A stretch of 64,000 nucleotides of DNA from Paracyclopina nana (taxonomy: Eukaryota > Arthropoda > Copepoda > Cyclopoida > Cyclopettidae): the NCBI GenBank assembly GCA_019096065.1, contig JAGUCH010000002.1, positions 3,856,501 through 3,920,500 of the forward strand, read 5' to 3'. The notes under the pieces were generated by a model. It was not told the origin of the DNA. It worked only from the letters and a program-made list of their open reading frames with translations, and made no database searches. Numbering within the stretch: the stretch's first letter is position 1; each line of letters opens with the position of its first letter. Shown piece by piece: positions 1 through 64,000 of this stretch. A program made the translations under genes and the position numbers.

Positions 1-384
1 CACTGAAGCTTTAAAAAACGCTGACAGCTAACGCTAGCTCAAAACGGCAACCTTGATTCAAAGCATCCTTTTTGAGGTAACGTGCGGGGCGTGCGCGTCT
101 CTTTTCGGTTTCTCAGCAGTTAAAGGCGAGCGTTCATTGTGGAAAGATTTCACCAAGATTGGCGCGAAAATTCAAATTCAATCTTTTCTTAAATTACCAA
201 CTTTTCCCCATTTCCGGGGCTTTTCCACATTTTTGGAGCTTTATTACATATATGAGATGCCACATTGCGTGCATGGCTGCCATTGTGGTAAGGCATTAAT
301 TTAGTGCAGTTGCTTTATTATTGACTTGTGATCAAATATTGTTTATTTGAGGAGCTTCAATAAATTAAAGAGAAGAAGACACAT
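1..384. other. left edge, no gene assigned
   Basis: I see no convincing coding exon here. Positions 159-170 hold an E2F-like sequence (TTGGCGCGAAAA) in a CpG-richer patch (about 75-175). This could be the promoter of a gene lying to the left. The 83-codon frame at 53-304 has no recognisable features. Confidence 0.4.
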
Positions 385-389
385 TTATT
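384..389 (-). terminator. poly(A) signal of the 106-aa secreted protein gene
   Basis: AATAAA on the minus strand, about 31 nt beyond the TAA stop at 420-422. It fits the 3' end of the small gene just upstream and supports that gene being transcribed. Confidence 0.6.
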
Positions 390-419
390 CTTTCTTTCCC
401 ATGATGGCCAGCTTGATTT

Positions 420-868
420 TTAAGCTCTCTTGATCATTCTCAGCATAGATCTTTGGTTTGGAATTGGACTCGGTTTCATAAAGTTTTTGATGGCCTCGGA
501 GTACCATGGTCGGCTGTTGTAGTAGTAGTATGAGGAACTGGAATTTTTGTATTGTTCAGGAGGCTTTTTTCCTAACGTCTTCAAGAGAAATAACTTTTTC
601 TTACTATTGGGTACTTGTGTCAGGAGTCAGTTGGTCTTGATAAAATGAATCAATCTCGTAAGGTCCTGAAATCGGCAATAAATAACATGACACATTTATT
701 CATGGCTCAATCAGCTTATGCTTCACCCCATGAGTCATAGCCCACGTAAGGCCAAAGGCCACCAGCATCAGTCTGGTGAGTAATTTCTTGGGCAGGGAAA
801 GCCATCAAAGCTGCCAAATGATGGGAAATTACACAGCACAGCAAAAGTGCCCAAACTTGGCTACTCAT
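420..868 (-). CDS. small secreted Tyr-rich protein or peptide precursor, 106 aa
   Basis: Three exons on the minus strand: 868-727, 665-605, 537-420. Introns are 61 and 67 bp with GT-AG ends, and the frame closes at phases 1 and 2. Residues 1 to about 23 form a strong signal peptide (MSSQVW, then a Leu/Cys/Ala-rich core). The mature part is rich in Tyr, Trp, Pro and Ser (LWPYVGYDSWGPYE near 38-51, a YSSYYYY run at 68-74). It ends in a basic tail, RSMLRMIKRA, with a KR at 104-105. There are no cysteines after the signal peptide. I do not recognise the family; it could be a neuropeptide or other small secreted precursor. The gene lies 397 bp downstream of another secreted precursor on the same strand. 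Signal peptide, splice closure and a nearby poly(A) signal together make it likely to be real. Confidence 0.65.
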
Positions 869-1265
869 ACTTCTTTCCAACTTCTACTTCACTACTACTT
901 TATGCCTGTCCAAAGGCCTTTTAACTCATGGCCTCATCAACTGCTGTGAGTAGAATTCCCATGAATAATTGAAACCCATATATGGAAGGATAATTATACT
1001 TTAATTGCCCCAGTTTCACAACGTCACTGCTAGCTGCTACCTTTAACTTTCTGTCTGTAGCTATCGACAAGTTTGTTTACACTCTTGGTGCAAGTTGACC
1101 GGTATGCCGAGTCGGTGTAAATAAAGTACATTTGTCTCTATGTTAGGACTATGTAATAATATTTTGAAAAAAGCCAATAATGCCATCAATGAGAGAAAGT
1201 CATCATTACCCTCTTAAGGTTGTTTCATGGCGTCTTTGCTAATTAGACAATCAGGTATATTGTAT
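869..1265. other. spacer between two minus-strand secreted-precursor genes
   Basis: It should hold the 3' UTR of the multicopy precursor and the promoter of the 106-aa gene. ATTAAA on the minus strand near 994-999 is a possible poly(A) signal. I see nothing else. Confidence 0.4.
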
Positions 1266-1861
1266 TTAAAGGGCCCTGGTCCACATGTCATCATCCTTCT
1301 TCTTCAACGACCTCATCCACATTTCATCCCCGCTCCGCTTCACCATCCTGCCAAAGGATTTGCTCCTGTAAAAAATGCCTTTCACTTATGAAGCTTGCGT
1401 TGAAAAATTGGATTTACCTCAAGGCTCTCATGAACATGTCGCTGCCACTTCTCAGTGCTCGTGTGTACATGTCATCATCGTACGATCTGAGTGCTCGCAT
1501 CCACATATCATCGGGGGCTCTAGACCGAAAAATGCCTGAATGTGCACTGATTTTCCTGAAAGTTCAACTTACCTCAGGGCTCTCATGAACATGTCACTGG
1601 GTGACCTCAGTGACCTGGTCCACATTTCGGAATCTGGGGACCTTAAAGCCCTTAAAAACATGTCGTCTGCTGAGCGAACCATGCGATTGTAGCCAGCGTT
1701 TTGCGTTTCCTCTGGAAAACATTGTTTGCTATTCCTAGCTATTCCCCTTATTATATTTTCAATTGGAAGAAAAGAGTACCTGATTCAGAAGTTGGAGCCC
1801 CAGTGCAGAACGGCATGACTATTGCTACCAAAAATATGGAAGTTTTGAAAATGGAATTCAT
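1266..1861 (-). CDS. multicopy peptide (neuropeptide-like) precursor, 140 aa, eight repeats
   Basis: Four minus-strand exons: 1861-1780, 1711-1573, 1519-1418, 1365-1266. Introns are 68, 53 and 52 bp, all GT-AG, and the frame closes exactly. Residues 1 to about 21 are a signal peptide (MNSIFKTSIFLVAIVMPFCTG). After a short spacer come eight copies of a 9-11-residue motif: SADDMFLRAL (41), SPDSEMWTRSL (52), SPSDMFMRAL (64), APDDMWMRAL (75), SYDDDMYTRAL (86), SGSDMFMRAL (98), SGDEMWMRSL (119), DDDMWTRAL (132-140). Consensus: acidic-M-[F/W/Y]-[L/M/T]-R-[A/S]-L. Copies are separated by a single Arg or by KKK (129-131). The last copy ends at Leu140, directly before the stop, so the mature peptides probably end in free Leu after Arg removal. 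No Gly amidation donors are present. The layout matches orcokinin-like multicopy precursors, but I do not recognise the motif. Confidence 0.8.
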
Positions 1862-4167
1862 GTCGATGTTGCTGTTGTGGCACCCCGAATGGAACTAAGA
1901 CAAGTACCCCACGGTCTCAGCTTCTTTTATCCTCTGCCATGAAAACAAAAGATAAGTGAGATGTGAAGAGAAACCAGCTTTCATAGTAGAGCAAACGTGG
2001 CATACCATACGACTTTCAGACTATTAGAGAGCGACGATAAAGCACTCATGCTTTGATTTTGAGCCCATTCCCTAATTTAAGCCCGATCTCAGCTACATAA
2101 CTGGAAATGAAGGAAAATTATACTTTTATTTTTGACACTCCTCAAATTGCGAATTTTATTTAAAAGGCTCACTTTTGAATGTGAGCTAACAAAAATCACT
2201 CTTAGTTAATTTACATCAATTTTGTTGCAAAAATAAAATAGTTTGAAATACGTTCTTAGGCGACTATTATATGGAGCTTTCATTACTACGTAAAGTACAA
2301 CCACACACAAGCTATAGAAAATCACTACTTTCAGAGTATTGGTATTTGTTAGCATTCGTTTTCTGATCATGCGGCATTCCCAAAGCAAAGGTAAACCACG
2401 AGAGATTTCAACAAAATGTGTTGATTGGCTTTCTCGTTAAAAGCCTTTGTTTTACAACTGAGTCATTAGAGGGAAATTGCAAAGTCATATAGAGGCATGA
2501 TTATTCCATGATTTTGCCAGAAATTGCATTATTTTCTGGCCTTAATAAAAAAATTAATATGCTTTCACTACTGCAGCTAAAGTTGATCATCGCTCGCTTT
2601 CAGAAAAGGGTTTAATGTTCTTAACCCTATTTGTAGTTATCTGCACAATTTATTTCTATGTTGGACATAAGCTGGGATTTAGCAAGTTTTTTCATTTTCT
2701 GCATACCAAGCCTGGATGAAGAGAACTTGTACAAACTGCTACAACTCTGCAAAAAATAGCGCAACTTACTGAAACAAAGAATGCCATTAATCTCGAGTAG
2801 CTTTGTTTCACACCCGAAAAATATGTGACAAATTAAAGTCGCTTTTACTGAAATAACAAAAGTTAAATATAGCTCGGACTGCATTAAAAAAGTTGCCCAT
2901 GCATGAAAAACTTAATTTTTGATGACCACGCGCAGTGCTACTTGAAGACAAGAAGATACGTACGAGCCAATACATGTGTATGGTAAGCCTACACATAGAA
3001 AGCATGTTTAATACAGAGCACTTAATGCCAAATGCATGTTTCTTCTTCATTGCATTTTGCTAGATGACATCAAAAGCCACTTTCGTGAAGTCCTTCAACG
3101 ATAATTCTTTCATACATGTTCTCCACAAATTAATTACTTATTAATGTTATTACTATAAAAAGGGGCTTAAATAAAAGTAAGCCGGCTGATCAGCAAGTAC
3201 AGACAAAAAAATGCACCACATTTTGCAGCCTTTTTGTTTGCTAGCTATATGTGATGCACGTATATATTTTGCACACAGATGCCCAGCAGCAGCAGCAAAA
3301 AATGAATCATATGTGGAGAAAGCGTCAATTATGCACATGAAATGCGTGAAAGCCAGGATTTGCATTGCTTCTTTCCACAATATTCGGTGTGGATTTTTCC
3401 AGAGCATTCTACTACATGCATATTAAGACAAATGAATCGCAGTTTTCACGATACCATGCATTTCGCCATAATAGGACTAATTTGAAGAAAGAGGAACCAA
3501 CAAAGTCGACTGTTTTGCGCAACTTTACCCCACAGTGCGTTCAAAATGTATCGCGTCATGGCGTCAGTCATTTAAAAACAAGCCTGAAATAACTCATGAA
3601 TTTTGGTAAGCAAACAAGGTACTCGAAAAATGATTATGACCACTAGTATTAGCATGTGTAGCTAAACCCAGATTAAATGTGCCTTAGTTAGTGTTTTCGT
3701 TAGCAGGCAAATTCGTACGTAAAAAGCGGAGAATATGTTCTTTTTGAAGTGTCACAAGTGCTCAATATAGAACTATATGATGATATGAGTGGATGTGAAT
3801 TTCGCAAATTCAGTTGCTCGAAGAAGGCATCAATTTCATGAGTGTAATTCAAGTGAAGCCATTTTACGAAGCTTATCGCATTTTGCTTTTGCGGGCTGTA
3901 GCCGCAATTTTACTCTCACCTACGTTCGCATGCAGCTACACACACGCAAACTTGTAAAGCTCTATTGAAACACTATAATGACAGGGAGATGGGTTAGTGC
4001 TTTCACTCAGTCTTTTCAAAAGAATCAACTAGCATGCTTTGACCCCAACTATTGATCTCTCAGGTAAAAAATAAAGCTCGACGTATTTTTAAATGTACTT
4101 TTGCGCTGTATCTCACAAAATACATCTGCGAAGAATTCTCGGCGTTTTGAATTACAGGATACAGAGC
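1862..4167. other. AT-rich spacer, no gene seen
   Basis: The left part should hold the promoter of the minus-strand peptide precursor. The right part should hold the 5' end of the PDZ gene. Open frames here are short, lack domain motifs and overlap one another on both strands. I find no repeat or RNA gene. Confidence 0.4.
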
Positions 4168-4665
4168 ATGATGTCAAGTGGAAGTAAGAAAATCATGAAA
4201 AAACTGGTGCTAAGGAGAAATCACGAATTTCAAGATTGGGGATTCGAGCTCACAGGAGGATGGGAGCAAGGCCAATGGATCGGTAAGAATAAAAAAAATT
4301 AGTACTAGTATAATTATACTAGTATGTATTTCAAACTTTTGATATAAATTGTAGAAGTGATGTCAGTGAACCAGTTGAGCCCAGCTCACAAAGCTGGCCT
4401 TTTGCCTGGCGACTTTCTGGTGAAATGTCACGATGAATTAGCCCTTTTTAAATCCCACCATGATATTGAAGAAATGCTGAGGCGGATCAAAACCCTGGAA
4501 ATGGAGGTGGAAATCGAGCGTGGTCAAATTGCACCCATGACTCTGATGGAAAGCTCCAAAGAGCCTGCCAAATCTACTGATGACTTGTGCAGAAATGAGG
4601 ATGAAATATTCACCATAATTCTAGACAAGCAAAGAGGCATTTATCATTGGACCAAGAAGAGCTAA
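4168..4665 (+). CDS. single PDZ-domain protein, 141 aa
   Basis: Two exons, 4168-4282 and 4355-4665, joined across a 72-bp intron (phase 1). The carboxylate-binding loop is seen as WGFEL with TGG (about residues 20-27). The AHKAGLLPGDFLV segment (about 49-61) is the hallmark second half of a PDZ fold, which binds C-terminal or internal peptide motifs of partners. The pattern WGFxLxGG resembles the PDZ of PDZ-LIM proteins (Zasp/PDLIM), but no LIM domain or second PDZ follows. The tail after about residue 100 is short and charged. An acceptor-like sequence ending at 4157 just before the paired ATGs suggests an upstream 5' UTR exon. It may be a short adaptor or one isoform of a larger gene. Confidence 0.75.
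4303..4324. repeat. 22-bp perfect palindrome inside the PDZ-gene intron
   Basis: Two TACTAGTATAA half-sites face each other without a spacer. The element takes up nearly a third of a 72-bp intron. Confidence 0.7.
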
Positions 4666-5667
4666 TTGATCATCAATAATAATTTACACCTATGCTGTAT
4701 ACCAAGTTAAAAATAGTGGCTTTTCCTTCCAGCTTATCACTTACACATTTCCTCCTTGGAAGCAAAGCATTGGGGAAATATCAATCAGGGAAAAGGAAAG
4801 CAGCAGAAAGAAAAAACACAATCTTGAATGCATGAAGATGTCTTAATGCATTTTGGCTCATTTTTCAAGACTCTGCTTTGATTAGCAAAAGTAGCTCCAA
4901 TGTCATGACCTAAGGGATTAGGTGGTTAATGGTTAAGTAATGCTTATGATGATCATGGACTTCTTGTTTTGATCTCATTCCAAACTGTCATTATTGGATA
5001 TAAAGAGTACTTTTTATATTAGAATCAACACAACCTAAGGCCAGGATCAGCTGGTAATTTCACAGCAATTATGAGCGCTGTAATTGCGATGTGCAAAAAA
5101 TACTTTCAAGTAAAACTTTTTGACCCAAATTAAAGAATTGGATCATTAGATCTTTTAAAATTATCAAAAACAGTTGGCGTTATGACAAATAAGGCCAAAA
5201 ATAGGCCAACTAAAATTGCAAAGGTTTGGTTGACTTGACTCATTTAAAAGTTCCGCCGCTGCTTTGCTAGTCGAAATTGCGCCGCAATTATCTATAGTTA
5301 AACATACCTTAGGTTTTATTGCATTCAATTATCATTATGTTTTTATACGCTACTTTCTGCATTTCTTACCCTTATTGCTGTGGCCTTTCCATTTTTTTAT
5401 TAGATTATGAAGGACGTCTCCTTTTTTGGAGATGGTCTCTAATTCAATTTGTGTATGCGAGAATCAAGTAATTCTCTTATTGTTTATGGAGATAAGTAAT
5501 TGTAGCACACCAAGATAAGTTGCATATTTTTAATAAGTTTGCTTTAATTAGTGAAACGAATTATGATGTTTTTCTCTCTTTTATTTCGAATGCAAGTGTC
5601 GTGAGCCAATCAGTCCCAACTTTGATTTTTTTCGGTCAGTTTTTTATATTTTGAGGTATAACTGAGA
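4666..5667. other. convergent spacer, 3' UTRs
   Basis: It lies between the ends of the PDZ gene (+) and the 210-aa gene (-). A minus-strand AATAAA at 5580-5585 is a candidate poly(A) signal for the latter. Nothing else is recognised. Confidence 0.4.
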
Positions 5668-6871
5668 TCACATGGTGACATTATTGAATTCATTAGTCTG
5701 CTTGAGGTGATGGTAGTTTCCCAACAAATAATTCAGCTTATCTAATACTGGAGAGTATGCTGGCTGCAAAATCCAGGCCCCTGGTTGGATTTGGCCTTTT
5801 TGAAGCCTTTTGATGTTGGCCAAAATTTCACGCCTTGACCCAGCATTCAAACACTTGAGACATCTTTCAGTGTCAAAAAATCCCTCAGGATCATTTTTGA
5901 TGTCAACAATCATCCTCTTAAGGTCAGTTGGAGAAAGGCTGGAATCGGCCTGCTCCAACTGCTTTTCACTGTAGTGCAGGTGCACATAAAGTCTGAGAAA
6001 TTTGGCATATCTGCTCAGTTTCATGGGGTTGCCTTCACTGTCGAAGCCTTCAGGCTCACAATTGTCCAAAAAGGCACAGAATTTGTCCCATTCAGCCCCA
6101 TTCTTCCACACCTCAGTGATGGAGCCCATTTTCAAGTCTGACTCTCCTATTCTTACATGGATTTGCTTGTCAAGAGATAGCTGTTGTTGAAGCACCTGGA
6201 AGTTATATTAAGATTAGTTGAGAAAAAAATTCAAAAGCAGGATGTTTTTGTTCACTGTAGTGGCATTCCAATTTGACAGCAGACAGATCATATGTCTTTT
6301 AAACACTAACTATGCCGTTGTCGTTCCTCAGTTAAGCCCCCAATTTTGACCTAAATGGAGTGGCTTTCCAACAAAGCAAAGGCAACGAAACAGGGTGTAA
6401 TAACCTTGCTTCATTTCCATTTTGAAAAACTTTCTTTGATGGCCAATTAGTGATTCAATTAAAACTACCAAGGCCAAGCAATCAAAGCATTCGTTTCCTC
6501 CTCAGAATGCAATAATAAACTTTGCTCTATTTTCCCCTTCTTTAATTGAAGATTTCAGATTGGCTCAAATTGTGATCTCTTGAACCTCTCCTAATATTCC
6601 CACACCCACAGCAGATTATTTGGCCAGAAAAGCACATGTTTAAAGCGCTTTTGAAGCACTCAGTCCAGTGATTTTGTTTATGCTTAATGCTCTGTCAAAA
6701 TGCAGAATGTAAATCCCTCGTTAAAAGTAGTGACTCAAAATTGAGTTCAGGCCAATTTTCTAATACCTTTTGAGCATTTTTTGCTGCTGCTGCTGCTGCT
6801 GTTGATGCTTCTGGTGTGGAATCAAAATGGCCTCCATCATCTTGCTTGAACTTGCTTAGCAAACATCCCAT
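5668..6871 (-). CDS. putative N-acylated protein of unknown function, 210 aa
   Basis: Two exons, 6871-6767 and 6195-5668, separated by a 571-bp intron in phase 0. The first exon encodes MGCLLSKFK. Gly2 with Ser6 fits N-myristoylation, and Cys3 fits palmitoylation, so the product may be anchored to the inner face of a membrane. A run of six Ala (25-30) follows. The second exon is a compact helical-looking domain with many Leu, Tyr and charged residues (for example SRYAKFLRLYVHLHY). Its size and helical look recall small all-alpha signalling domains, but I cannot assign a family. A 3' splice site ends just before the leader codons (cag at about 6888), so 5' exons probably lie upstream. If those are coding, Gly2 would not be N-terminal. 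Confidence 0.6.
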
Positions 6872-8815
6872 ATCAGGAGGTGTGAGTCTGAAAAAACAAA
6901 ATTTGATATGCAAATCAACAATTCGTGCTGAATTTATTTCCCATTGACTCTATGCTGTGCATGAAATCTAAATAAAATACTTTCACTGTCTGCTCAGGTC
7001 ATCAACCAATAATAAACAATCTTGATAAGAATCTGGTTTATGGCCTCAAAGAAAACCGACTACCCAGCTTCCAAATCTATTGAGGGTAGCTTCAAGGCCT
7101 TTTAAAAACTAACTTTTTCCTTCATTTGTTGCTCATTTCCATTTTGCTTCAAAGTCACGTTTTTATTACGACTGAATTGTACATAAACAGGAATAAAAGT
7201 TTTGCCACAATGCAGAGCTACTTTGGCTTTTAGCCACCCAGAGGGCAAACCTCAAGCACTAAAAGTTTTCCGTTCCGAATTGAGAGTCTATCCAAGATGG
7301 CGGCTTTGAAGCTATATTCTATGATTGTAATATCTTACCCCGCGCTGATCAAGCTCGAAAAATCGTGTCACCACCTGGTGTCTTTTTTATGCTGGTTGTA
7401 GCATCGTCATGATGGCGAAGTTCCGACGAGAAAATGAAGACATCGAGAAGTAATCTCGCCAATTGAGCGGGCTCAAAACGGCGGACGGCCGACGTACGCA
7501 CGGCAACCTGTGCTTTTCACCCGCATGCGAACGCTACTGCCGTTTGACTTTAAGAATATGATCATTATTTTTTCTTCGAAAATTCACCACTTTTCCAAAC
7601 AACCAACTGCAATCAGAATTGAAAAATAAAAAAAATGTGAAAGTTGGCCGCCCCCCTTAATAAGGTGGTCTACAAACGGAAACAAAAGATTTTCCAAGCC
7701 TTTTGGGGCAACAGAAAATCTAATTACTCAGTCTTTCTATCCCCGTATTAATAAAGTTTGGCGACAAAAAGTGGGAGCAAAAAGTTCAGAGAAGAATGTT
7801 GTAGATGCTTACAATTTCTCATATAATTGTGGAGTGGCAATTAAGCGAGCTGGTTTTTGAGACGACTGATGATGATGCACTTGAAAATGGACACTACAAA
7901 CTGGAATTGTCACTTTTCGGCAGAGAAATTAGTTTGATTTACTACAACAGCTGCTACATTGGAACTTGCAAATAGCGATAAGCTTATCGCACTTTTAGCA
8001 GCTAGCATAGTGTCGGTTTATAGTTAAACGGCAGTAATCGCAAGAAGAGCTTACTCAATCTACCTTTAGAGAAATACAAAGAGTTTTTAGTGAAAAATGA
8101 CAAAAATTTGCCCACTTTAAGTGCACACTGGCAAAGTGCTTCAATTGACCTGGAAGTGCAAAAGTAGAAAAGAGCACTCTTTCATTTACGAGACACTCTG
8201 TAACTTTTGCTTACATCTTGGGTGGTCTCAATTTTCTATGGAATCTTGCTGAGGTAGACTGAGGCTTCAAGTCTGCAGCTTATGATTCAAAGTAGAAATA
8301 TTATACATACGTTGAAACTAGTAAAAATATGACTCATTACTGGTTCACCTCAAAATCAAAGCAGTCATTTGTCAATACCTTGAGTTCAGAGCCTGAGAAA
8401 ATTCCTGAGTAAATTTGATAGCATCAAAAGTGTTCAACCAAGAAATGCCCACTCAAAATGAAAACATTCTTGAATTTGCCACCATTTACTTATCAGGTTT
8501 GGCAGCATTTTCCTCGTAATATCCAGTGACCAGATTAGCATCTGCAATGCAGTATCAAATTTTCATTAGACTAGATCAAATAACCATTCATTTCCGAGCT
8601 AAGAATAAACACGTACAAAATACATTTCCTTCTGATTATTGTGTATCCAGCCTAAGACGCAAAGAAGCTCCTGATTCATTCAACCTCATGAGAAACTTTC
8701 TTTGAGAGACATAAGGAATTTATCAGCACTAATAAAAGGAGGAACTTGTAATTCAAGTTTTCTTACACATTATTTTGAGGATTGAAAAATTGCCAGTTAC
8801 CCTCTGCTATTAAAA
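6872..8815. other. intergenic region with a probable promoter patch
   Basis: Position 7294-7304 is an exact YY1-type motif (AAGATGGCGGC). It lies in a CpG-richer patch (about 7270-7530) that could be the promoter of the minus-strand 210-aa gene. A short minus-strand exon-like stretch is described at 8500-8544. The rest is AT-rich and without recognisable genes. Confidence 0.35.
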
Positions 8816-10200
8816 ATGAGAGCTATATGGGCATTATTGCTAATGTCCCATTTAGCAATGGCAACAAAGGAGAAAGAAATGGAAAAGAGGCTGTCAAGTG
8901 TGGAAGCCCTTTTATCCAAGTCAGTAAACAAGAATGAGGCCTGCTTGCAAAAACTGAGCCATTTGCAAAACCAGTTTGATGACCTTCAAGAAAAGAATAA
9001 TTTGCTTATGAAAAATCTAACTTCCATGGTGAGCATATTCAATGAAAATTATTTTTAATTCAAAATGTTTCAAAAATGATCTCAGCAATCAACATTGGCT
9101 TACTTAAATGAGCTGAGCAAGATGATTTATGTCAGCTCTTGTGAAGACCTATCCAATCATGGAATTCAGACTCCTGGGTGGTTCTGGATCAATCCCATGC
9201 CAGAGTCTTTCAATTCCCAACCCTCCAAAGTGTTTTGCTCATTCAATACCAGGAAAACCCTCCAAGAAGTCTTCTCAGACAAAATTCTGCTCATTTCTGG
9301 CCAGACTGAGAATGATGTGAAGCTAGCAGAAATCATTGACCTGTCAGATGACTCATCCATTTTAGTTGAGGACAATGCAGATGAGTACTTGTCTTTTGCA
9401 TCTGGAGGGCTAGTTAAAGGTTCCACTCCCATCATTTGTGGAGGAGGATCAAGTCCAACAGCTCAAACTGATGAGTGCCACTTTTTCAATGCCTCTAAAG
9501 ACTCTTCTAAAATTGTCATGATTGAACCCAGGTTCGGCCATAAATCTTCAGTGGTAAAAGAAAAGCTTTGGATTACAGGAGGCTTGACATCCAGTGCTTC
9601 AACAGAACTGGTGGATCCTGTCAAAAAGATATCAGAGGAAGGCCCAGATTTGCCCTACAGACTGCACAATCACTGTGTAATCACCATCAATGAAACATTG
9701 GCAATGATAATTGGTGGAGAGGGTTTTGATGATGTCAAGTCATCCACATATTTCCACAACTTTGACACTGGTGAGTGGACATTGGGGCCAGCTTTGTTGC
9801 AGAATAGGTCAGCTCATGCTTGTGCAATCCTGGTCACTCCAAGCTCAAGATACATCATAGTGACTGGTGGAATTGATTCAGATATTGAAGAGCTGGCTTC
9901 AACTGAAGTCCTGAATATTGATGAACCAACCCATTGGTTTTATGGTAAAAGCATTGTCTTCATTAATAATGGTAGAATTTTTATTCTTGTTCTATAGGCC
10001 CAAGTTTCCCCAGAACAATTTCATTTTTGTCTTTGGTCACAGTCAGGAATTTTGTAGTTGCCAATGGAGGAGAAAGCAAGGAGAAAATGCAATCTGCATT
10101 GCATAAATTATGGTGCATCACTGACCAATGCAAGTGGGAGAAATTAAATGTAAAGTTGAAATTGCCAAGAAAATATCATATCTCAATCAATATCCCGTAA
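8816..10200 (+). CDS. secreted coiled-coil / fibrinogen-like / kelch-repeat protein, 424 aa
   Basis: Three exons: 8816-9028, 9086-9944, 9998-10200 (introns 57 and 53 bp; phases 0 and 1). Residues 1 to about 16 are a signal peptide, and 18-71 are a charged heptad-like coiled coil. Residues 88-120 (SCEDLSNHG then TPGWFWI and a Cys pair) resemble the start of a fibrinogen or collagen C-terminal domain, truncated. From about 135 to the end come kelch-type beta-propeller blades: GG doublets (ICGGG, ITGG, IIGG, VTGG) with spaced Tyr/Trp. The last blade closes at LPRKYHISIN. The architecture suggests an oligomeric extracellular recognition protein. The upstream ATG follows a short AT-rich leader. 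The stop lies 1 bp from the stop of the opposing gene. Confidence 0.8.
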
Positions 10201-10201
10201 A

Positions 10202-11460
10202 TTACTGAGGTTGCTGAGACAAAAATACACAATTTTGTTTAGAAAAGACAGCTTTTGCATATTGCTCAAAAACTCTGTCAGAAAAGCCATATTGAGATGG
10301 TAGAATTCCTTCCATGAAGGCTTGGTGTCCTCCATATTTAGTTGTAATGAAGGCAAATGACTCAGATTGAAGAGCTTCTTCAAGTGGAAGGCTGCCTTCA
10401 GGTGTAAACAAATCATCTTCGGCATTTAAGGCCAAAGTAGGCACCTTGATCTGGTGGATTCTTCCCTTAAGCTGACCTTTAGTGCAGTATTCATGGTGAC
10501 TGGGAAAGCCAAAAAGTGGACTTGTAAATCTTGCATCAAATTCCCTGATGGTTTTGCTAGCATACACCTGTTCAAGGTTTGGTAAATGCCCAAAATGGTT
10601 CGTATTCCTTTTCACCAAGTGAATAAGGCATTGAGTGATAAGTCTATTAATGAAGCAATTTAAGCCTGGTGTCTCCATGCTTACATTGCCCTTGAAGGGG
10701 TCAAAAGCAGCTGAGATGAGCATTGCTGCCACTAATTTTGCTTGAGCATGGTCATTTTGCTCAGATAAGTAGTTCCCCAGGAGAATGCCTCCAAATGAAA
10801 TGCCAACAGCCATCAATTGGCTTTGAGGGAAACAATGTTTGATGTGGTTAATCACATTTTGGAGATCTTCAGTGTCAGTGACACAGTAAGTTTTTGGTGT
10901 TTTAAGGCTCAGTCCCCCTTGGCCTCTGTTATTGAATACAACACATTTGATGCCACGCAGCCTGTATCTGGCTACATTGACAAGGCTTTTAATGTAGTCA
11001 GATTGAGAACAGCCAGCCATGCCTGGTAGAAACAGGCAAATGGGACCTTCATCTCCTGAATAGTCTGAATGAATCCAGTCCAAAGCAACTTCTCCACCAT
11101 CAGGCAGCTTAAGAACCTTTAAATGATAGTACAAATATGCTGATATCTTATGCAATTGTATTGTTTTACCTCACGAGTGTACTTAATATCCTTGAAAACA
11201 GATCTGATTATCGGAGCAAATATGGTTTGAAATCTGCCTTCATAGCACCAAAATGTGGGCCAATATTCTTCTTGCAAAATAGTTAGACTGGACTTAAGCT
11301 CTTGAGCAAGTCTGCTTGAAGGCTTGGAGTGTAATTGCACAGGTTTGACCACAAGCCTCCGGTAGTAAGCAAAATGCCCAATTAAAAAAATCACAGTCAA
11401 GCTGATGAGTGGGTATTCATCATGAAGATGCTTGTATTCAATCCAAATGCTGTAAATCAT
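10202..11460 (-). CDS. alpha/beta-hydrolase of the ABHD1/ABHD3 family, 401 aa
   Basis: Two exons, 11460-11170 and 11116-10202, joined across a 53-bp intron in phase 0. An N-terminal h-phobic anchor (about residues 17-33) is followed by an alpha/beta-hydrolase fold. The oxyanion region is LFLPGMAG (125-132), and the NRGQGG stretch (160-165) is typical of the family. The nucleophile is Ser204 in GISFGG, the acid is Asp331 or Asp332 in NAEDD, and the base is His361 in GGHQAF. ABHD1/3 proteins are membrane-bound enzymes acting on (lyso)phospholipids such as medium-chain phosphatidylcholines. The length is normal and all catalytic residues are present. The ATG at 11458-11460 is the first in frame. 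The gene faces the first SLC49-like gene across a 689-bp divergent spacer. Confidence 0.88.
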
Positions 11461-12149
11461 CACTTTGCTTTATGCTGCACTTAACGAAACTGAGACGTCC
11501 CAGAGTGAATCCTGCAAGTCACACTGATTGAACAACCATGGAAAAAATCCAAAATAATCAAAACTGTATGCTGACACTCCACTGGAACCAATCTGTATGA
11601 TCAGGCGAATTTCCAAAGAATAACGCAATTTTATAGCCTTTAACAACACATTCAGCTGCAGTATGGCCTCATGCGTGATTATGCATAATGATGTCCAGGT
11701 TGTAACGAGTTTTGTGTCAAGTACGCTATTCAATTTACCGAGAGTTCTTCATACAGCCTCTTCGAATTTTTCTGGTTCATTGGAGTGATAAAATGCCCAC
11801 ACAACTGCGTAAAAGCACAAAAATGGAATTCTGTTACATGCTTCAATTAACGTGTTTATTAATACGTATAAACTGTTATGAAGGCAGAATTGCGCTAAAA
11901 CGATTTGCCTAAATTTGCATACATGAACACGTTTAGAATTAATCATCACACTTGTAAAGTCTAGAAATTTCTAGCACGGTATTCATTTTTGTTTCGCGTA
12001 AGAAGTTCCAACGCAAAAGTTATTAATTACGCGTCATGCGCGAATGGTTCATACATCTGGAAATGACAATGCAATGATGCGTAAGATCATGGAAAATATC
12101 TACATAATCATCACCATTGAACAGTCATCCGCGATAAGTCGAGATAAAA
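11461..12149. promoter_or_regulatory. divergent spacer between ABHD1/3-like (-) and SLC49-like gene 1 (+)
   Basis: It should hold both promoters. I see no clear TATA box, CpG patch or further coding sequence; the open frames here lack features. Confidence 0.35.
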
Positions 12150-13972
12150 ATGTCAGTTAAATCAATCGGAAAAGGCAATTCACCCATTTACAATTTAGAT
12201 GGTTCAAATTGGTCGTTTTCCCAGAAAAAAGAGTGGAGTCAGGCCACAAGAAGCAATTCAGAAATTCCAAGTAAAGTCACCGGTAATGACAATTCAGAGT
12301 ATGTAGTTTACCCCGAAAGATGGTGGCTGTTGACCACGGTGGTTTTCCTTAATTTGGCAAATTACTCTCATTGGGTGTCATTTGCAAGTGTGTCAAAAAT
12401 TGCAGCCACTCATTACAACCAATCCGGAGAAATGATGGATCTCATTCCTACAGTATCCTATGGTTGTGGCGTGCCTTTTACACTCATTGCCACATACGTT
12501 GTTGAACGCTACGGTCTTAAAATTGGCCTACATGTTGGCGGCTTTTTAACAGGAATTGGTGTGTTTTTAACATCGTTTTAATCAAAAGTTCTGATGTACC
12601 AATTTTTGACAGGAGGACTTGCTTGCTGTCTCAGCACCTTTCCATATCTTTCGGAATACTTTTCCTCCAGCACAAAGTTCTTCATGGCCTTGGTTGGTCA
12701 AGCCTTGACAGGGACTGCATGTCCATTTATTTCTTGTGTCCCAACTAAGATTAGTCAGAATTGGTTCAGCTCAGAGCAAAGAACCTTAGCAACCATTTTA
12801 CTTGGGATGAGCAATGCAGTTGGCACATGCATGGGACAAATGTTCACACCCCTGTTTGTCCAAGAGCCAAGTCAGGTTCCTCTCATGAACATAGTCTGGT
12901 TTATTCCAGCAGCTCTAGGAGCCTTTTTGACATTTTGGAAGGTGATACAAGCTTTGCAGCTAATGCTGATGTAAAGGATACATCATTCAATTCAATTCTA
13001 GGTAACTTCTGATATTCCTCCAACACCTCCATCAGCCTCAGCTGACCATGCTAAGCCAACATCAGACTTTTCTCTAGCAAACTATTTCCACAGCATTAAG
13101 TTACTGCTGACCAATTGGTCATATGTCATTTTGGTCATGTTTGTCGGAGGAGCTATGGGATACCTCAACACCATTTCAACCAAGATTGAGCAAATATTTT
13201 GCTCCAAAGGCTACTCAAATCAACTAGCTGGAATTACTGGTTCTTTTATCCTTTTAATTGGATCGTTGTCATCCTTTATTTTTGGCCTTTTGGCATACAA
13301 GACAAAAAAGCCTATTTTGGTATCCAAATTAAGTGGTATGATTTCCATACCATCTATTATCATGATGGGGTACTTCATGAGGTATGAAAACCAAAGTCCT
13401 GCAATTATTGCCTCATGCATGCTTTTTGGAATGTTCACCATTGGTCCATACCCATTGATTCTGGAACTCATTGTAGAATGCACCTATCCAGTGGATCAGG
13501 TATAAAGCTTATCATAACACTGATGTATAATACTTGATCATTGCCTACTCAGGCAATTGGTACTGCTCTCATATTTTTGTCAAGTGCACTTCAAGGAGTG
13601 TTACTCATGACTGTCGAGAACTTTATGGTGACTGGGGTTCTCTTGGACAATGACTCAGTGTCAAACAGAACATGCATTGAAATAGAAGCAACCAATCTTG
13701 AACCACCAGTAACCCAAGACTATTCTAATTATTTGAACTTCATTACTGGCTATGTTGTAGCTTTGTCCCTGCTGTTTATGATTTTCTTTAAAACTGAACT
13801 GAAAAGAAGCAAAGCTGATGAAAACTCATCAATCCTGCAGGACCAAACTAACAACCAACGTCAGTTACCCGAGAAAATCTACTACATGTTTGATGATATT
13901 GACTGCCAATGCTTCATGTCAGGCCACTTTATGATGGGATCGGAATCTGGCACACTACTAAAAAGAAAATAA
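12150..13972 (+). CDS. SLC49-type major facilitator transporter, copy 1, 551 aa
   Basis: Exons 12150-12558, 12613-12941, 13002-13499, 13553-13972, with introns of 54, 60 and 53 bp. A hydrophilic N-terminal region of about 50 residues precedes YPERWWLL and about 12 membrane segments. The VERYGLKIGLH loop matches the MFS D/E-R-x-G signature between TM2 and TM3. The central VPTKISQNWF.SEQR..AT..LGMSN stretch (split here) is diagnostic of the SLC49 family (FLVCR, MFSD7/SLC49A3, DIRC2/SLC49A4) and is closest in look to SLC49A3. Family members move small organic solutes such as choline, heme or pyridoxine; the substrate cannot be read from sequence. The C-terminal tail is short and cytosolic. The TAA stop lies inside an AATAAA (13968-13973), so the 3' UTR may be only about 20 nt. 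Confidence 0.88.
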
Positions 13973-13973
13973 A
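13968..13973 (+). terminator. poly(A) signal overlapping the stop codon of transporter copy 1
   Basis: AATAAA contains the TAA stop (13970-13972). Cleavage some 15-30 nt later would fall just before the inverted-repeat element that begins near 14015. Confidence 0.5.
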
Positions 13974-14014
13974 TACAATTTAAAAACCGCTCTAAAAGTG
14001 GGTATTTTATAGTT

Positions 14015-14197
14015 ATTTATTTCGAGCTGGGGCACGTAAAGTAGGGTCATTAAATAGCTGAGCGAGGATTTTAAGATGGGAAAACTCAAGTACAGCTTTA
14101 CTAGCACGAGGGCTGTAATTGTACGAGTGTTTTTCCATTTCAAAAACCGAGGTCAGCTATTTAATGACCCAATTTTACGTGCCCCAGCTCGAAATAT
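14015..14197. mobile_element. foldback / MITE-like inverted-repeat element, about 183 bp
   Basis: The left arm (about 14015-14095) is complementary to the right arm (about 14110-14197) over almost the full length. Outer arms share CGAGCTGGGGCACGTAAA, the TCATTAAATAGCTGA core, and further inner matches up to a small loop (about 14096-14109). No coding capacity. It looks like a non-autonomous DNA element or foldback element inserted just 3' of the transporter gene. Confidence 0.7.
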
Positions 14198-14379
14198 ACA
14201 ATTTTATATTCTGTAATACGATTTTTGAGTGTTTTAATGAAGTTACCGGGCTGCCCTGTGCCCTAGAAAATACTGCTTGGTTTTTAGTTACTATGTGAAT
14301 ATCACTGGCTCTCATTAGCTAGCATCCAGTGGGTTGGGAGCAAGTAAATAGACTTTTAAAAACCATTTCTTCAGATGTG

Positions 14380-14451
14380 TTCCTATGGCACAATGGTTAG
14401 AGTGCTAGGCTCTTGATTCAGCAGTTTAGGGTTCAAACCCCAGTCAATCCT
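14380..14451 (+). repeat. tRNA-Gln-like pseudogene or SINE head
   Basis: It has a good A box (TGGCACAATGGTTAGAG), a perfect 4-bp D stem (GCAC/GTGC) and an exact B box (GGTTCAAACCC at 14430-14440). A TTG triplet sits in the anticodon-loop position. The acceptor stem does not pair, and the T stem keeps only three strong pairs. It is therefore not a working tRNA, but it retains RNA polymerase III promoter boxes. Confidence 0.55.
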
Positions 14452-14525
14452 TAACTTATTTTTTTTCTTTATCTCGCTTAAATTATGGTTAAAGTCCTAT
14501 AAATAGCATGCCATTTTTATGATGT

Positions 14526-14590
14526 TTTCATAGCCTAGTTGTTAGAGCATTTGTATTCTAAACCCACTGTCTGAGGCTTGAATCTTGGAT
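14526..14590 (+). repeat. second, more decayed tRNA-like sequence
   Basis: TAGCCTAGTTGTTAGAGC resembles an A box, and GGCTTGAATCT about 30 nt later is a weakened B box. It follows the first tRNA-like copy by about 75 bp in the same orientation, as in a decayed SINE pair. Confidence 0.35.
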
Positions 14591-16819
14591 AATCCTCTCT
14601 TTGTCCTACTTCTTTGGAATTGGGATTACTTCCATGCAATAAAAGGGGCATTAAATTACTTAAAATCCCTCAAATTTGATTCAAGGGCTGTTAAGTATTT
14701 AATATCCCCCAAATTGCTTAGAAAGAACTGTGATATAAAAGAGCTGAGTCGGATTGGTAAACTGAATTATAACACGAGGAAATCGCATTACAGTATATAA
14801 AAACTTATTGCCAATTGTTGCGAAAAAGATAAAAATGAACGGCAAGGATAAATGTGTTATGATGAACGCTGCGCAAATACCTTGAAGTCTGTAAAAATTG
14901 CGTCTGGATCAGTCTAGAGTATTATCTCTCTTAAAAAATAAGCAAGGTGGGGCAGACATAATGGGATAAAACAGGAATTTACGCTTTTTCACTTTAAAAC
15001 TTATTTTTTCTGTTTTTTAAGGGCTGATCATGTATGAGAAATATCATGACAGATGACCCTAGTCTGCAATCAAGCAAGCTGTTTATGCCTGCCAAACAAC
15101 AAATCTGAGTTAGCAACAAGTACTGCTTAATGATGAGAGAGCGCGCGCGCGTACGCAGCAACTCGCGCGCGTTACTCAGTTCACTCAGCTTTGCTTTGTT
15201 ATGATTTTGCTGGCTGTTTCGAGACTTGCAGCATTAATCACATTTGTGTTATGGTGATGCCCAAGAGTGGAAATCATTCCTTAACACTCATCAAATTTGG
15301 GACAATTATCCCAAAACTGAGATAAACTGAGGCAAATAGAACTAAACTGAGACAACTGGAGGGGTCCACAAAAACTACCCTCAGGTTCAGCTGTCAGACA
15401 CAAAGACATCAGCTGATACTACTACTTGCTCATCAACACAAAGGTAAAAGTGAAGCCCTTCATTTTATAGCTTCATCTCATATAATATATATTTTGGCAG
15501 CCCTTCTATCCTAATATTTTTGACATAAAGGCCCTAAAAACCATTGAGCTGCCAGGGATATGGGACACTGTCTTGAAGCATAATTTATTACGAACCAGTT
15601 TTGAGTAATATCGGAGAAAGGGGGAAAGAAATGTCAAGCTGCACTTAGAAAAATGTAGGTCACTTTGTAAGGCTCAAAGGATTTTTCGTGATGCATGGCC
15701 AAAATTCCTGCCAATTTCAATGCGCAATATTTCAGATAGAACCGCAAAAGTGATGTACACTTTCTACTGTTTTGCATAATGAGCAGCTACTTTCGTAAGA
15801 TTCATTCGAACTTTGTTGGACTTGGAAAAAGGCCAGTGACATTCTTTGAACAAAAAGGCTAAAGAATGAAACAGTGTCACACTATTTCGAGTGCACGTGA
15901 GTGACCTTGGAGTTTTATTAACTTTTTGTGGGATATTAATGACGAGAACTGCAAAAAGTCTCTCGCTATTGTTTTGCACTTTTCATAATGTGACCTCCAT
16001 ATAATCATCTTCGACAAAAGGAAATGCCTCTAGTTTTTCTGGCATTTTACACTTCCTGACAAAGGTTGATTTCTTGAGCTAGCTAGAATTAAGGTCAAAG
16101 ACCTCTAGTTGTCTCGTCCTTTATCTGCTCTGAGCTCGCTGTAGCAGTGAGCTATCTCCACAAATTGTGCTATTTTGCGGCATGCTTGCCCTTCCTAAAG
16201 CAGAAAAATGCAACAAAATCAAACGAATTGATGAGAAAGGCAACAGTTACTATTATAAACTATCAATCTCATAAAACAAAAATTAAGCACATAAGTTACT
16301 GTTTTTCGGCTTGAAACAGTCTTATTTCAAATAAAATAACTCCCCTTATTCCTGGCTTAACGCAAGTGATGTCAGGAAGTTAAGCCCGAAAACAAGAAAC
16401 TTGCGATTAGTGAACTTTGCTCCTACGAACTTGGAAGTGTTAAAGTTCAGTCAAAGCAAAAAATATAATTCACTCTTTATGCTTGGTATGCCAAATGAGC
16501 GCTGGACCTTAATTCTGGTGTAAAGGTTCAAATTGACAACTGTACCTACAAATATAAATGCCAACTAAGTTTCGTCCACATTTTTAGGCTTTGTTTATGA
16601 AATAGTTAGTTAATATATTTGCTGCTTATGAAAAAAAAATACTTTTTCTGAACTTGGTCAGTTAAATATTTATCCGCAACTTTGTATTTACCTGCCTACT
16701 AAAGAAGTTTATCTTACGCCTAGGTAGGCTACCTTGAAGACATCAATTCATCAATTTCGCTTTTATTGCAGTTTCGCTTGCTCGGCTGTAATCAAACTTG
16801 ACCTTTGACAGCCATCACG

Positions 16820-18652
16820 ATGTCAAAGAACAACATTACCTCAGATAACGAAGGAATCAGACCTTTTAATGTGGAGAAACAGCTTAACTGTACAAAGCTG
16901 CTAGTCAAAGACAAGCTTTTGTCCAAGATAGCTTTCAAGCCTGCTCAAGAAAACCAAGACCCTGTTGAGGTTGAAATGGCCACTGTGGAGGACCCTAAAG
17001 ATCTATACAGAGTGTACCCTCAAAGGTGGTGGATTCTGGCCACTGTGGTCTTGCTGAATCTGGCGAACTATTCACATTGGGTGGCCTTCCCAAGTGTGGC
17101 AAAAACTGCTGCCAAGCACTATGATCAGCCTGGAGACAGAATGGATCTCATACCCACTGTGTCATATGGATTAGGAGTGCCTTGCTGCCTTCTCGCAACT
17201 TATATTGTAGAACGTTATGGCCTCAGGACTGGATTACATATTGGTGGCCTCTTCACTGGCATTGGTAATCAATTGAAGAAAAATCCATTGACTTCATTTA
17301 TATATTAAATGGTTTCAGGTGGCCTCCTATGTTGCCTTAGCACCCTACCTCACCTCAGTGATGGTTTGACATCTGATACAAAGTTTTACTTGGCCCTAGT
17401 TGGTCAAGCCCTGACTGGAATTGCATGTCCATTTATTTCTTGTGTTCCAACAAAGATAAGCCAACACTGGTTCAGCGATGAGCAAAGAGCCTTGGCTACT
17501 ATTTTGCTTGGGATGAGCAACCCAATTGGAATTGTCATGGGCCAAATGCTGACACCAATGTTTGTCAGAGAGGAAGCCGATGTGCCACTTTTGAACATCA
17601 TCTGGTTTATTCCAGCTGGCCTTGGATCCATCTTGACAATTTGGAAGGTGAAATCACAAACTTCCCTGAGTTTGATCAATTACTCAAATTAATTCATTTT
17701 TTTAAGGTAACTGCTAATGTTCCTCCAAAGCCACCATCTCCCTCAGCTGCAATTGCTAGGCAACATAGAGCAACATCTGGGTATGAGTACTGGCCAAACA
17801 TTAAGAAGCTAGCCACCAATTGGCCATTTATTATTCTGTTCATGTTTGTGGGTGGAGCAATGGGTTATGTCAGCACCATTTCTACCAAGATTGAGCAAAT
17901 CTTGTGCTCAAAAGGTTATTCAGACCAACTTGCAGGAGTATCTGGGGCACTTATTCTTCTGATGGGATTCATTTTTTCATTTCCTTTTGGAATCTTGGCT
18001 TACAAAACTAAGAAGCCAGTTTTAATGTGCAAGATCTCTGGTTTTGTTGTCATCACAGCGCTGATCATGATGGGATATTTCATGCGAGTGCCTGACCAAG
18101 GTGGTGCAATTATTGCCTCAGCAGTGTTACTTGGAATATTTGCTCTTGGGCCCTATCCAATTGCATTGGAGCTCATTGTGGAATGTACCTATCCAGTAGA
18201 TCAAGTAAATAGTACATCAACCCTTCCTATCTACCTCTTGTTAATTATGCTGTTTGCAGGCAATTGGTACAGCATTCATTTTTCTCTCCAGCGCTTTACA
18301 AGGAGTTCTCTTGATGGAAGTTGAGAACCATATTGGCCAGCCTCTCAGTGATGAGGATATGCTTATTCAAAAATGTGTTGCTCAAGGAGACACAGGTCAC
18401 CAACAACCAAAAGATTATTCAGCCTACTTGAATTTCATCACCGTTTACATGGTCCTCCTTAGTTTACTCTTTATGATTTTCTTCAAAACTGACATGAAGA
18501 GAACAATGGCAGATGAAGACTCTAAAGAGAAGACAAAAATGGCTAAGACAAAAATGGCTGGCGTCAACAGCCACGACATTGAACAGACTGCTTCTGCAAG
18601 CAACCCAGAAGAAAGTGAGACTTTATTTTCTGCTGCTGAGTCAGCTCCTTGA
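16820..18652 (+). CDS. SLC49-type major facilitator transporter, copy 2, 554 aa
   Basis: Exons 16820-17264, 17319-17647, 17707-18204, 18260-18652 (introns 54, 59 and 55 bp). Exons 2 and 3 are the same lengths as in copy 1 (329 and 498 nt) and all three intron positions match, so this is a tandem duplicate. It has about 12 membrane segments, the VERYGLRTGLH MFS signature, and the family block VPTKISQHWFSDEQR with GMSN. Divergence from copy 1 is greatest in the N-terminal 60 residues and the C-terminal tail. Here the tail has KTKMAKTKMA and an acidic Ser/Glu-rich end. The ATG at 16820 is preferred over an in-frame TTG. AATAAA at 18909-18914 and 18915-18920 would end the 3' UTR near the stop of the opposing gene. 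Confidence 0.88.
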
Positions 18653-18935
18653 CCACTATGATCTCAGCCGGCCTTGTTGATGCTAAGTACTTCCTGTATT
18701 GTAAATTAAGTCTACTGGGAGTACAAGGTATTCAGTCAGAGATGTCACAGAATAATATGATAATGAGCATTGTCCAACAATGGTAAAAATCTTCCAATCA
18801 GCCGTGTTTGATATTTGATCAAAAGTAAGACAACACCTGTACTGTATAACTTTGCAAAGTGTCAGAGATAAAATCTTTTGTAGAGTCCTATGCTATATAA
18901 ACTGTCAGAATAAAAATAAATCCTTTCATGCCTAA

Positions 18936-20740
18936 TTACAAGCAAGTCACTCTAACCCTTCTGGCTGGGGATGAGTTGAGGGATACTGAGGAGCTCTTTT
19001 CTCCTCCCCCTAACTCTTGCTGAGGGGAAACTAATGTTGTAGAAGATGAGGCAGATGTTGTGGAAGAGTTCATCATTCCCCTATCTTGAGAAGAGGATGA
19101 GAGCATTCTCAGCTTCTTTTTCAGACTGGCCCTTTTGGCACTTAGAAAACTTTTGGGTGTGCTCCCACTTTCATCACCACTGCTTGATGAAGAGCTCATC
19201 TCCTCCAGAATAGTACTTGAAGCAGTGAGGTCCACTGAAACTTGTCGCTGCAGATTTCTACGATGAAACATGGCATTCCTGTTTTCAATGGCCAAGCTTT
19301 GACTTCTCATCCTACTGTTATTTGCCAACTGTGGGTAATACATGTTGGTTGTGGCTGGGTGAGGTACTGGCAGTTGGTTAACATATGGTCCATAAGTGGG
19401 ATTGGGTACAAAAGATCTTGATGTTGAAGAAAATTGTTGTTGCTGTTGATGGTATTGGTTTCTCTTGACTAGATATGGATTTGGCATACTAGGTTGGGGT
19501 AGATGATGGTGGATGGCATGGAAACCCAAACAAGCATGGCAGGGTTGATGAGTGTTAGCAAAAAAATAAGTTTGGGTAGAAGGAGCATTCTCTTTAAGAG
19601 CTTTCCTAGGAGGAGGAGAAGACCATCCAGCAGAGTCTGAAGAATGGAATTGGTAGCATAGGCTGCATTGCTCAATGACATTGTTTTTCTCATTTCTAAG
19701 CTGAAGCTGAGGCATGCTGTTACTAGGATGTTCATTTTTCTGCTTCATGCTTTTCCTGGCCTTGTCTTTCTTTGGACCTCTGAAACATAAAGAGTAATTT
19801 TAACATGAGTCAATTGTTTGCATGTTTTCTTACACTCCATCCAGGCTGGTGCTTTTCCTTCTTACTAACAGTTCTTTTGCCTTATTGGGCTGAAATTGAC
19901 TTGGAGAAGATTGGACTGAGTCTGTAGATGATATTGAAGCTGATGTGTACGTTTTGGACATTGTGGGATTTATGGCTGAAGCTGTGGTTAATGGAATGGA
20001 GTTCAAGATGTCAGCTCTGATTTTGACAGCATCCCTGCTAAACATGGATTCCACATAGCTGCTAGACCTTCTTTCTTTTGCATGCTCTTGAAAGGCCTTT
20101 TTATCCCTTGGGTCTGAGCCTAAAATCATGACATTGTGGCATGACACAGGTTTCCAAATAAGGTTTTACCTGAGGCTGAGGAAGTGGTCGATGAGGATGA
20201 CTTGTCCTTTTTGCCTTGTAAGTCATGTCCAATGAGACCATCAGCAGTTGCTCTTCTTTTTTTAGACATTAAAGGTGAATCAAAAGAGGACTGACTAGAC
20301 ATGGACACCAAAACGCTTTTGCCCTTTAGCAGTTTATGGCCTGATGTCTTGGGCCTTGCTGATGGACTACTAGCAGCCAATGAGGGTGAACTATGGACCA
20401 CAGCAGCTGTCACTTTGGACTTGGATCCTATTTTCAACTCCTGCATTCCTTTTTCCAAGTCTGAATCACATCCTGAAGTGATATTATTCCCATCAGACCC
20501 TGCACACATGACTGAGTCTTCTTCCTCTTCATCCATTCTGTCACTGTCATCATCCAGGCAACTTTCAGAGTCTTCAGGGTTGGTCAGCATTCCTATGATT
20601 AATACTAAGTATTTTGCACCTTCAATTTTTTATATATAGTTTGCTTTACCAAGTAGCAAAGCCTTTTTGAGTCCCACCACAGCCAAAGTATTAGGAATTG
20701 TGGCTCGTTTCTTCCTTTTAAAAATGTCAAGGAAGGACAT
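18936..20740 (-). CDS. Ser-rich protein of unknown function, 547 aa
   Basis: Four exons on the minus strand: 20740-20650, 20592-20170, 20119-19834, 19779-18936. Introns are 57, 50 and 54 bp; the frame closes at phases 1, 1 and 2. The N-terminus MSFLDIFKRKKRATIPNT then LKKALLLGML looks like a conserved amphipathic/basic start. An acidic DDDSDRMDEEEED region follows. A central block (about 172-205: DPRDKKAFQEHAKERR, then YVESMFSRDAVKIRADIL) is the best candidate for a folded or conserved motif. The rest is low-complexity, with a QQQQQ run, His-rich patch and polySer. Basophilic kinase or 14-3-3-like sites recur (RRSSS, RRKSTS, RSQS, RQVS, KRAS). I do not recognise the family. It looks like a phosphorylated scaffold or cytoskeletal regulator, but that is only inference. 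Confidence 0.7.
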
Positions 20741-21318
20741 TTTGATTTTCACACCACTGCTGTGCCACCAGCTATTAAAGGATTTCGACATTTAAGACTA
20801 CACTTCCATGCCAAAGGTTTCAGGCCTACTGCCCCTGGATAGATATGCCACGTACTGCTTATCTGGGAAAATGGTAGTAAGATCTACTTCAGTAGTGGAG
20901 CATAATTAATAGCAAATATTGGTTATCTCCTGGCAGCTAGATAGCTCCGACATGGAGTATGCTTGTATTTTGAATACATAATTTGGTATGACATTTGAAA
21001 CAAGTATGCATAACGATAATTGATAATCGATGTAGTTACCTTTATGTTAACTGTTTCGGATTAGTATTCCCTTCTCTTCAAAAGCATTATTTCTGAGTGT
21101 TTTTCTAATGAGATTAGATTAGAAGTAAATGCAGTTTAGATGTATTTCGTAAGTGCCATAGCATCCGATACAGGTAGAGAGTTGAAATTGCGTGACGGTT
21201 TCCAAGCTTTCTAATGACAAAGATGGACCATGAGCTACTAAGTATGCTAAAGCATACAGTTCCACACACACAAGGACTGGCCAAGCTTTATATTTATTAC
21301 TTTGTGCAAATTAATTCA
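20741..21318. other. spacer between two minus-strand genes
   Basis: It should contain the promoter of the 547-aa gene and the 3' UTR of the pseudokinase gene. AATAAA on the minus strand at 21338-21343 lies just before the proposed pseudokinase stop. No gene is seen here. Confidence 0.35.
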
Positions 21319-22820
21319 TTAGTTATTGCCATAGTATTTATTGTAAGCTACATTCGTCCAGGTGGGAGTTCGGCTCACCATAGTCAAATTGTCCTCTATG
21401 CTCCTTGCTGAGGGTCTCTGAGTAGCCTGCAAAAGTACATAGTTATGTATAATTGATGGCAGAGCAGGATATGTTTATGTAACCTGGTAATTGAACGCGT
21501 CCAGCAGAAACATCAGTTCAGGATTTTCTTCATCATTGATTTTTTGTAGCACTGAAGGTTCCTCTTGATTATTCATTGCTTCTTGCAATGCCAAAACCTG
21601 GAAAAGTTCACATGGATGCACTACAAAAAATGCTACACACAGCTATTCAATGTACTGTATGAATAATTGCTGGTCTTTGCACCACATTGCTCTATTTTTA
21701 GCCATTTCTGGTGATTACTTCTTCATTCAGCTGAAAGTTCTAGGCAATAAAAATGAATAGAAGTGGCTAAAAATGGACTATGGACATTTTTAGTATGCTA
21801 ACTGCAAATGTATTCACCTGCTTGTTATCCCTGTACTTGTATCTTGAGCATAGCTCCTGAAAGTCCCATGGAGGAGTCTCCAGAAGCCATTGAAGAATAA
21901 CTGCAGCCAAAGCCCAAACGTCACTGAACAAAGTGGGTCTTTCATTGCCAGTCAGCACTTCAGGAGCTTGGCAGGAATTGAAAGCAGCCATATAGTCATG
22001 GTCAGGCTGGGCATTTTCAATGAAAAAGTTCTTGAAGTCCCATAGACCAAAATTGGTGATTTTTGGTTGAAGAGTTTTAGCAGTAATCAGCACATCTGAG
22101 GCCTTGAAATCTCCATGCAAGAAGGAATTTTTGGGGTTGTGCAACATAGACATTCCTTTGCAAATGCCTACAAAAATCATAAAACATTATTCTTAAGGCT
22201 TAGGCTGTGTCTCTAGCCAACTGAGCATTTAGCCAGCTGGGTCTAGACAAACTCAGTGTATAATTGCGAAAATTGCAATATCTCTTACCAACTGCAAGTT
22301 TCATTCTTTTCTCCGGACTTCTCAAAGCAGGGCACAGTGATGGATTTTTCATGAGAGCTTCTAAATCAGCCCCATCAATGAATTCCTTAACCACCTAGAA
22401 CGTTGCTTTGAAGCACATTCATTTAGCCCTATGAACTTTCTTGGTGGACTTACCCAAACTTCCTTGCGAAAGTCATCATAGCTTACGCCAAGGTACCTAA
22501 CTAGAAATTCTCCTTTAGCTCTTTTGATGTGAGGCATCAACTTCTTCACTTCTTCCACATGAATTTTAACCAGTTCTATAAATAAGCAATAGTACAGAAC
22601 TCGACATGTGTCAGCTGTCAAAGATATCTTTACTTTTTTCCTTTCGGATGTTTTCTGGCACTCTAGGCACTTTGATGGTCACTGCCTCCTTGTTGATGAC
22701 CAAGTGACCTTTGTAGATCTTTGCAAATTGCCCATCCTCCAAATAGCTTAAATTGTCTATTGTATTGGAGTCCATTAACTTATTGCTTTGAATGAATTTC
22801 GAGGCTTGTGAACCACCCAT
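21319..22820 (-). CDS. putative myristoylated protein pseudokinase, 328 aa
   Basis: Six exons: 22820-22634, 22575-22454, 22394-22289, 22167-21818, 21597-21484, 21426-21319. MGGSQAS at the start fits an N-myristoylation signal. The kinase fold is complete: Gly-rich loop LEDGQFAKIYKG (27-38), VTIK with Lys50, catalytic-loop position HGDFKASDV (156-164), SCQAPE, a DVWALA helix F, and the ATQRPSA subdomain XI. DFG is replaced by NFG (177-179), and the catalytic-loop Asn is Asp163, so both metal-binding side chains are altered. HRD is HGD. This predicts a nucleotide-binding but catalytically weak or dead pseudokinase that probably works as a membrane-tethered scaffold. The last exon is the least certain: a GTGAGC donor-like site and AATAAA occur inside it. 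Confidence 0.75.
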
Positions 22821-25371
22821 TTTGAAATCTCACATTTTACTAGCCTAATGATATGACGACCTTGGCACAGTGGGGGAAAATGGCTCAAAGATCTGTTCAT
22901 AATTTTGATGAATTCATGTAATTTTCGAAAAAATAGCCAGTATTATTGCTTTTTAAACACTTCAATGAATATTCTATTTTTCATTTCAGTACCCACAGTG
23001 TCCATTTGGTCCAAGCTGAGTCAACTTAAACTTTGCACACCTGGGCCCAAAATGTGATGAGTTATTGGTGAAAGGTTTTGTATCAAGCTGAAAAAAGCAA
23101 CAAAAAACCTGAAAAATGTAACAGAACGTAAAAAGGCACAATAACTTAAATGCGCTAATTGCCTATCTCCTACCAAATATGGTTGGGAGCATTAAAAACG
23201 CACAAAAAATGTTTTTTTTGATTCTGCAAAAGCGCAACAATTTCTTAACGGTCACTCAACCTCTCAATTTAAATCTTTCCGAACTTAATATTCTTAGTTA
23301 TGATAAATAGAGAGTCACATTGTTTCTCATTAGAAAACCTATTTCATTATAATCAAATAATGATTTAAAGTGAAAAATGAATAGTGACATAAAGATTTTA
23401 TGTAATCTTGGGTGACAGAGTTGCGTCGTGATTATAAAAGGCGAGAATTAGTTTTTATGATCTCACGAATATTGCTTTACAATCGAGCGGTTATTAAAAT
23501 GCACCTGAAATAATTCGTCCTCTAGCTCTGAAAAGATCCTGTTCAAATGCAGACACGCTGAAATTGATGATGATCTCATTAGTAGCCAATTCCAGTTTTT
23601 TGAGCCTGCCGCTTAATCATACAAATGCTGTAACAACAAACATTCATCTATAGCACATCTCAGTTTTTCGAAACATCAATAAGCAGAGCTTAATTTAGGT
23701 TCATTTTTCAAAATTACAATTGCTCATTTTTGTAAGACCAAACCAGAATTGTGCGTATTTCAGAAAGGCGTACTCAGCTAAGGGCTGAGAGACTGAGTTG
23801 AGTACAATTGATATTAGCAATGACCTCAGAATTGAACTGAGAACTCGGAAGTGAACTGACAATTTTGCAGAGAACATGAAACTGTCGAATCTGAATACTC
23901 AGCATGGGACTGAAAACCCATTACAACCCCGATGCAAAGAAACTCAGCCTGAGAACTATAAACAATATGCTGAGACCTCAATCCTTAGCTCATAGCATTG
24001 GTACACATTATTAAAAACTGAGACTCAAGCTAAGCTTTAAAGGTCGTCTAGCTACGAAGGGAATAAGCCGCAAGTCTTAATTCTGATTTGAATTAATGAG
24101 AGGCGAAACAAAGAAAAACACTCATGCGCATGAATTCATCATATTGGGTGTGGTCAAGTGGCAGTAATAATAAAATCAGCGGCTACTGCTCGTTCCAAGA
24201 TGGCCACACATATACCCTTGACATGCAAAAAAACATGGGTGTTGTCACTTCCTCTATTTCTGAAAGAAAATCATTTCAAGGTTTTTGGGGGCAGTGCGTT
24301 GCACAGTGTGATCCCTTTGGGTTGCGCTACAATAAATCAACCCAAATGAAATGCCTATTATTCGTGCCAAGGCCGTTGCTCGATACAGTGGACAATTTTT
24401 ATGGAACAATTGAACTGAACACAATAGCTGATCAGCTAGGGGATGCAGCCCAACTTGGTTGGCACGTGACAGGTTGAAATCGAGCCACTGCTTGGAGCAT
24501 TTTTGCAAATCTTGATAGCGCAACTTCAAAAGACAATGCAATACAAATATTGAGGAAAAGTGCCTTAATTATAACTGACAGTAATAAGACAGCTAAGCTT
24601 GCTACTCCCGAATACTGCATAAAACTGGCAATGTAGATCAAATCCGGGTGCGGCTGTTAAGTTATTTCATATTTTACCGTTGAAAAGTCGAAAAAGAGCG
24701 CATACTGCAGAAAAACTGGGTGTGTCACAAATGGGCAAAATTTGAATATGCAGCCACTTTTCCTTTGGCTTCACACAGGCAATTTCAAGCGATTCGTGGA
24801 ATTAAAATCGGGCATTTAGTTCACACTGAGTCATCTACAATATGTAGTATTCTTCTAGTGTATCACATTACTGTAAAGTGCAACAAAGTTTGGGTGGTCT
24901 TTTCCAAAGTTCACAGCAGAATTTGCATCTTTTTGATAAATTCCGCGCTCTACTCCAAACTAATCAGGAGAATCTTGCACCATCATGATCTGTAAACAGA
25001 GGCTGGTTCATCTGGTGAATTCAGCTTTGAATAGCGACGTACACTATTTGCAAAGATGAAAACGAATGAAAACCCTGTTCAGAGATGACCTGGGCCTCAA
25101 TTACCATGGATGTGAATGCCCTTTTTATCTTCACGTGGAGTAGTTGCAGCACAACGCGTCATGATGGGTCGAGACGCGTCAGGCCTTACAATGCCTTCGC
25201 ACAGAAGTATGTGTGTATACCACCAAAATTCGCGTCCGCTTGAAAATCAGTCTCTGAAATATCCAGTTGACAAAAAGATCAAGACTAGGGAAGAGGTATC
25301 TACCAAGAAAAGTACCTGTCCGCAAAGTATTTAATTTTGGGCATTATCATGAATTATTACCGACGACAACA
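22821..25371. other. spacer upstream of the Spaetzle-like gene
   Basis: It is divergent between the pseudokinase (-) and the Spaetzle-like gene (+). A patch at about 23770-24020 is dense in CTGAG/CTCAG words. A 117-codon frame at 24124-24477 has no recognisable domain. I find no other gene. Confidence 0.35.
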
Positions 25372-26781
25372 ATGGCCAGTTTTTTTGGTACACACATAAC
25401 TAATACCATTCAAGCGCAGATGCGGAGGTTAGCCATAATCCCTGTATTTTAAGGTTGTTTGCAGTGCTGTGCTTTGTGCTACCAATGGTCAAGACATTCG
25501 TGGCGAGGTTACTCGAGGATTACCCTGCATCAAAAGACTTAATCAACTCTACTGCCACAACGGAGGACAAGCTTACCCAGAGTAAATATACCAAATACCT
25601 TCAATTTGAGGGAAACATGACAAGCTCAGTTTTGACAAAAACACTATCTGAATAGTTGATAAATAATGCTTTTTTTGAAAAAAAAAATTACTTGCCTTTA
25701 TTGTAATTGGATAATTTTTAGGGACCGAATTACCTCATTTATCGATGACAACAAAGCCCTGATGCGAAGAATGTATGGATCCCTGGTAGAAACTCCACCA
25801 AGCACCATTGAAGAGCAGCAGCCTCTAACTCCAGCCTCAACTTCCTCGTTTTCGCGAACAGTGCGGAATTTCGGCGGCCTCAGGTTCTCACGATCCATTC
25901 ATGAGGGATACATTGAAGATTTCATAGACAAAGAGCAAACTTTGGATCAAGTCGATGAGGATCAAAGTTACTGGAGCCTCCTATTGAAAAACTCAACTTT
26001 GTTCTACGAATTCAACCAGACGGCCTCAGCTGAGGAATTGGAAATTTTCAAGGCCCTCAAGCATGCTCAAATTCACAGGGAAAAGAGGCAAGCGGGATTT
26101 CCTGGCACCACCACAAAATCGGATAATAAGTGAGGTTTTTTTACTTACGTGTGAACTGTTTTTTTGACCATCACTTCCGGGCAAGCTACAAACGTATAAG
26201 GATTTGACATTTCGGTAGTAATGGCGAGTCATCATCTTTAATTGATCGCTCCAGCAGGACACAACGAGCAACAAACTATCCAAGCTCAAAATTGAAAAAA
26301 AATTGAGCATTTTCCGAAATCTAGATTTCGTGCATTTAGGTTTCGTGAATATCCTCAAGACGATTCCGAGGGGAATTTAGACATCCTTGAAAATTCAAAT
26401 TAATTTCAGGATCGACTCGTGCGAATCTCGAGTTGAAGTGACGACGCCATATTGGGCCACAAATAGTAACGGAAAAGTGAGAGCCATCGTCAACGATAAG
26501 CAATTCGAGCAAGCCATTCACCAAGAAATTTGTGTGTAAGTATAACCGTAGTTTCACCGAAGCAACGCTTGAAGATGGAATGTATTATGTGCTTCTGCAG
26601 GTCTTCAAGGACACTCAGGTGCTCTGGTGAGTGCACATGTGAGCAAAAATACAAATGGCACCGTCTTTTAGCCTACGATCCCAATAATGACTGCAGTGGA
26701 ATTTTCATGGACTGGTTCCTTTTCCCATCTTGCTGCGCATGCAGATGCCTCAAAAACCCGCTTTTCTCAACTGCTAAATAA
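25372..26781 (+). CDS. spz: Spaetzle-like secreted cystine-knot ligand, 257 aa
   Basis: Five exons: 25372-25387, 25465-25507, 25722-26129, 26410-26535, 26601-26781. Residues 1-19 form a signal peptide built across two tiny exons. The prodomain contains predicted N-glycosylation sites and ends in a furin-type REKR site (139-142). The mature C-terminal 115 residues hold ten Cys (from Cys160). They include the family-typical [15 protein letters not shown] and [11 protein letters not shown] stretches, so this is a Spaetzle/neurotrophin-fold ligand. Such ligands are cut by serine proteases and activate Toll receptors in immunity, patterning or neurotrophism. The exon 2 donor (GAG|GTTACT at 25508) is the only one that keeps the frame into exon 3. 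Reading on gives 48 more codons and a TAG at 25653-25655. The stop overlaps AATAAA. Confidence 0.82.
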
Positions 26782-26783
26782 AT
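26778..26783 (+). terminator. poly(A) signal overlapping the Spaetzle-like stop codon
   Basis: The end reads AAA TAA ATA AAT AAA, giving overlapping AATAAA hexamers across the stop (26779-26781). Confidence 0.5.
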
Positions 26784-28394
26784 AAATAAACAATTTTCCA
26801 CAAAATATCCCACACAATATCTAGCAAATTTTACTCACATTACAGCTATTGGCTGTATCACCACTACCAAATAGTCTATTCTAGAAGCAGTAAGAGAAAT
26901 ACTTCCCTGGGCAAATCCCTGAGCTCTAGTAGTCAGTCATTCGGAGGATCAAGGTCCTGCCATGATAAAAAAGGGGGATTACATGCCCCAAAGCCAACTT
27001 GGGGCTAGTGTACAGACTCTCCAGCAATTTTTGGATCCAACAGAGTTTCAAAGATCGAGATCATGAGGTTTTAGATAAAAATTGTGGGCTAGTTTAAACC
27101 TCTGAAAACCGTGGGGCAATCAGTGAAAAGCACATATTTGCTGTAGACTTCTGTCTGCCTTCAAGCTAGGAGTTTTTAATGTAGAAGATGATTCTATGCT
27201 TCTTGCATTTATGGCACTTGATGTTGACTAATTGAAGTGACTCCCCAGGAGAATTCTACATTTCCTGGCACATGAGCAAGGCCTTTCCCACTGTGGTACG
27301 CGTATATCTTCCTATCTCTGCGAGGCATAGCTCCTAATTGGTAAGAGAAGGCTGCTGGTGCAAGAAGCAAGGCTGAGCTAAGGCTAGCTGCTGATGCTGG
27401 CCTTCATCTCTTCATAGACTACTACTACTACTACTTCCTTTTAAGCAAAGAGGCTGAGAGGGCTTTCTGCTATAAGGTCTCATGGTCACATGCTAGCTGG
27501 ATGTATTCTATGGTAGAGCTGCCTCTTCTGCAGCTACAATCTACTTCTACTTCAGGCCCACCCAGCAAATACTACATGAGGCTTATAAATTATGAGAATG
27601 CATCTAATCAACCAGAGAATATTGGGAAAATGTTCAGATTGGAAAAATGCTCAGATGCACTTTTCTTTTCAACAGGTGCATGCAATTCCAATAGCCAAGA
27701 AAAATGGAAAACCAGGGCTTTTTTATGATAATGTCTTCTGTATCTAATGACATTTTACCCTTGCTTGAAAAGGGCAAAAACGAGACCTTTAAAGGCACAC
27801 CTGCGAGAGGATAAGCCCATTGTCTCATTCGGCCAAGCAGAAAAAATTGTGAGAGCCAAAATGAGAGCAAAAGTTCATTCATAACCAATACCATATCAAA
27901 TACCCTACATAGAGTACAAGGCTTTCGCAATATCCCAGGAAATCAATTCAATGATTATGAGAAGTCAGATGATACAGCACAATATTTTATGCTTGTTTGC
28001 GCTATTGGTAATTTGATACCGTGCTTATTGGATTATGGCAAAAAGACTACTCATGTCAGCTCATGAGAATGAACATAGATATATTAAGACAGAGAAGAGT
28101 ATTCTTCCCCTGGGCTAATTTCATGATGAATGTGGTGGTTAATAGTCCAGAATTATTATATGCTCTAGTACTGATATGCCACATTGCCGGACTAACCGCA
28201 TACTATTCAGTTTGATTGGTAACTTTCTTCATGCCAAAGAGAATGTGAGATGAGAGAAACAACATCACAAGCTTTCATTTGCATTCCTGCACTGAAAGGC
28301 ACTTTCATCTCCTTTTTTTGCACTCGCCAAAATCAGGACTAAAGTTGCTCAAATAAATCACATCCATACTTAAGAAAAGGGGTCCATGGATTTT
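26782..28394. other. spacer with short decayed frames
   Basis: A CTA/ACT microsatellite lies near 27420-27434. Frames at about 27950-28215 look like a broken coding relic in two frames, possibly a transposon remnant. No intact gene is recognised. Confidence 0.3.
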
Positions 28395-29043
28395 TAGATC
28401 CCAAAGATCCTATAGATAGCAAAGATTCGGGATCTTTATGATCTATATATTGACAATTTTGTCAATACTTAGATCTTCATAGGTCCAAGAGGATCTATAT
28501 ATTGACACATTTCCAGTTAATTAATTGGTAGTCAAAATATAGATCCTCTTCGACCAATGAAGATCTAAGTATTGACATCTAAAGATTCTAATAGACTCTA
28601 CAAAGTCAGAACTAAATTTTAGGGTAAACTAAATCAAAATCATTTCAAATAGATACTATCATAAACTACTTCAAAACTATTTGAAAAATCTAGCTCATTT
28701 ATTTTTCAGAATCAAGTCTACAAAATCATCTGCCACATTCTTGGTGAACTTAAGTTAAGCTTCTTCCTAGTAGTAGTATTAAATATACTCAGAAGGCTTC
28801 AGCCTATTCCAATCACGGATGCAAGTATTGTTTGTGAATTGTGCCTGATTAATTAATTATTATTACTATTAGCTGAGACGGCTGAGCAGTACATAAGCTC
28901 CGACCATATAATTTCCATGATTTTTCATTGTTGTTTGATGTAGAAGAGGATAATGAACATTATGCATCTACAAGTGGATAATGATCATTATGCCTCGCTT
29001 GTTCCTTGCGCCATCTATCTTATTTAACATAGACAAAAAGGAG

Positions 29044-29108
29044 GGTGGCAGTAAGAATCGAACCGTGGTCATCCGGGTAGCGCGCCGACGCTCTACCTCT
29101 GAGCCACC
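29044..29108 (-). repeat. tRNA-like sequence (SINE head) inside the composite element
   Basis: On the minus strand there is an A box with paired D stem (GCTC/GAGC, TGGCTCAGAGGTAGAGC) and an exact-type B box (GGTTCGATTC at 29055-29064). The anticodon and T stems are imperfect, so this is a tRNA-derived fossil rather than a tRNA gene. Confidence 0.5.
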
Positions 29109-29157
29109 AATTCGAATATGAAAATGACTAAGGAGCGAGCCTTTAAACACATGGCTG

Positions 29158-29453
29158 AACGGGCCGGCGCGGCATGGTCGCAAGACGCAACGGCAACTGG
29201 CGCATGTTGAAGGCTAGACTGCTAGGTCAGCTTTAATGAGCTCACGCTTGCTGTGTGGAGCCGCCACTAGTTGGCGCGGCCGGTGCGAGCTGGGTCAAAT
29301 TGCGGCTAGTGAGTACTGATCAGCAAGCACCGCAAATACTTGGCCGGACGGGCCGGACACGGGCCGGCGCGACACCAAGATACTGCAGCGCGCGAAGCTG
29401 GTGCAGGCTAGACCACTGGGTCAACTTTGATGAGCTCGCACTCACTGTCTGTG
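29158..29453. repeat. GC-rich diverged tandem duplication, period about 197 bp
   Basis: Units at about 29158-29256 and 29355-29453 both begin ACGGGCCGGCGCG. Both end with GGCTAGAC, GGTCA, CTTT, TGAGCTC and a CTGTGTG or CTGTCTGTG. The surrounding DNA is AT-rich, so the base composition is foreign to its neighbourhood. Confidence 0.6.
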
Positions 29454-29559
29454 ATAAACCGGACCGCAAAATTTAAGGCATCTCTGGCAAAATTAAGGGG
29501 CCATAAAAGCTTTAAAAAATTAAATTTAAGTAATGCTTGAAATTGGGGTTAGCTAATAG

Positions 29560-29716
29560 TAATAGGATTATACACCTCTAGGCTGTCGGATAACACTCAT
29601 TATTTTTTAGATTCTCGTAACAATCACTCGTTCGCTCCGCTCACTCGTGATCTGTCACTTGACACTAAAAAATAATTTGTGTTATCCTCCAGCCTAGAGG
29701 TGTATAATCCTATATT
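29560..29716. mobile_element. nested foldback element with about 50-bp inverted arms
   Basis: The left arm 29560-29610 and right arm 29664-29716 share TAGGATTATACACCTCTAGGCTG-type sequence, GGATAACAC and ATTATTTTTTAG in inverted order. They are separated by about 54 bp that is itself rich in CACTCG words. It lies inside the larger inverted-repeat element. Confidence 0.7.
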
Positions 29717-29946
29717 AATTATTAATGAATTTGCGTTGAGCCCAGACAGATCTTAAATGTCAATCCTTAGATTCTGTTCCCTGAAGAGGATCTAATTGTT
29801 GACCACCATCTCGTAGCTGGGAAAACTGTCAATACATAGATCCCCTTTGCCCAACAGAGATCTATGTGTTTATAAAATTGTCAACATATAGATCCCAAAG
29901 ATTTGGGATCTTAACTATCTATAGTATCTTTGTGATCTAAGTATTT

Positions 29947-31450
29947 ACAGAGCGTAACTCCCTTGCCTGGCTAAAAAAGACGATATCAAGCCTGTCAAGC
30001 TGTACTTGACACACATCTTGTGGCATGAAAATTTGGCTGTGAAAATAGAACATGCTCCCATTTGGAAAGATTAGACAAAAAAGAGCCTTCTTCATGCATA
30101 ATATGGGGAAAAGATAACACGATCGTGCAGCATCAAAGTTAGTAAAGATCCTCATCAAAGTAGATGCAACAAATTAATGTCAATTTATTCACTTGTCCTT
30201 CTCAATATTGTAACGTTGCCACAACATGCACTAAGAAACAAATCAAATGTTCGTGGTTATATGCATTTCTACTTCTACTCAATATTAACCATAGAACTGC
30301 CAAAGCTTACTTCCACTGCAGTCGTCAAAATCCTAGCCAATAATAACAATGCTGCAATTACATTAATGCAACAAAACCCTATTGGAACAGCATGGAATGT
30401 AACAGCATGAAATCAGTGCTTTTAAAAGCCGTTTTTGCTATTGTGCCACTTCCCATTGTGGCAGTGTATGTAACTTTTGCTTCAGTAGCACAAAGTGAAG
30501 AGGCCCTTAATTTGAAAAAAAATGGCAAAGAGCTCCACTAGTCCTGGCTAAAATTCATTTCAATAATGGGGAAAGTGGGTACTTTGAAGGGGGCTGACAG
30601 CCCACTGTGCTTTCGATGGTCTTCCCAAGGAGGAACCACATGAAGTAGTGGAAGCAGTACTCTGAGCAACATGAAACTTATACACAAGGACATGCAACGT
30701 GAACTCAAGTGAAAGCTCTGCTGTGCCATGGTTAAATTAAAGGCTCTGCTTGCTCACTGATAAAGGCTGCCCATTATGCACCTTTGTAACAGCAACCAAG
30801 GGCTTAATTTATGTGCCACGCTGGACAAGCCTGACCCCAAAAGTTGCTCAAGGTAGGGAAATACAGCCAGGAAAACATTTCATGCAATTGGTGGACTTGG
30901 CAATAATGGAAAGCTCAAAAGATGGGGGAATTTTCGTTTTTTCAAAGGGGAGTGGGTGTCATTACAGTTCGCATAGTGCACATGAACTACACACATTCTA
31001 GCTGCGGCTTTCTCCTTTGCTCCTCTGCTGCTAAAAGCAGCTTTTTGCATTAAAAAGTAGGCGCGGGCAGGCATAAGGTTTGTCCAAATATACCGATTAC
31101 TTAAAAAACACTACCAGGTTGTCAATAGAGTACTTTATGCTTTATGATCGCGTGAGTTTTGCCCTGTAAAAAAGCATTAAATGGAAATCCACAGGTTTAA
31201 AAGACGTCGTCGTCACACGTAGAAAGGCCTCGCATGTTAATCACCTCAGTCACGCAACCTGGAGATAACCTAATTACTGGTGTGTCAAATTCAGCAGGTT
31301 TTTTTCCCTGCAACCGTTGAAGTATTGAAGTAGCGGAGGGCTTTCACTTTTTATAAAATGGAGATGAAAACTTCAATAGCACACACTTTTACGGCTTTTT
31401 TCGACAAGAAAGGCTGGTAGCCCTGGCCTGGGCTCAAGATGGTGGTGAAC
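29947..31450. other. spacer upstream of CaMKII, no gene seen
   Basis: Only short frames occur, for example 77 codons at 30177-30410 without domain features. I see nothing I can support. Confidence 0.3.
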
Positions 31451-31489
31451 GTTGGCTGGTGAGAAAGCTGCAGCAGCAGCAGTCGACTG

Positions 31490-31729
31490 TAAGAGCAACT
31501 GAGAGAGCGAGAGTGAGCTAGGGAGCTACTACTACAGCAGTAGTGCTAGCTATATAAAGTAAGTCTTAGTAGTAAAGTGTTCGACGTGGCTCTCTTCGAC
31601 CTCTCTCTCTACTGCAGCAGCAGCTCTCTCTCTCTGCTTCTTCCCATAGTAGTGCTGGGCTTGTATGCTGTGAGCCTGGTGATTTTCACAGAGACACGGC
31701 TTCGACGAGAAAAGACGATTTTTTCAAAG
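31490..31729 (+). promoter_or_regulatory. probable CaMKII core promoter and 5' UTR exon
   Basis: GA-repeat DNA (31500-31516) is followed by a TATA box (TATATAAAG, 31551-31559), then CT-rich transcribed-looking sequence. A strong splice donor (CAAAG|GTAAGC) occurs at 31730. The matching acceptor CCCCAG ends at 33728, 59 bp before the CaMKII ATG. A 1999-bp 5' UTR intron between them is inferred. The exon contains only a two-codon upstream ORF (ATG CTG TGA). Confidence 0.4.
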
Positions 31730-33787
31730 GTAAGCAATTTGTCCCTGGATTTACCCCTCCCATGGGCTCAGCCCAGCCCATTTTCAACGACCTTCAACCA
31801 CTGACAGCTGTTTACAGCCAGGAAAACTTGTGATCCCTGTGACTGTAGTGGTGTTGTAGTAGGTGTGGTTACCAGTCGTTTTGAGACATGTTTAGCCACT
31901 GCTTTTCTGCATTTTTTGTGTTCTATTGACCTTGTCAGCTACTGATGTAGTCAGTGAAAAATTATCAAGACAAATGTAATTATTGGTGAGAATAGCGAAA
32001 GTAGTATCGAGTTAAATTCAGCTTAATTGGGTCAGCTGACAGAATGTATTTTAGTACGTTCTATAATTGAAGGCAATCAAGTCTTTTGATTACCTTTTTT
32101 GCGTAAGCCACTCTTGAATGCTCATTATGACTCAGTGCATGATATCCATTTGCCAATTACCCATATTTTTTTGAAGTAAGAATACACATGAATACATAGT
32201 TGGTATTGCAGTATATCATACTGCCTGCCCTTTAGATTTTACACAGTGGAGCTCAGTCTTAAGGCTGATTTCAGTAGTCAAGATAGTTAGCCTATAACAG
32301 AAAATTCATGTAGACCGCTGCTGCTTAAATAGGGTTCAGTCTTTCGACCAGTTCAATTGTCACACTATTGAAATAGCTCATAGAATAACGTGTACTTAAA
32401 AGTAGTAGCTTTTGAAATACCAAAAGGATAGTCTAAAAGTGATGAATAAAGACAGACCAAGGCTGAATCTCACTTTTCATTTCAAATCAAGAGTACAAGC
32501 AATCTTTTTCACAGAGTCTTTGACAACGTCACCTTCGCAGTATTGTAATTGGAATACAATCAATTTGGACAGTTGCTAGTTGGAGCAACAACATAATGAG
32601 CTTTTTTATTGGACAAATCAAATTTATGTGCAGCAGGGAAGCAGGGAGCTGAAGTAACATCATCAAAAATTGGCTGTGTGCTGTTGCTGCGTAAAAAATG
32701 AGAAAGTCATGTACAAAGTAGAAGTATATAGAGAAGCTGGGAGATCTGGGAAAAAACAGAAATCTTGGAGCTAATTTTAAAGGAATGATGTAACAAGGCT
32801 GAAGAATTAAAATGCTTTCTTTCTGTGAGTGCAATGTGTCTTCTTGTCAGCTATTATTGATTTTCCCTTCTTATGTTACATGGAGGAGCTGCTATTACAG
32901 TCATAGATTAATGCGAAAGTATAGAACCACTCGACTCTCCTGATAGATAAATAGAGGCTAAAAGTTGCTTAAAGGTCAAAGGTTGGCATGGCAAGCCTTT
33001 TTGGGGCCACTTTGTCCCCTTGGATGTGTGTTCTACAACAATACTTCTTCTACTCTGTGTGTAAGCAGCATGCATCCTTGTTAACATTTCCATCTCATCT
33101 TCTCTAATGACAACAAGCAACACCAAAGGAGAATAAGAGCCACAAAAGCCACACCATTCTCCAGATTTGGTGCTTTTATGCTACTATAAGCTGTCAAAGC
33201 TGATTTTTCGGCCCAGCTAAATTAAAAGCAGAGTAAACATTCAACAGAAGTGAGTGTGTGTCTATGCATGTTTTCAACATCAAAGGGAACTTGTCAAAAG
33301 CGAGAAATTTGCCACTTCATCAATTCCTCGAGCAGTAGCTATACTAGCTTTTTAATAGCTAAGCAAAATTGGCAAAACTCGAATTTAGCTTTTGCCGATT
33401 TTCCAGAATATCTAGAGCATTTGCCACAAATCCGCAGTGGCCCGCATATTAAAAGTGATGTAGACTAAATCATGCTTTTTCTAGGTCACAGCTTTTGTAA
33501 AGCATCTATACTTGTATTTTCAGGAATACACCAACTGCAGTGTGTGCGGATCCATAAGAAGAATAGCAAGTCCATGACAATTGAACTACAGGAAGGTGGT
33601 GGAAAAACAAAATCAGCTGCTGCCTTTGCAGCTTCACAACTTGTGATAAGGCCACTCCTATCATCTAATTGAAGACGAAGAGTCTTATCAGAGTGACCGA
33701 GTGTGTATTCAAATGACTTCATCCCCAGTCAGCTGAAAAGGGAACATAGCAGTTGAACCGGAACGAGAACGAATTTAGCCAAGAGAG

Positions 33788-42849
<9,062 letters not shown>

Positions 42850-45814
42850 TCTTCCAGCACTGGCAGCTGTCACGACACCAACAACAGCAGCAGCAGCAGC
42901 AAGAGCAGAAGATACAAGAAAATAAAGCTAAGCAATGAGCCGACATCATCATGAACAAGTGGCTTTATATCACAGCCCCAAAAAGCTCTCACAGGTTGAG
43001 ATGTCACACCATGTTCTCCCCAAATTGACTATTACTACTACAAATAATATCAGTGTTACATCTGTTACCACCTCACCACTACCACAACATTGTACTAAAA
43101 TTAAGAAGAACCAACATTAAAAATTCAGCCTTGACAAAACAAAGTTGCTCCCTTTTCTCTCCTATCTTCTTCTGTGAAAAAACACAAGACCCCATAACAA
43201 CTACTATTGCTACTACAGAAAATGAAGGATATTCCTATGATTATTGCGTAACTTAACTGGTTAGCATTACTAAATGCAAATAACCACACATACACTACTA
43301 CTACTATTGTAAAGTATGACTGCAGCAGAGTGTGCCATGGCAAATGACTTTTTACTATTTGACATCATCAGTGTGATTTAAATAACTATTCTGAGCACTA
43401 TTATAATGATTATTACAAACACTGCACCAACCTTTTTAATCATTTCATAGATTAGCAACAACAATTGAAAAACAAATCTTAAGATCATCCCTGCAGAAAG
43501 TAAGAGGACGAAAAAGCTTTCTTTATTCACTGAATTCACCCGAAAGAAAACCTTTTGATGATTACCACCACCACTACCTTTAATCGAACAAAATTGACAA
43601 CAATACAATATATACTATATAAAATGTGTATTAATTGTGATAACAACATTATTAATATTAGCCATTTCTAAAGAGAATTTTAAAGGATTCCACCCAATGC
43701 TGTACATTTGATTCCACATCACATTGGTTCTTTGAAAAAAATATGGAACAAACTCTCTCTATCTACTATCAACTCTCTTTGTGTCCTCTCAGTGTTGTTA
43801 TAAAAAAGTGATGATGACTGAGTAACAAAATCCAAATCTGGAAGAGCTGTTACTTGAGAAAAAAAAGAGTCATTATTGTGTTAAACAAAGCATAACCCTT
43901 TGTTGGTTTCAAATCATACAACATACATGCTGCTGTAGATATAAATTAAAGCAAAAACACCAAATGGAATAATGAACATACTAAACTTTTCTCTCCTTTT
44001 CCCCCCAGAAAAAGTAATGCCCACCTTTAAAAGTTTTTGGCTCCTATAAGCAAACTTCAAAATAAAATAGAATGGTGATCACATCACCATAAACATTGTT
44101 GTTTATAAAATAATACTCAGACTCATTCTCCCTCTCTAACGTTTATTCACTTTGAAAAGGAAAACACCACCCCGACCTAATAAACTATTTCTGCTAGTAC
44201 TACAACTACTACTAAAATGCAAAACATATTTATGACCCTTGTTGCTTGGAATACACTACTAAAACTTCTACAACAATTTATGGAGAAATCCTTCATAATT
44301 TTCTCTACAGCAAAAATACGAAATAATACGAATCAATGGCCTTGTCTATGTTGTATTGTTCATTATGAATCAGCCTACATGTTTTGCTTTGTGTCATGTG
44401 AATTGAATAAACATTTGTGTCCTCAATCTTTTCAAACTTTCCTTGAGCGTCTCCTTCCAGAAGTGCATAAATGGAACGTTTTTAATCAACTCGAACATTC
44501 AGAAAAACTGGCACTTTTTTGTACAGTAAACAATGGGGAGAAATCAATAAGAGTACGACCAACTCGATACGTTTGGCTAGAAAGCACTCCAATTGATCCT
44601 AGTAATTAGCCGTTATGGCAAGGGTTTGACACTTCCTCTCTAGGTACTTTCAACCACTTCTAGGAAGAAAAAGAAAGCATTCTGGAGATGGAGGCCTTTG
44701 AAAAATGACAAAAGACAACATAGTGAAATTAGTAATTTTGAAAAGAGTCAGGTATGACAAAAATAGTAGCTTTCCTAAGCTTGATGGGCTGCCTTTCTAA
44801 ATCTCAGGTATACTACAAACTGAGGAGCTGAAAAATAATGCTGGTTGGCATAACAATGGTAGCTAGGCAACCTTCTCATGTGTGTTGTCACAAAATCCAG
44901 AATGAGAAATGAAAACATTACCATCAGTTCAAGTAGAACTATCAAGACTGCATCCCCATTTGTACACAAACCAACATTAGCTCCAACAGGTATAGTGAAG
45001 TCTAAATTTCATAGTACACAGTACTACATCAGCGCCACTCATATTATTGATGGGTGCTTTCAAATTTTTCCTATATGCAGTAGTACTTGCAGCTATGACA
45101 ACAAATTAAGTGTTGTTAGGACAAAATGTGGCCTATAAAATCCTGTCTAGTTGCCCCTGACAACCAACTAATGTGTCCAAACATTTTCTTCTTAATAGGC
45201 TGATTGGTGCACAACACTGACCAATGTTGTCCCCATTCTCCAGAATATTCAACTCCAAGTCAGCAGTCATTCTCAACAGTAGCAATTCACCTCCAGGCAA
45301 CAGTATTGTTCAAACCATCAATCCACAGGATTTTTATTCTCCTGCTCAGCTATTGAAGGTGAGTTTTCCATGCTCTTTCAGCATAGAGTCATCAGGCTGT
45401 TGTGGTTTGGTAGAAATCATAATCAGCTTTTGTTGAAGAATTTAAAGAGGATAACAGCTCATGAAACATTTCATGTTGACTCTTAGGTTGATGAAATGAG
45501 GCTCAGAATTGAAACACCTAAAATGGCTTCAGGGTAATTTTTGTGGACGATGTATACAACTAAGTACTATCTGTAACATTAGCAGCAGTCTTTTCTTCTC
45601 ATTCTTTTCCATACATTATAGTATATTTGTGTTTTCTTTATGCATCTATTGACAGACTGTGAGAAATGACTCAGAGTCAAAAGTGTCAATATTATCTGGA
45701 ATCTGAATTCACACTGATGCAGAAATATACTTCATGTTGAAGAGAGTTTGCCCAAGGATTAGCTGTTCTAGTTCCCTTTTTGTGTTTGTGTCCTTTTACT
45801 TGACTCAAGGCATC
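42850..45814. other. CaMKII 3' UTR and region upstream of RFX
   Basis: A CAG run lies at 42887-42902, and the DNA is rich in CTA/ACT trinucleotides and AATAAA words, as expected of a long 3' UTR. Exon-like pieces bounded by splice consensus occur at 44643-44755, 45242-45360 and 45486-45532. They do not join in frame to the first certain RFX exon. They may be 5' UTR or alternative exons. Confidence 0.35.
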
Positions 45815-48800
45815 ATGGGTGTCAAGAATTCTTGGCCTAATGATGACATCATCCCTCAAGACCTTATTGACTTGTATGTGCAATTCATTATTGTAGTAGT
45901 TAAAATCATTGTTCACATACTTACCTTCGTGTAATCTTCTAACTTTTCATATAATTTTAGCTTTTCTATGGACTCTTTGACTACTGGTTCACCAGAAATG
46001 TTGACGACCACAGATTTGCAAGACTTGTCCACCTCCAGCCCTGCTAACCAATCCAATTCTGCCACTGATGTGCTGGCTGCTGCCGCTGCTGCAGCCTCAG
46101 TGAGTGCTGATGAGGCTGCCAATGTGGTAATAGTTAGAAATAAAAGTCTCAGTAAAAATGAAGCTTAAAATGCTTGACTCTGTCCCATTCAAATGTAGCT
46201 TGTATCTGAGAAAGATGCAGATGTGAGGCAGCAATTGGAATCATCTGGGTATCTCAGCGTTCCATCTGGCCCAGGCAATGAGGGTGACAGCAATTCCCAA
46301 GAGGCAAGCCAACAATCTTTTCTGTCATCCTATGTACATGATCATACTGGAGGTACTAGTAGTAATGGCAACCCTCATCTGAAGTTTATCATAATTTTCT
46401 ACTCTTGCACCAGGAAACGCAGAGGTCAATTTATTCAACAATACAGCCCAGCTGGCCCCCTACCCATACCTCTATGATGGTAAAGCCTCCGAAGACAAGC
46501 AAATTGTTTTGGCATAGCTTAAGTAATTTTTTTAGGCAACTCATATGCACAGTTGACCAACAGCCCCAACAGCTTGGTCAACGCTCAATCATTGGGATCT
46601 GCTAGCCTTGGCACAGGCCACCAATTTGTCTCCTACAATGGTGAAACTTTGCTTATTCAAACAAGCCCCAATGGTACTCATCAGTTGGTGGCCACTCTCA
46701 ATGGTGGTGGTAGATCAGGGTCTCCCACTCAGGGCTTGGTTCAGCTCGAAAGGCCTTTTGGTCATCACTCACCCAATGAAAATGACAGCTCATCTCCCAC
46801 TGACAACAGTGGCACTCAAATTGGTTAGTTCAATTTGGTCTAAAGTCAGGAAATATTCTGTGCTATAGGTGTCATCTTGTTTCAGCCAACAACATGCAAT
46901 CCTACTTAACAAGGGTGTCTCCTTCTACCATTCAGTGGCTGATTCAAAATTATGAGACTGCTGAGGGTGTCAGCTTGCCAAGGTCGACTTTGTACAACCA
47001 TTACCAGAGGCATTGGTGGGAACATATCCTAAAATACTGGGATTTGCAGCAAATACTAACCCTACAGGACTTTTTTGCAGTTCAGAGACCAAACAGGAGC
47101 CAGTGAATGCAGCAAGTTTTGGGAAACTCATTCGATCAGTGTTTATTGGGTTGAGAACGCGAAGAATTGGCACTAGAGGCAACTCAAAGTACCATTATTA
47201 TGGGATCAGGGTTAAACCTACCTCAGTTCTCAATCAGCTTCAGGATGAAGAAGAAATCCTGAATGGAACAGTTGTATCAGCTTCAACAACTCAGCCACCA
47301 GCCACAACTTTTACCATCAACCATGGGACCAAACAAGCTCCTCAGGTTTGCAATTATGTTCTCATTCAATAAATGCAGTGATTAGAAAGACTGGTTATAT
47401 GAGGAGATTTGCACCTTTACTGCTCAGTACACACAAAGACAAAGCAAATATACGGATAAAAGCTGAAAGACAAGCCTCAGAGGTTGAGGAAGAAGTTTGC
47501 TGTTGTGAGCGGAAAGTCAAATTGATTTAGGGCCAAGCTTGTTGTTTTTTCTTCCTCTCTGACTGACCACTGCATCCATGTATGAATAATTTTTCTTCTG
47601 TAGGTTGTTGCCAAGAAGAGGCCAGCAACAGGCCAAATACAAACTATATCAAATCCAACCACGAAGGGACCAAATGGAATCATAAATGATAACTCCCTAT
47701 CAAACTCAGCAATTTCCACAAGCAATACAACTAGCACAGAAGCTCAGCAGTCAGCTGTTGTGCAGCAGCCAAGTTTGGGGGCACAAATGAAGAATTACTT
47801 GGGCAAATGTGACCCTAATGATATTCCCAAATTCCCTAATCTTGATCTAAGTATGCCAGAAGTCCCTGAAGATTGCGATCCAAATAGTGGACCATGGTTT
47901 GAGGAGAATTACAAGCAACACTGTCTAGAAGTTGTGAAAGCCATCAGTGACCTGAACTTTGCCAGGTAAAATTGATTATGCACCTCGGAAGAAAACTGTA
48001 TATTTTAATTGAAATTTCAGTATTGAGCACGTTTGGAAGAAATTCTGGTCCAATGAGAGCCTGATGTGCGTCAAAGAGGAAAATAATCATGGGGACAACT
48101 ATGTGGGACACAATAAAGAGAATCAACATGTGTCCACTTCAGACTCTGATGAGGAAAGCCTGAAAAAACACGTGAAGCCAGGGAAGAAGTCAGAAGTGAG
48201 CATGGACCAAATTATGCTGCTGTGGAGCTTGCCAGTGGTACAAAACTTTATTTTGGAGGCAGACTACGCTCTCTATCAGTACTTGATTGAGATACTTCTA
48301 CCTTGTGTAAGAAGACAGGCTAAAAAAGAAGAAGTACCATTGACCAACTTTGTGACCTCCTTTTCAGGTTTTGAAGCCCATTCCTAACAGCTTGACTCAG
48401 GGAATCCGAAGTTTTTCAAAAAATCTGGAGAATTGGATGTCCGCAGCACTCTTGAATGTACCTGAAGAAATCAAAACATTGAAAGTAAGACTCTTAGCAA
48501 TTTCATCAGGGAAAGATAAACCTACCATCCTATTTAAATCTAGGTAAATGCCATCAAGTCTCTAGCTCAAACTCTACGAAGATACACAGGATTGAACCAC
48601 TTAGCTCAAGCAGCCAGAGCTGTGCTGCAAAACTCAACCCAAGTCTCGCAAATGCTGACAGATTTGAACAAAGTAGACATAAGTCATGTTCAAGAGCAGG
48701 TACAAAGTTGTAAATCAAATTAGTTTGGGAGAAGTGAATGCAATGACTGTTGTGGTTTTTGCCCCTTTTAGGCCAGTTGGGTATGTCAATGTGACATCAG

Positions 48801-49623
48801 TTTGGTGCAAAAGTTGGAGACCGAGTTCAAGACAATATTGGGTGCACCAGCTGATCTGGAAACTTGGGCCACTTGGCTCAAATCTGTTGTCAATAAGGCA
48901 CTTGACTCAGTGAAAGACAAGGCAACTTTTCCCAAAGCTGCGAGGCAATTCCTATTGAAATGGTCATTTTACAGGTGCAAATTAAAGCAGTGAAGCTTTT
49001 GAATCATTTTCATCAGGGTGCCTTACCTTTTCACAGCTCAATGATCATTCGAGACTTGACATTAAGGTCAGCAGCCTCATTTGGCTCTTTCCACCTGATT
49101 AGGCTCCTCTACGACGAGTACATGTTCTACATTGTGGAGCAGAGAGTGGCTGAAAAACTTGGACAAAGCCCTGTTGCTATCATGGGCCTTGGGCAGTTTA
49201 AAACTCCAGACTCAAGTAAGAGCAGAAATCGCTAGCTTCGCCACACTTTTCACCAAGTTACTAAGATCAAAGAACGCAGTAATTGAAAGTGCATTTTATT
49301 GTGGTTCCAAAGGGAGAATCTATAAGAGCATGAAATGTGACCTGGGCAATTTTTCACTTGAAGACCACTGTAAAAAATGAATGGCTAGCTCAGTTTGAAA
49401 GCTGGATGCATTTTGTGTGCAACTGTGCGCCCAGCTTTATGTGATCAAAAAGCATAATTTTTTGCACTTTTTGCAGTGTGTGATGATGAACAGCCGTCCA
49501 GTGCGAAAAGCATCAAATTGAATGGATTTGGTACAGCTGTAAGTCACGCAATGTGAACTCGGCAAAACAAAAGAGCTAAATTGCTTTCCCTTTTCTTCGC
49601 AGATGGATGAAACCAATGACTGA
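45815..49623 (+). CDS. Rfx: RFX-family transcription factor (RFX1/2/3 type), 837 aa
   Basis: Fifteen coding exons: 45815-45873, 45961-46126, 46199-46352, 46414-46479, 46536-46823, 46886-47015, 47081-47345, 47604-47965, 48021-48306, 48368-48484, 48544-48699, 48772-48974, 49037-49215, 49477-49538, 49603-49623. The N-terminal activation-like region has a poly-Ala run. The winged-helix DNA-binding domain begins near residue 259 ([48 protein letters not shown]); it is split by an intron at RHC. The conserved B, C and dimerisation regions follow ([57 protein letters not shown]). RFX proteins bind X-box motifs and drive ciliary genes, in arthropods mainly in ciliated sensory neurons. The first ATG is inferred; 5' exons may exist. 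Confidence 0.92.
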
Positions 49624-50722
49624 AAAGTGCCATTCTCAAAAATCGTGATTTGTTTCTCCTTCTTCTTTCAAAGCTAGATGTGAATACAGTTCCAGTATTA
49701 GTGCGTTTCATTTGAATGTTTGCCATGAATAAAAAAGCTAACATCGAAAGTTCCTTTGCCAATTAGTCAGATTTGTCAGCTTTCCAACTTGATTGGCACC
49801 TAATTGAGTCACTTTCAATTCCAAACTCACCGGAAGAAAGAAGGCCTCTAGACTTAAAGCTAAGCTAGACTAAATCTGCCTTCAAATAGCCTAATTGAGC
49901 CAAATTCATCTTTTCACATCAAATAGGAGCCTTCTTTAGCTGCAACGAAGTAGGGAGAAATCGCCGGCTCTCTGTACTTTTGAGGTGCAGCAAGGTGAAA
50001 GTCAGTCCTTCGCGCCAAGTGGTTGTGATCACATGTATACTATATACTAGAAAGCTTATGTAGAAAAAGTCCAGCTTATTATACACCATATTGTTCCAAA
50101 AACAGGTAAGAAAAGGATCCATTTCTCAGAGCTTTTTTTTCTTTTGGTGGGAAAGCAAATCATTATTTGCAAAAAAGCAAGTGAGGAAAAAGCAGGAAAA
50201 AGCTTTGATTTAGTTCCGTCTTTTTTAGAAAGCTGGCAGCTATAATGATTGCAGAAGCAGCTTGAATTGTTCAAAATTAATGAGATGAGGACCAGCAATG
50301 GCCATAATTGTGCCTCTTGTATATGGTTTCCAAAAGAACTGACTACCATGTGTTAATTAATAAAGGTAAACAAAGCAAGTTTTGTTATTGTTGTTGTTGT
50401 CATGAGTGTGTGGCAAAATTATGCATCCTGAGAGTAATCTCACTTGAACTTGGGCTGGTAGAATTACATTTGCTTTTCTCAAGATAGCAAGTTTGAGCAG
50501 TATCAGATTTTGGACCAAGCCACCAAACAAAGTTAGAGCAAACTACCTAATTTACATCTTTTTTTGGCAAGTGATAAAACTTTATAAAATGTAGTTTCTT
50601 TTAATGTGGATGGTGGTCACGAGTAGGGCTAATGGAGCGCAAAATTGATGGCCACCATTATTATTTCAGAAGGTGGCAAAACCTACTTGCTTTTTTAGTG
50701 CTTTGATGAAGCCTTAGAAACG
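49624..50722. other. RFX 3' end and flank of the retrotransposon
   Basis: AATAAA at 49728-49733, 105 nt past the RFX stop, is the likely poly(A) signal. No other gene is seen. The sequence aaacg at 50718-50722 is the left target-site copy of the retrotransposon. Confidence 0.5.
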
Positions 50723-50953
50723 TGTAAGCAATTTGCTACCCGGATACTAGTCCTTGGAGAAAATTGCCGATGACTTTACGAAGTAATACTTAGAAGTTTG
50801 GAACCGATGAATAAATCTCGATGAACAACTTGTTTGATGGAAAGGTGGAACGTAACTGACTTTTTATTCAGCTGAAGCTGACGAGTTTAACGAGAGGGAG
50901 GGAAAATATAAAGAGCGGGAATATTCAAATATAGTAGCGAAATATTTCAGACA
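50723..50953 (-). repeat. 3' LTR of the BEL/Pao element
   Basis: 231 bp, near-identical to 55067-55298. Differences cluster in a stretch around 50820-50850 (aligned to 55165-55195), and the rest is almost unchanged. Confidence 0.9.
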
Positions 50954-50961
50954 TTCCCCGC
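50954..50961 (-). promoter_or_regulatory. polypurine tract (plus-strand primer site)
   Basis: GCGGGGAA on the minus strand directly abuts the 3' LTR, where the polypurine tract must lie. The same 8-mer recurs six more times in the interior. Confidence 0.65.
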
Positions 50962-52062
50962 TAAAGCACAATGCTTTACACGTTCGAATATTGAGCCTTC
51001 TCCTTCTCTCTTGTCCAATAGTTCTTGTTAGGGTCCAACGGGCAATCAGGGTACTGGATAGTTGAATCTTAATACGATGATGTGCTTCGTGGGCATGACT
51101 TCGGCGAGTAGCCTGGGGTCAGCCTTTTGATCCCTGGAGCGGTGTGATCGGGTCGGCGAACAAGTTGGGTATCCTTTTGCGTAGCTCGTTGCTCTTGTCA
51201 AGGTAGAGTGGGGAGTCTTTTGGACTTTTTGGTTCGTCTTTTGGGTGCGACTTTTCTCGTGCAAGTATTTTGTTTACCGCTGTCTGCTGAGCGGATTGCC
51301 GTTTGACTTTCCCCGCAATTTGCGCATTTTATGAGTTTTTAAACTGTACATAATGTTATGGAGCAATTCTTACTTCTTCCCCGCAATTACGAAGTAATTA
51401 AACCTAGGAATTGCTATTGATTCAAAGACTTTTGTCATTTTTTTTGCGTTGTACTATGAATGTCATATAGACTCGGATTTAACTTTGGCTCCAGTCTTGA
51501 CGTCGAGTCTTTGTTATTGTTTTGAATTCACGCAGTTTCCAAATTCAAAGTTCCCCGCGTTTAGAACTCAAATTGACACTTTTCGTGTTATTTTCCCCGC
51601 GTTTTTAGAGAATATTAAGTGGAATCAATTGTCTAATTGAATATATTTCTCTCTTAGCAGGTTTTATTTTATATTTTTCAGTGGTCAAAAGGGGACAGGT
51701 TTGATAGCTTTGTTTGTAGAAAGCCTTTTCTGCCTTTTTGGTCAGCGAATAAAGCATCTAGTCTTTCCAGAGCTTTGAGTTTTGGAATGTCAGATTCCTT
51801 TGGGAGTTTCTCCCTTTTTTTTTTTCGTTGAATATTTGACTCAGTTTGGAGGATCTTTTGTACAAATCAGACCATGCAGAGATTGTTTCAACAGGTATCC
51901 AAGGTTGCCCTTTGCGTTGAAACTTTCCAATTCTTTCTTTAGATCAGAATTGACACTCAGAAACGATACAAACTTTTTCTTTTTTAGATTGCTTTTCCTT
52001 TAGGTTTAAGCCTGACGGAGTTTCTGAGTGTGTTAGAAAGTTTCCGGATTTGTCAGAGCTTT

Positions 52063-52509
52063 TTAGGTTTTAAGGTTAGCTTCAGCTTTTTGTTCCCCGC
52101 ATTCATCTGTATGGATAATGCGAAGGTAAACTGCTACGCAGTAAGCTTTTTTAGAAGCATCGCAAAAAGCGTGAAGTTCTCGCCGGATTATTTGATGATC
52201 CGGAATCGAAACGTAGCGTGGAAGAATGATTTCATCGATTCTTGTGGCTTCGTTCGTGAATTGCATAAATGCATTAAGTATTGGTCTGATTCGATCATCT
52301 TTTGACTCGTAATCGATCAATTTGTCATCCCAATTTAGCTTTAGCGTGTCATTTAAGCCCCATACTTCCTGGGTAATTAGTCTACCTCTAAGTGTAAACG
52401 GGGCTAGCAAGTCATGCGGGTCAAAAATTTGAGCTACTATTGAAGCTATGTAGCGTCTCGTTATTGGACTTTGGTCTTTTTTGATAAACTGAAATAGCGC
52501 TGAGGTCAT
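52063..52509 (-). pseudogene. Pao pol fragment, peptidase/RNase H junction
   Basis: A 148-codon open stretch with the family block IVAQIFDPHDLLAPFTLRGR, an IPR motif and the RNase H start HAFCDASKKAY. It is only a fragment of pol; upstream reverse transcriptase is absent. On the element's own strand it lies after the piece at 52693-52950, which should follow it in an intact pol. Confidence 0.8.
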
Positions 52510-52692
52510 CTATTCTAGAGTCTCCTCTGATGATGCCATCATCGTCTATTTTTGCTTTAAAGCTAGTCAATTCTTTCTTTAGATTAGAATTGATACTCAG
52601 AAACGCTTCTTTTTGCGCTTCGCGAATGAGGAAAGAAAGTGCAAGTTTCTTTTTGTAAAAAACTCGGTTTTCGTATTGCTTTTGCTTTAGCT

Positions 52693-52950
52693 TTAAGCCT
52701 GACGGAGTTTCTGAGTATGATTCGGTCTTTCTGGATTTGCGAGCGCTTTTTCAGCGTTTGTTTGTCTGATTAACGAAAGCCTTGTGGCTATGAATTGTTC
52801 AAGTCTCCTTGAGCAGTATTTGATCCACTGTAAAGTGCACTGTGAATCCAAATAGTAGAAGACGTTTTCGTCGCTAATAGAGCAGTCGACTAGTTTTAAG
52901 TTTTTCAAAACATTGGGCACGATTTGAGCAGCGCAGACTGCTCCCATCAA
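52693..52950 (-). pseudogene. Pao pol fragment, RNase H
   Basis: An 85-codon stretch with the DSQCTLQWIKY motif and the FIATRLSLI segment typical of Pao RNase H. It precedes 52063-52509 on the element strand, the reverse of the usual order. This shows internal rearrangement. Confidence 0.75.
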
Positions 52951-53068
52951 TTCAGCTTTTGGAATTGATCTGCCCGTGAATGATATGAGCTTCTTTTTAG
53001 CAGTTAGAATTTTTGCGGTATTTGAGTTTACTCATTCCCCGCAGTTTTGCAATTTAAAATTCAAGTTT

Positions 53069-54187
53069 TTAACCCTTGATAGGTATGATTCGCCCCCATG
53101 TTTGACATGCCTGATGACATTGACTAGAAAGAGTTTCACGAATTTTGCCGACTTGTATCGGATTTTTTGTAATTGGCCAAGGTGGTGCACTTCGATGAGC
53201 GATTGGCCAAGGTGGTGCGCTTCGATGAGGCCAATTTGCAATTGACCTCGGGATTGTCTGCCCACTTTTAGCTTTAGCTTGTTGGGCTTTCATGACCATT
53301 TTTGTTGCCCGTGTTTTGACTGCTACATGGGCTTTCTTTGCGGCCTCATTTTCGAGTTTTCCGAGAAGATCATTGCTACCCATTTCCGTTTTGGGTGCTG
53401 GAGTAAGCTCCAATTTTCGTTTTGATGGGATTTTGAGTGCCATTTGCGCATCGTTCCAGTCGCCCGTTTGAGCGCTGGTTGAGGGCTTTGATAGAGCTGT
53501 GCTTTCAGCTTGTGATGGTGAAAGCCAATTCAAAGTTGATCTCGTCTGCCCACTTTCAGCTTTTGCTTGTTGGGCTTTTAAGACGATTGACGCGTCTGTG
53601 TCATCCAGCATCTTTTTTCTTGACAAGTTCAAGTCTGGATTTGGATCACTTTCGAGCTCGTCTGAGCGTAGAATTTCTCGTTTTTCGAGTAAGTTTTGGC
53701 GTGTATGCACGCTTGTTTTTGTTTTGGAAAGGCTTAAGTCCTCTGGGAAAGGCATGACGTCCGAGGACTCGTTGGCCGATATTTTTGATGCCTCAGGATT
53801 TTCCCTTTCGAATTCGGCTAGATATCTGCGGAATCGCGCAAACCAGCCTCTTTTGCGAATGAGGATCATTTCCATTTTTTCCCTCAAGATGATTAAAGCC
53901 TTGTCTCTGGCCTCGCCATCTTCGGCATCGATGAAGTCTGTGTCTTCCTCGAAAGCTTCAACTTCCTTGTCGAGGTGTGAGATCTTTGGCCTGAGCTCCT
54001 TGAGCTTTCTCTTGTAAGGCTTGATGTCTTGTTTCATGACATCTGGCATGATTTGATGCCATGCATCATAATGATCCTGGATGACTTTCATGCCAGCTTC
54101 AATCTCTTTGAGCACCACTCTCCAATGCCTTTGGCTATTGTCCTCGTCAGAGTGGTTTGGAGAGCTCGTATTCATTGCGCTAGCCAT
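53069..54187 (-). CDS. retrotransposon gag-like protein, 372 aa
   Basis: The one long intact frame of the element, starting MASAMNTSS, is placed after the LTR and leader as gag should be. The N-terminal half is helical and charged. The C-terminal third has a duplicated KAQQAKA.SGQT motif and repeated HRSAPPWPI units, pointing to small tandem duplications. I see no CCHC zinc knuckle, so the nucleocapsid part is missing or lost. It would coat the element RNA if expressed. Confidence 0.65.
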   Translation of the reverse strand: MASAMNTSSPNHSDEDNSQRHWRVVLKEIEAGMKVIQDHYDAWHQIMPDVMKQDIKPYKRKLKELRPKISHLDKEVEAFEEDTDFIDAEDGEARDKALIILREKMEMILIRKRGWFARFRRYLAEFERENPEASKISANESSDVMPFPEDLSLSKTKTSVHTRQNLLEKREILRSDELESDPNPDLNLSRKKMLDDTDASIVLKAQQAKAESGQTRSTLNWLSPSQAESTALSKPSTSAQTGDWNDAQMALKIPSKRKLELTPAPKTEMGSNDLLGKLENEAAKKAHVAVKTRATKMVMKAQQAKAKSGQTIPRSIANWPHRSAPPWPIAHRSAPPWPITKNPIQVGKIRETLSSQCHQACQTWGRIIPIKG

Positions 54188-54524
54188 GTTAGTAAGTAAG
54201 TTTGCTATTCAAGAACTAAACTCTATATTGATAAGTAAGCAGTTTATGCAAGCAATTTGGTCCTTTATTGTTCTTAAACAGCGACAGTTTTAACTGGGTG
54301 TAAGAAGAATTTGAGTCCGGATTGGCTTCTGAGTCGCTCCGGAATAGAATAGAATGAAAGAGGTCGACGTCCTTTTGGGTCTTTTTGGCCTTAGGAACGT
54401 CTGGGTGGGGTTCACTGGTCCTGTTGGACCTGGAAATAGAAACGGAATTAGTTCTTTTGAACTGGAAAAGTGAAAATTGACTGTTAAGTCAGTTGAAGAA
54501 GAATGACGAATTCAGAGCTCTATT

Positions 54525-54975
54525 CCACGGGAACGTTTCGAAAGCCGAGGATTATTGCTCGTCTGAAGGTCATATGCCAGGTGGAATCTGAGTTTCGTTG
54601 ACGAAAGGCAAGGTCTGATGCCACGGGAACGTTTATAGAAAGCCGTGGGATTTCACTTGTCTGAAGGTCTTCTGACTCAGTTGCACGTGGTTTTAGTGCT
54701 AGGTCCCTTGGGAAGCAGGCGCTTGCGGAGATCCGAAGCCTCGGGAACGTTTAGAAAGCCGAGGGAATTCACTCGTTTGAGGGCCTGTCAAAGCCAAAGG
54801 TTGTCCAGTCACTGGAATTAGTGCTGATGCACGTGGGAAGCCGGCGCTTGCGGAGATCCGAAGCCTCGGGAACTGACGAAAGCCGAGGGAATTCACTCGT
54901 TTGAGGGCCGTCGAAGCCAGGTGTTAACCAGACACTGTTAGCTTGAGCCACGGGAACGTCTATAGAAAGCCGTGG
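54525..54975 (-). repeat. tandem hairpin repeats in the retrotransposon leader
   Basis: Five units (54525-54550, 54621-54648, 54739-54764, 54864-54888, 54948-54975), each with a 6-bp stem around a 13-16-nt loop. Stems are CCACGG/CCGTGG in two units and CCTCGG/CCGAGG in two others. These are compensatory changes; the first unit has one mismatch. The last stem extends to 13 pairs with one wobble. Units 3 and 4 lie in about 125-bp tandem duplicates. Confidence 0.75.
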
Positions 54976-55051
54976 TTCAAGCCCAAAGAGCTACTGCCTT
55001 TCAAGGCGTATTCTTACACCCAGGGTGGCAGGAAGTTTGGTTCTTGCTGCA

Positions 55052-55066
55052 ATCCGTTGGGCGCCA
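55052..55066 (-). promoter_or_regulatory. primer-binding site
   Basis: Read on the minus strand the site starts TGGCGCCCAACG immediately after the 5' LTR. Those 12 nt fit the 3' end of a tRNA-Lys from memory; the match was not checked against a tRNA of this genome. Confidence 0.6.
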
Positions 55067-55298
55067 TGTAAGCAATTTGCTACCCGGATACTAGTCCTTG
55101 GAGAAAATTGCCGATGACTTTACGAAGTAATACTTATAAGTGTGGAATCTATCGAATAAATCGAGATGAACAACTTGTTGTGGTGAAAGGTGGAACGTAA
55201 CTGACTTTTTATTCAGCTGAAGCTGACGAGTTTAACGAGAGGGAGGGAAAATATAAAGAGCGGGAATATTCAAATATAGTAGCGAAATATTTCAGACA
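55067..55298 (-). repeat. 5' LTR of the BEL/Pao element
   Basis: 232 bp, begins and ends TG...CA on either strand reading, followed by target-site copy aaacg at 55299-55303. Confidence 0.9.
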
Positions 55299-58200
55299 AA
55301 ACGTACTACTGAGTACGCAGCTAGCAAGGAATATTTAACCTTAGCTCTTATACTGAGGATTCGTTCAAAACGAAAGTTGCAAGAAAGACTGGCTGAGGAT
55401 TTTTGTTGCTTCAACTTTAGTTGAAGAATAGAGAGCGGGGATTTTCAAGGATATTCAAATAGCTCAAAATGTCAATTTTTCATTAAAGTAGCCAGATTAT
55501 CATATGGCAAAAAATTATCTTGGGTGCAGTTTCGTTATTGCACATTGGGGGGAAAAGTGTTACTAAAATCTTGCGGAATCTTAAGCTCATGGAAGACAAG
55601 ATACAAAATGGGTGGATTTGCAGAGTGAAAGATACAAATGAGGACACTTGCACTGAAACCATTAATGAATTTTGTTGCTGCCTTGTACAACAGAGAGGCG
55701 GCTGCAGGGAGAAAAGTAATGCCAGAGAAAGGCAAAAACTACCTTAAGCCCAGCTCATTTTTCGTGAAACAAGTCCTGCATAAATTAAAGTGAGCGCTCA
55801 GATTTATGCAGCCGTATGCACTTAGCCAGAGTAATCATGGCTGAGTTGAGAGAGAGAGATGGGAGGTCAACAAGTTCTATTTGCCTAGTTTTATTATTGT
55901 GCGCCATAAGCCAATAATCTATTAACCTGAGTACCTTCAAGCTAAAAAATACGGACTTAATTACTAGTCACTGATTGCCTCCAGAGCTGCGCAACTTAAA
56001 AGCCTTAAAAGAACCTGCTTTGCTTCAACTTTTGGATTTCTTTATGAATCTTAAATGGATGAGACGTATGAAAGGGTTGGTACCATGACAAGAGCATATT
56101 ATCAATTCACAAAGGAAGCCATAATAGTACTTTGTCAATGCAAAGCAAGCTGGAAGAAAAACACGACTGGAATAGAAAAAAGCCAAACAGATTTTTCAGG
56201 TGGAATGTACTAGAACGCGTAAAAAGGGCAGCATTGGGTGCTCTGGCCAGAAGAGCATTTTAGCCAATTGAGAATCTGAGATGGAAAACTTTTTAGGGGG
56301 CCAATTTGGATAGCATGTGAAAATTGAATCATGCCCCACTCTCAAATTCTATAGCTAATCAGCGCTGAGTGAGAGATGGAGAAGCTCAGCAAATCAAGAG
56401 AAAGCATTTTATCCGCTGCTGTTGCTCTTTCTGCCTCAAAAGCTTCTGCAAGGTGTATGATTAATGGCATCAAACACTGGCAGAACAATTAGTTTCCAAA
56501 TCATGAGGACTAGGTGCAATTTGAGAGACTTCCAAGCTCGAGGGGGACGTGGATGCAAGTTAAAAGCAATTTTATCGGAAATTGGGTCTTTCCTCTTTAG
56601 CCTGAGGGCTTTCTAGAGGCAAACTACTTTTCACATTGGCCATGGGATGGTTTATCATATGAGTGTGCAAAAATACATGCAATTCCGAGAAATCACATAA
56701 TTCAATAAAAGCAATCATGCTACAATGGAACTAAATATTTAGGAGAGCTGGCTACAGCTTATTTTTTTAACTCCCTAGGGAGCATAACTTCTGTCCAGAG
56801 TCTCAGGAGGAAATCTGGGATGAAAAATGAGACATTTGAGCACTGTGGGGACAGATTTGCACTAAAGTAGGTCACAGTTTAAATGCATAATAACGCAGCT
56901 AAAGCACTTTTTTACAGTTGTTGCGCTTGAACTGATTCTGAATGACCTTTTGGAAGACTATAAGAAAAACTTAGCATTGCTTGCCAGCCTACTTTCGTAT
57001 GATTTATTCGAGTTAATATATGGCAAATGTGCAATTTTTCCCCAACTTTTTTTCTGGTGAAATGGTGAGGAATGTTATGAAGCCTCTTTGTCATAAGGAA
57101 AGGAGACACAAACATGACATATTTTTCACCCATATTCAGCCCTGTCAAGTGAGCTCCAACCTTGGAATATGCAAGGTGAGACGTAAATAAGTGTGAAACT
57201 AGTGCCCCTGCAAAGCAAAAAAATGAGCAAACGTAAAATAAACTACTATTCCAGAATAAAAGCTTATTAAATGTTAAGTCTAGCGCAGCAATTGCGAGAC
57301 CATAAATGATTCAGTTTACTTAGAAGAATGAAGGCCACAAGCCACCCAAAAAGTGTATTCAAGTCACAAACACCACTTTCCAATAGGGCAGAATGTGAAA
57401 AAAGTTGGATTAACACAGAGAGACACCACAATGTATGCCTTCTTTGTATGGGAAGGCCTTATCAACTTAAACTTGTTATGGCGCAAAAATCTAAGATTTT
57501 CATACATATAAGTGATCATTGAATCTGACACACATGCAAATTTATTGCTTCTAGCAGAATCCGCATAGTAGTACATGGTCTGGAGGATGAAAGAAGTAAT
57601 CATGACCACAAAGGCTTTCAACCAACAATTGTTTCACATTCATTTTCAATGGTGCTGCTCATCTCACTCTCACTCTCTCTCAGCTCAAATAAAGTCATAT
57701 CAAAGTACTTTGCAAAAGTCTGCACCTTCCAGCTATATGAGAAACGGGAGCTGGAAAAGTAGAAGGCTAAGATCAGGATTACTTCATCTTCTCTTCTCTC
57801 TTTATTGAGCTCTGAACTGAGGCAAAAACCTTTTTATACAATGGAAGGAGGATGTTGATGGCCTTCCAATGGATGACAAAAAATCCACATTATTATTGCA
57901 GATAGGTGTCAATGCAGAGAAATAGGGTGAATTTAATCAACCATTCCTTGGGAGTTGGAGATTTCAAAATAGGAGCCCAAACTGCCAACATAGCAAATGG
58001 AAACTGATGAAGTGGAAAACTTGCCTAGGTTTTCTTCCTGATGCTCAGTCCTACTTGCACTCTTTATATCATTTCAACTATTTAAGGTTGAATTTGAAAA
58101 CTTTGCACAGTATTTTTTATTCCTACCAAGCAATTGATTCCCTTTTTGACAAAAATAGCTAATAGCATCTAAAGGAAAGCTTACAGGAAATTGGCACATA

Positions 58201-60907
58201 ACTGGATGATATGTTAGCATGATTTACTAGATGGGGGCGAATGGCAAAGCAAATATTGTTCTTTGGGCACCAAATAGTAATGAATTCCACATGTGTTTGC
58301 CTCATTTTCACTTTTCCATAGATGCAGAATGGCAATAAGAGTAACAATGCACTACTTTTTTGTACCAAGACCAACTTTAGAGGTGCCATCTTGCCTTAAT
58401 AGGACCCCTAGCTGCCTTGCAATAGGAAAAACAACATGTTTTGCAGCTAAAATGAGGTCTGAAATGATGGACATTTCCCAAAAAGGTCACATTTCCAGCA
58501 GGGTAAGTCAGCCAGGAAATTAACAAAGAGAGCCAAGAAGAAGAAAAGGGAAAACGGTGTCAGAAAGTTACCATTCTCTCCTTTTTATTGAGGTCAAAAT
58601 CGCGGAAATGCGCCGTCCTTCAGTAGGCAATTTATTGAATGGCTTTCTAATTTTACAACTACTTTAGAAAATTGAGTTGCCGCAGCAGAAGGGGAAGGTA
58701 GCATCCAAATTTGTCTGCAAACTTGGAGCAATTTTCCGCAAAGCTGCCATATTGTGTGTTGTCACTTCTGGCTTTCTTAGAGCAATATTTTGTAATGATA
58801 TTACACCATCACTTCAAATTGACTCTTGGACTGAATGCACCCATAATAATACCCAGAGAGGGGGCAACAAAATCAATTTAGTATCATGTTTGCTCGTTTC
58901 TGCGTCACAACACATGTGTTGTTGAGGAAGAAATGGCATGATATAAGCCATAAAGAGCTAGGGCAAAACGATCTATACTCAATGTGGATTCCAAAAGAAA
59001 ATGATGGTAATTCAAGTGATTGCTAGAGCTTTTAAGATTACCCGAAGCATTCATTTATATTGGAGGCTCCCATTTCCTTTGTGAAGACTCTCCAATTACT
59101 TTGATGTAATCGCAGGCAGGCATGTTGAAAACACCATCACACTGATCACATCCAACTTTGACTCTTTTTGTTACTGCGTTTTAGAATGCTAAAAAAACCG
59201 GAACAATGGTAGAGAGAATAGGGGGAAATGAAATGTACACATTCAATTCAATAGAATCTTTTACCACCACCTTGAAAGAGAAGGTAACTTCCACAACACA
59301 AAAAGGCCGCCACACACAAAACAACACTGCCAAAAAAGTAAAGCAAAAAATGTAAAAAAGCAGACAATTGAGCTCTCAAAAAATCAAGCTGAAGGAAGTC
59401 ACTTCTTTCTTTCAAAGGATGATGCCCAACCTAATCCCCCCTTGAGAATGGGAAGAATATTTTATTTCACAAGTAGGTGGAAGACTTCTTTTCTTCTCTG
59501 TCAATAAACGCCCTGCATTTCCCAGGATTGCAAATTTGGCGAGGAGGCAACCTGCCAATTTTTATATTCAGAATGAAGACAAGCTTATTTAAGATTCAGG
59601 ATGCAAATTTAAGACCTGTATGAAATGCATAATTAGGCCCTTCCATGACTAGCGGTCGTGGTAATCTACAAGTGCCGCATACAGCATCAAAAGGATGCCA
59701 TGCTGTGTATGAATCTTGACTAATCTAGTGTCATCTGGATCTGCTCAAACATTGAGAAACTACAGCCCTATTTTTGCAACCACATCCAGTTTTTCCTCTC
59801 TCCTGGACTTTTTTGTACCATAACTGGTGAAAGCCACAAAGATCAACAGAAAGTGAGAATGGCAAAAAATAAAAGGATCTTGGTGAGAAAAATGTAAAAA
59901 GCAGGTTGACATGCAAATTAGGTAGCTAAAACAGCACTCTAATCTTAGACATGCTAGTAGAAGCCATTTGTCACCAACAAGTCTTTCCATTTCTGAAAGC
60001 CTAGCTCAATGTCACAATTATGTGCTTTGTGAATGGTAGCCTCATGGGAAATATGTGTACAGTGTCCATTTCCACTGCATTATAGCCCGCAGCTTAGAAG
60101 CCATAATCAAGCTCTAGTTATAGCCTACTTATCCCACAATTGCTTGCTGTTTTTCCAGTGTTTCTGTATTTCAGTGGAATTTTACTCAACATGGAGGTGA
60201 GAAAGAGACAAACACCAGAGCTACCAGCACACAAAAAAAGGCCTTGAGCCTCTCAAAGATAGATTGATTATTTGGAATTACTTTCCACCTGCTACACCCA
60301 CATAATGTATCATCAAAAACTGGGCTCTTGGGTCCCTAACACAACCTCATAAAGAGAAACTCGAGAAACTCTTGAATGCATAACAGCCATAAATTGAGCA
60401 TTGTTACCTGAGACTTGTGATTTATCTAGGGTCGTTTACAATAATGACCTTTTGGGGGTAATGCTGGGGGGAAATCGAGTGATTAATGAAAATGAGCCTA
60501 TTCTCCAGCTCTGGCTTCCTAATGGAACTTGCCAATAACCCTTTCAATTCTCCAATTTTGATCTTTTCATCTCCTGTATTGGTGGTTTAACATGTCACGA
60601 GCACGGAATCCTTAAAATGATGTAAAAACACTAATCTTCCATCTTTCTTTTGCAGGAGATGAACCTAATCTGAAGGTAATCAAAGGAGAGCAATGCATGC
60701 ACCAAAGAAAATAATTATAGTTCAAACCAAGGACACTGGATAAGCCCTTAGATAGACCTTTTTGACATCCAAAAAATGACATGACATGCAGGCTCAAAAA
60801 AGAATTAAATTGACATCCAATTTCCAACTGTTATGGTGAATTGATGAAACTCAAAGGTGGCAGCATTGAAGGTGCCAAGACCAATCTAGGATCAGACACT
60901 TTGCACC
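55299..60907. other. long AT-rich region without a confirmed gene
   Basis: Short frames only. Exon-like stretches on the minus strand occur at about 59418-59550 and 59731-59990. Possible 5' UTR exons of the 60908 gene on the plus strand are 60175-60196 and 60656-60675, each bounded by good splice sites. None shows a known domain. Confidence 0.3.
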
Positions 60908-61222
60908 ATGACCCTGTCCATAACAATGACTCAGGGATTTGTAGTGTTTCTAGCCTTTTGCTACTTTGCCTGCCTCTTCTTGGCCTTCTTCATCCTCTAT
61001 CTGATTTTTGAGTCCTGACAAAGTGAAGGCCCTGATGATGAGAATCAAATCGAAGAAATCATCAGGGCCGGACCATTCACCAATCACCATTGGGGATCAT
61101 TTAATCAAGCTCATCACCAACCGCATTATTATCACAACCACCATCACCATCATCAAAGGCCTAGAGCAACAGTGACCACCACCATTAGAGGAAAACCACC
61201 TGCCACCATTATTACTGTTTGA
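60908..61222 (+). CDS. 36-aa membrane micropeptide with probable TGA readthrough to 104 codons
   Basis: ATG at 60908 follows an in-frame TAG (60887-60889). The first 36 codons encode a single hydrophobic helix (FVVFLAFCYFACLFLAFFIL, residues 11-30) ending LIFES, then TGA at 61016-61018. The same frame stays open for 67 more codons to TGA 61220-61222. The extension is hydrophilic and protein-like: acidic (DDENQIEE), then His-rich (HYYHNHHHHHQRPR), then Thr-rich. TGA is followed by C. A perfect 12-bp stem (61028-61039 with 61058-61069) begins 9 nt downstream, a layout known to promote stop-codon readthrough. AATAAA at 61368-61373 would end the transcript. The micropeptide resembles small single-pass regulators such as sarcolamban in size and shape only. 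A sequencing error at the TGA is the main alternative. Confidence 0.6.
61028..61069 (+). promoter_or_regulatory. RNA stem-loop just 3' of the TGA
   Basis: GGCCCTGATGAT pairs perfectly with ATCATCAGGGCC around an 18-nt loop. It starts 9 nt after the TGA stop of the micropeptide frame, the spacing expected of a readthrough-stimulating element. Confidence 0.7.
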
Positions 61223-62658
61223 AACACATTTACAAGGCTTGAGTGATGTAAGAACAATGCACAAATTTTATCATAAAAAGTGGATCCCTCAGCTTTGCAT
61301 CACTTTGAGTGTTCTTGTAAGCTTGCTGAGAACTACAATATTTGTGATAAGCCATCCATGTTACTGTAATAAAGTATTATGAACAAGAGGGTGACAATGA
61401 ATGTCAACAGAAATTGATCCAGACTTTCATCGACAATGCACTCCTTTCAGCTTTTGCAGAGGATTTCTGTTTGTGATAAGTTTCTACCCAAACTTTCTAT
61501 TCTCCTGAGGAAATTTTTGGAATGAGTGAATTTCCCACTTTAATTTGTCTCTGTACTCTTGTTCTCATTTCTAAACAATTTGAGTCACCTCTTGTCAACT
61601 ATTAATATGACCATGAAGAGCTTGGCCCAGCCATGTTCCAATTTCATTTAGCAATAAGAGTATGTCTTACCTTGTTATGAAGAGGGATGATGCCTTGACT
61701 TGAGGCTTATGTAGCATTAATTTGTTGTTGCCACATGACAACCAAATCAATAGCTCAGGCTTGAGCATTAGTTTTAGTAAATAGTTAATATCGTAAGTGC
61801 TACAATCAAAAATTAGATGAGGTCTTTTTTAAAAATGCACCTTTCAAAGTGCTTGGTGCATTTCATCACAGAAACTGGAAAATTGGTGATAGTGACACAC
61901 TTAATGGTTTTACCCTGTGGTATACCAACTTCCTATCCCCCTCAGTTATGCCACAATATATTGGTTATATGGTAAAAATGAGCCCACACTTCATTATAGG
62001 AAAGTTGTAGAGAGGGGGACTCTATTTTTCCTGCTCCATGAAAGCATAAAACATTCTCTCATCATGTTAGATACTACTATGGCACAGCAAAGCAGTTTTG
62101 TGCCAAGATGAACCAAAACAAATAGTGTGTTGATTGGTGCAGCAAATGTTGAAACCTTATCAAAGCTTATTCAGATTTAGTGATGTCAATTTATAAAGGC
62201 TCTTTAGTGTAATTTAATCAAGCTCATAATAAGCCTATATTTATGCTAAAATAAGCTTGGGTGATTTGACTTGTTGAAAATGCTATAGAAAGTCAAGAAA
62301 ACATATTCTTTGCGTCATCAGCAGTTTTGCTACAAAATGAAGATCTAAGGATTCCGAAACCAGATGGGTTTCCCAAAACATTAGGAGCACATTTTCTACA
62401 TACTAAAAGTGAGCTCACGCTTCACTATTGGAAAAATGCTCAGAGAAGCAACAATTTGTCTTTTTTCTTGAAGGCTTCGCCCACACCCCTGATTACAAAT
62501 GAGGCAGAAGGAAAAAAAATGTTAACCTAAAGGAGGCCCGAGGCCTTGGGCGCCCTTGGGGGGATTTACAACCAAAAAGCAACTTTTCACGGCCCAATTC
62601 AGCTCTCAAGTAGAAAGTAGGGGGCGAATATACGAAACATAAACAAAAATGTGCCTAC
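61223..62658. other. 3' UTR of the readthrough gene, then spacer with a diverged repeat
   Basis: AATAAA at 61368-61373. Positions about 61972-62020 and 62403-62450 are diverged direct repeats that read NEPTLHYRK and SELTLHYWK in their open frames. No complete gene is visible. Confidence 0.4.
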
Positions 62659-63119
62659 CTTCTTCGATTTCCGATTTGTGACCCCAATCTTTAAAGGAAT
62701 TCTTTTCTCGTCGTCATACATTTTGCGATGCTCCAAAAAGCCATAAAATTGACTTGACGTCCTTGTCTGTGGAGGATTTTCCACTTTTCCTCTCCTTGCC
62801 TCGGTCTCATTTGGCTGCAACAATGTAGTATACCCTCGTTAGACTTTGTCATGGCACTTGAAAGACTTGAAATTTCGTCTTTAAAAGCAATTTGAAGCAC
62901 TGTTGACTAAAATGTACGAGAAGGACTCGCGCTGTCTCACAGCGTGGTTGAATGTTGTTGTTTTTTGACTTGCGCGCGCCACGTGACAAAATTACTGAGA
63001 CAATGTAAACAACCCACGTAAAGCGTTACCAGGCAAACCAAAATCAAATTAAAACATTGGCTCCAGCCTCCCTTGAGAGCAATAAGTCGAGAAATGTCAT
63101 AATTCACTGGCAGAGGCAT
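62659..63119 (-). CDS. possible gene fragment: two exon-like frames, incomplete 3' end
   Basis: Frames 63119-63030 (30 codons from ATG) and 62814-62659 (52 codons) both have splice-consensus ends and phase 0, and could join. The second encodes a charged segment including SSQFYGFLEHRKMYDDEKR. I found no convincing following exon or stop, and I recognise no family. Treat as a weak candidate. Confidence 0.3.
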
Positions 63120-63819
63120 TTTCAATTTCCGCCAAAGCAGAGAAGATCAAAAGATTTCCTGAGCAAGACACGTATAATGTTCGATTATTACTTTATTTTC
63201 CCATAGGGAAAAATATGAGGAAAAGTCAAGGAGAGAATATTAATGGCTCGGATCTCAATGGAGTATTTGTCATGCAAAGATGGTGTTTGAATTGGATGCT
63301 CCATATGGCGGTGAAAAAAGTGATGATGACATCACGTGGGAAAAGAGATGAAAGTGTCGACGGTAAAGTTCACAGTTAAACGAAGCGACAGTAGCGGCAA
63401 CGAACGAATGAACCGTTTTTACAAGGTGATATACTATCGTGACGGAAAATTACACCTTACTTAGCGGGGCACTGGAAACTGCCTCAATTGCGCGTCAAAT
63501 GTCTCTTGCTTCACAAAGTGGCAAAATAAGGCAAGAATCACGAAACTACATGGGATGCAAGTATCTTCTTTGATAAAGAAATAGTAGAGTACTCCTAACC
63601 GCTTTTCAATATTCATTTGTTTTATTTTTCAGGCAAACTACGGATTTAACTTGGAATTTTTTTCCTATGCAATATTTTAGTGCAACATTTATGCGGCCAT
63701 AAATGTCAACTTCCAAGCATTGTAGAAACAATGAGGGGCATAGATTCTGATATGGCGAAGGCATAAAAAGTGGTTTATATGAGGCTCCGGAGATCAATTT
63801 ACAGTCTGTTAGTTTTGCA
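63120..63819. promoter_or_regulatory. promoter region left of the edge gene
   Basis: A CACGTG E-box lies at 63333-63338 in TGACATCACGTGGG. Another (CACGTG at 62981-62986, context CACGTGAC) lies in the candidate minus-strand intron. These are typical bHLH-ZIP or CRE-like sites. The region may be a divergent promoter. Confidence 0.35.
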
Positions 63820-63895
63820 ATGGCGGAAGTTTTATCCTCAAAACTGTTGTTGCGTCAGTTGTTGGCAGCAACAGTAAAATCGCCTCCATGCTATG
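63820..63895 (+). CDS. first coding exon of a gene cut by the window edge
   Basis: The ATG has a good context (GCAATGGCGG) and encodes MAEVLSSKLLLRQLLAATV plus KSPPCY. It ends at a G|GTGAGT donor in phase 1. A basic, Leu/Ala-rich, acid-poor start of this kind could be a mitochondrial targeting peptide, but 25 residues are too few to name the protein. Confidence 0.55.
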
Positions 63896-64000
63896 GTGAG
63901 TCCTTCTGATCCAGATTCCAGACAAAATTGACATTAGAAAGTGTTAGCTGCTGAGCAAGAGACATTTTTTGGGTAAGCAAAAAAAATTTATAAGCCATGT

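Follow-up and report, generated by a model that had tools for sequence, protein, structure and literature searches.

Few animals are as abundant as copepods. The described peptides closest to those of the copepod gene considered here are the FMRFamide-like peptides (FaLPs), such as the extended FLRFamides of crustaceans, with which it shares a multi-copy precursor, a hydrophobic-[M/L]-R core, and cleavage at basic residues. The FaLPs include GHTIMRFa of Latrodectus and DDFLRF of Tigriopus, and FIRF, FLRF, and FVRF peptides are given for copepods, in the part of a review that was available (PMC12035899). Unlike the FaLPs, the peptides predicted at this locus carry no C-terminal Phe and no amidation Gly, and their precursor has no match to the Pfam family FARP. 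Myosuppressin (..HVFLRFamide) is a single-copy, amidated peptide whose His and FLR recur in an HFLRSL-type paralogue of our gene, whereas the peptides considered here are multi-copy and predicted to be non-amidated. Orcokinins and allatostatin C are non-amidated arthropod neuropeptides with which the free-acid C-terminus is shared, but their sequence motifs differ from RxL. Two further families, DXXRLamide and FXGGXamide, were named from Tigriopus, according to the accessible part of the source (PMC4696782). The former is likewise a copepod family with Arg and Leu near the C-terminus; however, judged by its name only, it is amidated with Arg and Leu adjacent, whereas the present peptides have R-x-L with a Leu that is never followed by Gly. 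The name DXXRLamide reportedly goes back to Christie 2014, on Tigriopus californicus.

Among the matches listed, no description of RxL peptides was found in the literature searched, a scope outside which the Christie 2014 copepod peptidome lies. The strings HFLRSL, FMRALR, MFMRAL, HFLRAL, FSRILR, SFSRIL, TFSRIL, FMRMVR, and MWMRSL had no occurrence in the literature text searched, and FLRSLA and DMFMR occur, in the portions of text accessible, only in papers with unrelated titles. The gene is a real, conserved multi-copy precursor of a copepod peptide family that is apparently unnamed, as no name for it was found in the literature searched.

The gene lies on the minus strand of the window, i.e., the whole stretch of 64,000 nucleotides from Paracyclopina nana that was analyzed. 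Four exons join into a 423-bp coding sequence for a precursor of 140 residues, in a gene model derived from the sequence with the following features (hydropathy was also used for exon 1):

1861-1859, minus strand: start codon ATG
1780..1861, minus strand: exon 1, with the predicted signal peptide (MNSIFKTSIFLVAIVMPFCTG), the start of the propeptide, and a phase-1 donor
1712..1779, minus strand: intron 1, 68 bp, GT...CAG, phase 1
1573..1711, minus strand: exon 2, with the spacer unit NAGYNRMV and repeats 1-3 (SADDMFLRAL, SPDSEMWTRSL, SPSDMFMRAL)
1520..1572, minus strand: intron 2, 53 bp, phase 2, lying within the Arg codon after repeat 3
1418..1519, minus strand: exon 3, with repeats 4-6 (APDDMWMRAL, SYDDDMYTRAL, SGSDMFMRAL)
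1366..1417, minus strand: intron 3, 52 bp, phase 2, lying within the Arg codon after repeat 6
1266..1365, minus strand: exon 4, with the spacer unit SKSFGRMV-KR, repeats 7-8 (SGDEMWMRSL-KKK-DDDMWTRAL), and the stop
1268-1266, minus strand: stop codon TAA, directly after Leu

The intron lengths of 68, 53, and 52 bp had been proposed in a sequence-only reading of the locus, and its coordinates for the gene, 1266..1861, proved exact. All three introns are GT-AG, and the splice pattern is supported by these sites together with homologue alignments that span every junction, although the first only weakly. The predicted exon-1 junction follows the splice consensus and the homologous layout, the N-terminal part aligning weakly. 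That no exon is conspicuous as an open reading frame agrees with a longest single-exon frame of 71 aa for the gene. Residues 1-21 of the precursor form a hydrophobic stretch with a hydropathy peak of 2.85 over 11 residues, which, by hydropathy and by eye, points to the N-terminal signal peptide expected of a multi-copy neuropeptide precursor. A phase-1 intron after the signal peptide is common to this gene and its paralogue L007 (intron 1; by eye).

Behind the putative signal peptide, the eight acidic-M-aromatic-x-R-[A/S]-L repeats claimed in that reading were confirmed, as units that fit [DE]-M-[FWY]-x-R-[AS]-L. The separators are likewise as described, with R after units 1-6 and KKK after unit 7, and unit 8 does end at Leu right before the stop. 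The predicted peptides have 9-11 residues, the lengths given before; as free acids, their calculated monoisotopic MH+ values are 1138.556 (SADDMFLRAL), 1308.589 (SPDSEMWTRSL), 1154.533 (SPSDMFMRAL), 1205.544 (APDDMWMRAL), 1349.568 (SYDDDMYTRAL), 1114.502 (SGSDMFMRAL), 1211.518 (SGDEMWMRSL), and 1122.488 (DDDMWTRAL). Two degenerate [YF]-x-R-M-V-(K)R units had been overlooked, namely YNRMV-R ahead of unit 1 and SKSFGRMV-KR between units 6 and 7.

The units diverge in DNA yet are constrained to a single protein motif. By Nei-Gojobori counting, the eight 7-codon cores (28 pairs, pooled) give a pN/pS of 0.22 in the coding frame, compared with 1.32 and 1.08 in the two shifted frames and 1.22 in antisense, and the mean pairwise difference is 0.57 at third positions versus 0.24 at first and 0.17 at second positions. 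The gene would thereby combine repeated units at basic cleavage sites with conservation at the protein level, as expected of a peptide precursor. Tandem Repeats Finder reported no tandem-repeat array at the gene at its default score, and Rfam gave no structured-RNA match at gathering thresholds over the whole window.

Including the splice donor, the ends of exons 2 and 3 share 29/31 nt, with a score of 52 where 300 shuffles reached 25 at best, and their third units match at 20 of 21 nt. Their first and second units match at 11/21 and 14/21 nt, respectively, which does not exceed the agreement between other pairs of units. The comparison therefore supports duplication of the third unit together with its splice donor, but not a whole-exon, in-register duplication from exon 2 to exon 3. 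Unit lengths of 10-11-10 recur in both exons, with Thr in the middle unit, and introns 2 and 3 are both in phase 2, each splitting an Arg codon after R-A-L. Exon 4 scores 30 against exon 3 and 25 against exon 2, with best shuffles of 23 each.

The sequence-only reading had suggested a search of relatives for the motif, and homologues indeed support a multi-copy peptide precursor. Of the 465 candidates from a protein search with the joined precursor, 51 proteins had E values of 1 or less, 40 of them below 1e-3 (best, E = 9.6e-20). Each of the 51 carries two or more units of this kind, and no precomputed Pfam domain lies on any of them. The four best matches, P0001-P0004, which bear the source tag merc (which we take to be a marine eukaryote transcript catalogue), align at 45-47% identity over 94-99% of the query and pass through the sites of all three introns, weakly at the first. 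At the C-terminus, the final MWTRAL of the window protein corresponds to a final MWMRAL in P0003 and P0004; P0002 continues for two residues past its last RAL, and the end of P0001 diverges. The only hit with an organism name in this search is TCAL_04013 (P0021) of Tigriopus californicus, a hypothetical protein with HFLRSL-type units that ends in HFLRTL.

A second search, with the main exon of the FSRIL-type paralogue L006, gave 4423 candidates and 80 proteins at E up to 1, all with at least two units; this FSRIL set includes LOC131877555 of Tigriopus and A0A0K2TXG1 of Lepeophtheirus salmonis, both uncharacterized. Over both family searches, organism-named homologues thus comprise only two uncharacterized Tigriopus californicus proteins and one Lepeophtheirus salmonis protein, which make a copepod the most likely source of the window. 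A genome of 92 Mb, as found here, would suit a copepod with a small genome. With six proteins added by a further search, 137 proteins (P0001-P0137) were retrieved, of which the first 51 and the six form an MRAL/HFLRSL set of 57. The aromatic or hydrophobic position ahead of RxL is strongly biased (R and L being fixed by the search pattern), and the N-terminal residues vary; acidic linkers separate the units in relatives, and an RMV unit is present in 14/137 proteins. A Pfam scan of ten family members gave nothing above the curated cut-off except FARP on P0133. As a working definition, we use the term copepod FxRxL family for precursors with multiple copies of aromatic-x-R-x-L followed by R/K or the stop and never by Gly, which is the composition of the window protein. 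Of the retrieved proteins, 54/137 start with MG, often ahead of a second Met that opens a signal-peptide-like stretch; this initial MG is possibly, we presume, a template-switch cDNA adaptor end read as coding.

The window gene does not stand alone, as its genome holds at least two paralogous precursors besides it, found with the window protein at E 4.5e-4 and 6.7e-4:

L007, G000:C2:13.97 Mb: HFLRSL-type precursor with units FLRSL, FMRAL, FLRAL, LQRIL, FNRGL, and FMRMV
L006, C5:5.06 Mb: FSRIL-type precursor with twelve units, FSRIL, FDRIL, or FSRFL

Both have basic-flanked repeats and, by eye, signal peptides. L007 bridges the other two, as it holds window-type FMRAL, L006-type LQRIL, and an RMV unit. 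The RMV unit immediately precedes the last core unit in L007 and the second-last one in the window gene. In a six-frame genome search without introns, in which short exons can escape, hybrid, FSRIL, and HFLRSL queries matched known genes only, and no fourth paralogue was found. Most units of the three genes contain R-x-L-R, the letters of the RxLR motif of oomycetes, to which the PEXEL RxL of malaria parasites is similar; this likeness is presumably convergence on a basic-residue cleavage site.

The C-terminus of the mature peptides can be read from the family as a whole. Units were counted with the pattern [FWYLM]-x-R-[ASI]-L, which requires no following residue and gives about 1000 units in the 137 proteins (1001 in a recount without trailing capture). 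After 1000 units, the next position is R in 799 and K in 129 (R/K, 928), the stop in 71, Y in 1, and G in 0. Since Gly never follows Leu, the peptides should be free acids, as the sequence-only reading had predicted for the window gene. Proteins that end exactly at RxL number 65/80 in the FSRIL set, 8/51 in the first set, and 0/6 among those added, i.e., 43/51 and 6/6 of the latter two groups end otherwise; in the many proteins that stop right at RxL, the stop therefore marks the mature C-terminus. The domain PF03712, of the amidating-type monooxygenases, has 19 matches in the window genome, not all of which need be the peptide-amidating enzyme.

In the proposed mechanism, the signal peptide would direct the precursor to the regulated secretory pathway and then be removed. 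Prohormone convertases would cleave on the C-terminal side of the Arg or Lys next to each R-x-L, as well as at KR and KKK, with monobasic cleavage predicted and R-[AS]-L-R serving as a minimal RxxR site, and a carboxypeptidase would trim the basic residue. With no Gly after Leu, no amidation would occur, and the peptides would end in -R-[A/S]-L-COOH, a single precursor thereby releasing eight similar 9-11-mers. Their most likely role would be neuromodulation, with all eight serving as one ligand set for a GPCR that probably belongs to the FMRFamide-receptor-like group. The proposed processing steps draw on the sequence and on established knowledge of prohormones; release, receptor, and effect are inferred. 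Overall, we consider it very likely that the locus is a copepod neuropeptide precursor gene giving eight free-acid peptides, which probably act via an FMRFamide-receptor-like GPCR.

The window gene would then belong to a multi-gene neuropeptide family of copepods with members in Tigriopus and the salmon louse, and its precursor provides precisely defined candidate ligands for orphan receptors. A lead is offered by Oithona nana, for which the accessible part of the report (PMC8301441) gives 17 neuropeptide/hormone receptor genes as raised in males and labels seven of these as FMRFamide receptors.

The alternative that survives best concerns the origin of the family and is compatible with the neuropeptide reading. 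It holds that the family descends from an FMRFamide-type gene in which Phe-Gly of FMRF-G-R-S was replaced by Ala/Ser/Ile-Leu, turning the products into free acids. Amidatable RFGR units and M-x-x-R-[AS]-L units share one precursor in 29/57 proteins of the MRAL/HFLRSL set, as in the stretch HIMRFGRS-VMDQNDMFMRALRS, and two proteins with a like N-terminus, P0133 and P0136, carry RFGR units only. The two kinds of unit align without gaps, x-[I/F]-M-R-F-G-R-S against x-M-F-M-R-A-L-R-S, with the common form hydrophobic-x-R-XX-R-S. Such hybrid precursors suggest a link between the FxRxL family and the FMRFamides at the level of motifs, a similarity that would also fit RFamide units being later gains or fusions. 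By source tag, 27/29 of the hybrids are merc, P0005 is lgn, and P0032 is ena (an 855-base contig); as they are close variants from few organisms, 29 is no count of independent events. RFGR occurs in 0/17 HFLRSL-type proteins and in 1/80 of the FSRIL set (P0103, one RFGR), which counts against such a descent. The RFGR cassette is present in some precursors and absent from others with the same flanks, which may reflect alternative splicing or copy-number change, or, for single entries, repeat misassembly.

Domain profiles and the rest of the genome bear on the same question. P0133 just exceeds the FARP (PF01581) cut-off, a marginal match of 15.8 bits against 15.5 (E 0.018), but neither the window protein nor the hybrid P0027 matches FARP even at E up to 10. 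The positive control was a canonical FLRFamide precursor of the same genome, which scores 21.1 bits at the same cut-off:

C1, L015 1258-1680: a single open frame encoding a canonical FLRFamide precursor, with the units NFLRFG, SFLRFG, and DNFLRFG and, as the last, DFLRFG

This last unit runs straight into the stop, much as the window gene closes with RxL and the stop. Since this separate canonical gene exists, which weighs against descent, the window gene is an addition and not a replacement. FMRFamide-like genes are defined by units in which a C-terminal R-F precedes either G-[K/R] or a terminal G; the window protein lacks this feature, and the window gene is therefore not classed as an FMRFamide gene. 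The FLRFamide probes also match L013/L014, a repeat-rich frame of another kind. On balance, we regard descent from an FMRFamide-type gene as a plausible origin, at somewhat below even chances. A more tentative proposal, to which we give slightly less credence, is that the three-gene, free-acid FxRxL family of copepods arose from FMRFamide genes, with the hybrids as surviving intermediates and the peptides using duplicated FMRFamide-type receptors; if true, it would be a case in which a neuropeptide family gave up C-terminal amidation and acquired a different pharmacophore. The precursors that hold both RFamide and RxL units allow testing how a peptide family changes or loses an amidated pharmacophore.

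The layout of a signal peptide with multiple copies is shared by some antimicrobial, venom, and gland precursors, and the products might accordingly be secreted for a role other than that of neuropeptides. We consider this unlikely, as the predicted peptides are short, linear, and N-terminally acidic, neither cationic nor cysteine-rich, and acidic linkers lie between the units of relatives.

Marginally less probable still is that bioactivity resides in the linkers or in the variable, acidic N-terminal half, with R-x-L-R as a mere protease tag. Such a tag would fit the generic furin/convertase motif RxxR and the basic residue found after 928/1000 units. However, RxL stands at the extreme C-terminus without a basic residue in the 65/80 and 8/51 proteins noted above, so that the motif is kept where a cleavage-site role is impossible, and it is the aromatic or hydrophobic position that is strongly biased, with the N-terminal residues free to vary.

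Every exon alone is short, as chance open frames or a decaying repeat would be, but pN/pS of 0.22 against 1.1-1.3 in control frames and a best homologue at E 9.6e-20 refute that reading.

Elsewhere in the window, of the domain matches in the scanned frames, the one closest to the peptide gene is a weak PDZ_6 match at 4348-4665 (plus strand; 20.1 versus a curated 27 bits). A 30-bp tandem repeat (53172-53229; 1.9 copies, 96% match) lies within a 379-aa minus-strand frame that has no Pfam match at 1e-3. Two adjacent, hydrophobic, transporter-like frames at 13002-13505 and 17482-18324 (plus strand) likewise gave no Pfam match at 1e-3; they are 63% identical over 154 aa, and on this comparison the pair represents a putative local gene duplication.
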